Notes under the pieces: generated by a model | What the model was told of the DNA's origin: nothing | The model's input: the letters and a program-made list of their open reading frames with translations, nothing else | The model's database searches: none | NCBI RefSeq assembly: GCF_003789055.1 | Contig: NZ_ML119089.1 | Span: 1-64,000, forward strand | Direction of reading: 5' to 3' | DNA length: 64,000 nt | DNA from: Histidinibacterium lentulum | GTDB lineage: Bacteria; Pseudomonadota; Alphaproteobacteria; Rhodobacterales; Rhodobacteraceae | In this document: piece after piece, positions 1-64,000 of the stretch | Layout: every line of letters begins with the position of its first letter | Position numbering within the stretch: the stretch's first letter is position 1 | Made by a program: the position numbers and the translations under genes

Positions 1-129
1 TGGGAACCCGCCCGAATGCTCCCCCTCTCCCTCTCCTACGACCACAGAGCCATCAACGGAGCCCTCGCCGCAAACCTCGCAACACACATCAAATCCCTCA
101 TCGAAAACCCAAAAGACATGATGCTGTAA
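1..129 (+). CDS. 2-oxo acid dehydrogenase E2 (dihydrolipoyl acyltransferase), C-terminal fragment
   Basis: The window opens inside this gene; only the last 42 residues are present. They read LPLSLSYDHRAINGA followed by an amphipathic helix and a stop, which is the end of the catalytic acyltransferase domain of E2 subunits of pyruvate or related 2-oxo acid dehydrogenases. The catalytic His of the family motif HxxxDG is present in DHRAING, but the Asp position is Asn. E2 transfers the acyl group from lipoyl-lysine to CoA in the large cytoplasmic complex. Whether this is the pyruvate or another 2-oxo acid enzyme cannot be decided from the fragment, since the lipoyl domains and any upstream E1 genes lie outside the window. 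Confidence 0.85.
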   Translation, partial: WEPARMLPLSLSYDHRAINGALAANLATHIKSLIENPKDMML

Positions 130-301
130 GCGGAGACCCGCCCGCTCCGGGCCCATCTCGGCGCCCGGCCGCCCACCGCCGCCCGCAGCCGCTTTCCCGC
201 GCCACAGTTTCGCCTTAATGACCGTCCATCCTGACCGGTACGGCTTCTCGAAGAAGGGCCACCTGGGCGGGAAAAGATCGCAGGACGCGAAAGGCAGACC
301 G

Positions 302-418
302 ATGGCGACAGGCACCCAGACCCCGAGCAAGGGCAACGAGACCCAGCAGACGGCGCAAGGCGGCGGCAAGGACGGGACCCCCCAGAAACCCGTGTTCCGC
401 GACTTCGCGAGCATCTGA
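302..418 (+). CDS. Possible small hypothetical protein (38 aa)
   Basis: A short frame starting ATG GCG ACA, rich in Gly, Gln, Thr and Lys and ending PVFRDFASI. A purine-rich GAAAGG lies about 10 bases upstream. The frame stays open further upstream to another ATG at 218, which would give 66 residues. It sits alone between the E2 gene and the TfoX-like gene. No family is recognised, and it may be non-coding. Confidence 0.25.
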   Translation: MATGTQTPSKGNETQQTAQGGGKDGTPQKPVFRDFASI

Positions 419-457
419 CCGCTTGCGGGACCGGCCGGGGCGGGACATCCTCCGGCC

Positions 458-793
458 ATGGCCCCCGTAAGCAGCATCCGCAATCTCGGCCCGGCGATGG
501 AGGCCGCCTTCTCGGGCGCCGGCATCGACAGTGCCGAGACGCTCCGGTCCCTCGGTGCGGACAGCGCCTATGCGCGGCTGATCGAGAGCGGCCACAGGCC
601 CCATTTCATGGCCTACCTCGCCCTGGTGACCGGCCTGCAGGGCCGCCCCCTGGGGGAATGCACCGGTGCCGAGAAGGCCGCGCTGCGGGCCCGGTTCGAT
701 GCGCTGCGCTCCGCGGGCCCCCATCCCGGCACCGCCTTCGAGCGCCACCTCGACGCGCTCGGCGTCCGCCCGCCCCGGCGACCCTCCGTCTGA
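458..793 (+). CDS. TfoX/Sxy C-terminal domain protein
   Basis: 111 residues beginning SIRNLGPAMEAAF, then GIDSAETLRSLGAD and HRPHFMAYLALVTGLQGRP. This is the helix-hairpin-helix-like TfoX C-terminal domain found as a stand-alone protein in many Rhodobacterales. In gammaproteobacteria full-length TfoX/Sxy regulates competence together with CRP, but this protein lacks the N-terminal TfoX domain, so a competence role is not shown; a DNA-linked role is only inferred. The C-terminal tail is Pro/Arg-rich. It is monocistronic in appearance, with a 69-base gap to the next gene. Family assignment is firm, function is not. Confidence 0.75.
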   Translation: MAPVSSIRNLGPAMEAAFSGAGIDSAETLRSLGADSAYARLIESGHRPHFMAYLALVTGLQGRPLGECTGAEKAALRARFDALRSAGPHPGTAFERHLDALGVRPPRRPSV

Positions 794-862
794 TCCCCAG
801 CGCGGGGAACGCCCGTCCGCCTTCGTCGTTGGGTCGCCAACCGACACGAAAGGACGAACGCC

Positions 863-1033
863 ATGGATCTCATCCGCATCATCGCCGCCGTCATCCTGCC
901 GCCACTCGGCGTGTTCCTGCAGGAAGGCCTCGGAAAGCACTTCTGGCTCAACATCCTGCTCACGATTCTCGGCTACATCCCGGGCATCGTTCACGCAGTC
1001 TGGATCATCGCCCGGAACCCGAGGGCCGCGTGA
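863..1033 (+). CDS. YqaE/Pmp3-family small membrane protein
   Basis: 56 residues, MDLIRIIAAVILPPLGVF at the start, then LNILLTILGYIPGIVHAVWII. Two hydrophobic helices flanking a short polar loop, the LPPLGVF motif and GYIPGIVHA are the signature of the YqaE/Pmp3 (UPF0057) proteolipids, which in yeast and plants affect membrane potential and salt tolerance. AAAGGA lies about 7 bases before the ATG. The stop codon overlaps the next start (TGATG at 1031-1035), so it is translationally coupled to the DUF4112 gene. Role in this bacterium, likely osmotic or ionic stress, is inference. Confidence 0.85.
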   Translation: MDLIRIIAAVILPPLGVFLQEGLGKHFWLNILLTILGYIPGIVHAVWIIARNPRAA

Positions 1034-1431
1034 TGCCCGACCCCCGGGAGGCCGAACTCGAGCGTCTCGACCGGCTGGCGCACCGGATGGACGCGGCCTT
1101 CCGCGTCCCGGGTACCCGGCTGCGAATCGGGGCGGATTCGATCATCGGACTGGTGCCGGGAATCGGCGACGTGCTGGCTCTCGCACCGGGGGCGTGGATC
1201 ATCTGGAAAGCCCGCCAGATGGGCGCTCCCCCGGCCCTTCAGGCCCGCATGATCGCGAATTCGGCCGTCGACACGGTGATCGGATCGATTCCCCTGCTGG
1301 GCGACATCTTCGACGTCGGGTGGAAGTCGAACCTGCGCAACATGCGACTGCTGCGCGACCATTTCGGGATCCGGAGCGAAACCCCGCCGGACATCCGCGA
1401 CCAGGGTCCCGAACTCACCCGCACCGGCTGA
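1033..1431 (+). CDS. DUF4112 domain-containing protein
   Basis: 132 residues. A charged N-terminal stretch (EAELERLDRLAHRMDAAF) leads into RIGADSIIGLVPGIGDVLAL and a second, similar SIPLLGDIFDVGWKSN block. These two GD-containing hydrophobic hairpins are the hallmark of DUF4112, a family of small, probably membrane-associated proteins without a known biochemical role. The start overlaps the stop of the Pmp3-like gene, indicating one transcript and suggesting a shared envelope-related job. No better name can be supported. Confidence 0.8.
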   Translation: MPDPREAELERLDRLAHRMDAAFRVPGTRLRIGADSIIGLVPGIGDVLALAPGAWIIWKARQMGAPPALQARMIANSAVDTVIGSIPLLGDIFDVGWKSNLRNMRLLRDHFGIRSETPPDIRDQGPELTRTG

Positions 1432-1539
1432 GCGCCGCGACGGAAGGGCAGGTCCGGGCCCGGCATTTGACGGAGGTCAAGGCGGACGGGTCCAGGGCCA
1501 TGGCATCACGGCGCCGTGTACACAACCATGGAGACCGTG

Positions 1540-2583
1540 ATGATCCGTACGATCTGGACCGCGACGGCCGTGGCCCTCGTCGCCACTGCCGCCGCAGCGC
1601 AGGACGACGCCGCGCTGCGTGAAGAGGCCCTGTCGTGGTTCGAGCCGATTCCCCTGAATCCGCCCGATCTGCCCGACAACCTCGTGACGCGCGACCGCGT
1701 CGATCTGGGCGCGATGCTCTTCTTCGACCCCCGCATGTCGGCCTCCGGGCTGTTCTCGTGCCAGACCTGTCACAACGTCGGCCTCGGCGGCGACGACGGG
1801 CTTCCGGTCTCGATCGGCCACGGCTGGCAGCGCGGCCCGCGCAACGCGCCCACCGCCTTCAACGCGGTGTTCAACTCCGCCCAGTTCTGGGACGGCCGCG
1901 CGGCCGATCTCGCGGAACAGGCGATGGGTCCCGTTCAGGCCGGCGTGGAAATGAACAACACGCCCGACAACGTCATCGCCACGCTGATGTCGATGCCCGA
2001 ATATGTCGAGGCCTTCGAGACCGCCTTTCCGGGCGAGGAGAACCCCGTCACCTTCGAGAACTTCGCCAGGGCGATCGAAAGCTTCGAGGCCACGCTGATC
2101 ACGCCGAACTCGCGGTTCGACCAGTGGCTCAACGGGTCGGACGGCGCGCTGACGGATGTCGAGAAGGCCGGTCTGAACGCCTTCATCGAGGAGGGCTGCG
2201 CCTCGTGCCACAACGGGATCAACCTCGGCGGGCAGGACTACTATCCCTTCGGCCTGATCGAGCGTCCCGGGGCCGACATCCTGCCGCCGGGCGACCGCGG
2301 CCGCTACGAGGTGACGAAGACCGTCTCCGACGAATACGTCTTCCGCGCCTCGCCGCTGCGCAACATCGGCCTGACCGCCCCCTACTTCCACTCGGGCGCG
2401 GTCTGGTCGTTGGAAGAGGCGGTGGCGATCATGGGGTCCGCCCAGCTCGGCATCGACCTGACCGAGACCCAGGTGCAGGAAATCACGGCCTTCCTCGAGA
2501 CGCTCGAGGGTGAGCAGCCCGAGGTCGTCCACCCGGTGCTGCCGAGGCGCACCGAGACGACGCCGCTTCCGTCGGACTTCTGA
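1540..2583 (+). CDS. Di-haem cytochrome c peroxidase family protein
   Basis: 347 residues from the chosen ATG, which follows GGAG by 6 bases and begins directly with a Sec signal peptide (MIRTIWTATAVALVATAAAAQ); in-frame ATGs at 1516 and 1528 would add 8 or 4 residues before it. Two c-type haem motifs are visible, CQTCH near residue 74 and CASCH near residue 220, with the N-terminal domain containing DPRMSASGLFSCQTCH and FWDGRA. This is the CcpA/MauG superfamily; length and motif spacing fit a periplasmic di-haem peroxidase reducing H2O2 with electrons from cytochrome c. MauG-like cofactor maturation is less likely because no methylamine dehydrogenase genes are nearby. A strong terminator follows. 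Confidence 0.85.
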   Translation: MIRTIWTATAVALVATAAAAQDDAALREEALSWFEPIPLNPPDLPDNLVTRDRVDLGAMLFFDPRMSASGLFSCQTCHNVGLGGDDGLPVSIGHGWQRGPRNAPTAFNAVFNSAQFWDGRAADLAEQAMGPVQAGVEMNNTPDNVIATLMSMPEYVEAFETAFPGEENPVTFENFARAIESFEATLITPNSRFDQWLNGSDGALTDVEKAGLNAFIEEGCASCHNGINLGGQDYYPFGLIERPGADILPPGDRGRYEVTKTVSDEYVFRASPLRNIGLTAPYFHSGAVWSLEEAVAIMGSAQLGIDLTETQVQEITAFLETLEGEQPEVVHPVLPRRTETTPLPSDF

Positions 2584-2601
2584 CCGGTCCCGCAAGGACG
2601 G

Positions 2602-2627
2602 ACGGCCCCCGGTGATCCGGGGGCCGT
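2602..2627 (+). terminator. Hairpin terminator after the cytochrome c peroxidase gene
   Basis: An 11-bp perfect stem (ACGGCCCCCGG / CCGGGGGCCGT) with a TGAT loop begins about 20 bases after the peroxidase stop. It is followed by TCCTCATCT rather than a clean T-run, so termination efficiency is uncertain. Confidence 0.6.
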
Positions 2628-2631
2628 TCCT

Positions 2632-2950
2632 CATCTCCCGCGGCCACAGCCCTCCCGCTCTTCCTGCGGAGAGCTGACACCTGCAGGGCCGGACCCGAAG
2701 CCGCAGCGCCGGCAGACCTTTAAGAGTCGCGGCTCGACATCCTGCAAGACCCGTCCACGCCCCCCGCTCCCTCGCATGGCGAACGGCGCGCCGGACCATG
2801 TCCGACGCGGTGCCGCGGCGACGAGAGGCCGGCGCAATCCAGAGCTCCGGAACGCAGGCATGAACCCGGACATCCCGGCCGAGGGTCACGACACCGACGC
2901 GCTTCCCGCTCTCGATGGCACGGTCTCGGCGCCCTGACCCCCCTTCAACG
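2632..2950. other. Intergenic stretch without a recognisable gene
   Basis: About 320 bases between the two terminators. Short frames exist on both strands, but none has a plausible ribosome-binding site and start together with a protein-like composition. No repeat or RNA structure was recognised. Confidence 0.4.
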
Positions 2951-2956
2951 ACAAAA

Positions 2957-2978
2957 GGCCCCCGGTCTCCCGGGGGCC
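2957..2978 (-). terminator. Rho-independent terminator of ndk
   Basis: A 9-bp perfect GC stem (GGCCCCCGG / CCGGGGGCC) with a 4-base loop lies about 25 bases beyond the ndk stop. On the minus strand it is followed by TTTTGT, giving a short U-tract, so it fits an intrinsic terminator for leftward transcription. Confidence 0.7.
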
Positions 2979-3003
2979 CCATCCGTCGCAAATCGACCCG
3001 GCG

Positions 3004-3426
3004 TCAGCCGACCAGCTCGAGCCCCGAGAAGAAATAGGCGATCTCCTCGGCCGCCGCCTCGGGCGAATCCGAGCCGTGGACCGAGTTCTCGCCCACGGAC
3101 TGCGCGAACTCTGCGCGGATCGTGCCGGGGGCCGCATCGGCGGGGTTGGTCGCGCCCATCACTTCGCGGTTCTTCATGATGGCGCCCTCGCCCTCGAGAA
3201 CCTGCACGACCACGGGGCCCGAGGCCATGAACTCGGTCAGCTCGCCGAAGAACGGCCGCTCCTTGTGCACGGCGTAGAAGGTGCCCGCCTGCCCGACCGT
3301 CAGAAGGATGCGCTTCTGCGCCACGATGCGCAGACCCGCCTCCTCGAACTTGGCGTTGATCTTGCCGGTCAGGTTGCGGGCGGTGGCGTCGGGCTTGATG
3401 ATCGACAGGGTGCGTTCGATGGCCAT
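3004..3426 (-). CDS. ndk: Nucleoside diphosphate kinase
   Basis: 140 residues, close to the usual 140-143. N-terminus [14 protein letters not shown], the phosphate-contact Lys in IIKPDA, and the active-site signature ENSVHGSD with the phospho-accepting His at about residue 117. The enzyme transfers the gamma phosphate from ATP to other NDPs, maintaining NTP and dNTP pools in the cytoplasm. The start is an ATG preceded by AAGAGGACC. It is monocistronic, with its own terminator downstream and a PRC-barrel gene upstream on the same strand. Confidence 0.96.
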
Positions 3427-3544
3427 GAGCGGTCCTCTTGCAGGTGCAGAAATCGCGGGCCTGCTAGCATGGACCCTTGGCCGTGGAAAGCGCGAAGGCG
3501 GCCCCCGAGGGGACCGCCCGTCCCGGTTCCGATCGTCCGGAGGC

Positions 3545-4021
3545 TCAGAACGTGCTGCCGGTGGTGCCGGTCCCCATCCCGCCTGTGCCGCCGGTCGTTC
3601 CTGTGCCGGTCCCGGTGCCCATGTCGGGCTGGGGCTCGTACTCGCGGTCCCGGAAGACATAGGCCTCTGCGGCCTCCGCCTCGTCGCGCGTCAGGTCGAG
3701 CTCGATGACGTTCGCGTCATAGTCAATCTGCAGCTCGTCCCAGTCGAGGGCGATGGACTTCGAACCGATCCCGAGGAACCCGCCGACCGAGACGATGGCA
3801 GCGTTCACGGCGCCGTCCTCCTCGTCGAGGATCAGGTCCTCGATAGACCCGATCCGCTCCCCTTCCAGCGAATAGACCCGGCTGCCCAGAACCCAGTCGA
3901 CGCGAAGCTCGCTGCCACCCTGTTCCGGGACGATGACCTCCTCGGCATCCTGCGCCAGCCCGGGGGAGGCTGCTGCAAGGCTGCCGGCGGCGACAAGGGA
4001 TGCGATGATGCGCTTGGACAT
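3545..4021 (-). CDS. Secreted PRC-barrel domain protein with Gly-Thr-rich tail
   Basis: 158 residues. The ATG is preceded by a strong AAAAGGAGAAACATC ribosome-binding site, which fixes the start and exposes a Sec signal peptide ending SPGLAQ. The middle ([26 protein letters not shown] ... [16 protein letters not shown], quoted in part) is a PRC-barrel fold like that found in photosynthetic reaction-centre H subunits and RimM; stand-alone periplasmic versions are common in Rhodobacterales and have no fixed function. The last 25 residues are a low-complexity run of Gly and Thr. Convergent neighbours are absent; ndk lies downstream on the same strand. Confidence 0.8.
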
Positions 4022-4227
4022 GATGTTTCTCCTTTTTCTGGTCCAGCCCGGCGCTGCGGCACCGGGACCTCTGTGGACCAAACGGCCGTTCCCTGGCTCC
4101 GGTTCTCGCCCCGGACCGGGCTGCGCGGGCTCATGCCGGTCCGTCGCCTCCGCAGCGGCACCTTTCCGCCGCCGCCGCTGCTGACGCACGGATTGACAAT
4201 CCCCGCCCCTTGGCTCAGCCCCCCGCC

Positions 4228-6081
4228 ATGCTGCGCATCGACACCATCTCCTATTCCGTCGAGGGCCGCCCCCTGATCGAGGGCGCCTCCGCGACGATCC
4301 CCACCGGCCACAAGGTCGGCGTCGTGGGCCGCAACGGCACCGGCAAGACCACCCTCTTCCGCCTCATCCGCGGCGAGCTCGCGCTCGAGGGCGGCGACAT
4401 CCATCTGCCCAAGGGCGCCCGCATCGGCGGCGTGGCCCAGGAGGTTCCCGCAAGCAAGACCTCCCTCCTCGACACCGTCCTCGCCGCAGACACCGAGCGC
4501 GCGGCGCTGATGGCCGAGAAGAGCGACGACGCCCACCGCATCGCCGAGATCCAGACGCGGCTCGCCGACATCGACGCGTGGTCCGCCGAGGCCCGCGCCG
4601 CCACGATCCTCAAGGGCCTCGGCTTCACCGATGCCGAGCAGGCCATGCCCTGCCGCGCCTTCTCCGGCGGCTGGCGCATGCGCGTGGCGCTGGCCGCCGT
4701 GCTCTTCTCCGAGCCTGACCTGCTCCTCCTCGACGAGCCCACCAACTACCTCGACCTCGAGGGCGCCGTCTGGCTCGAAAGCTACCTTGGCAGATACCCC
4801 CATACCGTGCTGGTGATCTCCCACGACCGGGACCTGCTCAATCGCGCCGTGGGCGGCATCCTCCATCTCGAGGACCGCAAGCTGACCTACTACGCCACGC
4901 CCTACGACGCCTTCGCCGCCACCCGCGCCGAACGCCTGCGCGTAGCCGAGTCGGAAAACCGCAAGGCCGAGGCCCGCGTCGCCCATCTGCAAAGCTTCGT
5001 CGACCGCTTCCGCGCCAAGGCCTCCAAGGCAAAGCAGGCGCAATCCCGGCTCAAGATGATCGAGAAGATCACCCTGACCGCGACCCCCCAGGAGGCGGCC
5101 CTCCGCGCCTTCAGCTTCCCCGAACCCGAAGAGCTCTCTCCCCCCATCATCGACATGGAAGGCGTCTCGGTCGGTTACGAGGGCCGGGCGGTGCTGGAAA
5201 AGCTCACGCTCCGCATCGACCAGGACGACCGCATCGCGCTCCTCGGGCGCAACGGCGAGGGCAAGTCGACCCTCTCGAAACTCCTCGCCGACCGCCTGCC
5301 GCCCATGTCGGGCAAACTCCGCCGCGCGAACAAGCTGCGCATCGGCTATTTCGCCCAGCACCAGATCGAGGATCTCTACCCCGAGGAGACCCCCATCGAG
5401 CATGTCCGCCGCCGCCGCCCCGACGAAGGGCCCGCACGGCTGCGCGCCCGCCTCTCGGGCTTCGGCCTCCAGGCCGCCCAGGCCGAGACCCCCGCCGCGC
5501 GCCTCTCGGGCGGACAGAAGGCGCGGCTCTCGCTGCTCCTCGCCACCATCGACTCGCCGCACCTGCTGATCCTCGACGAGCCCACCAACCACCTCGACAT
5601 CGAAAGCCGCGAGGCGCTGGTGGAGGCGCTCACCGCCTACACCGGCGCGGTGATCCTCGTCAGCCACGACATGCACCTCCTGAGCCTCGTGGCCGACCGG
5701 CTCTGGCTGGTGAAGGGCGGTCGCGTGGCGCCCTACGAGGAGGATCTCGACGCCTACCGCCGCTCGCTCCTGGTCTCCGAAACCCCCAAGTCCCAGCGCG
5801 CGAACGCCGCCCCCGCCCGGCCCGCGGCCCGCCCCGGCCGCGAGCGCCTGCAGGAGCTGCGCTCCGAGGCCCGCAAATGCGAGGCCCGCGTGCGCAAGAT
5901 CGAGGAGATGCGCGACAAGCTCAGCCGCAAGCTCGCCGATCCCGAGCTCTACGAGGACGCCCGCGCGGGCGAGCTGGCCACCTGGAACCGGAAATACGCA
6001 GAGATCATGGAGGGTCTCGACCGCGCCGAGACGCTCTGGATGGCCGCCCTCGAGAAGCTCGAGGCGGCCGAGACGCCATGA
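4228..6081 (+). CDS. ABC-F family ATP-binding protein (YheS/Uup-like)
   Basis: 617 residues from ATG 4228 (MLRIDTISYSVEGRP); an in-frame TTG 18 bases upstream is less likely. Two ABC domains in tandem: Walker A GRNGTGKTT and GRNGEGKST, signatures FSGGWRMR and LSGGQKAR, Walker B motifs followed by DEPTNYLD and DEPTNHLD. Between them lies the basic linker with FRAKASKAKQAQSR typical of ABC-F proteins, and the C-terminus is a charged coiled coil. No membrane domains are present. ABC-F proteins act on ribosomes, relieving stalls or antibiotic block, rather than transporting. A marC gene starts 37 bases downstream and may be co-transcribed. Confidence 0.9.
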   Translation: MLRIDTISYSVEGRPLIEGASATIPTGHKVGVVGRNGTGKTTLFRLIRGELALEGGDIHLPKGARIGGVAQEVPASKTSLLDTVLAADTERAALMAEKSDDAHRIAEIQTRLADIDAWSAEARAATILKGLGFTDAEQAMPCRAFSGGWRMRVALAAVLFSEPDLLLLDEPTNYLDLEGAVWLESYLGRYPHTVLVISHDRDLLNRAVGGILHLEDRKLTYYATPYDAFAATRAERLRVAESENRKAEARVAHLQSFVDRFRAKASKAKQAQSRLKMIEKITLTATPQEAALRAFSFPEPEELSPPIIDMEGVSVGYEGRAVLEKLTLRIDQDDRIALLGRNGEGKSTLSKLLADRLPPMSGKLRRANKLRIGYFAQHQIEDLYPEETPIEHVRRRRPDEGPARLRARLSGFGLQAAQAETPAARLSGGQKARLSLLLATIDSPHLLILDEPTNHLDIESREALVEALTAYTGAVILVSHDMHLLSLVADRLWLVKGGRVAPYEEDLDAYRRSLLVSETPKSQRANAAPARPAARPGRERLQELRSEARKCEARVRKIEEMRDKLSRKLADPELYEDARAGELATWNRKYAEIMEGLDRAETLWMAALEKLEAAETP

Positions 6082-6118
6082 TCCCGACCCGCCGCCCCCG
6101 CCGCGGCCCTGCGGCCCC

Positions 6119-6736
6119 ATGAGCACGGCGGAGCTTCTCGCCGCCTTCACCGCGCTCTTCGTGGTGATCGACCCCATCGGCCTCACGCCGATCTTCGTGG
6201 CGCTCACCCGCGGCATGCCCGACCGGGACCGCCGTCTCCTCGGCCTGCGCGCCACGCTGATCGCCGCGCTCCTGCTGCTCCTCTTCGCGGTCTTCGGCGA
6301 GGCGCTCCTCGGCGCCGTGGGCATCGGCATGCCCGCCTTTCGCATCGCGGGCGGGGTTCTGCTGTTCCTGACCGCTCTCGACATGCTCTTCGAGCGCCGC
6401 CGCGCCCGGCGCGAGGACACCGCCGAGGAGGACCCCTCCGACGATCCCTCGGTCTTCCCGCTCGCGATCCCTCTCATCGCCGGTCCCGGCGCGATCGCGA
6501 CGATCATCCTGCTCGCGGGCCGCGCCGAGGGCCCCGCCGAGTTCGCCTCCGTCCTCGGCGTGACCGCCGCGGTCCTCGCCATCGTGCTCCTGCTGTTTCT
6601 CGCGGCCGGCCCCATCGAGCGCGCCCTCGGCAAGACAGGCGTCAACGTGGTGACCCGGCTTCTGGGGATGCTGCTCGCCGCGCTGTCGGTCCAGTTCATC
6701 CTCGACGGCCTGCGCGATTTCGGCCTCGCGGGCTGA
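6119..6736 (+). CDS. MarC family integral membrane protein
   Basis: 205 residues, strongly hydrophobic with about six membrane segments. It opens AAFTALFVVIDPIGLTPIF, the conserved first helix with the D-P-I/P-G motif of the MarC (UPF0056) family, and carries IPLIAGPGAIATII in the second half. Despite the name, MarC proteins are not established drug-efflux pumps and their substrate is unknown. A short hydrophilic loop with RRRARREDTAEEDPSDD divides the two halves, which resemble each other. It follows the ABC-F gene closely on the same strand. Confidence 0.88.
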   Translation: MSTAELLAAFTALFVVIDPIGLTPIFVALTRGMPDRDRRLLGLRATLIAALLLLLFAVFGEALLGAVGIGMPAFRIAGGVLLFLTALDMLFERRRARREDTAEEDPSDDPSVFPLAIPLIAGPGAIATIILLAGRAEGPAEFASVLGVTAAVLAIVLLLFLAAGPIERALGKTGVNVVTRLLGMLLAALSVQFILDGLRDFGLAG

Positions 6737-6792
6737 CCGCCGCTGCGTCCGGGCAGTGGACAAGCCCCCGGGCCACCCCCATATCCTGCCGC

Positions 6793-7371
6793 ATGACCGG
6801 AACCGATTACGGCCAGCTCGCCTATCTCGTCCTGCTGCTCTGCGCGGTGGGCGGCTTCGTTCTGGTGCAGAACCGCCGGAACGTGGGCCGGATGGCGAAG
6901 CAGGCCGCGGTCTGGGCGCTGATCTTTGCAGCCGTCGCCGGTCTCGTGGGCTTCGGCAACGACCTGGGGCGCGAACTGCAGACCCGGCAGGCGGTGATCG
7001 CCGAAGGGACGGTCGAGGTGCCGCGCGGCCGGGACGGCCATTACCACCTGACCCTGACGATCAACGGCGCGCCCGTCGACTTCATCGTGGACACGGGGGC
7101 GACCGACATGGTTCTCAGCCTCGCGGACGCCCGCGCCGTGGGCATCGACCCCGACCGGCTGATCTTCTCGGGTCGCGCGCTGACGGCCAACGGCGAGGTC
7201 GGAACGGCCCCGGTCCGTCTCGACGAGGTCGCCCTCGGCCCCATCGTGGACCGCAACGTCCGCGCCGTGGTGAACGAGGGAGAGCTCTTCGGCTCCCTCC
7301 TCGGCATGGGCTACCTCCAGCGCTTCGACCGGATCTCCATCGAGAACGACCGCCTCCTGCTGGAACGCTGA
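6793..7371 (+). CDS. Membrane-anchored retropepsin-like aspartic protease (clan AA)
   Basis: 192 residues. Two N-terminal hydrophobic segments (residues about 9-24 and 38-56) place the rest in the periplasm. The protease domain has YHLTLTINGAPVDFIVDTGAT, with the catalytic Asp in DTGAT near residue 100, and a second-half GSLLGMGYLQRF block that is typical of the proteobacterial single-domain family (TIGR02281). Such enzymes are thought to act as dimers because one chain gives one catalytic Asp. The substrate is unknown. The start ATG is 20 bases after a CGGGCAGTGG stretch with no strong Shine-Dalgarno; the N-terminal hydrophobic helix supports it. Confidence 0.85.
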   Translation: MTGTDYGQLAYLVLLLCAVGGFVLVQNRRNVGRMAKQAAVWALIFAAVAGLVGFGNDLGRELQTRQAVIAEGTVEVPRGRDGHYHLTLTINGAPVDFIVDTGATDMVLSLADARAVGIDPDRLIFSGRALTANGEVGTAPVRLDEVALGPIVDRNVRAVVNEGELFGSLLGMGYLQRFDRISIENDRLLLER

Positions 7372-7462
7372 CCCGCCCCCCGCCTACCCCGGCCCGCACC
7401 GCGCCCGACCCCGCACCGGACATCCCCCGCCCAAGCTGCCACCGCCGCCCTACCGCGCGCCC
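7372..7462. other. Start of the intergenic region before holC
   Basis: Non-coding GC-rich sequence between the retropepsin stop and the first hairpin repeat. The whole gap 7372-7913 contains two repeat copies (listed separately) and no supportable gene; the stretch 7803-7913 is locally AT-richer (GTCAAGCAAATTCAATATACTG) and otherwise featureless. Confidence 0.5.
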
Positions 7463-7552
7463 CTTCCCCTCCTCATCTGGCCGAAAATACCTCTCGGGGG
7501 GACGTCGCCCGCGCAACGCGCTGGCGACGGGGGGGCAGACAGCCCCCCGCCC
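7463..7552 (+). repeat. Dispersed hairpin repeat, copy A
   Basis: Head CTCATCTGGCCGAAAATAC at 7472-7490, then CTCTCGGGGGGA, then two hairpins. The first pairs 7503-7509 with 7523-7529 (CGTCGCC/GGCGACG) with an inner CGCG/CGCG stem; the second is GGGGGGC-AGACA-GCCCCCC at 7530-7548. Copy B, 250 bases on, has the same head and second hairpin but a different first stem that is still fully paired. Confidence 0.8.
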
Positions 7553-7711
7553 GGCCGCCACCGGGTCCTGCGCCCGGATCCGGGAGGCCGCGGCAGAAAG
7601 GCCTGCCCCGGGCGGATGCCACGCCGTCCGCCAGCCCCGGCGCCCGCGCTGCCGACTTCCCGTCCGGCGCAGCCTCCCCCGTCCCGGCGCGCGCCGCCCC
7701 CTCCCCGCGCG

Positions 7712-7802
7712 CCTCTTTCCCCTCATCTGGCCGGAAATACCTCTCGGGGGGACGCCGGACGCGCCCCGCGCGTCCGGCGGGGGGGCAGACAGCCCCCCGC
7801 CC
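7712..7802 (+). repeat. Dispersed hairpin repeat, copy B
   Basis: Head CTCATCTGGCCGGAAATAC at 7722-7740 followed by CTCTCGGGGGGA. First hairpin is an 11-bp perfect stem, 7753-7763 with 7769-7779 (CGCCGGACGCG/CGCGTCCGGCG); second hairpin GGGGGGC-AGACA-GCCCCCC at 7780-7798 is identical to copy A. Same orientation as copy A. Confidence 0.8.
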
Positions 7803-7913
7803 CCGCCGCCGCCGGGCGCCACGATCCGAAGGCCGCACCGGCCCGGAGCGGCAATGTCAGGAATAGTCAAGCAAATTCAATATACTGCGGGGCGTTTCAT
7901 CGTGTAACGCCCC

Positions 7914-8378
7914 TCAGCCGCCGCGCTCCGCCCTCTTTTCCCAGCGCCCGCCCTCCTGGCTCCAGTACTGCGCGGCGCAGCCCGCCTCCACCAGACGCGC
8001 CCACTGCCCCCGCGCGACCTGCACCGCCGCGGGATCGCCCCCGTCGAAGAGAATGCAGACCCGCTCCAGCGCCGCCACCTCGCCGGGCGCCACCTCCGCG
8101 CCCTCCACCGCCATCACGCAGACCGCGCCGTTCGACGCGGCCTCGCCCGCCGTCAGCAGCACCGGCTGGCGCGCATCCTCCGTGCCACCCGCGCGCCCGT
8201 GGGGCAGGAAACCCTCCTCCGGCCAGAGCCAGAGCTGCGCGTCGAGCCGGTCCATCGCCGCCGCCGTCCGTCCCCGCACCTCGCAGGCCCAGCCCGCCGC
8301 CAGCGCCTTCTCAAGGAGCACCGGCAGCGTCCGCTCCAGCGGATCGCGGGTCAGGTGATAGAAATAGGCCGCGCCCAC
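7914..8378 (-). CDS. holC: DNA polymerase III subunit chi
   Basis: 154 residues beginning AAYFYHLTRDPLERTLPVLL, with ARGRT-like and LWLWPEEGFLPHG blocks and VCILFDGGDPAAVQVARGQW, all typical of HolC. Chi bridges the clamp-loader (through psi, where present) and single-stranded DNA-binding protein during replication. Alphaproteobacteria commonly have chi without a recognisable psi. The gene lies 4 bases downstream of pepA on the same strand (pepA stop at 8383), a conserved pairing in this group, so the two are likely one transcript. Confidence 0.92.
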   Translation of the reverse strand: MGAAYFYHLTRDPLERTLPVLLEKALAAGWACEVRGRTAAAMDRLDAQLWLWPEEGFLPHGRAGGTEDARQPVLLTAGEAASNGAVCVMAVEGAEVAPGEVAALERVCILFDGGDPAAVQVARGQWARLVEAGCAAQYWSQEGGRWEKRAERGG

Positions 8379-8382
8379 GACC

Positions 8383-9852
8383 TCACGCCTCGTAGCGGTC
8401 CGCCACGAGCCGGTTGAGCGCCATCACCCCCCAGCCCGTCGCTCCTGGCGGCGAGAGCGGCCCCGCATCGTCCCGCGAGGCGACCCCCGCGATGTCCAGA
8501 TGCACCCAGGGCGTGCCCTCCTTCACGAAGCGCTGCAGGAACTGCGCCGCGGTGATCGACCCGGCCCAGCGCCCGCCCACGTTCTTCATGTCCGCGATCC
8601 GGCTCTTCAGCAGCCTGTCGTAGGCCGGCGCCAGCGGCATCCGCCAGGCGCCCTCGCCCTCCGCCGCGGCGGCCTTCAGGAAGGCCTCGGCCAGTCCGTC
8701 GTCATTGGCGAAGACCCCCGCCTTCTCGTGGCCCAGCGCCACCAGCATCGCGCCGGTCAGCGTCGCCAGATCGACGATCCCCGCCGGCCGGTAGGTCTCC
8801 TGCGCATACCAGAGCACATCCGCAAGCACGAGCCGCCCCTCGGCATCGGTATTGATGATCTCCACCGTGTCGCCCTTCATCGAGCGCACCACGTCGCCGG
8901 GCCGCGTCGCCCGGTCGGACGGCATGTTCTCCACGAGCCCCACGAGGCCCACGACATTGGCCCGCGCCTTGCGCAGCGCCAGCGTGCGCATCACGCCCGC
9001 CACGACGCCCGCGCCGCCCATGTCCATGGTCATCGCCTCCATGCCCGCCGCCGGCTTCAGCGAGATGCCGCCCGTGTCGAACACGACGCCCTTGCCCACC
9101 AGCGCGAGCGGGGAGGCCTCCCCGCCGCCCTTCCATTCCATGACCACCACCTTCGAGGGGCTGGCCGAACCATGTCCCACCGAGAGCAGAAGCCGCATCC
9201 CGAGCGTCGCAAGCTCCTCCTCATCGAGGATCGTCACCTCGAGTCCCAGCTCCTGCATCGCGGCGAGCCGCGCCGCGAAATCGTCGGTGGTCAGCACGTT
9301 CGCGGGCTCGTTCACCAGATCCCGGGTGAAGAACACACCCTCCGCGACCGCCGCCTGGTCCCCCGCCTCCCGCGCGACCGCCTCGGGATTGGTCACCATG
9401 ACGGAGATCTGCGCGGGGTCGGCTGGCGCATCGCCGGTCTTGTGCACGTCAAATCCGTAGCCGCGCAGCACCAGACCGAAGGCGATCTCGCCCGCCGCCT
9501 TGTGCGCTCCCGCCACCAGCAGGAGCGGGTCCTTGCCGCGCATCCGCGCCAGCGCGGCGCCTGCCGCCCGCGCCGCCTCCACGCCCGGTTTCCGGCCGAG
9601 CTTCAGCACAAGGATGCCCCGCGCGGCCAGGCCGCCGGGCCAGCCGATCTCCAGCGCCTCGCCCGGTTTCAGCTTGCCGAAGGCATCGCTGGCAGCGGCC
9701 CGTGCCACGGCCTGCCGGGAGGCCGCGTTGACGCGCCGCGCGCCCGCGTCGAGCCGCCCGTCCTCGTCCACGATCACCGCGAGACGGCCGCTCCAGGCGG
9801 CGATGCTGGGGCTGTCCATCTCGATGAAACGCAAGGGCGCGGGGGCTGTCAT
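8383..9852 (-). CDS. pepA: Leucyl aminopeptidase (M17)
   Basis: 489 residues, normal for the family. The C-terminal catalytic domain has VGKGVVFDTGGISLKPAAGM, with the metal-binding Lys/Asp, DMGGAG, and the M17 signature NTDAEGRL. It removes N-terminal residues from peptides using two divalent metal ions in a cytoplasmic hexamer; E. coli PepA also binds DNA, which cannot be judged here. The start ATG follows GAGCCCGCCC; MTAPAPLRFIEMDSPS is the N-terminus. It leads the pepA-holC pair and is divergent from the lpt operon across about 245 bases, which should contain both promoters. Confidence 0.94.
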   Translation of the reverse strand: MTAPAPLRFIEMDSPSIAAWSGRLAVIVDEDGRLDAGARRVNAASRQAVARAAASDAFGKLKPGEALEIGWPGGLAARGILVLKLGRKPGVEAARAAGAALARMRGKDPLLLVAGAHKAAGEIAFGLVLRGYGFDVHKTGDAPADPAQISVMVTNPEAVAREAGDQAAVAEGVFFTRDLVNEPANVLTTDDFAARLAAMQELGLEVTILDEEELATLGMRLLLSVGHGSASPSKVVVMEWKGGGEASPLALVGKGVVFDTGGISLKPAAGMEAMTMDMGGAGVVAGVMRTLALRKARANVVGLVGLVENMPSDRATRPGDVVRSMKGDTVEIINTDAEGRLVLADVLWYAQETYRPAGIVDLATLTGAMLVALGHEKAGVFANDDGLAEAFLKAAAAEGEGAWRMPLAPAYDRLLKSRIADMKNVGGRWAGSITAAQFLQRFVKEGTPWVHLDIAGVASRDDAGPLSPPGATGWGVMALNRLVADRYEA

Positions 9853-10097
9853 GGGCGGGCTCCTCTGTCGACGACGGCAGAGGTAGCCTGCCCCCGGGGG
9901 GATGACCAGTTCCCCTTCGGCTCCTCACGGGCCGGACCGGCGCGCGCCCGACGCAACGCGGACCGTCCGATGGCCGGGCGGGCGGGTGCCGCCGCAGGCG
10001 CAGTCGACCGCCCGGTTCACCGCCCTGTCGCGCGGCCCGGCCTTGCCGTGCCGGTCTCCCCGGGGATAGATGGACCACGTCTGCGCATGGGGGGCCC

Positions 10098-11228
10098 TTG
10101 GGCCGGTTCGACCGATACCTATTCCGGCAACTGATGACGCTGTTCGGCTTCTTCAGCCTCGTGCTGATCCTGCTCTACTGGGTCAACAGCGCCGTGGGAC
10201 TCTTCGACGAGCTGATCGGCGACGGCCAGTCGGCGCTGGTGTTTCTCGAATTCTCCGCCCTCTCCCTGCCCGGCATCATCCGCTTCGTCGTGCCGCTCTC
10301 GGCCTTCGTGGCGGCGCTCTACGTCACCAACCGTCTCAGCCGCGAGAGCGAGCTCGTCGTGGTCCAGGCCACCGGCTTCTCGGCCTGGCGGCTGGCTCGG
10401 GCGGTCGGCGCCTTCGGCCTCGTTGTCATGCTGCTCATGGCCAGCCTGACCCATGTGCTCTATCCGGCCGCCCAGGCGAAGCTGTCGGAGCGCGAGGACG
10501 AGATCGCGCGAAACGTGACCGCGCGGCTGCTCAATCCGGGCGAGTTCCTGACACCTGCCGAGGGCGTGACCGTCTACATCCGCGAGATCGACGAGACCGG
10601 AGCCCTGCGCGACCTCTTCCTCGCCGACACCCGCGATCCGGACTCGCAGGTGATCTATACCGCGGCGACCGCCTATCTCGTGCGCACGGACCGCGGCCCG
10701 CAACTCGTGATGATCGACGGGCTGGCCCAGACGCTCCGAACCTCGGACCAGCGGCTCTTCACCACGCGCTTCAGTGACTTCACCTACGATCTGGCGCGTC
10801 TGATCCGGTTCGACGGCGGCGGGCGACTGCGCCGCGGGCATCTCCCGAGCTGGCATCTCGTGGCGCCGGACGCAGCCCTGCTCGAGGCGACCGGCGACAG
10901 CGCCGAGCGGTTCCGGACCGAACTCCATGAGCGGACCAACCGCGCGGGCATGGCGCTCGTGGCGGCCCTTCTCGGGTTCTCCGCCCTTCTCGTGGGTCCG
11001 TTCAGCCGCTTCGGCGTGGGCCGGCAGGTGGTGCTGGCCGTGGTCCTCATCGTCATCGTCAACTCGGTCGACGCCCTCGCCGACCGCCTGCTTTCCATGA
11101 GTCCGGGCGCCTGGCCCGCGGCCTATCTGCCCACGGCGACGGGCCTTGGGCTCTCCGCGCTGTTCCTGACGCTGGCGACCCATCCCGAGTGGGGTCCATG
11201 GCGCTGGCGGCGGAGGGCCACGGCATGA
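10098..11228 (+). CDS. lptF: LPS export ABC transporter permease LptF
   Basis: 376 residues starting at a TTG codon: no in-frame ATG lies upstream, GGGGGG lies about 5 bases before it, and GRFDRYLFRQL is the conserved LptF N-terminus. Membrane segments lie in the first about 115 residues and in the last about 100, flanking a periplasmic beta-jellyroll domain (roughly 135-280). With LptG and the LptB ATPase it extracts lipopolysaccharide from the inner membrane and passes it to the LptC/A bridge. It is the first gene of a six-gene operon and overlaps lptG by ATGA. Confidence 0.93.
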   Translation: MGRFDRYLFRQLMTLFGFFSLVLILLYWVNSAVGLFDELIGDGQSALVFLEFSALSLPGIIRFVVPLSAFVAALYVTNRLSRESELVVVQATGFSAWRLARAVGAFGLVVMLLMASLTHVLYPAAQAKLSEREDEIARNVTARLLNPGEFLTPAEGVTVYIREIDETGALRDLFLADTRDPDSQVIYTAATAYLVRTDRGPQLVMIDGLAQTLRTSDQRLFTTRFSDFTYDLARLIRFDGGGRLRRGHLPSWHLVAPDAALLEATGDSAERFRTELHERTNRAGMALVAALLGFSALLVGPFSRFGVGRQVVLAVVLIVIVNSVDALADRLLSMSPGAWPAAYLPTATGLGLSALFLTLATHPEWGPWRWRRRATA

Positions 11229-12325
11229 CCCTTCACTGGTATTTCGCGCGGCGGACGGCGGCCTCCTTCGGGGTCGTCGGCGGGCTCTTCTTCATCCTCA
11301 TCAGCCTCGCCGACCTGATCGAGCAGGCCCGCCGCCATGGCGACGAAGGCGCGGGTCTGCGCGAGGTCGTGAGCCTCACGCTCTTCAACGCGCCGGGATC
11401 GCTCTACGAACTGCTGCCGCTTTTGGTGATCCTGTCGGCCATCGCGTTGTTTCTCGGGCTCGCGCGATCCTCCGAGATGGTGGTGACCCGGGCCGCAGGC
11501 CGCTCCGCGCTTCGCGCACTGCTGGCGCCCGCAGCCGTCGTCCTCGTGATCGGGCTTCTCGCGCTCGCCGTCCTCAACCCTCTCGTCGCCGCCACCCAGA
11601 CCGAGTACGAGGACCGGGCCTCTGCGCTCGACGACCGCGGCGCAAGCGTGATCGCAGTGGATGCGAGCGGGCTCTGGCTGCGGCAGGACGGTCCCGGCGA
11701 CGGCCAGACCGTGATCCGCGCCGCGCGCGCCAGCGGCGACGCCACCCGACTCTCGGGCGTGACCTTCGTCACCTTTTCCCCCTCGGGCCGTCCCACGAGC
11801 CGCATCGACGCCCGCGCCGCGGAACTCGTCCCTGGCGCCTGGAGGCTCCATGATGCCAAGACCTGGCCGCTCGGAGAGGCGGCCGTGCCCGAAGCCGCCG
11901 CGACCGAGCAGGAGATCCTCGACCTGCCGTCGAGGCTCACCCCGGAGGAGATTCGCGACAGTTTCGGCGCCCCCGCGCTGATCCCGATCTGGGACCTGCC
12001 GCGCTTCATCGACCGGCTCCAGGCCGCGGGGTTCTCCACGACGCGCCACCAGATGCATTTCCAGTCCGAGCTGGCGATGCCGATGTTCCTGCTGGCGCTC
12101 GTCGCGATCTGCGCCGTCTTCACCCTGCGCCAGTCGCGGGGCAGCCGCACCGGCCTTCTCGTGCTGACGGCGATCGGCGCCTGCTTCCTGCTCTACTTCC
12201 TGCGCAACTTCGCGCTCGTCCTCGGCGAGACCGGCCAGATCCCTGTCTGGCTCGCCGCCTGGGCGCCACCCCTTGCGGGGGCGGCGCTGGCCCTGGGCGG
12301 CCTCCTGCACCTGGAAGACGGATGA
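11225..12325 (+). CDS. lptG: LPS export ABC transporter permease LptG
   Basis: 366 residues. The ATG overlaps the lptF stop (ATGA), so translation is coupled. N-terminus MTLHWYFARRTAASFGVVGG leads into the first membrane helix; three helices precede and three follow the periplasmic domain, as in LptF. Conserved features include LLPLLVILSAIALFLGLARSSEM. LptG pairs with LptF in the LptB2FG exporter. The stop overlaps the lptD start. lptB and lptC are not in the window, as expected since they usually sit elsewhere in this order. Confidence 0.93.
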   Translation: MTLHWYFARRTAASFGVVGGLFFILISLADLIEQARRHGDEGAGLREVVSLTLFNAPGSLYELLPLLVILSAIALFLGLARSSEMVVTRAAGRSALRALLAPAAVVLVIGLLALAVLNPLVAATQTEYEDRASALDDRGASVIAVDASGLWLRQDGPGDGQTVIRAARASGDATRLSGVTFVTFSPSGRPTSRIDARAAELVPGAWRLHDAKTWPLGEAAVPEAAATEQEILDLPSRLTPEEIRDSFGAPALIPIWDLPRFIDRLQAAGFSTTRHQMHFQSELAMPMFLLALVAICAVFTLRQSRGSRTGLLVLTAIGACFLLYFLRNFALVLGETGQIPVWLAAWAPPLAGAALALGGLLHLEDG

Positions 12326-14427
12326 TGCGCCGCCTCGCCCTTGCGCTTCTCTTCTGCCTCGCCGCCACGGCGGGGGCGGCGCAGGGCGTGGCGCAGCTCG
12401 TGGCCGACAGCGTCACCGTCGAGGAGGACGGCCGCCTGGTCGCGCGGGGTAACGTCGAGGCCTTCTACGAGGGTACACGCCTCTCCGCGACCGAGATCGC
12501 CTACGACGAGGACGCGGACCGTCTGACCATCCTGGGGCCGATCCTGATCCGCACCGAGGACGGCACGATCTTCACCGCAGAGCGCGCGGAGCTCGATCCG
12601 CAGTTCGAGAACGGCCTTCTGCGCGGGGCGCGTCTGGTGCTCGAGGACCGGCTGCAACTCGCCGCCGCGCGCATCGACCGGCGGGACGGGACGGTCACCC
12701 AACTCACGCGCACCGCCGCGACCTCCTGCCGGGTCTGCGGCGACCGTCCCCCCCTGTGGGAAATCCGCGCCACCCGCGTGATCCGCGACGAGACGGCCGA
12801 ACGGCTCTATTTCGAGAACGCCACCCTGCGCATCGGCGGCCTGCCCGTGGCCTACATCCCCCGGATGCGCCTTCCCGAACCCGGCGTGACGCGCGCCACG
12901 GGTCTTCTCGTGCCCAGCATCCGCAGGACCGACAGGCTGGGAACCGGCGTGCGCATCCCCTATTTCATCACCTTCGGACCGTCCCGGGATCTCACCCTGA
13001 CACCCTATCTGTCGCCCAACACGGCGACGCTGGAATTCGCCTATCGTCAGGCCTTCCTGCGCGGCGATCTCCGGATCGAGGGCGCCCTGACCGACGATAC
13101 GATCTCCCCCCAGAGCGAGCGCGGCTACCTCTTCGCCGATGCCGATTTCGTCTTCGAAGGCGGCTGGCAGCTCGAGGCGGAAATCCGCGCGACATCCGAC
13201 AAGGCCTATCTCGTGGACTACGGCTTCTCCGGCGCTGACCGGCTCGACAGCTTCGCCGAGCTGCGCCGGATCGAGGCGGACGAGCGGCTCTCCTTCGGCG
13301 TCTCCGTGGTCGAGAGCCTGCGTGAGGGCGACGTCAACGCCGAGCAGCCCTCGATCCTGCCGCGGGCCCGGTACGAGCGCATTCTCCGTCTTCCGCGTCT
13401 GCCCGGCCGCTTTACCTTCGGGGCGAGCGCCGATGCCGCGATCCGCGAGTCCCCCGCCGACGCCCGGGGCCGCGACACGGGCCGGCTCGGCGTCAACGCC
13501 GACCTGACGCTGACGCCCGTGCTGCCGGGTGGCCTCCTCGCCACGGTCTCCGCCGGGATCGTCGCCGATGCCTACCGGATCGAGGACGACCGCCGCTTCG
13601 ACACCAGCGCCACACAGGGCACGCCCTACCTCGCCGCCGATCTGCGCTGGCCTCTCGTGCGCAGCGGCGCGAACGGCGTGATCCAGGTGCTGGAACCGGT
13701 CGTGGCGCTGTCCTGGTCGGAAACCTACGGCCCGGCCGTTCCGAACGAGGACAGTCAGGTGGTGGAACTCGATGAGGTCAATCTCTTCGGCCTCTCGCGT
13801 TTTCCCGGGGAGGACGCGCGCGAGGACGGCCTGCGCGGCGCCGTGGGCCTGACCTGGGGGATCGAGGTGCCCGATCGTCTTTCCGGACGGCTGACCTTCG
13901 GCCGGCTCTACAGGGCCGAGCGCGATCCCCGGCTCTCGCCGGGCACCGGGCTCGACGGACTGCAATCCGATATCCTGCTGCGCGCGGGGCTGGAGCTGGA
14001 GACCGGCCTCGCCTTCGACATCCGGATGCTCGTCGATCCGGACTTCGAGTTCAGCCGGAGCGAAGCCCGGCTTTCCTGGGAGAATGCCCGCACGGCGCTC
14101 GCCGCCACCTATACCGAGCTGAGCAAGGCGCCGGGAGAGAACCGCGACGCGGCCGTCGCCGAATGGGCCGTCGATGCGGCCTACCGCGCCACTCCTTCCT
14201 GGACCATCCTCGGAGAGGCCCGCTATGATCTCGTGGCCGAAGAACCCATCGAAGGGACTTTCGGGCTGCGCTACCAGAACGAATGCATCACGGTCGGACT
14301 TTCGGTCTCGCGCCGCTTCACCTCCTCCACTACCCTTGAGCCGGAGACCGACTACGGGATAAGCGTGTCGCTCGACGGCTTCGCCGCGGACGACGGCTTC
14401 GCACCTGCGCCGCGGGCCTGTCGCTAG
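12322..14427 (+). CDS. lptD: LPS assembly outer-membrane protein LptD
   Basis: 701 residues. Signal peptide MMRRLALALLFCLAATAGAAQG, an N-terminal LptA-like domain (VAQLVADSVTVEEDGRLVARG) to about residue 130, then a C-terminal beta-barrel rich in alternating hydrophobic strands and ending in a Cys-Arg. Cysteines at about 136 and 139 (CRVC) and at about 655 and 700 could form the interdomain disulphides required in E. coli LptD, although the C-terminal pair is not adjacent here. LptD with LptE inserts lipopolysaccharide in the outer leaflet. Start overlaps the lptG stop. SurA, its chaperone, follows 30 bases downstream. Confidence 0.92.
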   Translation: MMRRLALALLFCLAATAGAAQGVAQLVADSVTVEEDGRLVARGNVEAFYEGTRLSATEIAYDEDADRLTILGPILIRTEDGTIFTAERAELDPQFENGLLRGARLVLEDRLQLAAARIDRRDGTVTQLTRTAATSCRVCGDRPPLWEIRATRVIRDETAERLYFENATLRIGGLPVAYIPRMRLPEPGVTRATGLLVPSIRRTDRLGTGVRIPYFITFGPSRDLTLTPYLSPNTATLEFAYRQAFLRGDLRIEGALTDDTISPQSERGYLFADADFVFEGGWQLEAEIRATSDKAYLVDYGFSGADRLDSFAELRRIEADERLSFGVSVVESLREGDVNAEQPSILPRARYERILRLPRLPGRFTFGASADAAIRESPADARGRDTGRLGVNADLTLTPVLPGGLLATVSAGIVADAYRIEDDRRFDTSATQGTPYLAADLRWPLVRSGANGVIQVLEPVVALSWSETYGPAVPNEDSQVVELDEVNLFGLSRFPGEDAREDGLRGAVGLTWGIEVPDRLSGRLTFGRLYRAERDPRLSPGTGLDGLQSDILLRAGLELETGLAFDIRMLVDPDFEFSRSEARLSWENARTALAATYTELSKAPGENRDAAVAEWAVDAAYRATPSWTILGEARYDLVAEEPIEGTFGLRYQNECITVGLSVSRRFTSSTTLEPETDYGISVSLDGFAADDGFAPAPRACR

Positions 14428-14457
14428 ACCGGACCGCCGCAGGACGAGACGAGAAGG

Positions 14458-15657
14458 ATGACGACCAGAATGCTGCCCAAGCGCCTAATCGCCGCCCTCC
14501 TGGGGCTCTGGATCGCCACGGGTTCCACCGCCGTCGCGCAGTCCTCGTTTAACCCCGCGATCATGGTCAACGAGGATGCGATCACCTTCTACGAGATCGA
14601 CCAGCGCATCCGCCTGCTGGAGCTGTTCAACACGCCGGGCGACCTGCCCTCGCTCGCCCGCGAGCAGCTGATCGACGACCGACTGCGCAGCCAGGAGCTG
14701 CGCCGCGCCCGCCTTTCCCTCAGCGAGGAGGCCCTCGCCCGGGAGCTCGAGGCCTTCGCCGGTCGCGCCGATCTGCCCTATGACCAGTTTCTTGGCGTGC
14801 TCGCCCAGAACGGCATCGCCGAGGAGACGCTGCGCGATTTCGTCGAGATCGGGGTGAGCTGGCGCGACTTCGTGCGCAGCCGATACACCTCCCGCTCCGC
14901 GGTGAACGAGCGCGACATCGACCTCGAGATCGCCAACCTCGGCGGCGGCGGCAGCCGGATCGAGGTGTTGCTGAACGAGATCATCATCGCCGCCCCGCCG
15001 CCCCGCGCCGCCCAAGCCGCCGCCGCGGCCGAGCGGATCAGCCGCCTGACCACCATCGGCGCCTTCCAGGCCGCCGCGCGCGAGGTCTCGGCCCTGCCGT
15101 CCCGCGAACGGGGGGGTGCGCTCGACTGGGCGCCGATCGACAACTACCCGCCGCAGATCGGGACGCTGCTCCTCGCCCTCTCTCCCGGCGAGGTGACCCA
15201 GCCCTTGCCCATCCCGAACGGCATCGCGCTCTTCCAGCTGCGTGCCGTCCGCGAGGTGGCGGTGCCGCGCGCGGCGCCCGCGCTCATCGACTACGCCGTC
15301 CTGACCGTGGCGGGCGGGCCGGCCGAAGCGCAGGCCGTCGCCGCCCGCGCCGACACCTGCGACGATCTTTACGGTATCGTCCCCCCCGCATCGGTCGCCC
15401 GCGCCGAGACCGCGCCCGGCCAGATCCCCGGTGACATCGCCCTGCGACTCGCGCCGCTCGACCCCGGAGAGATCGCCTTCGACACTGCCCCGGGCGGCAC
15501 GCGCCTCGTGATGCTCTGCAGCCGCACTCCCGAGGTCGAGGGCGGCATCGACCGCGAGGCGATCGAGAGCCGCCTGCGCTCCCAGCGTCTCTCCGGCTTC
15601 TCTGACCAGCTTCTGGCGCGGCTTCAGGCCCAGGCGACGATCCGCCGCTTCGAATGA
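14458..15657 (+). CDS. surA: SurA-like periplasmic peptidyl-prolyl isomerase/chaperone
   Basis: 399 residues with signal peptide ending TAVAQS, a SurA N-terminal helical domain starting FNPAIMVNEDAITFYEIDQR, and a single degenerate parvulin-like segment (LPSRERGGALDWAPIDNYPPQI ... LSPGEVTQPLPIPNGIALFQL, in part). E. coli SurA has two parvulin domains; alphaproteobacterial versions are shorter and often lack isomerase activity. It should chaperone outer-membrane proteins, notably LptD encoded just upstream. GAGAAGG lies a few bases before the ATG. The stop overlaps the pdxA start. Confidence 0.88.
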   Translation: MTTRMLPKRLIAALLGLWIATGSTAVAQSSFNPAIMVNEDAITFYEIDQRIRLLELFNTPGDLPSLAREQLIDDRLRSQELRRARLSLSEEALARELEAFAGRADLPYDQFLGVLAQNGIAEETLRDFVEIGVSWRDFVRSRYTSRSAVNERDIDLEIANLGGGGSRIEVLLNEIIIAAPPPRAAQAAAAAERISRLTTIGAFQAAAREVSALPSRERGGALDWAPIDNYPPQIGTLLLALSPGEVTQPLPIPNGIALFQLRAVREVAVPRAAPALIDYAVLTVAGGPAEAQAVAARADTCDDLYGIVPPASVARAETAPGQIPGDIALRLAPLDPGEIAFDTAPGGTRLVMLCSRTPEVEGGIDREAIESRLRSQRLSGFSDQLLARLQAQATIRRFE

Positions 15658-16616
15658 CCCTCGTCCTGACCTGCGGCGAGCCCGCGGGGATCGGTCCCGA
15701 ACTCGCCGCCGCCGCCTGGGCGGCGCTCCGCGCTGAACGCGCCTTTCTCTGGATCGGCGATCCCGCGCACCTGCCGTCGGGCACGCCCTGGCGCAAGGCC
15801 ACCCCGGAGACCGCGGCGGCCGTCATGCCCGAGGCCCTGCCGGTCCTGCCCCGCGACTTCGGCGCGCCTCGCCTTCCCGGTCAGCCCCAGGAGATGCACG
15901 CGCGCCATGTGGTGGACGCCATCGCGGAGGCCGTGGCGCTGGTGCAGGCGGGCCGCGCCACGGCGCTCTGTACCCTGCCGATCCACAAGGAAGCCCTGAT
16001 GATCGGCGCGGACTTCACTTATCCGGGCCATACAGAATACCTCGCGGCCCTTGCCGGAACGGATCGCGCGGTGATGATGCTGGCCTGCGACGCGCTGAAG
16101 GTCGTGCCCGCGACGATCCACATTCCCGTGGCCGAGGTCCCCCGCGCCCTCACCGCCCGCCTGCTGACGGACACGATTCTCATCACCCATGCCGCGCTGA
16201 TCCGCGATTTCGGCATCCCCCGGCCGCGCATCGCCGTGGCTGGCCTCAACCCCCATGCGGGCGAAGGCGGCAAGATCGGGCGCGAGGAACAGGACCTGAT
16301 GATCCCCACCCTCGACGCCCTGCGGGCCGAGGGGCTCGACATCCGCGGGCCGCTCTCGGCCGATACGATGTTCCACCCCGAGGCCCGCGCGCGCTACGAT
16401 GCCGCCGTCTGCGCCTATCACGACCAGGCGCTGATCCCGATCAAGACCATCGATTTCTCGGGCGGCGTGAACGTCACGCTGGGTCTGCCCTTCGTGCGCA
16501 CCTCGCCCGACCACGGCACGGCCTTTGACATCGCGGGAAAGGGCCTCGCCGATCCCACCTCGACCCTCGCCGCGCTCCGGCTCGCCGCGCACATGGCGGC
16601 GGCGCGGGCGGGCTGA
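15654..16616 (+). CDS. pdxA: 4-hydroxythreonine-4-phosphate dehydrogenase
   Basis: 320 residues beginning [17 protein letters not shown], the conserved PdxA N-terminus. Metal-ligand regions are seen in [21 protein letters not shown], and [13 protein letters not shown]. The enzyme oxidises 4-phosphohydroxy-L-threonine with NAD in vitamin B6 (PLP) synthesis, acting with PdxJ. The ATG overlaps the surA stop, and the pdxA stop overlaps the rsmA start (TGATG). The surA-pdxA-rsmA order is conserved widely in proteobacteria, which supports the assignment. Confidence 0.95.
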
Positions 16617-17455
16617 TGGCGCGCATCGACGATCTGCCGCCCCTGCGCGAGGTGATCGCGCGGCACGGCCTCTCGGCCCGCAAGTCCCTTGGGCAGAACT
16701 TCCTTCTCGACCTGAACCTGACGGCAAAGATCGCCCGCGCCGCAGGGGATCTGACGCAAGCCGACGTTCTCGAGATCGGCCCCGGCCCCGGCGGGCTGAC
16801 CCGCGGCCTTCTCGCCTCCGGGGCGCGGCACGTCGTGGCGGTGGAGAAGGACGCGCGCTGCCTGCCGGCCCTCCACGAGATCGCCGAGGCCGCGCCCGGC
16901 CGGCTCACGGTGATAGAGGGCGACGCGCTCTCCGTCGATCTGGCCGGGCACCTGACGCCCCCGGTGAAGATCGCCGCGAACCTGCCCTACAACATCGGCA
17001 CGGAACTGCTGGTGCGCTGGCTGACCCCGCCCGACTGGCCGCCGTTCTGGGACAGCCTCACGCTCATGTTCCAGCGCGAGGTGGCCGAGCGCATCGTGGC
17101 CCGGCCCGGGGAGAAACACTGGGGCCGCCTCGCGATCCTCGCGCAATGGCGCTGCGAGGCGCGGATCGTGCTCGACCTGCCGCCCCAGGCCTTCACGCCG
17201 CCGCCCAAGGTCTCGTCGAGCGTGGTGCACCTGACCGCCCTGCCCGCGCCGCGCTATCCGGCCGATCCCGCCATCCTGTCGCGCGTGGTGGCGGCGGGCT
17301 TCAACCAGCGCCGCAAGATGCTGCGGGCAAGCCTGCGCGGCATCGCCCCCGATATCGAGGATCACCTGGCCGAAGCGGGTATCGACCCGACAGACCGCGC
17401 CGAACGGATCGACCTCGACCGTTTCTGCGCCCTGGCGCGAAGTCTCGCGCGCTGA
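16616..17455 (+). CDS. rsmA: 16S rRNA (adenine1518/1519-N6)-dimethyltransferase
   Basis: 279 residues. [10 protein letters not shown] at the N-terminus, SAM-binding motif [12 protein letters not shown], and catalytic motif NLPYN, all diagnostic of RsmA/KsgA. It dimethylates two adjacent adenines in helix 45 of 16S rRNA late in 30S assembly; loss gives kasugamycin resistance. Last gene of the lptF-to-rsmA operon; the DUF4167 gene converges on it with a 112-base gap that includes a short GCGCT-GAG-AGCGC hairpin at the stop. Confidence 0.96.
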
Positions 17456-17567
17456 GAGCGCTCAAGAGGCAGTCACGGGGATGCGCCGACAGGCTCCGGA
17501 TGTCACCGAACAGCCGGGATCGGCCCATGCCGCTCCTCCCCCCTTCCTGCGGAGGGACGCCGGCCGG

Positions 17568-18176
17568 CTATTCCGCAGCCTGTTTCTGTGAACCGCCGTC
17601 GCCGGGCGCGCCGTCGGCGCCGTCCTCGGCCTTGGGCTTCTTCGCACGGGACCGCCGGGGCTTCTTCGCCGGCTGCTCGCCCTGCGGCTCGTCTGACCGC
17701 TCCGCGGCTTCGGGCCGCTCGCGCGCCTCGCCCCGCGTCTCGGGCGTCTCCACGAGAGTGCTGTCGCCGCTGTCGCCCTCGCCCGTCTCCAGGCTCGACG
17801 GATCGGCCGCAGCGCGCTCCTGGGCCTTCAGGCGCTCCGCCCGCTCGCGGTCCCGCTCGGCCTGCCGGTCGCGATCGGCCTGCCGCTCGCGGTTCTGCTG
17901 GTCCTGCTGCTCGCGCTGCCTGTCGATCTCGCGCATCGCCTCGGCCAGCATCCGCGTGTAGTGCTCGGCGTGCTGGGCATAGTTCTCGGCATCGACCCGG
18001 TCCCCCGCCAGCGCCGCGTCGCGGTGCAGCTGGTTGTACTTGTCGATGATCTGCTGTGGCGTTCCGCGCACCTTTCCATCGGGACCGGAGCTGTCGAAGA
18101 CCCGATTGACGATGTTTCCGCCCGTAGGCCGGTTGCGGTTCTTGTTCCCGCGCGAGCGCGATTTGGATGATCTCAT
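17568..18176 (-). CDS. DUF4167 domain-containing basic protein
   Basis: 202 residues. The conserved N-terminal part is RSRGNKNRNRPTGGNIVNRVFDSSGPDGKVRG followed by QIIDKYNQLHRDA and a helical region to about residue 90 (only segments quoted); the rest is highly charged, first an R/Q/E/D coiled-coil stretch and then a Lys/Pro-rich tail. DUF4167 is nearly confined to alphaproteobacteria and commonly sits next to prmC, as here. The very basic N-terminus suggests nucleic-acid or ribosome binding, but no function is established. It lies downstream of prfA-prmC on the same strand. Confidence 0.82.
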   Translation of the reverse strand: MRSSKSRSRGNKNRNRPTGGNIVNRVFDSSGPDGKVRGTPQQIIDKYNQLHRDAALAGDRVDAENYAQHAEHYTRMLAEAMREIDRQREQQDQQNRERQADRDRQAERDRERAERLKAQERAAADPSSLETGEGDSGDSTLVETPETRGEARERPEAAERSDEPQGEQPAKKPRRSRAKKPKAEDGADGAPGDGGSQKQAAE

Positions 18177-18319
18177 GAACTGTCCGTTCCGCCTTGAAGT
18201 CTGTCTGCAGGACGCTGCCGCGTGTCACGCAGCTAATCGAAGCGTCCGGGCTGTGTACGGCAACCTGATCGGGGGTGGCCGACTGGCCAGCTTCCCGCGA
18301 TAAACTCGACTAAACACGG

Positions 18320-18355
18320 CTGGGCGGGGCATTCAAGCCTATTCTGCCCCGCCAG
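18320..18355. terminator. Candidate terminator hairpin downstream of prmC
   Basis: GGCGGGGCA at 18323-18331 pairs with TGCCCCGCC at 18345-18353 across a 13-base loop. It lies about 35 bases past the prmC stop on the minus strand. No clear T-run follows, and DUF4167 further along would need its own promoter or read-through. Confidence 0.45.
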
Positions 18356-18390
18356 GGCCCGTCTCCTGCTCCCTGCGCCGCTTTTACGAC

Positions 18391-19254
18391 CTAGCGTCGC
18401 GCCACGACAACGCGGTCGCGGCCATCAAGGTCCGTCACGACATGCACGGGGCCAAGCCCTGCCGACGTCATCAGCTCCGTGACCGCCGCCCCCTGCCCGG
18501 AGCCGATCTCCACGATGAGCCGTCCTCCGGGCCGAAGCCGCCCCGGCGCCCCCTCCACGATGACGCGATAGGCGTCGAGCCCATGCACGCCCCCCACGAG
18601 CGCCCCGCGCGGCTCGAACCTCCGCACCTCGGGCTCAAGCCTCTCCCACTCCGCCTCGGTCACGTAGGGGGGGTTCGAGACGATCAGATCGAACTGCGGC
18701 GCGTCCCTTCCGAAGGCCTCCGAGAGGGGCGCGAACCACGACCCCTGAAGCAGCACCGCGCGATCCTCGAGGCCCATCGCATTGCGGTTCCACCATGCCA
18801 CTTCGTAAGCCGCCGGGCTCACTTCAACCCCCGTGCCCAGCACGCGCCGCCCCATCCCCTCCATTTCCGCGATCAGGGTCAGCAGGATGCAGCCAGATCC
18901 CGTGCCGAGATCGAGCACGTCCGCAAAGGGCTCCGCCAGAGCAGTCTCGATCAGCGTCTCCGTCTCCGGCCTCGGGTCGAGCACATCGCCCGTCACGAGG
19001 AACTCCCGCCCGTAGAAGGCGCGCCGCCCGGTCAGCTGCGACAGCGGCACCCGCTCCGCCCGCCGCGCGACGAGCGCCTCGAATCCCGCCTCGGCCTCCG
19101 CCGCCAGGCCCTCGCCCAGCATCAGCGTCAGCCGGTCCGGCGGCACCTTCATCGCATGGGCCAGAAGCCGCCGCGCATCCCGCCCCGGATCGGGGACGCC
19201 CGCCTCCGCCAGCTTCCGCGTGGCGCGCACCAGCGCGTCCCGGGCCAGGCTCAC
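18391..19254 (-). CDS. prmC: Peptide chain release factor N5-glutamine methyltransferase
   Basis: 287 residues. SAM-binding motif [13 protein letters not shown] and the catalytic NPPY motif in LIVSNPPYV identify the HemK/PrmC family. It methylates the Gln of the GGQ loop of release factors 1 and 2, and the RF1 gene is directly upstream with a 4-base overlap, an arrangement conserved across bacteria. The start codon lies within the prfA stop overlap, so translation is coupled. The N-terminal helical domain (residues about 1-70) that recognises the release factor is intact. Confidence 0.95.
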
Positions 19255-20306
19255 CCCTCCATCTCCGCCAGCTGCCGCGCCTGGGTCTCGGAAATCAGCG
19301 CGTCGATCACCTCGTCGAGATCACCGCCCATGATCTCCCCCAGCCGGTAGAGCGTGAGTCCGATCCGGTGGTCCGTCAGGCGCCCTTGCGGGAAGTTGTA
19401 GGTCCGGATCCGCTCCGACCGGTCACCGGACCCCACCTGCGCCTTCCGCGCCGCGGCCCGATCGTCCGAGGCCTTCTGCCGCTCGAGATCGAAGAGCCGC
19501 GTCTTCAGCACCTGCATCGCGATCTCGCGGTTCCGGTGCTGGGATTTCTCCGAACTCGTCACCACGATCCCCGTGGGCAGATGGGTGATCCGGACCGCCG
19601 AGTCGGTGGTGTTCACATGCTGCCCGCCCGCCCCCGAGGCGCGCATCGTGTCGATGCGGATGTCCTGCGGCGCGATGGCGACGTCCACGTCCTCGGCCTC
19701 GGGCAGCACCGCCACCGTCGCCGCCGAGGTATGGATGCGCCCGCCCGATTCCGTCTCGGGCACCCGCTGCACCCGGTGCACACCCGACTCGAACTTGAGC
19801 CTAGCGAACACGCCGTCCCCGGCGATCCGCACCACGGCCTCCTTCACCCCGCCCAGCTCCGTCGCGCTTTCCTCCAGGACCTCGAAGCGCCAGCCCCGCC
19901 GCTCGGCATAGCGCGCGTACATACGCAGAAGATCCCCCGCGAACAGCGCCGCCTCCTCGCCCCCCGTGCCCGGCCGGATCTCGATCAGCGCGGGCCGCGC
20001 ATCGGCACTGTCCCGCGGCAGCAGCGCGAGGCGCACCGCGGCCTCGGCCTCGGGCAGGGCCTCCTCGATCCGCGCGATCTCCTCCCGGGCAAGGTCCCGC
20101 ATCTCGGCATCGCCCAGCATCGCCTCGGCTTCCGCCCGACCCTCCATGAGCTCCCGCCAGCGGGCAATGGTCTCCACCACCGGCTTCAGCTCGGAATACT
20201 CCCGCGCGAGCGCGACCATCGCGGCGCCCGCTGCGCCTTCGGCCATGCGCGCCTCGAGGTAGTCGAACCGGGCGGTGATCTGCTCGAGCGTGTCTCTGGG
20301 GATCAT
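19251..20306 (-). CDS. prfA: Peptide chain release factor 1
   Basis: 351 residues. The GGQ peptidyl-tRNA hydrolysis motif is in SGAGGQHVN and the stop-codon recognition PxT motif reads [12 protein letters not shown], that is PET, a variant seen in alphaproteobacteria where E. coli has PAT. RF1 decodes UAA and UAG. The start ATG lies at [18 protein letters not shown]. First gene of prfA-prmC; DUF1499 lies upstream with a 12-base gap and may be in the same transcript. Confidence 0.96.
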
Positions 20307-20318
20307 CCGCGTCCTGTC

Positions 20319-20789
20319 TCAGGTGCCGGAGGAGGGGTCAAGCCGCTCCGCGACCTGGCGGCTCCAGTCCTCCACCCGCGCCCGGTTCACGCCCATGTCC
20401 GAGCTGCCGAACCGCAGCCGCGCCAGCACCGTCAGCCGCGTGCCGCCCTCGGCCGGCGTCGCGGCGACGGTGGTGTAGTCGGGAAACCCCCAGAGCCGCG
20501 AGCGCGTCACATAGGTGATCCGCCCCTCCGCCGCGCTGCCCGCCAGCCGCGCCGTCCGCGGGGTGTCCGCCGCCACGGCCTCCACCGCCTCGAGCACCGC
20601 CCGGGGCGGCGCCGCGAAGACCGGCCCCTCGGCATCGGCCGGCGCCTCCCCGGCCTTCCAGCCCCCGGCGCCCGGAGGCCCGGCCCGCACCGGATCGACA
20701 TGCCAGGCCGCCGCATCTGACGGCGCGAGCCGCACCCAGGCTGCAAGACCCAGCACCGTCAGAACCCCAAGAGCGACCACAAGACGCAT
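20319..20789 (-). CDS. DUF1499 domain-containing protein
   Basis: 156 residues with an N-terminal hydrophobic helix (LVVALGVLTVLGLAAWVRL) that acts as signal anchor, then the DUF1499 core with ITYVTRSRLWGFPDYTTVAA and LRFGSSDMGVNRARVEDW. The RSRLWGFPDY and G.SD.GVN segments are typical of the family, which is found in plants (chloroplasts) and proteobacteria and has no proven function. It precedes prfA by 12 bases on the same strand, so it may be the first gene of that operon. Confidence 0.8.
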   Translation of the reverse strand: MRLVVALGVLTVLGLAAWVRLAPSDAAAWHVDPVRAGPPGAGGWKAGEAPADAEGPVFAAPPRAVLEAVEAVAADTPRTARLAGSAAEGRITYVTRSRLWGFPDYTTVAATPAEGGTRLTVLARLRFGSSDMGVNRARVEDWSRQVAERLDPSSGT

Positions 20790-20819
20790 GACCCGTCCCT
20801 TCCCGACAGGACGAGAAGA

Positions 20820-21788
20820 CTAGCGCGTTTCCCGCCGGGGCCACAGGGCGAGGCAGCAAAGTTCCGTCGCCACATGGGCCCCCGCCACCGCCGTGATGCC
20901 CCCGCTGTCGAAGGGCGGCGAGACCTCGACGACATCCCCGCCCTTCAGATCGAGCCCCGCGAGATCGCGCAGGATCGCCGCGGCCTGCCAGCTCGCGAGG
21001 CCGCCCCAGACCGGCGTGCCCGTGCCCGGCGCGAAGGCGGGATCGAGCGCGTCGATGTCGAAGCTGACATAACAGGGCCGCCCGCGCACGATCTCGGTGA
21101 TCCGCGCCGCGGTCCAGTCCGGCCCCCGCTCGTGGACCTGCCGCGCGCCGATCTGCCGGACGTCCCGCGTGTCGGGCGTCACGGTGCGGATGCCCACCTG
21201 CACGGAGCTCGCCCCGTCGATCACGCCCGCGTCCAGCGCCTTGCCCACGAAGGTGCCGTGATCCACCCGGGCGGGGTCCCGGTCCTCCCAGAGGTCGGTA
21301 TGGGCATCGAACTGCACCAGCGACAGTGGGCCATGCCGCGCGGCCAGCGCGCGCAGCACCGGCAAGGTCACCGAATGGTCCCCACCCAGGATCACCGGGA
21401 TCACCCCCGCCGCCACGATCGCCGCCACATGGGCCTCGATCAGCCCCGGCGTCTCGCCCATGCGCGCGTAGTCCAGCGCCATGTCCCCGTAATCGACGAT
21501 GGCGAAGTCCTCGAGCGGCGAAAACTCCCATCCCCAGGGCGGATCGCCCGCCTGCAGCGCCGAGGCCTCGCGGATCGCCCGCGGCCCGAACCGCGCGCCG
21601 GGCCGGTTCGTCACTGCCTGGTCGAAGGGGATTCCGGTCACCGCCAGATCGACGCCCGCGAGGTCCTTCGTGTAGCGCCGCCGCAGGAACGAGGGCGCCC
21701 CGGCGAAGGGGTTCTCGAACGACAGTCCTTTCAGCCCCTCGCGGACGAAGGCGCCGTCCACATCGCGTTTCGCATCCTCGAGCGCCAA
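20820..21788 (-). CDS. speB: Agmatinase / arginase-family ureohydrolase
   Basis: 322 residues from a TTG at 21788, chosen because GGGGAGG lies 5 bases before it and LEDAKRDVDGAFVREGLKGLSFENPF is where family members begin; an in-frame GTG 45 bases upstream would add 15 unrelated residues. Binuclear Mn ligands are visible in GGDHSV, FDAHTD and SFDIDALDP. It hydrolyses agmatine to putrescine and urea, though some Rhodobacterales homologues act on other guanidino compounds, so the substrate is inferred. Upstream lies a divergent mazG with repeat sequences between. Confidence 0.88.
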   Translation of the reverse strand: MALEDAKRDVDGAFVREGLKGLSFENPFAGAPSFLRRRYTKDLAGVDLAVTGIPFDQAVTNRPGARFGPRAIREASALQAGDPPWGWEFSPLEDFAIVDYGDMALDYARMGETPGLIEAHVAAIVAAGVIPVILGGDHSVTLPVLRALAARHGPLSLVQFDAHTDLWEDRDPARVDHGTFVGKALDAGVIDGASSVQVGIRTVTPDTRDVRQIGARQVHERGPDWTAARITEIVRGRPCYVSFDIDALDPAFAPGTGTPVWGGLASWQAAAILRDLAGLDLKGGDVVEVSPPFDSGGITAVAGAHVATELCCLALWPRRETR

Positions 21789-21840
21789 ACCGGCCTCCCC
21801 GTCATCCGGCGCCCCGCGCTTCGAACGCACCACGCCCCAT

Positions 21841-22009
21841 TCTCATCTGGCCCGAAATACTCACCTTGCCCGGCCCTCCACAAGGGCCGCACCCGGAGAT
21901 GGATCGCCGTCGCCCCCCGCCCCACCCGCCGAACACCGCGCCCTCGTCGTCTCGCCCCGCAAACTCGCCTTGCCCTGCCCTCCCCGGGGCCCGCCGCACG
22001 GGGCAGTTT
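21841..22009. repeat. Dispersed hairpin repeat, copies F and F2 (degenerate)
   Basis: A head TCTCATCTGGCCCGAAATACTC at 21841-21862 is abbreviated here in two parts: TCATCTGG and CCCGAAATAC. It is followed by CGGCCCT/AGGGCCG (21871-21877 with 21883-21889). A related second unit near 21958-22009 shares the ACTC-CCTTGCCC-GCCCTCC pattern and is bounded by GCAAACT and AGTTTGC inverted arms. It fills the gap between the agmatinase and mazG starts. Confidence 0.55.
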
Positions 22010-22048
22010 GCCGTTGCACCCCCGCCGCCCCGGCCTATGGTCCCGCCC

Positions 22049-22858
22049 ATGTCAGACCTCGTCCACGATCCCCGCGGCGGCCTGCCACGGCTCATCGCGA
22101 TCATGGCGCGCCTGCGCGATCCCGACACCGGCTGCGCCTGGGATCTCCAGCAGGATTTCGCCACCATCGCCCCCTACACGATCGAGGAGGCCTACGAGGT
22201 CGCCGACGCGATCACGCGCGAGGCCTGGGACGACCTGAAGGGCGAGCTCGGCGATCTTCTGTTCCAGTCGGTCTTCCACGCCCGCATGGCCGAGGAGCGC
22301 GGTCTCTTCGACATCCACGACGTGGCCGACGCCATGTCAGACAAGATGGTCGCCCGCCATCCCCATGTTTTCGGCGACGAGGGCCGGGGCAAGACCGCCG
22401 AGGAGCAGACCCGCGACTGGGAGGCGGTGAAGGCCGCCGAACGCGCCGCGAAGTCCCAGGACAGGACGCTCGACGGCGTGGCGCTCGGGCTTCCCGCGCT
22501 CATGCGGGCGGTGAAGCTGCAGAAGCGCGCCGCGCGCGTGGGCTTCGACTGGCCCGAGACGGCCCAGGTGCTCGACAAGCTGACCGAAGAGGCGCAGGAA
22601 CTCGTGGCCGCGCGCGACACTCTCTCGACCGACGAGATCGAGGACGAGATGGGCGATCTGCTGTTCGTCCTCGCCAATCTCGCGCGCCATCTCGGCGTCG
22701 ATCCCGAGGCCGCGCTCCGGCGCACGAACTCGAAATTCACGCGCCGCTTCGAGGCGGTCGAGGACGCCCTCGCCGCCCGCGGCCGCCGCCCCGCGGACTC
22801 GACGCTGGAAGAAATGGACGCGCTCTGGACCGAGGCCAAACGCTCCGAACGTCCGTAG
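22049..22858 (+). CDS. mazG: Nucleoside triphosphate pyrophosphohydrolase MazG
   Basis: 269 residues from the ATG of MSDLVHDPRGGLPRL; another ATG four codons upstream is possible. Two MazG all-alpha domains: the first has CAWDLQQDFATIAPYTIEEAYEV and ELGDLLFQSVFHARM, the second EEAQELVAARD and DEMGDLLFVLANLARHL, with the Glu/Asp residues that bind Mg. It hydrolyses NTPs and dNTPs to monophosphates and pyrophosphate, cleaning nucleotide pools and, in E. coli, affecting ppGpp. It stands alone, divergent from the agmatinase gene and convergent with the CapA-like gene. Confidence 0.93.
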   Translation: MSDLVHDPRGGLPRLIAIMARLRDPDTGCAWDLQQDFATIAPYTIEEAYEVADAITREAWDDLKGELGDLLFQSVFHARMAEERGLFDIHDVADAMSDKMVARHPHVFGDEGRGKTAEEQTRDWEAVKAAERAAKSQDRTLDGVALGLPALMRAVKLQKRAARVGFDWPETAQVLDKLTEEAQELVAARDTLSTDEIEDEMGDLLFVLANLARHLGVDPEAALRRTNSKFTRRFEAVEDALAARGRRPADSTLEEMDALWTEAKRSERP

Positions 22859-22957
22859 GATCGGAATTCAGCCCACCCCTCGCGCCCCGCCCGCCAAGCC
22901 TTGCAGCATGGGTTCCCAGCCCGGCTCAACCAGCGCCCGAACGTGTCGCCCGTGCCC

Positions 22958-24160
22958 TCAGCGCAATCCGGTCTCCATCGCCCCAGCTCCGGGGCACTCG
23001 AGCCGCGGCATCAGCGCCCGCCCGGGCACCCGGCTCTCGATGATCCGGTGCGAAGGGAGCGCCGCCTCTGCCACGCCCGCCTGGTCGGCAATGATCAGCT
23101 GAAGCGCCTCGGGCGTCCGGGCCATGCGCATCGCCACCCAGCCCGCGCGCTCCACCGCCAGCGGCGCCGCCTGCCCCCGGCAGAGCGTCAGCCAGGCCAG
23201 CATCCCGGTCTGCCGCTCGAGCCCCACCTGCCCCGAGACGAAATTGCCCGTGGAATAGATCACCGGCGCGGCGATGCCGCGGCCGGAAAGCAGCTCCCAG
23301 TCCTGCACGACGTGGGGATGGGTTCCGATCACCGCCACGGCGCCCGCTGCCACAAGGTCGCGCGCCAGCGCCCGCTCCGTCTGCGCCGCGCGGGTCTGGT
23401 ACTCGTTCCCCCAGTGCGGCAGCACGATCACTCCCGCCACGCCCGGCCTTGCCGAGGAGGCCGCGACCAGCGCCAGCAGCGCCGCCCGCTCCTCGTAGCA
23501 GGACAGCACCTGCCCCGCGCGATCCTGGATCCCGTTGGTCGAATAGGTGCAGGCGATCCAGACGATCGTGCCGAGTGGCGTCCGGCTTTCCGCGGTGAAC
23601 ACGCGCGGGCCCTCCGACGGGGCCGTGCCGACGAAGGCCATCCCGGCCCGGCGCAGCTCCGCCACCGTGAGGTCCGCGCCGATCGCATGGCGGTCGAGCG
23701 CGTGGTTGTTCGCGGTGGTGACAAGATCCACGCCCGCCGCCTTCAGATCGCCGATCACCCGGGGATGGTAGTTGAACATCGGGTAGGAACTGTAGACCGT
23801 ATCGTCGAAGACCGGCCCCGGGTCCGCCCGCTGTCCGCCGCTGCGCAGGATGCCGGGCGCGGTGGGTCCCTCGAGATTGGCGATGGCGATGTCGGCGCTC
23901 CTGAGGAACGGCACCGCCGCGTCCCAGACGCTGCCGAAGCCCCGCGCATAGCCCTGCACCTGGAGCCCGCGGTGCAGCAGGACATCTCCCACGACTGCGA
24001 GGCTGACCCTCGGGCCACCCGCGCAGGCGTTCATCGCGGGCGGTACGGCCTGAAAGACCGGCCGGCACTGGGCCCATTGCGCCTCGGCCGCCCCCGCAAC
24101 GAGTGCAAGGCCGAGGCCGGCAAGAAGTCCCCTCAGAACGGCCGTCCCCCCAGTCCGCAT
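22958..24160 (-). CDS. CapA-family metallophosphoesterase, secreted
   Basis: 400 residues. Signal peptide ends VAGAAEAQ near residue 28. The body has VVGDVLLHRG, NLEGPTAPG, TTANNHALDRH, VIVLPHWGNEY and GTHPHVVQ, which are the metal-binding blocks of the calcineurin-like CapA/PgsA family. Founders of the family act in poly-gamma-glutamate capsule synthesis in Bacillus; most proteobacterial members, including this one with no PgsB/C neighbours, have unknown substrates. Periplasmic location follows from the signal peptide. Convergent with mazG. Confidence 0.85.
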   Translation of the reverse strand: MRTGGTAVLRGLLAGLGLALVAGAAEAQWAQCRPVFQAVPPAMNACAGGPRVSLAVVGDVLLHRGLQVQGYARGFGSVWDAAVPFLRSADIAIANLEGPTAPGILRSGGQRADPGPVFDDTVYSSYPMFNYHPRVIGDLKAAGVDLVTTANNHALDRHAIGADLTVAELRRAGMAFVGTAPSEGPRVFTAESRTPLGTIVWIACTYSTNGIQDRAGQVLSCYEERAALLALVAASSARPGVAGVIVLPHWGNEYQTRAAQTERALARDLVAAGAVAVIGTHPHVVQDWELLSGRGIAAPVIYSTGNFVSGQVGLERQTGMLAWLTLCRGQAAPLAVERAGWVAMRMARTPEALQLIIADQAGVAEAALPSHRIIESRVPGRALMPRLECPGAGAMETGLR

Positions 24161-24336
24161 CCTGTCCCCGTTCCGCCCTCCCGTCCGGCGACGATGATCC
24201 GGGACCGCGCTGGGCGCGCCCGGACCGCACCCCGGCGGAGGCCATTGACAACAGGGGATTGCGCAAGGTCAAGCCAAGCCAGGCAATGGGCCATGTCCGC
24301 GGCGACTTGGCGGCCCGCTGTTGCGCTTCTGCGGGG

Positions 24337-26202
24337 TCAGGAGGCCTCGGCCCGCTCCGCAAGCTCGAGCCATTCCTCCTCGGCGGCCAGCAACCGCGCC
24401 TGCCGCTCGGCCAGCGCCTCCGTGGCCTTGCGGAACTTCACCGGCTCGCGGGCGAAAAGGTCGGGATCCGCCAGCAGCCCCTCGAGCTTGCCGATCTCCG
24501 CCGTCAGCCGGTCGATCACGCCCGGCAGGTCCGCCAGACGGTGCCGCTCGGTGAAACTCAGCCCCCCGGCCTTCCTTCCTGTCCCGGCCGCCGGGGCACC
24601 GTCCTGCTCTCTTTTCTGGCCGGAAGTATCCCGGGGAGCCCGAGGGGCAGGGCCCTCGGTCCCGCCGCCTGCCGCTGCGCCCGCGATCCGAGCATCGCCC
24701 CGCTGCGCCACGGCATCGCTCCAGCCCCCGGCATAAAGCGTCGTGCGCCCCTGCCCCTCCATCCAGACAGTGGTCGTGGCCACGCGGTCGAGGAAATCCC
24801 GGTCGTGGCTGACCAGCAGGACCGTGCCGTCATAGCTCCCGAGCAGGTCCTGCAGAAGGTCCAGCGTCTCGATGTCGAGGTCGTTCGTCGGCTCGTCGAG
24901 CACCAGCAGGTTCGACGGACGCGCCATCAGCTTCGCCAGGAGCAGCCGCGCCCGCTCCCCGCCCGAGAGCGCCCTGACCGGCCCCCGCGCCTGGGTCTCG
25001 TCGAAGAGGAAATCCTTCAGATAGGCCACCACATGCCGCGGCTCGCCGCGCACCATGACCTGGTCGGCGCGGCCCGACACGCGCATCTCCGTGTCGCCCG
25101 TCAGGCTCTCCCAGAGCGTGGCGTCGGGATCGAGCTGGGCGCGCGCCTGGTCGAAGACCGCGATCTCGAGATTGGTGCCGTGCCGCACCTCGCCCGAATC
25201 GGGCGCGATCCGCCCCAGCAGCATCCCGATCAGGGTGGTCTTGCCCACGCCGTTGGGACCCACGAACGCCACCCGGTCGCCGCGCTGCACCGTCAGGTCG
25301 AACCCTTGGGCGATGGCCCTGTCGCCGAAGCGCTTGGTCACGCCCTCGGCGACGATCACCTTTTTCCCCGACCGCGTCCCGGTGCCGAGATCCATCGCCG
25401 CCGTGCCCTGGCGCCGGATCATCGCGGCGCGCTCCGCCCTCAGGTCCTGCAGCGCCCGGAGCCGCCCCTGGTTGCGCTTGCGGCGCGCCGAGATGCCCTC
25501 GACCGCCCAGCGCCCCTCGGCCCTGATCCGGCGGTCCATCTTGTGCGCGCGCGTCTCCTCCTCCTTCCAGACCGTGTCGCGCCAGTCCTCGAAGGCGTCG
25601 AACCCCTTGTCCTGTCGCCGCACCTCGCCCCGGTCGATCCAGAGCGTGGCCCGCGCCAGCGCCCTCAGGAACGCCCGGTCGTGGGAGATCAGCACATAGC
25701 CGGCGCGTGTCTCCGCGAGCGTCCGCTCGAGCCAGCCCACCGCCTCGATGTCGAGATGGTTCGTCGGCTCGTCGAGGAGCATCAGCTCCGGCGCCTCGGC
25801 CATCAGCCGCGCCAGCGCCGCGCGCCGGCGCTCCCCGCCCGAGGCGAGCGCGGGATCGCGGTCCAGGTCGAACTTCAGCCCCTCGGCCACCGCCTCCACC
25901 CGCCAGCTTTCGGACGGGTCGAGCCCGCGCGCCGCGAAATCGCCGAGCGTGGCGAAACCGGCCATGTCGGGGTCCTGCTCGAGATAGCCGACCCGGGTCC
26001 CCGGAGAGACCACGACCTCGCCCGCATCGGGCTCGATCAGCCCGGCCATCACCTTCATCAGCGTCGATTTTCCCGACCCGTTGCGCCCCACGAGGGCGAC
26101 CCGGTCGGCGGGCTGGATGACAAGGTCGAGACCTGAAAAGACGGGCGCGCCGCCGAAGCCGAGGGTCAGACCGGAAAGCTGGAGAAGCGGGGCGCGGGCC
26201 AT
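24337..26202 (-). CDS. uup: ABC-F family ATPase, Uup type
   Basis: 621 residues from ATG 26202 (MARAPLLQLSGL); an in-frame GTG three codons upstream is the alternative. Two ABC domains with Walker A GRNGSGKST and GPNGVGKTT, signature ASGGERRR and LSGGERAR, and DEPTNHLD / DEPTNDLD Walker B regions. The C-terminal 75 residues (after about 545) form the coiled-coil DNA/RNA-binding extension that marks Uup. Uup affects transposon excision and ribosome function. Residues about 515-529 in the linker are encoded by a copy of the dispersed hairpin repeat (24615-24659), an insertion-like oddity in an otherwise normal protein. Confidence 0.9.
   Translation of the reverse strand: MARAPLLQLSGLTLGFGGAPVFSGLDLVIQPADRVALVGRNGSGKSTLMKVMAGLIEPDAGEVVVSPGTRVGYLEQDPDMAGFATLGDFAARGLDPSESWRVEAVAEGLKFDLDRDPALASGGERRRAALARLMAEAPELMLLDEPTNHLDIEAVGWLERTLAETRAGYVLISHDRAFLRALARATLWIDRGEVRRQDKGFDAFEDWRDTVWKEEETRAHKMDRRIRAEGRWAVEGISARRKRNQGRLRALQDLRAERAAMIRRQGTAAMDLGTGTRSGKKVIVAEGVTKRFGDRAIAQGFDLTVQRGDRVAFVGPNGVGKTTLIGMLLGRIAPDSGEVRHGTNLEIAVFDQARAQLDPDATLWESLTGDTEMRVSGRADQVMVRGEPRHVVAYLKDFLFDETQARGPVRALSGGERARLLLAKLMARPSNLLVLDEPTNDLDIETLDLLQDLLGSYDGTVLLVSHDRDFLDRVATTTVWMEGQGRTTLYAGGWSDAVAQRGDARIAGAAAGGGTEGPAPRAPRDTSGQKREQDGAPAAGTGRKAGGLSFTERHRLADLPGVIDRLTAEIGKLEGLLADPDLFAREPVKFRKATEALAERQARLLAAEEEWLELAERAEAS
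24615..24659 (+). repeat. Dispersed hairpin repeat, copy E, inside the uup coding region
   Basis: TCTGGCCGGAAGTATCCCGG, the repeat head with one change, then CCGAGGG (24640-24646) pairing with CCCTCGG (24653-24659). It lies antisense to and in frame within uup and encodes about 15 residues of the disordered linker. Confidence 0.6.
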
Positions 26203-26320
26203 GGCGCGCACCTATGCCCGCACGGCGCGGAGAGCAAGCCGCCGCGCGCGCGGCGCGGCCTCTGGCACGACCTGCGCGACCGGTCTATCGCTGGGGTAAC
26301 AGGGGACGAGGGAGGGGCGC

Positions 26321-27439
26321 ATGACACTGGGATTCGGGCTGATCGGGACGGGGTTCATGGGCAAGACCCATGCCTTGGCCATGGGCAGCGTCAAGGCGGT
26401 CATGGGCGACGTGCCGGACGTGCGCCTTGCGCTCCTCTGCGACACGCCGATGGCGCAGGCCGAGGCCCGCGCGGCGCAGTTCGGCTTCGCCCGCGCCACC
26501 TCCGACTGGCGCGCGCTGGTGACCGACCCCGAGGTCGACATCGTCTCGATCACCACCCCGAACGGGCTGCACAGGGAGATGGCCCTCGCCGCGCTCGCGG
26601 CCGGAAAGCATGTCTGGTGCGAGAAGCCCATGGCGCTGACGCTTCAGGACGCCCGCGAGATGGCCGAGGCGGCAGAGCGGGCCGGGACGGTCACGCTCAC
26701 GGGCTACAACTACATCCACAATCCCGCCTTTCTCCATGCGCAGCGGCTGATCGAGGGCGGCCGCATCGGGCGGCCCGTGCATTTCCGCGGCTGGGTCGAC
26801 GAGGATTACCAGGCCGACCCGGACCTGCCCTGGACCTGGCGCGCGACGCTCGCCGACGCGGGCCTCGGCGCGCTTGGCGATCTCGGCTGTCACCTCGTGT
26901 CCTTCGCCGTGGGGCTGATGGGCCCGATCGAGAGCCTGATCGCCGACACCCAGGTGATCCACGAAACCCGGCCCCTTCCGGATGGCAGCGGCCTCGCGGC
27001 GGTCGAAAACGAGGACACGGCGACCGCCCTCCTGCGCTTCGCCTCCGGCGCGCAGGGGTCGCTCTCGGCCTCCCGCTCCGCCTGGGGCCGCAAGAACAGG
27101 CTCGATTTCGAGGTGCACGGGACGAAGGGCATGATCGCCTTCGCCCAGGAGCGGATGAACGAGCTGCAGCTTTACGTGAACGAGGGGCCCCGGTCGGAAC
27201 AGGGCTTCCGTACCATCCTCACGGCGCCCGACCATCCGCCCTTCGGCGCCTTCGTGCCCGCGCCCGGACACCAACTGGGCTTCCGCGACCTCAAGGTGCT
27301 CGAGGCGCGGGTCCTCCTGCAGGCCATCGCCGGGGGCGCCGCGCCCTATCCGGCCTTCCGCGACGCGCTGGTCTTCGAGGAGGTGATCCACGGCATCGCG
27401 CAAAGCGCGCGCGAGGAGCGGCGCGTGCGCTTTGCCTGA
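26321..27439 (+). CDS. Gfo/Idh/MocA-family oxidoreductase
   Basis: 372 residues. Rossmann motif GFGLIGTGFMGKTHA at the N-terminus, the family signature WCEKPMAL with the catalytic Lys near residue 104, and the C-terminal alpha/beta substrate domain. These NAD(P)-dependent enzymes oxidise cyclitols, sugars or their amines. Convergent with iolG of the inositol-type transporter cluster, which suggests a related substrate such as scyllo-inositol or an inosamine, but its position on the opposite strand means it has its own promoter. GGAGGGGCGC immediately before the ATG gives a strong ribosome-binding site. Confidence 0.85.
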   Translation: MTLGFGLIGTGFMGKTHALAMGSVKAVMGDVPDVRLALLCDTPMAQAEARAAQFGFARATSDWRALVTDPEVDIVSITTPNGLHREMALAALAAGKHVWCEKPMALTLQDAREMAEAAERAGTVTLTGYNYIHNPAFLHAQRLIEGGRIGRPVHFRGWVDEDYQADPDLPWTWRATLADAGLGALGDLGCHLVSFAVGLMGPIESLIADTQVIHETRPLPDGSGLAAVENEDTATALLRFASGAQGSLSASRSAWGRKNRLDFEVHGTKGMIAFAQERMNELQLYVNEGPRSEQGFRTILTAPDHPPFGAFVPAPGHQLGFRDLKVLEARVLLQAIAGGAAPYPAFRDALVFEEVIHGIAQSAREERRVRFA

Positions 27440-27446
27440 GCGGTTT

Positions 27447-27525
27447 CGCCACGCCTGCGGCGTGGCGATCCGCCGGGGGGCGCTGCCCCCCGGACCCCCC
27501 GGAGGTATTTCCGGCCAGATGAGGG
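27447..27525 (-). repeat. Dispersed hairpin repeat, copy C
   Basis: Read on the minus strand: head CTCATCTGGCCGGAAATACC, then a hairpin CCGGGGGGC-AGC-GCCCCCCGG (27473-27493), then CGCCACGCC-GCA-GGCGTGGCG (27447-27467, 9-bp perfect stem). It lies between the convergent stops of two dehydrogenase genes and could serve as a bidirectional terminator. Confidence 0.8.
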
Positions 27526-27556
27526 AGGGGCGCGGGACAGGACCCCCGCGGGGCGC

Positions 27557-28564
27557 TCAGGCCGCCAGCACCTCGGCGAGCGCGACGGTCCGCCCCTCCG
27601 AGGCCGAGAGAACCGCGGCATCGGCCAGCGCCAGCGCCATCAGCCCGTCGTGGCCCGTGGTGGGCGTGGGCGCGCCCTCGGCGACGGCGGCGGTGAAGGC
27701 CGCGATCTCGGCGGCATAGGCGGCGGCATAGCGCGACATGAAGAAATTCTCGAGCGGCGGGCGCAGGTAGCCCGCAGCCCCCGCCTCCTCGACCCGGCTT
27801 TCATGGACATTGCCCACCGAGACGAGCCCCCTGTCCCCCAGCACCTCGATCCGCTGGTCGTAGCCATAGGTCGCGCGGCGCGAATTGGTGATGACCGCCT
27901 GTCGCCCCGAGGCGGTGCGCAGGAGCACGTTGACGCTGTCCCAGTCGCCCGCGGCCCCGATGGCCGGATCGACCAGCACCGAGCCCATGGCCGCCACGCT
28001 CTCCACCTCCTCGCCCAGAAGCCAGCGCGCCACGTCGAAATCGTGGATCGTCATGTCTCGGAAGATGCCGCCCGACCGCTCGATATAGGAGATCGGCGGC
28101 GGCCCGGGATCGCGGCTGGTGATGGTGATCATCTCCACCTTCCCCGCGGCGCCCGCGTCGAGCCGCGCCTTCAGCGCCCGGAAATCGGGATCGAAGCGGC
28201 GGTTGAAGCCGACCATCAGCACGGAGCCCGTCTCCTCGACCACCTTCAGGCAGTCGCGCACGCGCGCGAGCGAGAGATCCACGGGCTTTTCGCAGAACAC
28301 CGCCTTGCCCGCCCGCGCGAAGCGCTCGATCAGATCGGCATGGGTGTCGGTGGGGGTGCAGATCACCACCGCATCCACATCCTCCGCGGCCTCGATGGCG
28401 TCGATGCTCCGCGCCGCGCCGCCATGGGCGGAGGTCACCGCCGCCACCGCCTCGGCCACCGGATCGGCGATGGCCGTGAGCGCCGCACCCGGAACGCTGG
28501 CGATGGCGCGCGCATGGACCTGCCCGATCCGGCCCGCGCCAAGAACGGCGAAGTTGACTGTCAT
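27557..28564 (-). CDS. iolG: Inositol 2-dehydrogenase (Gfo/Idh/MocA family)
   Basis: 335 residues starting TVNFAVLGAGRIGQVHARAI, the IolG-type Rossmann motif. The catalytic EKP motif is in VFCEKPVDLSLARV, and VGFNRRFDPDFRAL and IHDFDVARWLLGEE match inositol dehydrogenases. It would oxidise myo-inositol to scyllo-inosose with NAD, the first step of inositol catabolism; MocA of rhizopine catabolism is a close relative, so an inosamine substrate is possible. Last gene of the five-gene cluster running from the TIM-barrel gene, 32 bases after the transporter ATPase. Confidence 0.82.
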   Translation of the reverse strand: MTVNFAVLGAGRIGQVHARAIASVPGAALTAIADPVAEAVAAVTSAHGGAARSIDAIEAAEDVDAVVICTPTDTHADLIERFARAGKAVFCEKPVDLSLARVRDCLKVVEETGSVLMVGFNRRFDPDFRALKARLDAGAAGKVEMITITSRDPGPPPISYIERSGGIFRDMTIHDFDVARWLLGEEVESVAAMGSVLVDPAIGAAGDWDSVNVLLRTASGRQAVITNSRRATYGYDQRIEVLGDRGLVSVGNVHESRVEEAGAAGYLRPPLENFFMSRYAAAYAAEIAAFTAAVAEGAPTPTTGHDGLMALALADAAVLSASEGRTVALAEVLAA

Positions 28565-28596
28565 GTCTTTGGTCTTTCCTTGGGGGTGGGTGGGGG

Positions 28597-29430
28597 TCAG
28601 GCGGCGGCGTCGGCATAGGCGGGCTGGGTCTTGGCCCCGGTGATGTAGGCGACGACATCCTGCCCGTCGGTCTCCTCCTTCCTCAGGTTCGCCACGATCC
28701 GGCCGCGGCGGAACACCACGATCCGGTCCACGAGATCCATCACCTGCCGCATGTTGTGGCTGATCAGGATCAGCGGCTCGCCCTGGTCCTTCAGCGTGCG
28801 GATGATGTTCTCCACCTGCGCCGTCTCCTGCACGCCCAGCGCCGCCGTGGGCTCGTCCATGATCGTCAGCTTCGAATGGAAGGTAGCCGTGCGCGCGATG
28901 GCGACGCACTGGCGCTGGCCGCCCGACATGTTCTGGATCGTGTTGCGCACGTTGGGGATCTTCACCCCCGTCTTCTGCAGCGCCTTGAGCGTATCCTCCC
29001 GCATCGCCCGGTAGTCGAGGATGCGGAACGGGCCGAGCCAGTTCCATTTCGTCTTCTCGCGCCCGAGAAAGAGGTTGTCGGGCACGTCGAGGTGATCGGC
29101 GAGCGCCAGCGTCTGGAACACCGTCTCGATGCCTGCGTGACGGGCATGGAGCGGACCCTCGAAATCGACATAGGCGCCGTCGAACCAGATCTTGCCGCGG
29201 GTGCGCTGTTCCACCCCCGTGATCTGGCGCACGAAGGTGGACTTGCCCGCGCCGTTGTCGCCCATGATCGCCACGTGTTCGCCCCGGCGGATCTCGAAAT
29301 CCGCCTCCTCGAGGGCGTGCACCCCGCCGTAATGCTTGGTCAGACCCTCGGTGCGCAGGATCACCTCCCCGAGAGCATGCGTGTCCCGGGGCCGCGCGTG
29401 GCCATCCTGGCTGATATCGACGTCACTCAT
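28597..29430 (-). CDS. CUT2-type sugar/inositol ABC transporter ATP-binding protein, single domain
   Basis: 277 residues with one ABC domain: Walker A GDNGAGKST, signature MSGGQRQ, Walker B TIMDEPTAALG. Most transporters of the ribose/xylose/inositol class use a fused double ATPase of about 500 residues; a single-domain version resembles FrcA of rhizobial fructose transport. KWNWLGPFR in the helical subdomain is typical of that branch. It should dimerise beneath the permease encoded just upstream to energise uptake. The gap to the permease is 13 bases. Confidence 0.88.
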   Translation of the reverse strand: MSDVDISQDGHARPRDTHALGEVILRTEGLTKHYGGVHALEEADFEIRRGEHVAIMGDNGAGKSTFVRQITGVEQRTRGKIWFDGAYVDFEGPLHARHAGIETVFQTLALADHLDVPDNLFLGREKTKWNWLGPFRILDYRAMREDTLKALQKTGVKIPNVRNTIQNMSGGQRQCVAIARTATFHSKLTIMDEPTAALGVQETAQVENIIRTLKDQGEPLILISHNMRQVMDLVDRIVVFRRGRIVANLRKEETDGQDVVAYITGAKTQPAYADAAA

Positions 29431-29443
29431 CCCGTTTCTCCCC

Positions 29444-30523
29444 TCAGGCCCTGGCCGCTGCCTTGCGCTGGCGATACTGGTCGAGCACCACGGCGCCCAC
29501 GATGATCGCGCCCTTCACCATCTCCTGGTAGAAGGCGTCGAGACGCAGGAAGGTGAAGCCCGAGATGATCACCCCGAAGATCAGCGCGCCGATCACCGTC
29601 CCCACGATGGACCCGCGCCCGCCCTGAAGTGAAATGCCGCCGATCACCGCCATGGCGATGGCGTCGAGCTCGTACATCACCCCCATGCCCGATTGCGCGG
29701 TCAGGTTCTTCGAGCTGAGCACGATGGCCGCCACGGCCGCGAGCACGCCCGCGATGGTGTAGACCAGCACGAGATGGCGCTGCACGTTGATGCCGGACAT
29801 CCGCGCTGCCGCCTCGTTCGAGCCGATGGCGTAGGTGTGCTTGCCGTAGACGGTGTAGCGCATCACGAGGTGGAACAGGATCGCCAGGACGAGGAAGATG
29901 ATGACGGGATTCATGCCCGCGCCGATGGCGGCATAGCTCTCGGTGGGAAAGGACACGGGCTGCCCCTCGGTCCACCACTTCGCCACGCCGCGCGCGGAGA
30001 CCATCATGCCAAGCGTCGCGATGAAGGGGGGGATCTTGGTGTAGCCCACGAGGAGGCCGTTGATGCCGCCGGCGACAAGCCCGCACAGGAGCCCCACGAC
30101 GATGGGCACGATCACCGGCAGGTCGACCCAGCCCTGCTCCATGAAGACGCCCTTGGGGTTCGGAAAGCCGTTCACCTCGGCCACCTGGGCGAAGGACATG
30201 GCGATCATCGCCGTGGCCCCGACGATGGAGCCGGAACTGAGATCGATACCGCCGGTGATGATCACCTGCGTGACGCCCAGCGCGATGATGCCGACGATGG
30301 CGACCTGCAGGATGATGATCTGCAGCCGCTGCTCGTTGAAGATCGAGTCGAACCGCCCCGCGCTGTCGAAGAGGAAGCTCTGGTCCATGATCAGGAAGCC
30401 GAGCAGCTCGAACACCGCGACGATGAGAAAGAGCGCGATCAGGACGTTGAGTTCGGCCGGTCGCTGCCTCTTGGAGTGATCGTATTTGAGCCCGCCGACA
30501 CCGTGGGCCGCCTGGTCCGCCAT
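29444..30523 (-). CDS. CUT2-type sugar/inositol ABC transporter permease
   Basis: 359 residues with about nine or ten hydrophobic segments. The motif ITGGIDLSSGSIVG corresponds to the GGIDLS.G signature of RbsC/FrcB permeases, and NEAAARMSGINV is the cytoplasmic EAA-like loop that contacts the ATPase. An unusually long N-terminal cytoplasmic part (about 30 residues, QAAHGVGGLKYDHSKRQRP) precedes the first helix. It lies between the binding protein and the ATPase on the same strand. Confidence 0.9.
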   Translation of the reverse strand: MADQAAHGVGGLKYDHSKRQRPAELNVLIALFLIVAVFELLGFLIMDQSFLFDSAGRFDSIFNEQRLQIIILQVAIVGIIALGVTQVIITGGIDLSSGSIVGATAMIAMSFAQVAEVNGFPNPKGVFMEQGWVDLPVIVPIVVGLLCGLVAGGINGLLVGYTKIPPFIATLGMMVSARGVAKWWTEGQPVSFPTESYAAIGAGMNPVIIFLVLAILFHLVMRYTVYGKHTYAIGSNEAAARMSGINVQRHLVLVYTIAGVLAAVAAIVLSSKNLTAQSGMGVMYELDAIAMAVIGGISLQGGRGSIVGTVIGALIFGVIISGFTFLRLDAFYQEMVKGAIIVGAVVLDQYRQRKAAARA

Positions 30524-30613
30524 CGCGCTGTCCTCCCGAAGGCCCGGTTTACCGCCGGGCGGCGAGCCCCCGGGCGCGGGACGCCCGGAGGTCTCTGTTC
30601 CGCCTGACGCGGA

Positions 30614-31561
30614 TCAGTTCGCGCTCATGAAGTCGGCCATGTTGGCCGGCGTCACGAGCTGGAAGGGAATGTAGACCTTCTGGTCCACGTCCTCGCCGTT
30701 CACCAGGGCAATCGCCGCCTCGATGGAGCCCGAGCCCTGACCGGCGGCATCCTGGAACACGGTCACGTCGAGATCGCCCTGGGACATCGACACCAGCGCG
30801 TCCTGGGTGGCGTCGACGCCCGTCACCACCACGTCATCCATGGAGATGCCCGCGGCCTTCAGCGCCTGGATCGCGCCGATGGCCATCTCGTCGTTGTTCG
30901 AGAAGACGACGTGGAACTCCTCGCCCGACGACAGCCAGTTGGTCATCAGGTCCTGGGCCTCGTCGCGCGACCAGTTGGCTGTCTGCTCGTCGATCAGGGT
31001 GATGAAGTTGCACATGGACGTGCCGAGGATGTCCCGCACGTCGATGCTGCGCTGCACCGCGGCCTGGTTCGACAGCTGGCCCATCAGCATGTAGCCCCGC
31101 GCGCCGTTGCCGAGGCCCTGGGCCCGCAGCATCTTGCAGGCCTCGAAGGCCGCCAGCGTGCCCGACTCGATCTCGTTGGAGGCAACGAAGGCCTGGTTGT
31201 CCGGCAGCGTGTCCACGTTGATCGGCTCGCGGTTCACATAGACCAGCGGCACGCCCGCGCCTTCGGCGGCGGCCGACATCGCCTCGGTCGCCGAGGTATC
31301 GACCGCGTTCACGATGATCGCGTCGACGCCGCTTGCGATGAAGTTGTTGATCTGGTCGAGCTGGCGCGCCACGTCGTCCTGCGCATCCTCGATCTGCAGA
31401 TCGACACCGTCGAGCCCCGCGGCATACTCCTCCATCCCGTTGCGCAGGACGGTCAGGAAATTGTCGTCGAAGCGGGACATGCTCACGCCGATCTGCTGGG
31501 CCATCGCCGTGCTGCCCAGCAGGGCCGAGGCGAAGCCCGCGGCGATCAGGGTCTTTTTCAT
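30614..31561 (-). CDS. Periplasmic sugar/inositol-binding protein of the ABC transporter
   Basis: 315 residues with signal peptide MKKTLIAAGFASALLGSTAMAQ. The mature part has the RbsB-type fold: IGVSMSRFDDNFLTVLRNGM, NNFIASGVDAIIVNAVD, VFSNNDEMAIGAIQAL and VTGVDATQDALV. Best functional guess is binding of myo-inositol or a related cyclitol (IbpA or MocB-like), based on the surrounding iolG, MocC-like and MocE-like genes rather than on direct ligand residues. GGAGGAAACC before the ATG is a strong ribosome-binding site, expected for an abundant binding protein. Confidence 0.87.
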   Translation of the reverse strand: MKKTLIAAGFASALLGSTAMAQQIGVSMSRFDDNFLTVLRNGMEEYAAGLDGVDLQIEDAQDDVARQLDQINNFIASGVDAIIVNAVDTSATEAMSAAAEGAGVPLVYVNREPINVDTLPDNQAFVASNEIESGTLAAFEACKMLRAQGLGNGARGYMLMGQLSNQAAVQRSIDVRDILGTSMCNFITLIDEQTANWSRDEAQDLMTNWLSSGEEFHVVFSNNDEMAIGAIQALKAAGISMDDVVVTGVDATQDALVSMSQGDLDVTVFQDAAGQGSGSIEAAIALVNGEDVDQKVYIPFQLVTPANMADFMSAN

Positions 31562-31639
31562 ATGGTTTCCTCCCTAGCGGGTGTCCGGCGCACCCTCCTC
31601 CTTGAACCGGAACCCCCCGTGCGGGGGATCTCTCTCCCG

Positions 31640-32458
31640 TCAGGCCGGGACCGTCTGCAGCCCGGCGTTCAGATGCTCCATCGACCCGCGCAGCGCCGCG
31701 ACCGGGTCCGAAAGGCCATGCACCTCGGGCGCGAAGCACTCGAAACTGACGGGTCCGTCATAGCCCGCCTCGGCCAGCGCCCTGAGCTGCGCGACGTTGC
31801 CCAGCCGGTCCGCACCGTCGACGAGCACGCGATGCGCGTCCTCCATCTCGTCGAAGGTGGGGCCGGGATCGGTGACGCCCGAGACATGGACCATCCCCGT
31901 CAGCCCCGCGAAGATCGGCCCGCCGCCCGCGAGGGCATGGTGAAACGTGTCGTGCACCAGGGCGAACGTGTCCTCCGCGCCGAGGGCGGTGATGACGTCG
32001 ACCGCTTCCTGCTTGTGCCGGAGCGCGCAGCTCGCAAAGCCCAGGGGCTCGACAAGGCCCTTCAGCCCCGCCTCCTTCAGCATCGGCTCGAGCTCGCGCA
32101 GCGCGATCCTGAGGTTCGCCTGCCGCTCGCCGTTGCCCATCCCGCCGCCATCGTTGCGCGGGATCAGGGCCACGCCCTCGGCGCCGGCGGCGCGGGCCGT
32201 GGCGATCAGGGCCGCCGCCTCCTCGGCGCGGGCATCGGACCAGTCGTTGAACCGCTTCACCTCGGCGAGCGCGAAGAGTCGCAGTCCCGCGTCGCGCAGC
32301 CTCCGCCCCGCCTCTGCCGGGTCGAGACCGTCGAAAAGGGGGCCCGAAAGGTCGGTCCTCGCCTCGACCCCTTCGGCACCGGCGGCACATGCGACGTCGA
32401 TCAGCTCGGCGAAGGACGCCCGGGCGACCGTCATGTGATTCAGTGCGAAAGCCGGCAT
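31640..32458 (-). CDS. TIM-barrel sugar phosphate isomerase/epimerase-like protein (MocC/IolE-like)
   Basis: 272 residues from ATG 32458, set by GGAGGGGGGAC just upstream. The AP endonuclease-2/xylose-isomerase-like barrel shows EGVEARTDLSG, LFALAEVKRFNDW, VALIPRNDGGG, GLVEPLGFASC, FALVHDTFHHAL and VHVSGVTDP, with the Glu, Asp and His residues that hold a divalent metal. The family includes IolE (inosose dehydratase), IolI and MocC; the length and the RFNDW/VHDTFHHAL pattern are closest to MocC-like proteins in my reading. First gene of the catabolic cluster after the LacI regulator. Confidence 0.8.
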   Translation of the reverse strand: MPAFALNHMTVARASFAELIDVACAAGAEGVEARTDLSGPLFDGLDPAEAGRRLRDAGLRLFALAEVKRFNDWSDARAEEAAALIATARAAGAEGVALIPRNDGGGMGNGERQANLRIALRELEPMLKEAGLKGLVEPLGFASCALRHKQEAVDVITALGAEDTFALVHDTFHHALAGGGPIFAGLTGMVHVSGVTDPGPTFDEMEDAHRVLVDGADRLGNVAQLRALAEAGYDGPVSFECFAPEVHGLSDPVAALRGSMEHLNAGLQTVPA

Positions 32459-32586
32459 GTCCCCCCTCCGACGACGCGAAGCTCCCGAACGGTGCGTCCG
32501 CGGCGAACCACCGGTCAAGTCTGCGGGAGGCATTCCCTTCCAGAGATGACGGGTTCTGAAAGTCCCGAATGAGAGGATTCCATCAT

Positions 32587-33618
32587 TCAGATCGACTCCG
32601 GGAGGTAGAGATCGGGCCGCAGGAAATGCTGCCCCGGCACCGGCGCCGTATCCCTTTGCTGGCCGGACAATGCCAGTCCCATCAGGTCGTCGCAGACACG
32701 TTGCAGCGGCGTGGCGATGGCCATGGCGACATAGCGGTCGGCAAGGCCCAGCCGGCTTTCGGGCGTCAGCTCGTTGACCACCAGTTCCACCTCCCCCGGC
32801 GCCCGAGCCTCGCGGAGCGCGGCGATGGCCCCCTCCATGCCACCGCCCGCGCAGTAGATGCCGCGCAGGTCCCGGTGCCGGTCCAGAAGATCGAGCGTCG
32901 CCTCGTAGGTCAGCTGCCGCGTCTCGAGGTTCACCAGCGTGTCGAGCACCGTCATGCGCGGCCCGTACTCGCGCATGTAGGACCGGAAGCCCGCCTCCCG
33001 CAGCTCGTGCCCGTGCCAGCGGTAGCCGCCCACGAAGACCGCGATCTTGCCCTCCTTGTGGACCGATTTCAGGATCATGTGCGCGGCGATCCGGCCCACC
33101 TTCAGATTGTTGAGCCCGATGTAGCTTTGCCGGATTCCCTGGGCGAAATCGTTCAGGAGCGCATAACAGGCGATCCCCTGCTCCTGCAGCCGTGCCACGC
33201 AGTCGCTCACGGCCACATGGCTGACCGCGGTGCCCGCCATCACGTCCACCCGGGGGGCCAGCGCCTCGAACTGCGCCACGAAATCCTGCGGCGCCTGCGA
33301 CGGCGAGAAGGCGATGCGCACCCGCGCATGCACTCCCTGGGCCCTTTGCGCCGCCGCCTCCAGCTCCGCGCGGAACGCCTGGTAGAAGGCCTGCCGCTCC
33401 TTGTGCAGCACCACTCCCACCGTCAGCTCCGGCAGGACCGGCAGGAGCCTCTGCCCGATCAGCCCCGCCGCGTGATAGCCGATGCGCTGCGCCGCCTCGT
33501 AGACCTTGCGCGCGGTCTCCTCGCGCACCTTGGCGCGCCCGTTCAGAACCCGGTCGACCGTGGTGACGCTGACGCCCGCGGCCTCGGCAAGGTCGGGTAT
33601 CGTCGGTCTGCGCGCCAT
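32587..33618 (-). CDS. LacI-family transcriptional regulator of the inositol-type cluster
   Basis: 343 residues. N-terminal helix-turn-helix PTIPDLAEAAGVSVTTVDRV with the hinge region RIGYHAAG, followed by a periplasmic-binding-protein-like sensor domain from about residue 65. The cluster genes lie immediately downstream in the same direction and a ferredoxin gene diverges upstream, so it probably controls both sides in response to a cyclitol. No operator could be assigned with confidence. The 128-base gap to the next gene suggests a separate promoter for the transporter operon. Confidence 0.88.
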   Translation of the reverse strand: MARRPTIPDLAEAAGVSVTTVDRVLNGRAKVREETARKVYEAAQRIGYHAAGLIGQRLLPVLPELTVGVVLHKERQAFYQAFRAELEAAAQRAQGVHARVRIAFSPSQAPQDFVAQFEALAPRVDVMAGTAVSHVAVSDCVARLQEQGIACYALLNDFAQGIRQSYIGLNNLKVGRIAAHMILKSVHKEGKIAVFVGGYRWHGHELREAGFRSYMREYGPRMTVLDTLVNLETRQLTYEATLDLLDRHRDLRGIYCAGGGMEGAIAALREARAPGEVELVVNELTPESRLGLADRYVAMAIATPLQRVCDDLMGLALSGQQRDTAPVPGQHFLRPDLYLPESI

Positions 33619-33793
33619 ATCTCACCCCCTGCCGACCCGCCATGGATGGCGGAAAACCCTCATTCCCGAGAAGGAAGGTGAGGGGTTTTGACGGTTTGGG
33701 CAAGACGCGGAGCGCCGCGCATGTCCCCGACGCTTGCCTCGCCGCGTGGAATGTGAGGACTAGGTGCAAACCGCCAGCAGAAGGAGGACGGCG

Positions 33794-34108
33794 ATGCCCT
33801 GGATAGACGCCTGCGCGAAAGACGACATCGAGGAAGAGGACCTGATCCGGTTCGACCACGGTGACAGGACCTATGCGATCTACCGTTCGCCCCACGACGA
33901 GTTCTTCTGCACGGACGGGCTCTGCACCCACGAGAACGTCCATCTCGAGGACGGTCTCGTCATGGATTACGTCATCGAATGCCCGAAACATAACGGCCAG
34001 TTCGACTACCGCACCGGAGAGGCCCTGCGCGCACCGGTCTGCGTGAACCTCGGAACCTACCCCGTCAAGCTCGAGGGCGGCCGCGTGATGATCGACCTGC
34101 CCGGCTGA
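33794..34108 (+). CDS. mocE: MocE-family Rieske [2Fe-2S] ferredoxin
   Basis: 104 residues from ATG 33794, preceded by AGGAGGACGGCG; an in-frame GTG 30 bases upstream is unlikely. The Rieske cluster ligands are CTH (C-x-H) and, 17 residues on, CPKH (C-x-x-H). The sequence DGLCTHENVHLEDGLVMD and ECPKHNGQFDYRTGEA matches MocE, the electron carrier that works with the MocD desaturase-like oxygenase in rhizopine demethylation. No MocD gene is visible in the window. Divergent from the LacI regulator, 175 bases apart. Confidence 0.85.
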   Translation: MPWIDACAKDDIEEEDLIRFDHGDRTYAIYRSPHDEFFCTDGLCTHENVHLEDGLVMDYVIECPKHNGQFDYRTGEALRAPVCVNLGTYPVKLEGGRVMIDLPG

Positions 34109-34170
34109 CACCGCTTTCCCTGCATCTCCTGCCGCGCTAAGCCCCGCTTGGCAGTGGACAGGAGAGGCTC

Positions 34171-35184
34171 ATGCCCCGCGCGCTCGTCACCGGCACGGCC
34201 GGCTTCATCGGCTTTCATCTCGCCCGCGCCCTTCTGGACGCGGGATGGGAAGTGGCGGGCTTCGACGGCATGACCGACTATTACGACGTGACGCTGAAAC
34301 AGCGGCGCCACCAGATCCTGCTGCAGAAGCCCGGCTTCACCGCCACCGAGGCGATGCTGGAGCAGGCTGGCGCCGTCCGCGATTTCGCCGCACGGGTCGC
34401 GCCCGACGTCATCGTCCACCTCGCCGCGCAGGCCGGCGTGCGCTACAGCCTCGAGCAGCCGCGCGCCTATCTCGACGCGAACGTGATCGGCACCTTCGAG
34501 GTGATGGAGGCCGCCCGCGAGGCCGGGGTCCGCCATCTTCTCATGGCCTCCACCAGCTCCGTCTACGGCGCCGAGACCGCCCTTCCCTACCGAGAGACGC
34601 AGAAGGCCGACACACCGCTGACGATCTACGCCGCCACCAAGAAGGCCAACGAGGCGATGGGTCACGCCTGGGCCCATCTCCACGGACTGCCGGTGACAAT
34701 GTTCCGCTTCTTCACGGTCTACGGGCCCTGGGGCCGGCCCGACATGGCGCTCTTCAAGTTCACCCGCGCGATCCTCGAGGGCGAGCCCGTCGACATCTAC
34801 AACCACGGCGAGATGTGGCGCGATTTCACCTATGTGGACGACCTCGTGCGCGGCATCGTCGGGCTGATCGACGCGGTCCCGCCCCTCCCGGATACAGGGA
34901 CGGAGCCCGTTCCCGGCGACACGCTCTCGCCCGTGGCGCCCTTTCGGATCGTGAACATCGGCAACGGCGAGAGCGTGAAGCTCATCGATTTCGTCGAGGC
35001 GATCGAGGCGGCGACGGGCCGTCCCGCCCTCCGCAACCTGATGGAAATGCAGACCGGCGACGTGCCGCGCACCTGGGCCGACGCGAGCCTCCTGCGCGCC
35101 CTGACCGGCAGCGCGCCCGCGACACCGGTGGCCGAGGGCGTGGCCCGGTTCGTGGCCTGGTATCGGGAATATTACCGGGTCTGA
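34171..35184 (+). CDS. NAD-dependent epimerase, UDP-glucuronate 4-epimerase-like
   Basis: 337 residues. NAD-binding GTAGFIGFHLARALL, catalytic Tyr/Lys in YAATKKANE, STSSVYG with the catalytic Ser/Thr, and FRFFTVYGPWGRPDMALFKF, which is characteristic of UDP-glucuronate 4-epimerases (Cap1J/LpsL type). It would interconvert UDP-glucuronate and UDP-galacturonate; the UDP-glucose dehydrogenase gene 3.4 kb downstream supplies that substrate. CAGGAGAGGCTC before the ATG is a good ribosome-binding site. Tandemly oriented with mocE, 62 bases away, but the functions are unrelated. Confidence 0.9.
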   Translation: MPRALVTGTAGFIGFHLARALLDAGWEVAGFDGMTDYYDVTLKQRRHQILLQKPGFTATEAMLEQAGAVRDFAARVAPDVIVHLAAQAGVRYSLEQPRAYLDANVIGTFEVMEAAREAGVRHLLMASTSSVYGAETALPYRETQKADTPLTIYAATKKANEAMGHAWAHLHGLPVTMFRFFTVYGPWGRPDMALFKFTRAILEGEPVDIYNHGEMWRDFTYVDDLVRGIVGLIDAVPPLPDTGTEPVPGDTLSPVAPFRIVNIGNGESVKLIDFVEAIEAATGRPALRNLMEMQTGDVPRTWADASLLRALTGSAPATPVAEGVARFVAWYREYYRV

Positions 35185-35334
35185 CGTTTCCGGCGCTTGA
35201 CGAAGGGTACGGCAAGGCTGGACACGCGCCTTCGGGGCGGCGATCCTCGCCGCGCCGGACACTGGCCCCGACGACAGAAGAGAAGACCCCATGACGTCCA
35301 GATCCGCCGCTCAGGCCAATCCCGCGCACGCCGC

Positions 35335-36120
35335 ATGAAGCTGCCCTGGAAACGACGCGCCGACGACGCGGCCGCGCCGGCGCCCACGCCGGGGTTCGGT
35401 CCGCCCGAACCCGATGCGCCGACCTATGTGGTGGGCGATATCCACGGGCGCTCGGACCTGCTCGACCGGATCCTCGGCCTGATCGACGACGACATCCATG
35501 CGCGCGGCGTGGCCGAGACCGCCCGCGTGGTGATCGTGGGCGATTTCGTCGACCGCGGCCCGGACACGAAACAGGTGATCGAGACGCTCGTCGACCTCAC
35601 GCGCCTGATGCCCCGCCGGGTCACGCCGCTCCTCGGCAATCACGAGCGGATGATGCTCGATTTCCTCGACCGCCCCGAGGGCCGCGCGCGGTCCTGGCTC
35701 AAGCACGGCGGGCTCGATACGCTCTTCTCCTACGGGGTCGGCGGGGTCGGTCCCACCCCCTCGCCCGAGCGCGCCATCGAGGCCGCGAACCGGCTCGCGG
35801 AGGCGCTGACGCCCGAAGTGCATTCCTGGCTCGCCCGGCTTCCCATGCAGGACCGGTCGGGCAATCTCGGCATCGTCCATGCCGGCGCCGATCCCGACTC
35901 GCCCTTCGATCTGCAGAGCCCCGCTGACCTGACATGGGGCCATCCGGCCTTCCTCGATAAGCCGCGCCGCGACGGGCTCTGGATCGCCTATGGTCACACC
36001 GTCGTGGAGGAGGCCCACGCGCGCGACGGCCGCATCGCTGTCGACACGGGCGCCTGGGAAAGCGGCAAGCTCACCGCGGCCGCAATCTGGCGCGGCGAGG
36101 TCCGGTTCCTGCAGACCTGA
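35335..36120 (+). CDS. PPP-family metallophosphoesterase (protein phosphatase-like)
   Basis: 261 residues from the ATG of MKLPWKRRADDAAAPAP. Signature metal-binding motifs in order: GDIHGR, GDFVDRGPD, GNHE, and a later GHT with catalytic His. This is the PrpE/PP1-like serine/threonine phosphatase branch of bacterial PPP enzymes. The N-terminal 30 residues are Pro/Ala-rich and probably disordered. It converges with the tyrosine kinase gene, with a 6-base gap between the stops, so a shared role in polysaccharide control is possible but not shown. Confidence 0.86.
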   Translation: MKLPWKRRADDAAAPAPTPGFGPPEPDAPTYVVGDIHGRSDLLDRILGLIDDDIHARGVAETARVVIVGDFVDRGPDTKQVIETLVDLTRLMPRRVTPLLGNHERMMLDFLDRPEGRARSWLKHGGLDTLFSYGVGGVGPTPSPERAIEAANRLAEALTPEVHSWLARLPMQDRSGNLGIVHAGADPDSPFDLQSPADLTWGHPAFLDKPRRDGLWIAYGHTVVEEAHARDGRIAVDTGAWESGKLTAAAIWRGEVRFLQT

Positions 36121-36126
36121 TCCGGC

Positions 36127-38265
36127 TCAATCGCGGTAGTACTCGGTGCCGTAACCGCCATAGGCCCCCATCCTTTCGGCATGGCCATACCGCCGCATCC
36201 CCCTGGGATCGACGCGGGCGAGCACGAGCCCGAGCCTACGGCCCGGCACGCCCCGGAGGAGGCGCAGCGTCTCCGCCACCTGCACCCGCGTCGTCGCGTC
36301 CCAGCGCACGCACAGAAGAAGGCTGTCGAACCGCGGCGCGACGATGCGGAAATCCGGCACGGCGAGGACCGGAGGAGTGTCGAGGATGACGAAATCGTAG
36401 CGCGCCGCAAGGGCCTCGAGCAGCCGGTCGAACCGTGCCGAAGACAGCAGGTCCGCCGGATTGCCGGGGGCCGAGCCGCCATGCATGACGTCCGCACCGA
36501 AGGCCGCGGGCCGCGCGATCAGCACCTCGGCGGGCAGGTCCCCGGACAGGTGCTCCGCAAGTCCCTCCTTCGGCAGGTCGTCGAAGTAGAGATCGAAGAC
36601 CCGCCGCCGGATATCCCCCTCCACCACGATCACGGACCGGCCGAGCCGCGCGATGTTGTCGGCCAGCGCCAGCGCCGTCGTGGTCTTGCCCTCCGCCGGA
36701 ACCGAAGACGTGACCGCGATGGTGCGCGGCGGCCGGGCCGGGTCCAGCATCATGACACTGGTGCGCAGCGCGCGGATCGCCTCTGCCTGTGCCGATTGCG
36801 GATGATCGCGCAGATGGGCCAGGACCTCGCGCCGCCCCTGCCCCGGGATCAGCGGCACCTCGCCCGCCACCACCCGGCCGGTGATCTCCTCGAGCTCGCT
36901 GCTCGTGCGCAACCCCCGGTGCAGCGTGTGCCGCGCAAGCACGACCGCAAGCCCGCCGAAAAGGCCGAGGATCAGCGCCGAGGCGGCCATCAGCGCCGTG
37001 CGCGGCGAGGAAGGAGCCTGCGGCACCGTGGCGGTGGAGAGAATCCGGCTGTCCGGCTGCTGGATGCCCTGCTGCGCCACCGCGCCGTTCAGCCGGGTCA
37101 GTAGCTGCTCGTAGAGCAGCCGGATCGCTTCGGCCTCCCGCACCAGCTGCTGCAGCCGGATCAGGTCCGCGCCCTGGGACTCGATCCGCGCCTCGAGCTC
37201 ACGCTCGGACTCCGTCAGCGCTCCCCTCTGCGCATCCATCCGCAGGACATCCGCTTCGGTCGCGGCCAGGAGCTGCGCGAACCGCGCGTCAAAGGCCGTC
37301 GCCCCGTCCTCGCGTCCGAGAAGTCGCTCAAGCGCCGCATCCTCCGCCGCTCCGGCCTGCGCGTCCCTGGTCTCCGCGGCCCCCAGCGCCACCCGGCGCG
37401 CCTCCGCGGCGCCCCGCCTCTGGTCCAGCTCGGCGATCCTGTCGCGCAGATCCTTGAGCTGGACCTCCAGCATCGCCAGGGCCTCCGCAGACACGAGATC
37501 CGTCGCCGCGCTGAACCGCGCACGCGCGACCTCCGCGGCCTCGAGCTGTCCCTGCAGGTCCGCCACGCGCTCCGTCAGCCAGGCGGTCACCTGGTCCATG
37601 CCCGCCCGCTTGGCCTCCAGCTGGCTGGCGACATAGCGCTCCGCCACCGTGTCGGCGATCCTCGCGGCCTTCACCGGGTCCTCGCTGGCCACCGTTATGT
37701 CGAAGACGAAGGTCCGCGGCCGTACCCGGACGCCGATCCGCTCCTCGAGCGCCTCGATCGTCCGGTCGCGGCTCCGCCGCGCCGCCAGCTCCGGATCCGC
37801 CGGGACCTCCTCCGGCCACATCCGCCTGATCAGCCCGCCGATCCGGCCCGGGGGCGCGAGATCCGCGTTGAACTCTGGATCCGCGAGCAGCCCGAGCCGA
37901 TCCACCACCTGCCCGAGCAACAGCCGCGATCGCAGCACCTCGAGCTCGGTGTTGATCTCCACATCATCGCCAGACAGCCCCGAGACGAGGCCCTCCATGT
38001 CGAGAATCGCCGTCTCCGCCGGATCGAGCACCACGACCGCGGTCGCGCGGTAGAGCGGCGTGGCGAAAAACAGCGCATGGACGAGCACGAGGCACAGTGC
38101 CACGGCCATCGTCGACGCGACCGTGAGGCGCCCTCGCCAGATCATCCGCCCGATATCGCCGAGGTCCATCGCGCCCCCGCGACCGGGCAGAAAAAAGGGC
38201 TCGGGCTCGACAGGCCCCCTGTCCGGTTCGTCGAAAAAGGCCCGCCGTGGAAGGTCCCGCGTCAT
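36127..38265 (-). CDS. Polysaccharide biosynthesis tyrosine autokinase (Wzc/ExoP-like)
   Basis: 712 residues from ATG 38265, which follows GGAG by 5 bases; frames open further upstream but without support. N-terminal Wzz domain anchored by two membrane helices (VASTMAVALCLVLVHALFF and the later ALILGLFGGLAVVLAR) with a long periplasmic coiled coil of Ala/Glu/Arg between them. C-terminal BY-kinase: Walker A SVPAEGKTTTAL, Walker A-prime VIVVEGDIRR, Walker B VILDTPPVL, and a Tyr-rich tail (five or six Tyr in the last 23 residues) that would be autophosphorylated. It controls chain length and export of capsule or exopolysaccharide. A perfect palindrome lies about 35 bases upstream. Confidence 0.9.
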   Translation of the reverse strand: MTRDLPRRAFFDEPDRGPVEPEPFFLPGRGGAMDLGDIGRMIWRGRLTVASTMAVALCLVLVHALFFATPLYRATAVVVLDPAETAILDMEGLVSGLSGDDVEINTELEVLRSRLLLGQVVDRLGLLADPEFNADLAPPGRIGGLIRRMWPEEVPADPELAARRSRDRTIEALEERIGVRVRPRTFVFDITVASEDPVKAARIADTVAERYVASQLEAKRAGMDQVTAWLTERVADLQGQLEAAEVARARFSAATDLVSAEALAMLEVQLKDLRDRIAELDQRRGAAEARRVALGAAETRDAQAGAAEDAALERLLGREDGATAFDARFAQLLAATEADVLRMDAQRGALTESERELEARIESQGADLIRLQQLVREAEAIRLLYEQLLTRLNGAVAQQGIQQPDSRILSTATVPQAPSSPRTALMAASALILGLFGGLAVVLARHTLHRGLRTSSELEEITGRVVAGEVPLIPGQGRREVLAHLRDHPQSAQAEAIRALRTSVMMLDPARPPRTIAVTSSVPAEGKTTTALALADNIARLGRSVIVVEGDIRRRVFDLYFDDLPKEGLAEHLSGDLPAEVLIARPAAFGADVMHGGSAPGNPADLLSSARFDRLLEALAARYDFVILDTPPVLAVPDFRIVAPRFDSLLLCVRWDATTRVQVAETLRLLRGVPGRRLGLVLARVDPRGMRRYGHAERMGAYGGYGTEYYRD

Positions 38266-38300
38266 TTGACTCCACTCATAGGTCAGCCTTAGACTCATGT

Positions 38301-38317
38301 TGCAACTATGAGTTGCA
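38301..38317. promoter_or_regulatory. Palindrome TGCAACT-ATG-AGTTGCA, candidate operator of the tyrosine kinase gene
   Basis: Perfect 7-bp inverted arms around a 3-base centre, 36 bases upstream of the kinase start codon. Two further ACTCAT words lie nearby at 38274-38279 and 38293-38298, related to the arm sequence. The region is locally AT-richer than its surroundings. The cognate regulator is unknown. Confidence 0.45.
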
Positions 38318-38543
38318 TAGCACGCCCGGCCCCGCCGCGCCAGAGCACTTCCCGTCTTGCTGCATGGCAGCATCACCTGCCGCTAGGACAGGCGCCGAAG
38401 CAGGAGCCGCTGTTGATCCGCGCCCCGCGAGCGCCTAATCACGGACTGTCGCGGCGCTCCCACGGGCCCGCCCCCGGCGGGCTTCGGCCTTCCGGGTCCC
38501 TGCACAGCGCGGGCGCAGCGCACCCGGCGATGAGGAGTTCAGC

Positions 38544-39917
38544 ATGAAAATCGCGATGATCGGCACCGGTTACGTCGGCCTCGTCTCGGGCGTCTGCCTG
38601 TCAGACTTCGGCCATGAGGTGGTCTGCGTCGACAAGGACCCGACCAAGATCGACCGCCTGAACCGCGGCGAGATCCCGATCTTCGAGCCGGGCCTGGACC
38701 AGCTTCTCGCGCGCAACGTCGAGGGCGGGCGGCTCAGCTTCACCACCGACCTCGCCCAGGCGCTAGAGGGTGTCGAGGCGGTGTTCATCGCCGTGGGCAC
38801 GCCCACCCGCCGCGGCGACGGGCATGCGGATCTCACCTATGTCATGGCCGCCGCCGCCGAGATCGCCGCCGCCGCGCCCGACGGCGTCGTGATCGTCACG
38901 AAATCCACCGTCCCCGTCGGCACCAACCGCAAGGTCGCCGAAACCGTCCGCGCCACGAACCCCGACCTGTCCTTCGAGGTCGCCTCGAACCCCGAATTCC
39001 TGCGCGAGGGCGCGGCGATCGACGATTTCATGCGCCCCGACCGCGTCGTCGTCGGCGTCGAGAGCGAGCGGGCCGCCAGGGTCATGACAGAGATCTACCG
39101 CCCGCTCTTCCTGCGCGACTTCCCGATCATCACCACCGACCTCGAGTCGGCCGAGATGATCAAGTATGCCGCCAACGCCTTCCTCGCGACGAAGATCACC
39201 TTCATCAACGAGATCGCCGCCCTCTGCGAGAAGGTCGGCGCGAACGTCAAGGAGGTGTCCAAGGGCATGGGCCTCGACGGCCGCATCGGCAACAAGTTCC
39301 TCCATGCGGGTCCAGGCTACGGCGGATCCTGCTTTCCCAAGGACACCATGGCCCTTGCGAGGATCGGCCAGGAGCACGCAGCCCCGGTCTCGATCGTCGA
39401 GACCGTGATCAAGGTGAACGAGGAGGTGAAGCGCCGGATGATCGGAAAGCTCCTCGATCTCTGCGACGGCAGCTTCAACGGCAAGCGGATCGCCGTGCTC
39501 GGCGTGACCTTCAAGCCCAACACGGACGACATGCGCGACGCGCCCTCCCTCACCATCGTGCCTGCGCTGATCGGCAGCGGTGCCGAGGTGCGCGTGGTCG
39601 ATCCGCAGGGCCGCCACGAGGGAGAGAGACTTCTGCCCGGCGTCCGCTGGCAGGACGATCCCTATGCCGCCGTCGAGGGCGCGCACCTGATCGTCCTTCT
39701 GACCGAATGGAACGAGTTCCGCGCGCTCGATCTGTCGGCCCTCGCAGACCGGATGGCCACTCCGAAAATGGCCGATCTGCGCAACATCTACAGCCCTGCA
39801 GATGTCGTGGCCGCCGGCTTCTCGACCTATGTCTCCATCGGCCGCAGCGACCATGCCGCCGCCCTGCCCCCGCTCCAGGACATCGCCCCGACGGCCGCCG
39901 CCCCGGCGCGGGGCTGA
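38544..39917 (+). CDS. ugd: UDP-glucose 6-dehydrogenase
   Basis: 457 residues. NAD-binding GTGYVGLVSGVCL, TKSTVPVGTN, ASNPEFLREG, the hinge helix with EMIKYAANAFLATKITFINE, and the catalytic Cys in GYGGSCFPKD. It oxidises UDP-glucose twice to UDP-glucuronate, feeding the epimerase at 34171-35184 and polysaccharide synthesis. The start ATG has GAGGAG 7 bases upstream. The leader contains a 7-bp GCCCGCC/GGCGGGC hairpin at 38466-38482. The gene is divergent from the tyrosine kinase. The C-terminal tail is Ala/Pro-rich. Confidence 0.96.
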   Translation: MKIAMIGTGYVGLVSGVCLSDFGHEVVCVDKDPTKIDRLNRGEIPIFEPGLDQLLARNVEGGRLSFTTDLAQALEGVEAVFIAVGTPTRRGDGHADLTYVMAAAAEIAAAAPDGVVIVTKSTVPVGTNRKVAETVRATNPDLSFEVASNPEFLREGAAIDDFMRPDRVVVGVESERAARVMTEIYRPLFLRDFPIITTDLESAEMIKYAANAFLATKITFINEIAALCEKVGANVKEVSKGMGLDGRIGNKFLHAGPGYGGSCFPKDTMALARIGQEHAAPVSIVETVIKVNEEVKRRMIGKLLDLCDGSFNGKRIAVLGVTFKPNTDDMRDAPSLTIVPALIGSGAEVRVVDPQGRHEGERLLPGVRWQDDPYAAVEGAHLIVLLTEWNEFRALDLSALADRMATPKMADLRNIYSPADVVAAGFSTYVSIGRSDHAAALPPLQDIAPTAAAPARG

Positions 39918-39949
39918 GCTTCCGGCGCCCGGACGGAGCAAGTCGGGGC

Positions 39950-41062
39950 CTACCGCGCCACGGCGCGAAGCAGCGCCGCCAGCTCCTCCAGCTGGCGCTC
40001 TAGCCGGAACCGCGTCTCATAGGCGGCGCGACAGGCCGGACGCATCGCCCTGAGCGCCTGCCGGTCGAGGGACCGAAGCAGCGCCGCGAGGTCGTCGACC
40101 GTCAGCGGCACATGCCCCCCCGTTCGTCCCGGCTCGATCAGCGAGGGCAACGCGCCCTGGTCCGAGGTGAAGACCGGCGTGCCGTTGCGCAGGGCCTCGG
40201 GCACCACGAGACCGAACGCCTCCCATCGCGACGGCACCACCAGCGCATCGGCCAAGGCATACCAGTCGTCCAACCGCGAGGCCGGCACCCACCCGTGCAT
40301 CACGATGCCTTCGCCGCCCGAGCGCGCCACACCGTCGCCACGCACCGCCTCGCCCACCACATGGAGCCGCAGATCTGGCCGCCGCGCCCGCTCGAACGCC
40401 TCGGCCAGGAGGTCGAACCCCTTCTGCCGGTCGAGCCGCCCGACGAAGAGCAGGTGGATCACTCCCGTCCCGCCGCCAAAGAGATCCGACCGCGCCTCCG
40501 CGCGCGGAGGGGGCACTCCGTTCTCGACCACCTCGAACCGGCCCCGGTAGCCCAGCGCCCGCGCAACCTCCCGCTCGTGCTCCGACACGCAGAGCGTCAC
40601 ATCGGCAAGCCCCGATCCCCGTCCCTCCAGGACCCGGACCAGCGCGCGCCGGAGAGGCGCCTCGGCATAGCTCGAGACGGCCCACCCATGGGGACAGTAG
40701 ACAGCGGGCCTCCGGTCCCCCGCCGCCCGCATCGCGGCGAGCGCGGCCAGAGCGAAGCTGCTGTGAAAGACGCAGACATCCGGGTCCTGCGCCCGCAACC
40801 GCGCCCGGAAGGCCGCCAGCATGGCGCGGAGTCCGCGGGATCCCCGTCGCGGTCGCGGAAAGGTCGTCATCGTCAAGTCCGCATCGACTGCCGCGACATG
40901 CTCCTGCGCCAGCACGAATTCCATGTCGAAACCCCGCTCCTCCAGCGCCGCGATATGCCGGAAGTAGGACCCCGCCCCGCCTTGCGCGGACTCGCAGAGG
41001 TTCAGGACCCGGAGCCGCTCCTTCCCGGCGTCTCCGCCGCCCCGGCGAGATGAGTGATCCAT
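39950..41062 (-). CDS. Glycosyltransferase family 4 protein
   Basis: 370 residues, GT-B fold. N-terminal LRVLNLCESAQGGAGSYFRH, C-terminal nucleotide-sugar domain with HLLFVGRLDRQKGFDLLAEA, VMHGWVPASRLDDWYALADALVVPSRWEAFGLVVPEAL (quoted in part) and the E-x7-E motif in WEAFGLVVPE. It should transfer a sugar from a nucleotide donor during exopolysaccharide or LPS assembly; donor and acceptor unknown. Convergent with ugd. The ATG has no strong Shine-Dalgarno, and the N-terminal 15 residues (MDHSSRRGGGDAGKE) are polar. Confidence 0.85.
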   Translation of the reverse strand: MDHSSRRGGGDAGKERLRVLNLCESAQGGAGSYFRHIAALEERGFDMEFVLAQEHVAAVDADLTMTTFPRPRRGSRGLRAMLAAFRARLRAQDPDVCVFHSSFALAALAAMRAAGDRRPAVYCPHGWAVSSYAEAPLRRALVRVLEGRGSGLADVTLCVSEHEREVARALGYRGRFEVVENGVPPPRAEARSDLFGGGTGVIHLLFVGRLDRQKGFDLLAEAFERARRPDLRLHVVGEAVRGDGVARSGGEGIVMHGWVPASRLDDWYALADALVVPSRWEAFGLVVPEALRNGTPVFTSDQGALPSLIEPGRTGGHVPLTVDDLAALLRSLDRQALRAMRPACRAAYETRFRLERQLEELAALLRAVAR

Positions 41063-41167
41063 GACTCCGACCCCGGCCTGCGCCCCGCGGCCCCGGCCGC
41101 GCCAGCGACAGCCAGATCGGTTCTCCCGGCCATGTCAATGCAGGCCTGCACCGCGAGGCCCGTCGCC

Positions 41168-41515
41168 TCAGCGCAACGCGTCCTCCAGCGCCCGCCGCAA
41201 GTCGCCCTCGTCATAGGGCTTCTTCACGAACCCGTTGGCCAACGCATCCGCTTCGCTGTAACCGCTGACCACGACGAACGGGATCCGTCGCGCCGCGAAT
41301 TCCTCGGCCAGCGGACGCGAGGAGACGCCGCTCAGGTTCATGTCGAGCGTGGCGACATCCGGACGCTCGTCCGACAGCAGGGCGAGCGCCTTGTCGATGC
41401 TCGGCACGGGTCCGAGAACCTCGGCGCCCCAGCCCGAGATCACCGCTTCCAGATCCATGGCAAGCAGCATCTCGTCCTCGACGATGAGGACCCGCATCCC
41501 CGCGAGACTCGTCAT
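41168..41515 (-). CDS. Single-domain response regulator
   Basis: 115 residues, a lone receiver domain. Acidic pocket VEDE near residue 12, phospho-acceptor Asp in TLDMNLSG near residue 57, the switch Ser in VVVSGYSE and the conserved Lys in FVKKPYD. No output domain. It lies 30 bases after the CheB-CheR-kinase gene on the same strand and is presumably phosphorylated by that HWE kinase; relay to another protein must follow. Confidence 0.9.
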   Translation of the reverse strand: MTSLAGMRVLIVEDEMLLAMDLEAVISGWGAEVLGPVPSIDKALALLSDERPDVATLDMNLSGVSSRPLAEEFAARRIPFVVVSGYSEADALANGFVKKPYDEGDLRRALEDALR

Positions 41516-41545
41516 GCTCTGCTGACCTCGAACCCGGACACGCGG

Positions 41546-44500
41546 TCACTCCATCGGAAAGGCGATTGCCACTTCCAAACCGGCGGGCTCGAACCGAAGT
41601 TCCGCCTCTCCGTCCAGTTCATAGGCACAGGAGCGTTCGATCAGCTTCGTGCCGAAGCCCTTCACCACCTCGGCCCGAACCGGCGGCCCGCCGCTTTCGC
41701 GCCAGTCGAGCCGGATTCGGGGCGCGTCCCCGTCGGTGCGGTCCTCGTGCCACCTGACCGACAACTGACCCTCCGGCGTCGACAATGCGCCGTACTTCGA
41801 CGCGTTCGTTGCCAGCTCATGCAGGATCAGCGCGATCCCGAGCCCCTGCTTCGGCGTCAGCAGAAGCGCCGGACCCTCGATCTCCAGTTGCTGCCCGTCG
41901 TCCCGGCCATAGGCCGACAGGGTGTCCTCGATCAGCGTGTGGAGGTCCGCCGACTGCCAGTTGGTCTCCAGAAGCTGGTCATGGGCCCGCGCCAGCGCCC
42001 GGATGCGGCCGATGAACCCCTCGCGGTACTGCGCGACCGTCAGATCCTCCGCCCCGGGCTGCCGGGCGAGCGCCTGCACAACCGCAAGCGTGTTCTTGAC
42101 CCGGTGGCTCAGTTCCCGGGTCAGCAGGTCCTGCTGCTCCTCCGCCTTCTTGCGCTCGCCCACGTCCCGGAACAGCGCGGCGACCCGCGCGGTCCTGCCG
42201 TCGCCGGTCTCAAGGCGAAAGGCATAGACCTCGTAGTACCGCCCGAGCGCCTCCGCCGGGGCCTCGAACCGCTCCGCCTTCCCGGTCGTCGCGATCCGCG
42301 CATAGCGTTCGAACCAGTGTTCCTCGAGCTGCGGCAGGCGCTCCCGCACGGACCGCCCGACGATGTCCAGCAGACCGGTCTGGCGCTCGAAGGCGGCATT
42401 GACCTCGAGAATGCGGTAATCCGGCCTGCCGTCCCTCGCGCGGGTCTCCACGTCCATGATGCAGAACCCCTCGTCGATCGAGTCGAACAGCGTCTCGTAG
42501 CGCAGCCGGCTTTCGATCAGATCCCGCTCCGTCCTGCGGCGCGCGGTGACATCGACGAAGGTCAGCACCACCCCCTCGATCCGGTTCTCCACCGTGCGAT
42601 AGGGGCGGCTTCTCATCATGAACCAGCGCCCGTCGCGGCTCTGGACCTCGCTCTCCGCGGGCGTCAGATCGTGCAGCACGCGCTGGGCCTCTTCCTCGAT
42701 CCCGTCGGTGGTCAGGCGGTGGGTGAAATCGGTGATCTTCCGCCCGACATCGATCTCGGTGATGTTGAACAGCTCCGCGAGAGGCGGGGTGAACATGCGG
42801 ATGCGCAGCCGCAAGTCGAGGAACAGCGTCCCGATCTCGGTCGCCCAGGTCAGGTTCCTCAGATCGTTGTGGGCGGTCGAGATGTCCTCCAGCTTCCTCT
42901 TCAGTTCCGAGTTCACCGTCTGAAGCTCCTCGTTCGTGGACTGGAGCTCCTCCTTCGAGGTCTCAAGCTCCTCGGAGGTCGACCGGTATTCCTCGTTGAT
43001 CGACTGCAACTCCTCGTTCGCGGCGCGGAGGTCTTCCATGGCGAACTCGTGTTCCGCCCGGCTCGCGGCCAGGGCCTTCTGCGCTGCCTTCAGCTCGGCC
43101 ATGAGCCGCCGGACCTCGCCCGGGCTGCGCTCGCCTGCCTCCGCGTCCCCCGGCGCCTCGTCCGCGACGGGTCCGCCGTCGAGGAACAGCACGAGCGCGC
43201 TCGGGCTCGCCCTGTCCTTGCGCGGCACCCGCGAAACCTGCAACGAGATGCGCCGGATGCCGTCGTCGAAGCTGACGGGCGTGGGATAGGTCATCGAAGG
43301 CAGTTTCGCGCCGAAGGCCCGATCGAGCGCGGCCTCGAGATCCGACCGCAGCTCCGTCCGCACGACGCTCGGCAGACGGGCGGAGAACACGCCGCCCGAA
43401 TGCTTGATATAGCGTCCTGCCCCAGGGGACAGATGCAGGATATGGTGAGCCTCGTCCACCAGCACACTCGGCGGCGCCATCCGTTCCAGGGCACGCGCGT
43501 GGACCTCGAACGATCCCTCCTGGCGGTCCGCCCGACCGGCCGCCCGCGTGCCGGACCGCGGCGCGGGGAGGTGCGACGAGCCATGCGGCAGCGGCGGCAT
43601 CTTGCGATGCGGCCGGGGGCGCGCCTGGAACAGTCGGGCCTGCCGGTCGAGCGGCGCGAAGAGCTCGCCCGCGGTCTCCGCGCTCTCTGCCGAACCGAGG
43701 AACAGCTTCCCCCCGGGGCGGAGCCCGTAGTGGAACAGATCGAGAAGCTGCTCCTGAATGTGACGCTCCAGGTAGATCATGAGGTTGCGGCAGGAGATCA
43801 GGTCGAGCCGCGTGAACGGAGGGTCCTTCAGCACGCTGTGGGACGTGAAAAGGACCGTCTCCCGAACCTCCTTGCGGATGCGGTAATGGGTGCCCTCGTC
43901 GGCGAAGAACCGGGCCAGCCGCTCCTCGCTGACATCGGCCACGATGGACCGCGGATACCTGCCCTCCCGTGCCGTGCCCAGGGCGCCTTTGTCGAGATCG
44001 CTCGCGAAGATCTGGATCGGCATGGTCACCTTCCGTCGCGCCGCCTCCTCGAGCAGAACGATGGCAAGGCTGTAGGCCTCTTCCCCGGTGGCGCAGCCGA
44101 CGCACCAGACGCGAATGCCTTCGGTGCCCGCCATCTCGAAGAGCGGAGCCGCGACATGCGAGGCGAGCCGCTCGAATGCCTTCTCGTCGCGGAAGAACTG
44201 CGTCACCGAAATCAGGAGATCGTCGAACAGCTCATGGGCCTCCTCCGGGGTCGCCTCGACGTAACCGGCATAGTCCGAGAGGCTTGCACTGCGGTGGACC
44301 TGCATCCGCCGCAGGACCCTGCGCATCACCGTGGCCCGCCTGTAGCTTGAAAAGTCATGCCCGGTCCGTTCCCGAAGGAACCCGACGATCCGCCGCAGAT
44401 CGTTCAGGGCGCCCTCCTCGTCGAGCGAGCGCACGATCTCCTTGCTCCGCGACATCTCCGCGATCCGCTCGGCCAGCCGGTCGATCGGCGCGATGTAGCT

Positions 44501-45031
44501 GGCCACTCCGGTCGCGATGGCGTTCTGCGGCATCGCGGCGAACTCGGTCTCCTGCGGATCCTGCACCAGGACGACGCCGCCGTTCTCGTGCATCGCCCTG
44601 ACCCCGTTCGACCCGTCCGCCCCCGATCCGCTCAGGATCACGGCAAGCCCTTCCCCCCGTCTCGCGGCGACGGACCTGAAGAACATGTCGACCGGCGCAC
44701 GACGGGCCCGCGGCTCGGTGAACTCCCGGGCCATGACGCTGTCGCCCTCGATCACCAGCTCGCGGTCGGGCGAGATCACGTAGACGCAATCGGCCTCCAG
44801 CGTCAGCCCGTCGTTCACCTGACGAACCGGCATCCCGGTGCAGGAGGAAAGGATCTCCGCCAAGGCGCTCGGTTGCTCCGGTGACAGGTGCAGGATCACG
44901 ACATACGCGAGGCCCAGATCCTCGGGCAGTTGACGGAACAGCCGGCTCAGCGCCCGCACGCCCCCGGCAGAGGCGCCGATCGCGCAGATCGGGACGGTGC
45001 CCCGCAGGTCGTCCTGCTTCGTCTCGTCCAT
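41546..45031 (-). CDS. CheB-CheR-PAS-HWE histidine kinase fusion
   Basis: 1161 residues from ATG 45031, preceded by GGAG at 5 bases; a GTG 66 bases upstream is the alternative. Order: CheB methylesterase (Ser in GASAGGV, His in HLSPEQPS, Asp in SGADGSNG); CheR methyltransferase (RRATVMRRVLRRM, SAM motif GCATGEEAYS, QFFRDEKAF); a PAS-like region; a long Glu/Ser-rich coiled coil (residues about 650-735) with NEELQS repeats; two PAS domains; HWE kinase with H-box ELSHRVKNTLA, HELATNASKYGAL and the W-x-E in DWRESGG. The kinase pairs with the response regulator downstream. No other chemotaxis genes are near, so this is likely a stress or light-type sensory system rather than flagellar chemotaxis. 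Confidence 0.9.
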   Translation of the reverse strand: MDETKQDDLRGTVPICAIGASAGGVRALSRLFRQLPEDLGLAYVVILHLSPEQPSALAEILSSCTGMPVRQVNDGLTLEADCVYVISPDRELVIEGDSVMAREFTEPRARRAPVDMFFRSVAARRGEGLAVILSGSGADGSNGVRAMHENGGVVLVQDPQETEFAAMPQNAIATGVASYIAPIDRLAERIAEMSRSKEIVRSLDEEGALNDLRRIVGFLRERTGHDFSSYRRATVMRRVLRRMQVHRSASLSDYAGYVEATPEEAHELFDDLLISVTQFFRDEKAFERLASHVAAPLFEMAGTEGIRVWCVGCATGEEAYSLAIVLLEEAARRKVTMPIQIFASDLDKGALGTAREGRYPRSIVADVSEERLARFFADEGTHYRIRKEVRETVLFTSHSVLKDPPFTRLDLISCRNLMIYLERHIQEQLLDLFHYGLRPGGKLFLGSAESAETAGELFAPLDRQARLFQARPRPHRKMPPLPHGSSHLPAPRSGTRAAGRADRQEGSFEVHARALERMAPPSVLVDEAHHILHLSPGAGRYIKHSGGVFSARLPSVVRTELRSDLEAALDRAFGAKLPSMTYPTPVSFDDGIRRISLQVSRVPRKDRASPSALVLFLDGGPVADEAPGDAEAGERSPGEVRRLMAELKAAQKALAASRAEHEFAMEDLRAANEELQSINEEYRSTSEELETSKEELQSTNEELQTVNSELKRKLEDISTAHNDLRNLTWATEIGTLFLDLRLRIRMFTPPLAELFNITEIDVGRKITDFTHRLTTDGIEEEAQRVLHDLTPAESEVQSRDGRWFMMRSRPYRTVENRIEGVVLTFVDVTARRRTERDLIESRLRYETLFDSIDEGFCIMDVETRARDGRPDYRILEVNAAFERQTGLLDIVGRSVRERLPQLEEHWFERYARIATTGKAERFEAPAEALGRYYEVYAFRLETGDGRTARVAALFRDVGERKKAEEQQDLLTRELSHRVKNTLAVVQALARQPGAEDLTVAQYREGFIGRIRALARAHDQLLETNWQSADLHTLIEDTLSAYGRDDGQQLEIEGPALLLTPKQGLGIALILHELATNASKYGALSTPEGQLSVRWHEDRTDGDAPRIRLDWRESGGPPVRAEVVKGFGTKLIERSCAYELDGEAELRFEPAGLEVAIAFPME

Positions 45032-45306
45032 CGTCGCTCCGGCCTGGCGCTTGGAGGTCTTCGAGGGGGAAGCCCGTCTGTCCCCCTGTCGTTCCACATC
45101 CCGCAGCGCCCCCGTACCGCGGGGACCGTGCCGACTAGATCAGACCGTTGCGAGTCATGGCAAGGGCCTCCCGCCCCGCCGTCCGGCCCATGCCTCAAGA
45201 AGATCCCGCTCGGGTCGGACGCCCGCGGACACGCGCGCAAGACGGCCGCGTCCGCCCGCTCCCTCTTCGTCGGGGACCGGGGGCGCCTCCTGCCGCGGGT
45301 CCCACC

Positions 45307-45999
45307 TCAGCCCGCGAAGCCCGCGGCCGCCCGCGCTGCCGCTGCCTCGGGCGCGGCAAGGACCGCGATCATGGCGCGCGCCGCTTCCGGTCTGGCGGCC
45401 CTGGCAGTCACCCCCGCGGTATAGGTCGTGACGAGGTCGCAGCCCGGCGGCAGCAGTCCCGCGAGACGCACCCCCGTGCTGCCAAGGATCTCGGTGACCT
45501 GCGTGCATCCGACCGGCCGCACAAGGTCGCTCCGGGCGAGCGCCGCCATCGCCGGGATGCCGCCCGGAAAGGTCCGGAACCGGTCGCTCAGCCTGTCGTG
45601 AATGCCCAGACGCTTCAGCACGCCCGCGAAATGGATGCCCGCCGTCGCCTGCTGCGGGTCCGGAAAGAAGATCCCGTCCGCCTCCAGCAGCGCCCCGCGC
45701 AGCGCGTCCCCGGTGGCGCAGGACAGGTCCGGGTCCGTCTCGCGCACCGCGATGCCTGTGGCGACATCGCCGATATCGACCAGACTGTCGGCCAGCACAT
45801 GACCCTGCGCGGCGAGCGATTCGACGAGGCTGCGGGAGAGGATCACGAGATCCGCGGCCTCTCCGGCGGCGATCCGGTCGCGCATCCCTCCGACCGGCCC
45901 GTAATCTCCGTCGACCGCAAGCCCGGTCGCCGCCTCTATCTCGGGGGCCAGCGTCGCCGCTATCCCCTGTGCCGCTCCGCCGCCCAAGACCCTGATCAT
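45307..45999 (-). CDS. ModA-like substrate-binding domain protein, apparently without a signal peptide
   Basis: 230 residues from ATG 45999. IRVLGGGAAQGIAATLAPEI, GPVGGMRDRIAAGEAADLVILSR and LLPPGCDLVTTYTAGV match the ModA/PBP-II fold of molybdate-type binding proteins. The N-terminus is not a signal peptide, and the longer open frame upstream does not supply one. No permease or ATPase genes are adjacent. Related leaderless proteins in Rhodobacterales are annotated simply as substrate-binding domain proteins; a cytoplasmic binding or sensing role is inferred. Confidence 0.7.
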   Translation of the reverse strand: MIRVLGGGAAQGIAATLAPEIEAATGLAVDGDYGPVGGMRDRIAAGEAADLVILSRSLVESLAAQGHVLADSLVDIGDVATGIAVRETDPDLSCATGDALRGALLEADGIFFPDPQQATAGIHFAGVLKRLGIHDRLSDRFRTFPGGIPAMAALARSDLVRPVGCTQVTEILGSTGVRLAGLLPPGCDLVTTYTAGVTARAARPEAARAMIAVLAAPEAAAARAAAGFAG

Positions 46000-46204
46000 G
46001 CCCTGTCCCCCTCGCTCCGCCGGTGTCACGGAACCGACCGCCTTCCGGACAACAGCAGAACTGCGCGGTCCGGACAAGTCGGCTGCCCGGGCATCCGCTC
46101 CGCCCCGCCCGGGCAGCCGCCGGAGACGCGCGCCCCTGCCCCCTTGCCGCGGCGCGCAGGTGCGGGAATAAGGCGGCCTGGCCCGGCTGGCCCTTGGAGA
46201 TTCC

Positions 46205-47437
46205 GTGGAAGAGGCAACGACAAGGGCCGGCGGCCCCGCGGACGGCCCCCTGCTGGCGAACCGGGACTACCTGCTGTTCCTGGTCTGCCGGGGCTGCACC
46301 ATGGCGGCATTCCAGACCATGTCCGTCGCGGTGGGCTGGCACGTCTATGTCCGGACCGGCGACGTCCTGAACCTCGCCTATATCGGCCTCTTCATGTTCC
46401 TGCCGTTCCTGCTGCTGTTCCTGCCGGCGGGGCTGCTCGCGGACCGGGTGGACCGGCGGCTGATCATCGCGGGCGCGGCCGTCCTCCATGCCGCCGCCAT
46501 CGCCATGACCGGGCTCTGGCTCTCCTCCGGCCGCGCGGAGATCTGGCCGGTCTTCGCCTTCCTCTTCCTCGACGGCATCGCCCAGGCCTTCCTCTATCCG
46601 GCGACGCAGGCGATGCTGCCGACCCTGGTGTCGCGCAAGGACTTTCCGCGGGCGCTCGCGGGAATGAACACGGTGACCAAGACGGCGCATCTCGGCGGTC
46701 CCGCGGCGGGGGGCCTGCTGATCGCGCTGATCGACACCGGCGTCTATGCCGTGATCGCAGCGCTCTACCTCCTCGGCTCTGCGGCGGTCTACCGCATCCG
46801 CGCGGATCTGAGCATCCGCACCAGCGAACCCTTCGGCATGCAGGTCCTGCTCGGCGGCTTCCGGCACATCCTGCGGACGCGCACGGTGCTGGCGGCGATC
46901 TCGCTCGACCTGCTGGCCGTGCTCCTCGGCAGCGTCATGGGGCTGCTGCCGGTCGTGGCCTCCGACATCCTGGAGGTGGGCCCCGAGGCGCTGGGACTGA
47001 TGCGCGCGACGCCGGCGATCGGCGCCCTGATCGTCGGGCTCGCCCTCGCGCGGTACGGGCTGCCGGGGCACGCCGGACGGATCTTCTTCGCGGCGCTGGC
47101 GGCGTTCGGGCTTTCCATCGTCGTGATCAGCGTCTCGACGGTGTTCTGGGTCACGATCCTCGCCCTGGCGATCTACGGCGGCTCGGACATGATCAGCGTG
47201 TTCATCCGGCATACCCTCGTGCAGCTCGGCACGCCGGATCCCCTTCGCGGACGGGTCAGCGCCGTGAACGCCGTCTCGATCAACGCCTCGAACCAGATCG
47301 GCGATTTCCGCGCCGGTGTCATGGCCGCCATCGTGGGCGCCCCGGCGGCCATCGCCATCGGCGGCGTGGCCACCCTCGCCATCGCCGTGGCCTGGGCGCA
47401 GCTTTTCCCCGAGCTCCCGAAGATGGCGCGTCTCTGA
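46205..47437 (+). CDS. MFS transporter (DHA3/EntS-like exporter)
   Basis: 410 residues from a GTG that follows TTGGAGA by 4 bases. Twelve hydrophobic segments; the loop LLADRVDRRLIIAG between helices 2 and 3 is the MFS signature, and ISVFIRHTLVQLGTPDPLRGRVSAVNAV in the second half is typical of the EntS branch (quoted in part). That branch exports siderophores and other small molecules by proton antiport; substrate here is unknown. Stand-alone gene between the ModA-like gene (divergent) and tRNA-Thr (convergent). Confidence 0.87.
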   Translation: MEEATTRAGGPADGPLLANRDYLLFLVCRGCTMAAFQTMSVAVGWHVYVRTGDVLNLAYIGLFMFLPFLLLFLPAGLLADRVDRRLIIAGAAVLHAAAIAMTGLWLSSGRAEIWPVFAFLFLDGIAQAFLYPATQAMLPTLVSRKDFPRALAGMNTVTKTAHLGGPAAGGLLIALIDTGVYAVIAALYLLGSAAVYRIRADLSIRTSEPFGMQVLLGGFRHILRTRTVLAAISLDLLAVLLGSVMGLLPVVASDILEVGPEALGLMRATPAIGALIVGLALARYGLPGHAGRIFFAALAAFGLSIVVISVSTVFWVTILALAIYGGSDMISVFIRHTLVQLGTPDPLRGRVSAVNAVSINASNQIGDFRAGVMAAIVGAPAAIAIGGVATLAIAVAWAQLFPELPKMARL

Positions 47438-47575
47438 CCCTCCCGACCTCCCTGCGCGGCGTTGTCCGCTCCGCGCACCTGGCCGCCGGCCGGGAGGACC
47501 GCCCCGAGGGAAGCCGGGGCACCCGGGAGAAGGAAGACGGGATACTGCCGGAAGGCCATGGAAACAAGGCGTTGG

Positions 47576-47651
47576 TGGTGCCCCCAGAGAGACTCGAACT
47601 CCCGACCCACTGATTACAAATCAGTTGCTCTACCAGCTGAGCTATAGGGGC
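47576..47651 (-). tRNA. tRNA-Thr(UGU)
   Basis: 76 nt including encoded CCA. Acceptor stem GCCCCTA/TGGGGGC (one T-G pair), D-arm GCTC-AGCTGGTA-GAGC, anticodon stem-loop CTGAT-TTGTAAT-type with anticodon TGT at the loop centre (ACTGATT-TGT-AATCAGT), T-arm with GTTCGAG. The anticodon UGU reads ACA and other Thr codons. No integrase or phage remnant lies next to it. Confidence 0.95.
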
Positions 47652-47790
47652 GCCGGCGCCGTCGGTTCTGCCAGAGCCGCGCGCGGGGTGCAACGGGAAC
47701 CGGCGGCGCGGGCCGCCCCGGCGGAAGCCGTTTGCCACGCCCGCCCGCCGGGCCTAAGGTCCGGCACCGGGACAGGACCGAGGGAAACAG

Positions 47791-48666
47791 TTGCAGATCG
47801 TCTATCACATCGGGGCGAATTGCACGGAAGGTGACCGGCTTCTGAAATCGCTCCTCAAGAATGCCGACAGCTTCGCCGCGCAGGGCATCAAGGTGCCCGG
47901 ACCCAGCAAGTACCGCCGTCTCCTGCGCGAGACGATCCAGAACCTGGACGGCCGCGCGCCGGAACCGGACACCCGCGACATCCTGCTCGACGCGATCCTC
48001 GACGACGAAAGCGCCGAGCGCCTCGTCCTGAGCCATGCCGATTTCATCTGCGTGCCCAACCGAATCTTCGAGGGCGGCAGCTTCTACGGGCTGGCGGAGT
48101 TCAAGCTCGCCTCCCTCGCCCGCCTCTTCCCGGAGGACGATCTCGAGCTCTTTCTCGCGCTCAGGAACCCGGCCACCTTCATCCCGGCCGCCTATTCGGA
48201 ATCGAACGCGCCCTCGCCGGAGGCCTTCCTGAAAGGGGTCGATCCTGCCGGGATCCGCTGGTCCGATCTCGTCGCCCGGATCCGCGCGGCCCTGCCCGGC
48301 GTGCCGCTCACCGTCTGGTGCAACGAAGACACGCCGCTCCTTTGGGCGCAGCTGATCCGCGAGATCTCGGGCGTGGACCCGCTGACCCGCATCCTCGGCG
48401 GATTCGACCTGCTGAACGCGATCATGTCGCCCGAAGGCATGGCCCGCTTTCTCGCCTATCTGAGATCACACCCGCCCCAGACGGAGGTCCAGAAGCGCCG
48501 GGTGATCGCGGCCTTTCTCGACAAGTTCGCCATCTCCGACGAGGTGGAGGAGGTGGTGGATCTCCCCGGCTGGACCGAGGAAACCATCGCGTCGCTGACC
48601 CGCAGCTACGAAGAGGACGTCTGGCAGATCGAACGGATGCCCGGCGTGACCCTCATCACCCCCTGA
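47791..48666 (+). CDS. Conserved hypothetical protein of Rhodobacterales
   Basis: 291 residues from a TTG preceded by GAGGGAAACAG. Opens QIVYHIGANCTEGDRLLKSL and contains ADFICVPNRIFEGG, LELFLALRNPATFIPAAY, LTVWCNEDTPLLWAQLI, and ends VDLPGWTEETIASLTRSYEEDV. The layout (an initial beta-strand plus a possible phosphate-contact region, an LRNP segment, and a late aromatic helical tail) recalls sulfotransferase-like proteins, but no P-loop of that family can be confirmed. No signal peptide. Conserved but unassigned function. Confidence 0.75.
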   Translation: MQIVYHIGANCTEGDRLLKSLLKNADSFAAQGIKVPGPSKYRRLLRETIQNLDGRAPEPDTRDILLDAILDDESAERLVLSHADFICVPNRIFEGGSFYGLAEFKLASLARLFPEDDLELFLALRNPATFIPAAYSESNAPSPEAFLKGVDPAGIRWSDLVARIRAALPGVPLTVWCNEDTPLLWAQLIREISGVDPLTRILGGFDLLNAIMSPEGMARFLAYLRSHPPQTEVQKRRVIAAFLDKFAISDEVEEVVDLPGWTEETIASLTRSYEEDVWQIERMPGVTLITP

Positions 48667-48802
48667 CGGGACCGCCCGCATGCGGCCTGCGCGCGCACCC
48701 GGCGCCGCCCATCCGCAGAGCGGGTTTTCAACCCGCCACGACCGGCCAGCCCAAAAAACCGGCAAAACGGGAAATATAAATCCAGATCAAGGCCTTGCAC
48801 AA

Positions 48803-48820
48803 GCGTCCACGCGTGGACGC
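48803..48820. promoter_or_regulatory. 18-bp perfect palindrome GCGTCCACG-CGTGGACGC beside gapR
   Basis: A gapless palindrome one base beyond the gapR stop codon, within a short AT-richer intergenic stretch. It could be the stem of a gapR terminator, though no T-run follows on either strand, or a protein-binding site. No second copy was noticed in the window. Confidence 0.4.
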
Positions 48821-48821
48821 C

Positions 48822-49097
48822 TCACATCCCCAGCGCGCTCTTGTACATCTCCAGCACCGCTTCCTCCTCGGCGATATCGTCCGGCTCGCGCTTTCTCAGC
48901 GCGATCACCTTGCGCATCACCTTGGTGTCGTAGCCCCGGCCCTTTGCCTCGGCCATCACCTCCTTCTGCTGGTCGGCGATGTCCTTCTTCTCGGCCTCGA
49001 GCCGCTCGAACCGCTCGATGAACTGGCGCAGCTCGTCGGCGGTGACGCGGTAGCTGTCGGGGGCGGCAGTGTCTTCGACGACGGAGGCGTCCGACAT
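48822..49097 (-). CDS. gapR: Nucleoid-associated protein GapR (DUF2312)
   Basis: 91 residues. After a short variable N-terminus the conserved core reads ADELRQFIERFERLEAEKK, DIADQQKEVMAEAKGRGYD, TKVMRKVIALRKRE and EEEAVLEMYKSALG. This is the DUF2312 family, of which Caulobacter GapR is the studied member: a tetrameric coiled-coil protein that clasps overtwisted DNA ahead of replication and transcription and stimulates topoisomerases. It is essential or important in alphaproteobacteria. The ATG lies close to GAGTGAGCCCC; the gene appears monocistronic, with a palindrome right after the stop. Confidence 0.93.
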   Translation of the reverse strand: MSDASVVEDTAAPDSYRVTADELRQFIERFERLEAEKKDIADQQKEVMAEAKGRGYDTKVMRKVIALRKREPDDIAEEEAVLEMYKSALGM

Positions 49098-49222
49098 GGG
49101 GCTCACTCTCTGGCTGGATCCACGGGAGATCTTGCTAGCCGCGCGGGCGCAGGCCCGCAAGGGGCAGACTTGCGCCCCGCCCGGCGCCGGGCTACGCGAG
49201 GCCGGACGAAGGAGGGCACCGA

Positions 49223-49435
49223 ATGGACTGGCTGATCTGGGGCGGCGCCGCCCTGTCGCTCGCCGGGCTCGCGGGCATCGTGGCAAGCATCCTCAAGGTC
49301 CAGCGCGCCCGCCGTGCCGGCCTCTCCGACGAGGACCTCCGCGCCCGCATCCAGTCGGTGCTGCCGCTCAACCTCGGCGCCTTCTTCGCCTCGATCCTCG
49401 GCCTCATGGCCGTGGTCGTGGGCGTGCTCCTCTGA
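49223..49435 (+). CDS. Small two-helix membrane protein, hypothetical
   Basis: 70 residues. DWLIWGGAALSLAGLAGIVASIL forms one helix, then a basic loop KVQRARRAGLSDEDLRARIQ, and NLGAFFASILGLMAVVVGVLL a second (last two quoted in part). CGAAGGAGGGCACCG before the ATG is a strong ribosome-binding site. No family is recognised by me; the same architecture occurs next to gapR in other Rhodobacterales as far as I recall. Convergent with the ABC ATPase gene, 3 bases apart. Confidence 0.65.
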   Translation: MDWLIWGGAALSLAGLAGIVASILKVQRARRAGLSDEDLRARIQSVLPLNLGAFFASILGLMAVVVGVLL

Positions 49436-49438
49436 CCG

Positions 49439-50527
49439 TCACCCTTTCGGGAAGACGAAGCACCGGTCCCGCCGCACCATCAGCCAGAGCGGCATGCCCG
49501 GTTTCGGCAGGAACACCGACGGCACCCGCGCCTTCAGGATCGAGCCGTCGAAATCCATCCGGAATTCCACGATGCTCTCCGCCCCGATGAACCGCGCCCT
49601 CTGAACCACGCCCCGCGCCGGCACGCCCTCGGCCGCCGTCGGATGCGGCCCCCGGCCCGAGCGGTCGAAGTCGATCTTCACATGCTGCGGGCGAAAGACG
49701 ATGTCGACCTCCGTCCCGTCCGGCACGCCCGGCGCCAGGAACTGCCCGAAGGCCGTGTCGGTCAGCGCCCCCTGCACCCGGCCGCTGATGACGTTCACAT
49801 CCGAGAAGAACGCCGCGGCGGCAAGGTCGGCGGGCGCGTTGTAGATGTTGTAGGGCGCCCCCCGCTGCACGATCCGCCCGTCGCGCATCAGGGCGATCTC
49901 GTCGGCCATGCGCATGGCCTCGGCCGGCTCGTGCGTGACCAGAAGCACCGCCGTGCCTTCCGCCTTCAGAAGGTCCAGCGTCTCGTCCCGCACATCGTCC
50001 CTCAGCCGGTCGTCGAGACCCGAAAAGGGCTCGTCCATCAGCATCACGCGCGGCCTCGGCGCCAGCGCCCTTGCCAGGGCCACCCGCTGCTGCTCGCCCC
50101 CCGACAGCTCGTGGGGATAGCTCCCGGCGTGCCGCGTCATCCCCACCCGCTCGAGAAGTTCCGCCACCCGCGCCCGGACCTCCGCCTTCGGCCCCGAGAG
50201 GCCGAAGGCCACGTTCCGCGTCACGTCGAGATGGGGAAAGAGGGCGAAATCCTGGAACATGAGCCCTGTGGACCGCCCCTCCGGCGGCACCGACCCGGCG
50301 AGATCGCAGACGATCCTCCCGTCGACGAGGATCTCGCCCCCGTCGATCGGCTCGATGCCCGCGATCATCCGCAATGTCGTGGACTTGCCGCAACCCGAAG
50401 GACCGAGCAGACAGGTCACCTGCCCCGGCATGACGGTGAGCGACACCCGGTCCACCGCCACGCGGCGGCCGAAGCGCCGCGACAGGTTGCGGACGTCGAG
50501 CCTTGGGGTCGGGGTCTCTGGCTTCAC
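49439..50527 (-). CDS. Iron/thiamine-type ABC transporter ATP-binding protein, orphan
   Basis: 362 residues from a GTG with GAGG 5 bases upstream. Walker A GPSGCGKST, Q-loop FQDFALFPHLDV, signature LSGGEQQR, Walker B LMDEPFSGLD, and a C-terminal TOBE regulatory domain from about residue 245 (VDIVFRPQHVKIDF). The profile fits FbpC/PotA-type ATPases that energise uptake of Fe(III) or other small solutes. No permease or binding-protein gene is adjacent, so it probably serves a transporter encoded elsewhere. Confidence 0.86.
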   Translation of the reverse strand: MKPETPTPRLDVRNLSRRFGRRVAVDRVSLTVMPGQVTCLLGPSGCGKSTTLRMIAGIEPIDGGEILVDGRIVCDLAGSVPPEGRSTGLMFQDFALFPHLDVTRNVAFGLSGPKAEVRARVAELLERVGMTRHAGSYPHELSGGEQQRVALARALAPRPRVMLMDEPFSGLDDRLRDDVRDETLDLLKAEGTAVLLVTHEPAEAMRMADEIALMRDGRIVQRGAPYNIYNAPADLAAAAFFSDVNVISGRVQGALTDTAFGQFLAPGVPDGTEVDIVFRPQHVKIDFDRSGRGPHPTAAEGVPARGVVQRARFIGAESIVEFRMDFDGSILKARVPSVFLPKPGMPLWLMVRRDRCFVFPKG

Positions 50528-50727
50528 GCGGCCTCGCGCCGGGATGGTTGACCGAACTCGTCGGATATCGCGCCGGGGATAGCGGCTGCGGGCGCGGGCG
50601 GCAAGGCTGAGCCCCATCCCCCGAATTGGAACGAAACGCCGCGGCCGTGCCTCCGCCCGGTCCCGCCTCCGCCCCGGTCCGCCGTGCGGAATGACACGCG
50701 GGGGCGCAACGAACAGGAGGATCCCCC

Positions 50728-50994
50728 ATGCTCGCCGAGCCCCTGGCCGGCCGTCTGTCCCCGCTTCCGTCCCGCACCGATCCCGCGGATCTCATCCGGC
50801 AGCAGAACGAGGCCGCCATCGCCGCCAGCCGCAGGCCCGATCCTCCGGGGCCGACGGACGACCGCCCGCTCCCCGCGCGCCCCGGTACCGAGGCCGCGGT
50901 CCGGGCCGGGATGGACCCGCCGGGCCGCCCCCTGCCGCCGCCCGATGCGGCGGCGGGCTACAGGGCCGCACGCCGCGCCGCCGCCCCCGGGTGA
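50728..50994 (+). CDS. Small Pro/Arg-rich hypothetical protein (88 aa)
   Basis: The ATG has a near-perfect AGGAGG 7 bases upstream, better than most genes here. The product begins LAEPLAGRLSPLPSRTDPADLIRQQN and continues Ala/Pro/Arg-rich without hydrophobic core, so it is likely disordered. No family recognised. Followed by a copy of the dispersed repeat, which may terminate its transcript. Confidence 0.5.
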   Translation: MLAEPLAGRLSPLPSRTDPADLIRQQNEAAIAASRRPDPPGPTDDRPLPARPGTEAAVRAGMDPPGRPLPPPDAAAGYRAARRAAAPG

Positions 50995-51023
50995 CCCACG
51001 CAACCGGATCGTCCGACCCGGGG

Positions 51024-51098
51024 TTCATCTGGCCGGAACTACTCCGGGGTCCGGGGCAGCGCCCCGGCCGCTCCTGCCTGCCGCAGGCGGGCAGGAGC
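51024..51098 (+). repeat. Dispersed hairpin repeat, copy D
   Basis: Head TTCATCTGGCCGGAACTACT at 51024-51043, then a hairpin CCGGGGC-AGC-GCCCCGG (51051-51067) and a 13-bp stem GCTCCTGCCTGCC-GCA-GGCGGGCAGGAGC (51070-51098, one T-G pair). The GCA loop and the order of hairpins match copy C, while both stem sequences differ. Confidence 0.8.
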
Positions 51099-51154
51099 TG
51101 ACCCGGCGCGCCGAAGGCGCTCCTTGTCCTTGCGGCCGTGTCCCTCGGGCCACC

Positions 51155-51934
51155 TCAGATCGTCGCGTTGGTGGCCCCCCCGTCCAGCAGCAGGTTCTGG
51201 CCCACGATGAACTTCGCCGCATCCGAACAGAGAAAGGCGCAGGCCCGCCCGAAATCCGCCGGATCGCCATAGGCCCACGCGGGGATCGTCTGCCGGCGTC
51301 GCTCCCGCGCCTCCTCGAGCGTGATCCCCTCGGCCTCGACCACCGCCGCATCCAGCGCATCGGCCCGGTCCGTGGCATGGATCCCCGGGAGCAGGTTGTT
51401 GATCGTGACCCCATGGGGCGCAACCTGCCGCGCGGTCCCCGCGACATAGCCCGTCAGGCCCGTGCGCGCGGCATTCGACAGACCCAGCTGCGCGATGGGC
51501 GCCTTCACCGATTGCGAGGTGATGTTGACCACCCTGCCCCAGCCGCGCCCGATCATGCCCGGCAGAAGCGCAGTCATCATCGCGATGGGTGCCAGCATGT
51601 TGGCATCGAGCGCGGCGATGAAATCCTCCCGTCCCCAGTCGGACCAGACGCCGGGCGGCGGCCCTCCCGCGTTCGTCACGAGGATATCGACCGCACCCGC
51701 CGCGGCCAGCACGTCCGTCCGGCCGCCCTCGGTGGTGATGTCTGCCGCGACCGCGGTGACCGCGATGCCATGGGTATCCCGCATCTCTGCCGCCGCCGCC
51801 TCCAGCGCCTCCACACCCCGCGCGTTCAGCACGATGTCCACGCCTTCGGCGGCGAGCGCCTCGGCACAGCCCCGTCCCAGCCCCTTCGATCCCGCACAGA
51901 CGAGCGCCCGCCGTCCCCGAAGTCCCAGATCCAT
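51155..51934 (-). CDS. Atypical short-chain dehydrogenase/reductase
   Basis: 259 residues with the SDR Rossmann fold: LRGRRALVCAGSKGLGRGCAEAL, VTNAGGPPPG, VNITSQSVKAPIAQLGLSN. The usual catalytic YxxxK should fall in LGLSNAAR, where Tyr is Leu and Lys is Asn, so the standard proton-relay pair is missing. It matches a known BKR-like SDR subgroup that departs from the catalytic tetrad. It is often annotated 3-oxoacyl-ACP reductase, but activity is doubtful. LLDGGATNATI at the end is normal. Confidence 0.85.
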   Translation of the reverse strand: MDLGLRGRRALVCAGSKGLGRGCAEALAAEGVDIVLNARGVEALEAAAAEMRDTHGIAVTAVAADITTEGGRTDVLAAAGAVDILVTNAGGPPPGVWSDWGREDFIAALDANMLAPIAMMTALLPGMIGRGWGRVVNITSQSVKAPIAQLGLSNAARTGLTGYVAGTARQVAPHGVTINNLLPGIHATDRADALDAAVVEAEGITLEEARERRRQTIPAWAYGDPADFGRACAFLCSDAAKFIVGQNLLLDGGATNATI

Positions 51935-52083
51935 GGTCCAGCCCCTTTCCTCTCAGCGTCAACCCGTCCTGTCGTACCGGGAGATGCCGCAATCGTCACG
52001 CCAGTGCCAGATTGTTGACCGCGGGTCGCCCCGTTCCTACTCTACGGCGTTCGGACTGGAGTTCGGACGGAAGGGCTGCCGAC

Positions 52084-53100
52084 ATGAACGACGACACCGC
52101 GCCGCGCGCCGTGCAGACGTTGCCGGTCTATCGCTGCGACGACTTCCGGGTGATCTCCGGCGTGGCCGAAGGTGATGCGCTCTCGTTCGCCGAGGAACTG
52201 GTGCTCGACGACATCTACGGGCTCCTGCCGGAGGCGCGGCGGGTACGGCTCACGGTCACGATGGGGCCGGACCCCCGCTCTCTGTCCGTGGCGGCAGGAT
52301 GCGAGACGGGCGCGGCGGGCAATCCGGTGGTGCTCGACTGCTGCCTGACCTTCATGGGCGAGGACGGGGCCACCCATGAGGCGCTGGTTCTCGTGGAGGT
52401 GGAGGAGGATGCCGCCGCCGGCATCTACATGCTTCCCCTCGCCTCCTTCGCGATCAAGAGCGGCTACCGCCTCGTCGGCATCGACCGCGACGCCGCCGCG
52501 ACACGGTTCGCCGAAGTCGCCGTGGTGTCGTTCACCCGCGGCACCCACATCACCATGGCCACGGGCGAACAGCGCCCGATCGAGACATTGTCGGTCGGCG
52601 ACCGGGTGCTGACGAGGGACGACGGGCCGCAGGAGATCCGCTGGATCGGGGCGAGCACCCTGCGCGCCACAGGCAGCTTCGCCCCGGTGGTCATCAGCAA
52701 GGGGACGCTCCACAACGAGAACGATCTCGTGGTCTCGCCCGATCACCGCATCTTCGTCTATCAGCGGCAGGACAAGCTCGGCGCGGGCCGCGCCGAGGTG
52801 CTGGTGAAGGTCCGCCATCTCATCAACGGGACCACCGTCTACCAGAAGGACGGGGGGTTCGTGGAATACTTCCAGCTCCTCTTCGACGATCACCAGATCA
52901 TCTATGCCGAGGGCATCGCCGCCGAAAGCCTGATGGTCGATCCCCGGACCCGTGCGGCCCTGCCGCCCGAGGTCATGGCACGGCTCCACTCCGCCGAGCC
53001 GACACACGCCCATCGTCCGTATCTCGATTTCGAGGTGCGCGAGCCGCTGGTCTCGGCCCCCGACGCGGCCGACCTGCTGCGCCGCGCCTCCTCGCACTGA
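52084..53100 (+). CDS. Hint (hedgehog/intein) domain protein with Ser at the usual Cys
   Basis: 338 residues from the ATG of MNDDTAPRAVQTLPVYRCDD; no signal peptide. The first 165 residues are a variable domain; the Hint domain follows at SFTRGTHITMATGEQRPIETL, then SVGDRVLTRDDG, NENDLVVSPDHRIFVYQ and FQLLFDDHQIIYAEGIAAE. In inteins and Hedgehog proteins the first residue of the block is a Cys that starts the N-S acyl shift; here it is Ser. The later SPDH block B-like His is kept. Such stand-alone Hint proteins are abundant in Rhodobacterales and their role is unknown. Confidence 0.85.
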   Translation: MNDDTAPRAVQTLPVYRCDDFRVISGVAEGDALSFAEELVLDDIYGLLPEARRVRLTVTMGPDPRSLSVAAGCETGAAGNPVVLDCCLTFMGEDGATHEALVLVEVEEDAAAGIYMLPLASFAIKSGYRLVGIDRDAAATRFAEVAVVSFTRGTHITMATGEQRPIETLSVGDRVLTRDDGPQEIRWIGASTLRATGSFAPVVISKGTLHNENDLVVSPDHRIFVYQRQDKLGAGRAEVLVKVRHLINGTTVYQKDGGFVEYFQLLFDDHQIIYAEGIAAESLMVDPRTRAALPPEVMARLHSAEPTHAHRPYLDFEVREPLVSAPDAADLLRRASSH

Positions 53101-53116
53101 GCGGCACGCGGGGAGC

Positions 53117-53380
53117 TCAGCTCCGGAGCGCCTCGATCAGCTCGTCCTTCGTCATGTCCGAGCGCCCCTCGATGCCGAGTTCCTGCGCCCGTCCGTAGAG
53201 CTCGTCCCTGGTCCAGTCCTCGTAGGCCGGCGTCTTGCCACCCTTCTTCGACGGCTCCAATTCCGGATTGGCCTGCGCGTTGGAGATCGCGGCGGCCTTG
53301 CCCTTGTCATATCCCTGCTCCCGCAGGTCCTCGTAGGCATCTGGCTTCTTGATCGCGGGTCCGTGGTTCTTGCCGGGCAT
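53117..53380 (-). CDS. Small Rho_N/SAP-like domain protein (DUF7218-type)
   Basis: 87 residues from the ATG of MPGKNHGPAIKKPDAYEDL. An N-terminal REQGYDKGKAAAISNAQANPE segment is followed by a Lys-rich linker and a C-terminal helix-turn-helix-like DWTRDELYGRAQELGIEGRS with DMTKDELIEALRS, like SAP or Rho N-terminal domains that bind nucleic acids. Proteins of this layout are common in alphaproteobacteria; the function is not known. Convergent with the Hint gene, 16 bases between stops. Confidence 0.8.
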   Translation of the reverse strand: MPGKNHGPAIKKPDAYEDLREQGYDKGKAAAISNAQANPELEPSKKGGKTPAYEDWTRDELYGRAQELGIEGRSDMTKDELIEALRS

Positions 53381-53792
53381 GTCTGGCCTCTTCCGTGCTG
53401 TCACGATGTCACGGAGGGGAAACGCCAGGACGCGCAGCCCGTTCCGGCATCGGCCCGGGACAGGCGCCGACGGACGGGCAACCCTTCAGGGCACCTTCGC
53501 CTCCTCCGCACCCGGCAGGAGTGCCCCACCCGGCGGGCGGCGGTTCGCGACGCGCAACCGCCGGTCCATGGCCCCCGTGAGCGCGCGATGCACCGCGGCA
53601 ATGATCGCATCGTCACGGGCCATGAGCCGTTTCAGCGCCTGCGCGTCCTCTCCGGACGGCCCGCACCGCGCGCGCCGCCTGCCCCAGGACGTCGCTCCGG
53701 CCCCTCTGTGTCATGGCGCCGGTACCCCGTCCCGGTTCCGCTGCCCTCGCCGCCGGCCCCGGAGCCCGGAACCGGCGGCTGTCAGGCGCGGG
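53381..53792. other. Intergenic stretch, possible decayed or very small gene on the minus strand
   Basis: About 410 bases. On the minus strand 53623-53486 there is a 45-codon frame with a protein-like composition (MARDDAIIAAVHRALTGAMD at its start), and the open frame continues upstream without a start codon. It may be the tail of a degraded gene. Nothing else was recognised. Confidence 0.3.
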
Positions 53793-54377
53793 TCAGCGCT
53801 CGCCGACCACCTGGATGTCGAACGGAATATTCCGCCCGGGTCCGGTGAACCGGCCGTCGCCACGGGCCCCCACCAGGGTGCCCTGCCGGTGGAACGCGCC
53901 GTCCATGTCGCCCGAGACGGCCAGCCGCCCCTGCCCGTCCGTGATCGACCCGCCGAGATCGACCTCGAACGCCGCGAAATTGGTGCCCGCGTTGCGGTTG
54001 ATCACCCCGTTCGAGATCGTGATCCGTCCGGGAATGGTCGAATTCGCCGTCCGCAGGTTGTCGATGTCGCCGCTGACGCGGTTGGTGCGGAAGTTCACGT
54101 CCATGTCCATCTGGCCCAGGATCGTGCCGCCCGGATTGGGGTCGATATCCGCGAAGCCCCGGTACACCGCCGCGCCGCTGGTCGGCAGCGTCGCAGGCGA
54201 GGTGATCGTGCTGTTGGCGAAGGCCGAGGCGAGGATATCGCCTTGCCGGTTCATCTCGGAGAATGTCAGCGGCACCGGCTCGACGATCCCCCCGCCGCCT
54301 CCGCCGCCCATGCAGCCTGCAAGCGCGAGCAGGGACACCGCCCCCAGCGCCTTTACCGTCATCGTTTTCCGCACCAT
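53793..54377 (-). CDS. Lipoprotein with transferrin-binding-like beta domain
   Basis: 194 residues; AAGGAG lies 6 bases before the ATG. Signal peptide with lipobox LALAGC at about residues 17-22, then a Gly-rich spacer (seven consecutive Gly). The rest is beta-rich with VNFRTNRVSGDIDNL, TISNGVINRNAGTNF and LAVSGDMDGAFHRQG, resembling the small barrel domain of transferrin-binding-protein-like lipoproteins of Rhodobacterales. Lipid-anchored in the outer or inner membrane. Function unknown. Confidence 0.75.
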   Translation of the reverse strand: MVRKTMTVKALGAVSLLALAGCMGGGGGGGIVEPVPLTFSEMNRQGDILASAFANSTITSPATLPTSGAAVYRGFADIDPNPGGTILGQMDMDVNFRTNRVSGDIDNLRTANSTIPGRITISNGVINRNAGTNFAAFEVDLGGSITDGQGRLAVSGDMDGAFHRQGTLVGARGDGRFTGPGRNIPFDIQVVGER

Positions 54378-54534
54378 CCGATACTCCTTGGCAGTCAGCG
54401 CCGGTGACCGGCGCCCCCCCTGACGATACACGACGCCGGGGTAACGGAAAGCGCGTTTTCGGGGGGACCGCTCCGGAACGTCGCGGCCAAGCGCCCCGAT
54501 TGCCCTCCCACCCGCCACAGGCTAAGCCGCGCCC

Positions 54535-56130
54535 ATGTCGAACCGCCCAGAACTCCCCCCCGAGATCGCCCGTCGCCGGACCTTCGCGATCATCAGCCAT
54601 CCCGACGCCGGCAAGACCACGCTGACGGAGAAGTTCCTGCTGTTCGGCGGGGCGATCCAGCTTGCCGGGCAGGTCCGCGCCAAGGGCGAGGCCCGGCGCA
54701 CGCGCTCGGACTTCATGCAGATGGAAAAGGACCGCGGCATCTCGGTCTCGGCCTCCGCCATGTCCTTCGACTACCGCACCTTCCGCTTCAACCTGGTGGA
54801 CACACCCGGCCATTCGGATTTCTCCGAGGACACTTACCGCACGCTGACCGCCGTGGATGCGGCCGTCATGGTGATCGACGGCGCAAAGGGCGTCGAAAGC
54901 CAGACGCGCAAGCTCTTCGAGGTCTGCCGCCTGCGCGACCTGCCGATCCTGACCTTCTGCAACAAGATGGACCGCGAGAGCCGTGAGGTCTTCGACATCA
55001 TCGACGAGATCCAGGAAAATCTCGCCATCGACGTGACACCCGCCTCCTGGCCCATCGGCATGGGGTCCGATTTCATCGGCTGCTACGACCTCCTGCGGGA
55101 CCGGCTGGAGCTGATGGACCGCGCCGACCGCAACCGCGTGGGCCAGAGCATCGAGATCGACGGCCTCGACGATCCGAAACTGGCGGACCATATCCCCGCT
55201 CATCTTCTCGAAAAGCTGCGCGAGGAGGTGGAGATGGCGCGTGGCCTCCTGCCGCCCCTCGACAGCCAGGCCGTGGCAGACGGAACCATGACCCCGATCT
55301 GGTTCGGCTCCGCAATCAACTCGTTCGGGGTCAAGGAGCTCATGGAGGGCATCGGCGCCTACGGCCCCGAACCCCAGCCGACCCGCGCCGAGCCGCGCCA
55401 GATCGCCCCGGAGGAGCCGCAGGTCGCCGGCTTCGTCTTCAAGGTGCAGGCCAACATGGACCCCAAGCACCGCGACCGCGTGGCCTTCGTCCGCCTCGCT
55501 TCCGGCCATTTCGAGCGCGGCATGAAGCTGACCCATGTGCGCACGAAGAAACCCATGACGATCTCCGCGCCCGTACTCTTTCTCGCCTCCGACCGGGAAC
55601 TCGCCGAAGAGGCATGGGCCGGCGACATCATCGGCATTCCGAACCACGGCCAGCTCCGGATCGGCGACACCCTGACCGAGGGCGAGGCGCTGCGTGTGAC
55701 GGGGATCCCCTCCTTCGCGCCGGAACTGCTCCAGACCGCCCGCGCGGGCGATCCGATGAAGGCCAAACATCTGGAAAAGGCGCTCTTCCAGTTCGCCGAG
55801 GAAGGCGCCGCCAAGGTGTTCAAGCCCGCCTTCGGCTCGGGCTACATCGTCGGCGTCGTGGGCGCGCTGCAATTCGAGGTCCTGGCCAGCCGGATCGAGC
55901 TCGAATACGGCCTGCCCGTCCGCTTCGAGGGCTCGCAGTTCACGTCCGCCCGCTGGGTGGCGGGGCCGAAGGACAAGGTCGAGAGGTTCGTGCAGGCCAA
56001 CAAGGCCCATATCGCCCATGACCACGACGGCGACGTGGTCTATCTCACCCGCCTGCAGTGGGACATCGACCGGATCGAGCGCGACCATCCGGACCTCACC
56101 CTCTCGGCCACCAAGGAAATGATGGTGTGA
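54535..56130 (+). CDS. prfC: Peptide chain release factor 3
   Basis: 531 residues, normal for RF3. GTPase motifs: G1 SHPDAGKTTLTEK, G2 region with DRGISVSASAMSF, G3 DTPGHSDF, G4 NKMD. Domains II and III follow and the end is LSATKEMMV. RF3 removes RF1 and RF2 from the ribosome after termination. The stop overlaps by one base the GTG proposed for the foreign gene that follows; prfC itself is complete to its usual C-terminus. Confidence 0.95.
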   Translation: MSNRPELPPEIARRRTFAIISHPDAGKTTLTEKFLLFGGAIQLAGQVRAKGEARRTRSDFMQMEKDRGISVSASAMSFDYRTFRFNLVDTPGHSDFSEDTYRTLTAVDAAVMVIDGAKGVESQTRKLFEVCRLRDLPILTFCNKMDRESREVFDIIDEIQENLAIDVTPASWPIGMGSDFIGCYDLLRDRLELMDRADRNRVGQSIEIDGLDDPKLADHIPAHLLEKLREEVEMARGLLPPLDSQAVADGTMTPIWFGSAINSFGVKELMEGIGAYGPEPQPTRAEPRQIAPEEPQVAGFVFKVQANMDPKHRDRVAFVRLASGHFERGMKLTHVRTKKPMTISAPVLFLASDRELAEEAWAGDIIGIPNHGQLRIGDTLTEGEALRVTGIPSFAPELLQTARAGDPMKAKHLEKALFQFAEEGAAKVFKPAFGSGYIVGVVGALQFEVLASRIELEYGLPVRFEGSQFTSARWVAGPKDKVERFVQANKAHIAHDHDGDVVYLTRLQWDIDRIERDHPDLTLSATKEMMV

Positions 56131-56819
56131 GCCTGCCTACCCGACTTCAAGGAGACACTTGGAGTTCTTTCAAGCAGGCACTTTTGAGTATGGATGTGCA
56201 GGTCCAGTCTCGGAACGAAGGTCGGACCAACGAGCAAACAGAGTGGTGGATCGTCCGACGAGTGCTCGGGCGACTTAATCCCCCTGGAGGCTTCACAGAT
56301 TCTGTAACTCTTATTCACGGTGACCGCCCCGACTTTACGCTTGAAATTTTCAACAGAATTGTGGGAATTGAGATTTCTGAAATATGCAGTCAGAACTTAG
56401 GAAAGGCAATGGCGCTCTCTGAGCGGCTTGGGCTGCCATACGACCCTCAGCCCTTCATGGAACAAGGTGAGCCTCTGAGTCAAAAGCAGGTCAAGAGTCT
56501 TATGGACGGCGATTACAGAGGTGGATTTCGCGGATTTGAGGCAGAAAGACTATTGATGCGAGAAATAAAGCTTGCCCACAGAAAGAAATGTGAGAAGGTC
56601 AAAAATCATAGAAGATCAGACGAGGAATGGCTCTTCCTTTATGATAACTTCTCCATTCCCGGAACAAGATTTGAAGAGATCAACAAAGATCTTGATGCCG
56701 AATTCAAGAATTCTGATTTTTGCGCGGTTGGAATCATCAGTGGGGATATGTTCTTCCACTGGGAGCCACGAGGGCCAATCTGGCGACGGCTTATCGAATG
56801 CAATTTTCCTCCGGGATAG
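56127..56819 (+). CDS. Low-GC foreign gene, PD-(D/E)XK-like hypothetical protein
   Basis: 230 residues from a GTG that overlaps the prfC stop and has AAGGA upstream; a later ATG (residue 22) is the alternative. Base composition drops sharply at the start of the gene and recovers at about 56825; AT-rich codons such as AAA, ATT and GAA, rare elsewhere, are common. The core reads RPDFTLEIF then VGIEISEI (PDF at about 68-70, Glu at about 82), the spacing of the metal-binding Asp and Glu in PD-(D/E)XK nuclease folds, with Ser where Lys is usual. No family name is recognised. Likely recently acquired; a nuclease or defence role is inference. Confidence 0.65.
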   Translation: MSLPTRLQGDTWSSFKQALLSMDVQVQSRNEGRTNEQTEWWIVRRVLGRLNPPGGFTDSVTLIHGDRPDFTLEIFNRIVGIEISEICSQNLGKAMALSERLGLPYDPQPFMEQGEPLSQKQVKSLMDGDYRGGFRGFEAERLLMREIKLAHRKKCEKVKNHRRSDEEWLFLYDNFSIPGTRFEEINKDLDAEFKNSDFCAVGIISGDMFFHWEPRGPIWRRLIECNFPPG

Positions 56820-57268
56820 CGATCCCTAGGAGTGTGGTCGCGGGGGCGCTCGGCGCGCCAGAGGACAGCCTGCCCCCGGGCGATCTGCCGCTCTCGCGCT
56901 TCGCCGCGCGCTATCTGGCCAGCCTCGCAGCCCCGGAGGCGGAGGACCCGCCCGAGGCCTGGACACAGCACCTCATCCTCGGCCTTGTCCGCGCCCATCC
57001 CCACCTCGCGCTCGCCGCCATCCGCGCCGCGCTCGACCTCGCCCCGGATGCAGACACACTCGCCATGATCGCCGCCGGTCCCCTCGAGGACCTGCTCACG
57101 GATCACGGCGCCACGCTGATCGGCGACATCGAGAGGGCCGCCCCGTCCTGCCCCCGCCTGCGCGACGCCTTGACCGCCGTCCCGGGCCACGACCTAAAGC
57201 CGCTGCTCCGCGCCCGCCTCGAGGCCGCCAGCGTTGTCGAGACGGGCGAGGACGACCCGCCGCGCTGA
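56798..57268 (+). CDS. DUF6869 domain-containing protein, possibly 5'-truncated
   Basis: 156 residues if read from the ATG at 56798, which lies inside the foreign gene; the host-like sequence begins only at about 56828 (VVAGALGAPEDSLPPG), and the GTG at 56834 has poor spacing from AGGAG. The conserved part FAARYLASLA, PEAWTQHLILGLVRAHP, LAAIRAALDLAPDADTL and GPLEDLLTDHG is DUF6869, frequent in Rhodobacterales and of unknown function. Its original start may have been lost when the foreign gene was inserted after prfC. Confidence 0.65.
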   Translation: MQFSSGIAIPRSVVAGALGAPEDSLPPGDLPLSRFAARYLASLAAPEAEDPPEAWTQHLILGLVRAHPHLALAAIRAALDLAPDADTLAMIAAGPLEDLLTDHGATLIGDIERAAPSCPRLRDALTAVPGHDLKPLLRARLEAASVVETGEDDPPR

Positions 57269-57273
57269 GCTCG

Positions 57274-58314
57274 TCAATCCGGCAGCCGGATCGCCGCCGC
57301 GTCGATCAGCTCCTGCATCTTCGCGCGCTTGCCCTCCGCGTCCCGCGTCTCCGCCCGCCGGAGCTTGCGCGCCAGCCGCCGCCGGTAGAGCGCCTGCCGC
57401 ACCTCCTCGGCAAACCGCCAGCGGTACTTCGGATTGGCAAAGCGCCAGTCCTCCGACCGCATCGCGGGCTTCGGCCGCACCTCGGGAAACCGCTCGTCCA
57501 GAAAGCCGCGATACTCCCCGGCGAAGGAGGCGATGTAGGGATGGTCCTGGAGGTTCCACGGCTTGCCGGGTCCCGCGAAATGCAGGACCGCCGGGTCGAA
57601 CTCCGCCACCCAGCGCCCGTTCAGCCATTCCCGCGAACACCAGTTCATCCGCGGATCGAGCGGCAGGATATCGTCCGCGAAGGCAAGGTTCATCGCCCCC
57701 TGGTCCTGGTCCCGGTGCACCGGCAGGAACCGCACGTTCTCCCGAGCCGCCGCGGCAAAACGCCGGGGGCCGTCCATGGCGAGGAACGCCTCGGGCTGAA
57801 ACAGCAGGACGCCCGCATTGTAATACTGCCCCTCCCTGCCCCCCAGATCGCGGATCTTGGCATCCACCCGCGCCTCCCGTCCCGCGCTGTAGGTCACCAG
57901 CCGCTGGAAATCGCTCACCGCCGCCAGCGGCACCTCCCGGTCGATCCCGCCGAAGAGCGCCCCGATCCCCGGTCGCCGCAGATAGGTGTCCGTGTCGAGG
58001 TAAAGCACCGTCCGGTAGCGCCCCGCGAGCGTCGCAGGCAGCGTCCAGCGGTAATAGGTTCCGAAGCTGATCCAGTCCTTGACCATCGGCACCTCGGGCA
58101 GCGCCGCAAGGTCGATCGTCACGAAACGGGCCGGCCCCCGCCGCAGCCAGTCCGGCACGGCCGAGATGTCGGGCATCGCGATCACCACGTCGAACGCATC
58201 GGGCTCCAGCGCGAGGAGGCGCCGCGCGGCGAAGGCGGCGAAGGGCAGATGCCCCATGTCGCAGGCCAGGACGACGGCATCGCCATGCCGCGGCTCTCCG
58301 GTCATGTCCTTCAT
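57274..58314 (-). CDS. Family 8-like glycosyltransferase
   Basis: 346 residues. GT-A fold with VVLACDMGHLPFAAFAARRLL at the N-terminus, the nucleotide-sugar/metal DxD motif in YLDTDTYLRRPG, NAGVLLFQPEAFLA, HRDQDQGAMNLAF and LHFAGPGKPWN, which are GT8 hallmarks (LpsA/glycogenin type, retaining). A basic C-terminal tail (RRRLARKLRRAETRD) could contact the membrane. Likely acts on lipopolysaccharide or another surface glycan. Convergent with the DUF6869 gene, 5 bases apart. Confidence 0.85.
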   Translation of the reverse strand: MKDMTGEPRHGDAVVLACDMGHLPFAAFAARRLLALEPDAFDVVIAMPDISAVPDWLRRGPARFVTIDLAALPEVPMVKDWISFGTYYRWTLPATLAGRYRTVLYLDTDTYLRRPGIGALFGGIDREVPLAAVSDFQRLVTYSAGREARVDAKIRDLGGREGQYYNAGVLLFQPEAFLAMDGPRRFAAAARENVRFLPVHRDQDQGAMNLAFADDILPLDPRMNWCSREWLNGRWVAEFDPAVLHFAGPGKPWNLQDHPYIASFAGEYRGFLDERFPEVRPKPAMRSEDWRFANPKYRWRFAEEVRQALYRRRLARKLRRAETRDAEGKRAKMQELIDAAAIRLPD

Positions 58315-58643
58315 CGCAAAGCCCCCTGCTCAAGCCCCGCCCGATGCCGACCCGGCCCCCGGCCCCTCGGGAGGGCGCCCCCTGTCCGATGCGGCGCGAG
58401 ACATGCCATGTCCGTCGCCTAGTCCCGCCCCGCCCCCATGTCCAGAACCGGCCTCCTCGGCCCGGATGCGGGCCCCGCTGTCCCCAGCGCGCCGCGCTCC
58501 CCCGCCCTCCGCCACGGCTTTCTTGACGCGGCATCCCGTCCGGCGTATGGCGGCCCCGGAACACGGCCCCGGGCAATCCGGCCGGGGGCAGGCCGCGCGG
58601 CGCTGCGGCCAACCATGCCGCAAGCGAACCGTGAAAGGCCCGC
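58315..58643. other. Intergenic region between the GT8 gene and the DEAD-box helicase gene
   Basis: About 330 bases separating divergent genes, so it should hold both promoters. It is GC-rich with no recognisable -35/-10 pair, repeat or small gene. Helicase genes of this type often have long leaders involved in cold regulation, but no structure could be identified here. Confidence 0.4.
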
Positions 58644-60053
58644 ATGACCAAATTCTCCGATCTGAACCTGAACCCCAAGGTCCTCAAGGCCGTCGAGGAG
58701 GCAGGATACGAAATCCCGACGCCGATCCAGGCCGGCGCCATCCCCCACGCCCTCGAGGGCCGCGACGTGCTCGGCATCGCCCAGACGGGCACCGGCAAGA
58801 CGGCGAGCTTCACGCTGCCGATGATCACCCTCCTGCACCGCGGCCGCGCCCGCGCCCGGATGCCACGCAGCCTCGTGCTCTGCCCGACCCGCGAACTCGC
58901 CGCGCAGGTGGCCGAGAATTTCGATATCTACGCCAAGTATACCAAGCTCACGAAGGCCCTCCTGATCGGCGGCGTCAGCTTCAAGGAGCAGGACGCGCTG
59001 ATCGACAAGGGCGTCGACGTGCTGATCGCCACCCCAGGCCGCCTTCTCGACCATTTCGAGCGCGGCAAGCTCCTGCTGACCGGCGTTCAGATCATGGTGG
59101 TCGACGAGGCCGACCGGATGCTCGACATGGGCTTCATCCCGGATATCGAGCGGATCTTCGGCCTCGTGCCCTTCACCCGCCAGACCATGTTCTACTCGGC
59201 CACCATGGCGCCCGAGATCGAGCGGATCACCAACACCTTCCTCTCCGGCCCGGCCCGGATCGAGGTCGCCCGCCAGGCCAGCGCCTCCGAGACGATCGAC
59301 CAGGGCATGGTCTATTTCAAGGCCTCCCGCCGGGACCGCGAAGCCTCGGAAAAGCGCGCGGTCCTGCGCGCCCTGATCGAGAGCGAGGGGGCGGAATGCC
59401 GCAACGGCATCATCTTCTGCAACCGCAAGGTCGACGTGGATATCGTCGCCAAGTCGATGAAGAAGAACGGCTATGACGCCGCGCCGATCCACGGCGACCT
59501 CGACCAGTCCCAGCGGATGCGCACCCTCGACGGCTTCCGGGACGGGACGCTGCGGTTCCTCGTGGCCTCCGATGTCGCCGCCCGCGGTCTCGACATCCCG
59601 AACGTCAGCCACGTCTTCAACTACGACGTGCCATCCCACGCCGAGGACTACGTTCACCGCATCGGCCGGACCGGCCGCGCGGGCCGGCTGGGCCGGGCGC
59701 GCACCATCGCGACGCCCCGGGACGACAAGTACATCGACGCGATCGAGAAGCTGATCGAGACCACGATCCCCCGCATCGCGAACCCCCTCGGCGAGATGAC
59801 CGAGACCGCCGCCCCGCCCCCCGCGGAGGAGACGCGCGCCGAGAAACCCGCCCGCTCCGAACCCGCGCGCGAGGAAAGCTCGAGCCGCCGCTCCTCCTCC
59901 CGCAGCGGGTCCTCCTCCCGCGGCGGCTCTTCCCGCTCCCGCGGACAGGGCGGCGGACGGCGCGAGGAGTCCCGCGATGAGGCCGTCGTGGGCATGGGCG
60001 AGGACGTCCCCAGCTTCATCGCGCAGAGCTTCGAGGAACGCCTCGTCAGCTGA
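58644..60053 (+). CDS. DEAD-box ATP-dependent RNA helicase (RhlE-like)
   Basis: 469 residues. Q motif MTKFSDLNLNPKVLKAVEEA region with PTPIQ, Walker A AQTGTGKTASF, PTRELAAQ, DEADRML, SATM, then helicase C motifs ARGLDIP and HRIGRTGRAGR. The last 75 residues are a low-complexity Ser/Arg/Gly tail (SSRRSSSRSGSSSRGG), an RNA-binding extension typical of RhlE-type helicases. It remodels RNA duplexes in ribosome assembly or RNA decay, often at low temperature. rnj nearby is also an RNA-decay gene but lies on the opposite strand. Confidence 0.92.
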   Translation: MTKFSDLNLNPKVLKAVEEAGYEIPTPIQAGAIPHALEGRDVLGIAQTGTGKTASFTLPMITLLHRGRARARMPRSLVLCPTRELAAQVAENFDIYAKYTKLTKALLIGGVSFKEQDALIDKGVDVLIATPGRLLDHFERGKLLLTGVQIMVVDEADRMLDMGFIPDIERIFGLVPFTRQTMFYSATMAPEIERITNTFLSGPARIEVARQASASETIDQGMVYFKASRRDREASEKRAVLRALIESEGAECRNGIIFCNRKVDVDIVAKSMKKNGYDAAPIHGDLDQSQRMRTLDGFRDGTLRFLVASDVAARGLDIPNVSHVFNYDVPSHAEDYVHRIGRTGRAGRLGRARTIATPRDDKYIDAIEKLIETTIPRIANPLGEMTETAAPPPAEETRAEKPARSEPAREESSSRRSSSRSGSSSRGGSSRSRGQGGGRREESRDEAVVGMGEDVPSFIAQSFEERLVS

Positions 60054-60136
60054 CCGCTGCCTCTTTCGGCAAAGCTAAGGGTTTGTTCACCCCGCCCTGC
60101 TAGGTCGGTCCCATGGCACGATTTGGGATGTGAGCC

Positions 60137-60553
60137 GTGGTGGACATGGCCAGAGGATACGATGCGGGCAACCCGCCCGCCGGGACCGGCACGCCCGACC
60201 CCGTACGCCGCCTCCATGTCCGCGCTCCGCTCGACGCCCTCGGCGAACTGACCCGCGACCACGACCTTCTGATCGCCGTGGTGACCGACCTCTCCGCCGG
60301 CGGCGCGCGCCTGCGCCTTCACGATGCCGCCTCCAGCCGCTTCTTCGGCGAGGGCTGGACGATATCCAGCCCCATCTTCGGCCGCCTCCCCGTCGATATC
60401 CGCTGGCGCCGCCTGGACGAGGCCGGGGTCTCCTTCCCGATCCCCCGCGACCGGCGGATCGCCCTCGACCGACTCGTGCGCGCGCTTCTGCGTCACGGCG
60501 CGGGCCTCTCCGCCGACGGCGCGCCGCTCCGCTATTTCGCCTCCGGGCGCTGA
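60137..60553 (+). CDS. PilZ-domain protein (predicted c-di-GMP receptor)
   Basis: 138 residues from GTG 60137; an ATG three codons later is equally possible. The two c-di-GMP-binding motifs are present: RLHVR (RxxxR) near residue 26 and DLSAGG (DxSxxG) near residue 52. The rest, including RLPVDIRWRRLDEAGVSF, fits the short beta-barrel. A single-domain PilZ protein would bind c-di-GMP and act through a partner, for example on motility or polysaccharide synthesis. It follows the helicase gene by 84 bases. Confidence 0.72.
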   Translation: MVDMARGYDAGNPPAGTGTPDPVRRLHVRAPLDALGELTRDHDLLIAVVTDLSAGGARLRLHDAASSRFFGEGWTISSPIFGRLPVDIRWRRLDEAGVSFPIPRDRRIALDRLVRALLRHGAGLSADGAPLRYFASGR

Positions 60554-60616
60554 CGGCAGCCGCGGGGCCGTACAGCCACCCCCCGCCGAGAACCGCCATG
60601 TCTGGGGGGCCGCTCG

Positions 60617-60652
60617 CCCCCGCATGTTCTGGCCTGAACCATCCTGGGGGTG
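60617..60652 (+). repeat. Weak copy G of the dispersed repeat
   Basis: GTTCTGGCCTGAACCATCCT with flanking GGGGG/CCCCC blocks (60604-60621) resembles the repeat head but has several differences and no clean second hairpin. Located between the PilZ gene and rnj. Confidence 0.35.
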
Positions 60653-60719
60653 AACGGCGAAAACCGATGGCTTTCGCGGGAAGGGGCAAAGCCTTCTCGA
60701 CGTCGCCGGACCCGCCGCG

Positions 60720-62384
60720 TCACGCCAGCCGGCTGATCACCACCGTCACCTCGGGCTTCTTGCCGATCTCGCCCTGGGCCGAGCGCCGCACGATCTGGCG
60801 CAACTCCTTCTCCAGCGCCTCGTCGTCGGCCAGCGTCTTGCGATGCGCCCGCGAGACGAACTGGTCGAGATCCGCCTCCAGCACATCGACCAGCGGCGCC
60901 CCCGTCTGGCCGGTCTCCGCCAGCCCCATCGTCTCGCACCAAGGTTCGCCCAGCGGCGCGCCGTCCTCGTCGATGATCAGCGTCACCGTGACATGGCCGT
61001 TGAGCGCCATCCGGATCCGGTCCCGAACCACGCCGTCCAGCGCGCCCACCAGCACCGATCCGTCGAGATAGGTCCGGCACGTCTCCACATAGTCCACCGC
61101 GCGGACCGGATCGGCGGCAAGGTCCAGCACGGTTCCGTTCACCGCCAGCACGCCGCGCCGCCCTGTCGCCTCGGCGAGCCGCACATGGGCCGTCAGATGG
61201 CGGTGCTCGCCATGCATCGGCACCACGACCTTCGGCGCAAGAAGCTCGTGCAGCGCCTCGAGATCGGGCCGGTTGGCATGGCCCGAGACGTGATAACGCC
61301 CGGAACTGTCGTCGACCACCAGCACGCCCTTTTCAGAGAGCTGGTTGACGATGCGGATCACCCCCCGCTCGTTGCCGGGAATGGTCTTCGACGAGAAGAG
61401 GAACGTGTCCCCCGCCTTCAGCTCGAGGCCCAGGTACTTGCCCTGCGCCAGCTGCGCCGAGGCGGCGCGGCGCTCCCCCTGACTGCCCGTCACCAGCAGA
61501 AGCAGGTTCTCCCGCGGCAGCATCGCCGCATCCTCGGGCGGCACCACGGCAGGAAAATCCGTGAGCCAGCCGGTCTCCACCGCCGCCTCCACCATCCGCC
61601 GCATCGCCCGTCCGAGGAGACAGACCGACCGCCCCGCGCGGGTCGCCGCATCGGCCAGCGTCTTCAGCCGCGCGACGTTCGAGGCAAAGGTCGTGGCGCA
61701 GACGAGTCCCTCCGCTTCGGCCATCAGCCGCTCGATATCCGCCCCGATCGACGATTCCGACCGGCCCGGGTGCTCCGAATGCACGTTCGTCGAATCGCAC
61801 ATCAGCGCCAGCACGCCGGGCCGCGCCACCTCCGCCCAGAGGTCGCGGTCGAAGGGCTCGCCCACCACCGGCGTCGGATCGATCTTGAAGTCACCGGAAT
61901 GCACCACCCGCCCCGCCGGGGTGTCGATGGCAAGGCCCGCGCTTTCCGGGATGGAATGGCTGACCGGCACGAAGGAGACCGTGAACGGTCCCGCCGTCAC
62001 CGTCTCGGGCCAGGCCCCCACGACCGTCACCGCATCCGCGGGCACGCCGTACTCCTCGAGCTTTGCCCGCGCATGATGGGCCGTGAACTTGCGGGCGAAG
62101 ACCGGCGCGCGCAGCCGCGCGTAAAGATGCCCCACCGCGCCCACGTGATCCTCGTGGGCATGGGTGATGAAGATGCCGTCGATCCGGTCCCGACGCTCCT
62201 CCAGCCAGGCCACGTCCGGCAGGATCAGGTCCACGCCCGGAGATCCGTCCATGTCGGGAAAGGTCACCCCTAGGTCGACGACGATCAGCCGCTCCCTGCC
62301 CGGCGCGCCGTAGCCGTAGACATAGCAGTTCATTCCGATCTCGCCGGCACCGCCGAGGGGAAGGTAAATCAGCCGGTCGGTCAT
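60720..62384 (-). CDS. rnj: Ribonuclease J
   Basis: 554 residues. Metallo-beta-lactamase core with the HxHxDH motif in THAHEDHVGA, then beta-CASP segments including MCDSTNVHSEHPGRSE, LLVTGSQGERRAASAQLA and VSGHANRPDLEALHELL (last part with a catalytic His), and a C-terminal domain. RNase J has 5'-exonuclease and endonuclease activity and, in alphaproteobacteria, matures 23S and 16S rRNA ends and acts in mRNA decay. The start overlaps the coaX stop (ATGA), so the two are coupled. Confidence 0.95.
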   Translation of the reverse strand: MTDRLIYLPLGGAGEIGMNCYVYGYGAPGRERLIVVDLGVTFPDMDGSPGVDLILPDVAWLEERRDRIDGIFITHAHEDHVGAVGHLYARLRAPVFARKFTAHHARAKLEEYGVPADAVTVVGAWPETVTAGPFTVSFVPVSHSIPESAGLAIDTPAGRVVHSGDFKIDPTPVVGEPFDRDLWAEVARPGVLALMCDSTNVHSEHPGRSESSIGADIERLMAEAEGLVCATTFASNVARLKTLADAATRAGRSVCLLGRAMRRMVEAAVETGWLTDFPAVVPPEDAAMLPRENLLLLVTGSQGERRAASAQLAQGKYLGLELKAGDTFLFSSKTIPGNERGVIRIVNQLSEKGVLVVDDSSGRYHVSGHANRPDLEALHELLAPKVVVPMHGEHRHLTAHVRLAEATGRRGVLAVNGTVLDLAADPVRAVDYVETCRTYLDGSVLVGALDGVVRDRIRMALNGHVTVTLIIDEDGAPLGEPWCETMGLAETGQTGAPLVDVLEADLDQFVSRAHRKTLADDEALEKELRQIVRRSAQGEIGKKPEVTVVISRLA

Positions 62385-63154
62385 GCGGTCTCCTGGTTGT
62401 AGGCATGGATGACCCGAAGGCCGTGCATCGTCAGATCGTCCTCGACATGGTCGAACAGCACGTCGCCCGTGCTGAACAGCGGCGCCAGTCCCCCGGTGCC
62501 GATCACGCTCATGGGACGGTCGTATTCTCCCCGGATGCGATCACATAGTTCGCGCACGAGGCCGACATAGCCCCAGAACACGCCCGACTGCATGCAGGCA
62601 ACCGTATTCGTCCCGATCACCGATTGCGGCTTCGTCACATCGACGTGCGGCAGGGCCGCAGCCGCCTCGTGCAGGGCCTGCAGGCTCAGGTTCACGCCGG
62701 GCGCGATGACGCCGCCCACATAGGCCCCGTCATGGGCCACCACGTCGAAGGTCGTGGCGGTGCCGAAGTCCACGACGATGAGATCGCCCCCATGCCGGTC
62801 ATAGGCCCCCGCGGCGTTCACCAGCCGGTCCGGTCCCACTTGCGTGCCCGCATCCACCCGCGGCTCCGTCGGCAGGCGGCACTCGGGCTTGCCCACCACC
62901 AGGGGGCGCGCGCCGAAATAGCGGTCGGCGAAGACGCGCAGGTTGAACACCACCCGCGGCACGGTCGAGGAGATGATCACATCGGTAATCCGCGCCTCGA
63001 TCCGGTGATGCCGCAGAAGCGTGTCGAACCAGACGAAATACTGGTCCGCCGTGCGCTGATGCTCGGTCGAGGTCCTCAGCGTGACGAGGAACCGCTCCCC
63101 GTCCCAGATCGCGAAGACGGTGTTGGTATTGCCGCAGTCGATGCACAGAAGCAT
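62381..63154 (-). CDS. coaX: Type III pantothenate kinase
   Basis: 257 residues. N-terminal phosphate-binding IDCGNTNTVFAIW, DYRPXX-like LVNAAGAYDRHGGDLIVVDFGTATTFD (in part) and GGVIAPGVNLS are CoaX hallmarks of the ASKHA fold. It phosphorylates pantothenate in CoA synthesis, needs a monovalent cation and is not feedback-inhibited by CoA. It sits in the conserved nuoN-birA-coaX-rnj order, 12 bases after birA. Confidence 0.95.
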   Translation of the reverse strand: MLLCIDCGNTNTVFAIWDGERFLVTLRTSTEHQRTADQYFVWFDTLLRHHRIEARITDVIISSTVPRVVFNLRVFADRYFGARPLVVGKPECRLPTEPRVDAGTQVGPDRLVNAAGAYDRHGGDLIVVDFGTATTFDVVAHDGAYVGGVIAPGVNLSLQALHEAAAALPHVDVTKPQSVIGTNTVACMQSGVFWGYVGLVRELCDRIRGEYDRPMSVIGTGGLAPLFSTGDVLFDHVEDDLTMHGLRVIHAYNQETA

Positions 63155-63166
63155 GGGGAGCCGCCC

Positions 63167-63913
63167 TCAGAAATAGACGTCGGCTGCCGGGATCGTCCGC
63201 CGTCCGCTGCCGGTCTCGAGCACGAGACATCCCTCGTCGTCCACCGTCTCGAACCGCCCCGTGATTTCCTCGCGCCTGGTGCGGGCGGTGATCACCTCGC
63301 CCAGACGCGCGGCATGCTCCAGCCATTCGTCGCGCACCCGGGCAAAGCCCAGCCGCGCCAGCATGCGCTCCTGCGTGGCGTAGTGCTGGGCGAGCATGGT
63401 CAGGAACTCCTCGGGCGTCACCGCCTCGCCCCCCTGCTGGGTCAGGCTCACCGGCCGGAACGCCTCGCGCCGGTCGTCGGGCGGGGCGGTGGCGAGGTTG
63501 ACGCCGATCCCGATGGAGAGCCAGTCCACATATGGCCCTCGCCCCGAGCTCTCGAGCAGGATGCCCGCGACCTTGCCGTCGTTCAGCAGCACGTCGTTGG
63601 GCCATTTCAGCGCCAGCGCATCGCGGTCCACATAGATCGCCAGCGTCTCGAACAGCGCATTCGCGGCAAGGAACGACCGCCGCGCGGCCTCGGAGGGCGT
63701 GCAGGCGGGTTGCATCAGCAGCGTCGCCGCGAAATTGCCCTCGCCCGAGATCCAGACATTGCCGCGCCGCCCCCTGCCCCCGGTCTGACGCCGGGCGAGG
63801 ATCCACGTCGGCGCATCCAGTGTGCCCGCCCGCGCACTGGCTTCCGCCATGGTGCTGGCCGCCTCCTCGAGGATGAGGCGGCCGTACCCCTGGGGCCAGA
63901 GATCAGTTGACAA
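63167..63913 (-). CDS. birA: Biotin-[acetyl-CoA-carboxylase] ligase
   Basis: 248 residues from a TTG that overlaps the nuoN stop by 11 bases; no ATG is available. Biotinyl-5'-AMP binding loop GGRGRRGNVW (family GRGRRG), and WPNDVLLNDGKVAGILLE with the catalytic Lys. There is no N-terminal DNA-binding domain, so this is a monofunctional ligase, not the biotin repressor. It biotinylates the BCCP subunit of acetyl-CoA carboxylase. Its place after nuoN is conserved in alphaproteobacteria and reflects translational coupling. Confidence 0.93.
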   Translation of the reverse strand: MSTDLWPQGYGRLILEEAASTMAEASARAGTLDAPTWILARRQTGGRGRRGNVWISGEGNFAATLLMQPACTPSEAARRSFLAANALFETLAIYVDRDALALKWPNDVLLNDGKVAGILLESSGRGPYVDWLSIGIGVNLATAPPDDRREAFRPVSLTQQGGEAVTPEEFLTMLAQHYATQERMLARLGFARVRDEWLEHAARLGEVITARTRREEITGRFETVDDEGCLVLETGSGRRTIPAADVYF

Positions 63914-64000
63914 GCGTCGCGGCCGCCGCAGCGGCGAGCGGCTCGATACCGAAGAGATTGACCACGCCGAAGACCATCACCACCGCCGAGGCCATCAGGA
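63903..64000 (-). CDS. nuoN: NADH-quinone oxidoreductase subunit N, C-terminal fragment
   Basis: Only the last 31 residues are in the window. They read LMASAVVMVFGVVNLFGIEP followed by an Ala-rich end, which matches the end of the last membrane helix and tail of NuoN, one of the antiporter-like subunits of complex I. The conserved neighbour birA supports the call. The rest of the nuo operon lies beyond the window. Confidence 0.85.
   Translation of the reverse strand, partial: LMASAVVMVFGVVNLFGIEPLAAAAAATLVN

Follow-up and report, generated by a model that had tools for sequence, protein, structure and literature searches.

A GC-poor, nuclease-like gene between prfC and DUF6869 in Histidinibacterium lentulum, and its putative place in the PD-(D/E)XK superfamily

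The locus and its composition

The window analysed here is the whole stretch of 64,000 nucleotides at the start of Histidinibacterium lentulum contig NZ_ML119089.1. Towards its end lies an intact open reading frame, here called P0001, which has as neighbours prfC, a DUF6869 gene, a family 8 glycosyltransferase gene and a DEAD helicase gene. An initial annotation had described a low-GC gene at this place, and its coordinates proved exact. The name prfC is taken from that annotation. The features of the locus are:

54535..56130, forward strand: prfC (release factor 3), the upstream neighbour; its stop overlaps the GTG start of P0001
56127..56819, forward strand: P0001, a lone nuclease-like gene of 230 aa; GTG start on the prfC stop (GTGA)
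56133..56818, forward strand: the putative insert (686 bp), which would separate codon 2 from codon 3 of the ancestral DUF6869 gene; placed by eye from the starts in relatives
56798..57268, forward strand: the DUF6869 gene (PF21746, E 3.7e-18), its original start apparently displaced by the insert

The GC content of the P0001 gene is 0.482 against 0.70 for the whole window, and outside the gene the lowest value is 0.635 when the whole 64 kb is scanned in 693-bp windows with a 21-bp step. GC3 is 0.494, compared with 0.897 for prfC, 0.873 for DUF6869 and 0.928 for the DEAD helicase gene. The sharp shift in composition and codon use that had been noted earlier is thus borne out, and maximum likelihood places the GC-poor segment at 56113-56807, with 2-lnL ranges of 56093-56146 for the left change point and 56755-56842 for the right. 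A Hint_2-domain gene is also present in the window, at 52012-53100.

The gene had also been reported to lack flanking integrases, transposases and repeats. In the region 46-64 kb, where 15 genes are likely, the 10 that were scanned include no Pfam integrase or transposase (E <= 1e-5), and Rfam gave no match over 55500-57800. The sole tRNA gene, for tRNA-Thr, is located at 47576-47651, 8.5 kb from P0001. The longest match between the two ends of the gene is 5 nt in direct and 6 nt in inverted orientation. A wider search returned a direct pair of 11 nt (55907 / 56865) and two inverted pairs of 13 nt, all imperfect and with arms that flank the gene; none of these is at the junctions, and we take them to be due to chance. 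The marks of a transposon- or integrase-borne element, which are a recombinase (sought over 46-64 kb), terminal repeats and a target duplication, were not seen.

The prfC-DUF6869 junction in relatives

The gap between prfC and DUF6869 could be compared among genomes of the same family, as had been proposed at the outset. Ten of 253 family genomes were seen to carry DUF6869, a count that includes the window genome. In seven of the nine other carriers it stands immediately after prfC (adjacency at reverse-strand loci being read from coordinates). In one of the remaining two (G971) about 1.2 kb of other, high-GC DNA separates the two genes, and in the other (G073) there is no prfC close by. An opposite-strand, acetyltransferase-like reading frame can be seen by eye in the 1.2-kb spacer.

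The starts of DUF6869 in relatives allow the insertion site to be placed almost to the base. In genomes of four other genera, a GTG on the prfC stop (GTGA) offers a start for DUF6869, giving the N-termini V-S-S-I-P-R (G050), V-T-P-L-P-P (G046 and G016) and V-S-A-I-P-R (G976). In the window, the left junction reads GTG-AGC, and the right junction continues GCG-ATC-CCT (A-I-P). From these readings we infer an insert of 686 bp that follows codon 2 of DUF6869 and extends from 56133 to 56818, and both ends agree with the GC change points, falling inside their 2-lnL ranges. The earlier placement of the insertion at the end of prfC therefore holds in that the gene adjoins and overlaps the prfC stop, but the comparison would put the insertion itself two codons into DUF6869.

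Because the insert would lie two codons inside DUF6869, the P0001 gene would use the GTG start of DUF6869. P0001 would then be read from the same GTG that overlaps the prfC stop in relatives, and would probably be co-expressed with prfC, while translation of DUF6869 would start anew within the tail of the inserted gene, probably at ATG 56798. Such coupled capture of a start codon suggests a route by which a promoterless foreign gene could be expressed immediately. The papers found on prfC as an insertion hotspot deal mostly with SXT/R391 ICEs.

The four congeners all have prfC, at 83-85% identity, and the P0001 gene is absent behind it in each of them by DNA and protein comparison (the best match, at E 0.48, being at chance level). 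DUF6869 was not found behind prfC in these four genomes either, and the content downstream of prfC varies among them. As a separate observation, none of the four shows a DNA match to the stretch from prfC to the DEAD helicase gene (56131-58515). Presence of the gene at normal GC in all relatives, which would have counted against the initial annotation, is not seen in those examined. Horizontal insertion of the P0001 gene is well supported.

Family, conserved residues and predicted fold

Searches of Pfam, NCBIfam, PADLOC, PHROGs and the PDB sequences gave nothing significant for the P0001 protein; its best library matches are at chance level, e.g., DUF2787 at E 0.054. A search with the protein itself gave hits in 2 of 198 family genomes (its own and a distant partial match in G029) and in 3 of 385 class genomes (its own, G401 and G540). 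Profile searches extended the class count to 4 of 385 by adding G512, and returned 3 of 240 genomes in another set (G401, G267 and G423) and 2 of 398 in a further one (the window genome and G898, later dropped). Plasmid searches brought in members from Massilia, Pseudomonas nitroreducens, Shewanella baltica and Dyella, and the Shewanella protein, when compared with plasmids, matched only itself. A first scan of genome contigs yielded no relative; a second yielded three loci, encoding the G401 protein, a Sneathiella protein that is the same as that of G540, and a protein of a Deltaproteobacteria MAG. No family relative was found among viral contigs or phages. Three matches were dropped before counting: a Cupriavidus plasmid match in two unannotated pieces (H7/L030), a Pseudomonas fluorescens match at E 0.9 and 23% coverage (H3), and the partial G898 match (L047, E 3.6e-5). 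In all, 11 relatives were read, from proteobacterial genomes and plasmids, and the family is sparse and unlisted in the libraries searched.

Three of these relatives, G512, G423 and G267, form a distant branch with a C-terminal DUF29 domain, which is a PF01724 match in G512 and is assigned by likeness in the other two. In pairwise comparison the window protein is only marginally similar to this branch (E 0.002 and 0.015). The nuclease-like part of the family has no name in PADLOC, NCBIfam or PHROGs (10 members scanned), and two profiles found no match among PDB sequences that would name it. In Pfam it is unmatched in seven members, i.e., six of alignment A1 including the window protein, plus G512.

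The motif PDF-x9-GIEIS, which had been pointed out in the initial annotation as the arrangement of a nuclease core, is present in P0001 as P68 D69 F70 ... G80 I81 E82 I83 S84. Among 10 aligned sequences R33, E39, P68, D69, G80, E82, K154, L169 and N174 are invariant. When G267 and G423 are added, R33, E39, P68, D69, E82, K154 and L169 are kept in all 12 members, G80 in 11 and N174 in 10; both of these proteins lack the D-N pair that follows strand 4, the Gly of GxE is missing from G423, and the Dyella protein has Gln at E85. For Dyella, alignment A8 uses the sequence from 8001 onwards, which begins ahead of the annotated start (8121), and G029 and G512 were trimmed to the nuclease-like part. 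The family signature can be written R-x5-E, PD[FLI], ExxE, K and, usually, NWLxIYDN. The codons of the four candidate active-site residues, all invariant in the alignments, are:

56241..56243, forward strand: E39, in the motif I helix
56331..56333, forward strand: D69, motif II (PD)
56370..56372, forward strand: E82, motif III, with S84 at the usual place of Lys
56586..56588, forward strand: K154, located in the helix that follows strand 3 (motif IV); candidate for a migrated catalytic Lys

Every member has the motif I Glu and the motif II and III acidic residues that are expected of a PD-(D/E)XK protein. The Ser at the usual Lys, to which attention had been drawn earlier, turns out to be typical of the family, where this position holds Ser, Thr, Val or Ile; a Lys in the following helix accounts for it, and the invariant K154 fits such a migrated lysine. 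There are precedents for this arrangement: a 2007 survey (PMC1913061) describes DUF506, DUF790 and DUF1626 as families whose motif III Lys has migrated into the helix of motif IV, and DUF1626 often has Thr in motif III. These families resemble P0001 in having acidic motifs II and III, no motif III Lys and a basic residue in the next helix, and they differ from it in that the nuclease-like part of the P0001 family gave no Pfam match in the seven members scanned and has a signature of its own.

Structure models were built for the window protein and for its G401 relative, each from four sequences, with pLDDT values of 52 (low) and 71.6 (moderate). Both models have the same order of elements, namely a helix (E39), a strand, a strand with D69 at its start, a third strand that carries E82, a long helix with K154, and a fourth strand. 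Foldseek found no match at E <= 0.001 for either model. In VIA-align, acetyl-CoA carboxylase and PA4535 of Pseudomonas aeruginosa (1y0k) tied at Z 8.1 for the window model, and acetyl-CoA carboxylase was first at Z 9.5 for the G401 model, with PA4535 at Z 7.7. PA4535, which we take to be DUF1780, has the top VIA score outside acetyl-CoA carboxylase with both models (150 aligned residues and rmsd 4.1 for the window protein, 145 and 4.5 for the relative), and it ranks first in Foldseek for the G401 model and 14th for the window model. The identity is 10-16%, the Foldseek E is 0.04 at best, and it was missed by the PDB profile search. We judge from the conservation of the motifs together with the modelled order of elements that P0001 likely belongs to the PD-(D/E)XK superfamily. 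The nuclease-like core proposed earlier is accordingly upheld by the residues and by the element order of the predicted structure, but the fold matches are weak and the models are of limited confidence.

Genomic contexts and possible roles

Among the five non-plasmid members of the main branch, four have a GC content below that of both flanks and stand behind a housekeeping gene. They are:

window member: GC 0.48, flanks 0.68-0.70; follows prfC, with overlap
G401 member: GC 0.46, flanks 0.55
Sneathiella member: GC 0.43, flanks 0.58-0.59
Deltaproteobacteria MAG member: GC 0.46, flanks 0.61-0.65

The latter three follow pntB (at 41 nt), an acyl-CoA dehydrogenase gene (98 nt) and thiG (171-276 nt, depending on the start chosen, this member ending on the thiH reading frame); the names of these upstream genes are our own reading. 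The fifth, G029 (L016:3860-4825, reverse strand), lies on a contig of 7 kb and has a GC content of 0.50, with flanks of 0.54 and 0.47. It carries an N-terminally fused helix-turn-helix domain, presumably HigA-like, and adjoins a methylase-Mrr fusion and an IS1595-type transposase. The plasmid members as a group are not GC-poor. The Shewanella member is close to AbiD and SieB, the Massilia member (L017) has next to it PDC-S39 (a candidate system in PADLOC), an integrase and a P4-family primase, and annotated integrases are close to the Massilia, Pseudomonas and Dyella members. PADLOC matched three of 10 plasmid-neighbour proteins, one of them weakly, a count that has no matched control beside it. 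No neighbour gene recurs beside the main-branch members examined.

In the DUF29 branch, G512 (L045:2801-3895, reverse strand) and G423 (L072, reverse strand), from genomes of different families, have the nuclease-like gene with DUF29 fitted tightly between gltD and gltB, as we read these two genes. The two proteins are 49% identical to each other, compared with 67% for gltD and for gltB, and in being less alike than their flanking genes they fit vertical descent better than recent spread. Such retention suggests that some members of the family serve their host lastingly. In relatives within the G512 family, matches to gltD are weak and mostly partial (39-46% identity at best), and no insert-free site is demonstrable. 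No literature was found that joins DUF29 with a nuclease.

We favour, with rather more confidence than doubt, the view that P0001 is a horizontally acquired lone gene of an undescribed PD-(D/E)XK family, with a start coupled to prfC, and that it is likely an accessory nuclease directed against foreign DNA. Sequence comparison shows directly that the composition is foreign, that relatives lack the gene, and that a family with conserved residues exists. Under this view E39, D69 and E82 would bind metal, K154 would stand in for the motif III Lys whose place S84 holds, and the protein would cleave DNA in a metal-dependent manner. The active-site prediction is clean and testable, in a family that is unnamed in the libraries searched. 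Judged by what lies near two of the plasmid members, defence appears the most likely role, and P0001 may perhaps be described as a putative defensive DNA nuclease. The initial suggestion of defence or restriction cargo is made plausible by these neighbours, but there is no convincing PADLOC match and no adjacent methylase: in PADLOC-DB 2.0.0 the window protein had no match and 10 members gave one at chance level (E 0.015), and no methylase of a type II restriction-modification system was found among the ten reading frames scanned in 46-64 kb. The two DUF29-fused relatives at gltD-gltB, with their signs of vertical retention, are also unlike fast-turnover defence genes. A parallel may be drawn with the Rpn nuclease proteins, which are likewise PD-(D/E)XK-type single genes and for which an anti-phage role has been reported (PMC10327210).

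Other readings of the family are less probable. It is unlikely, to begin with the fold, that P0001 is a nuclease-fold protein that has given up catalysis and whose function is to bind DNA or a protein, as a regulator might. The missing motif III Lys, the helix-turn-helix domain of one member and the DUF29 domain of others would all suit a binding protein, but a dead active site would be unusual where E39, D69, E82 and K154 persist in 12 of 12 divergent members. The same residues, at the positions expected for motifs I to IV, speak against an unrelated alpha/beta fold with look-alike motifs, as do some 25 of the 50 VIA rows for the G401 model, which we take to be PD-(D/E)XK proteins beside 15 acetyl-CoA carboxylase entries and 10 others. 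The top Z of the acetyl-CoA carboxylase central domains (9.5) and the want of anything significant in Foldseek would suit such an unrelated fold, which is the least probable of the alternatives. That P0001 is a toxin or abortive-infection nuclease, on its own or with DUF6869 as its immunity protein, is very doubtful: the two genes adjoin and overlap in the window and one member has an antitoxin-type helix-turn-helix fusion, but no second gene recurs beside other members, and DUF6869 has a high GC content and sits behind prfC in relatives that have no nuclease. DUF6869 therefore did not arrive together with P0001, and is ruled out as a co-arriving partner.

Free-standing homing endonucleases are single genes that occupy a conserved site and need no integrase, and P0001 resembles them in this respect. 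A homing-like nuclease would cut insert-free prfC-DUF6869 alleles and be copied in as these are repaired from an occupied allele, and the idea could be extended to the sister proteins at other junctions with no call for an integrase or repeats. The single-gene insertion with neither junction repeats nor a nearby recombinase, the four GC-poor members (0.43-0.48 against 0.55-0.70) behind housekeeping genes, and the two DUF29-fused relatives at gltD-gltB are in keeping with such a mechanism. However, unlike in homing endonucleases, no repeated use of one site is seen in the main branch, where no two members share a site; the divergence at gltD-gltB fits vertical descent and not recent spread; G029 is next to an IS element and is not GC-poor relative to both flanks; and the plasmid members are close to integrases or defence genes. 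We consider homing quite unlikely on this evidence. A bolder generalization, of a family of bare-gene nucleases with a migrated Lys that enter the junctions of housekeeping operons, can capture start codons and persist by cutting gene-free alleles, strikes us as very unlikely.

There is, finally, an observation on DUF6869, a protein on which no literature was found. In eight of the nine other carrier genomes of the family its gene lies behind prfC, either directly or within 1.2 kb, which suggests a functional link with release factor 3.
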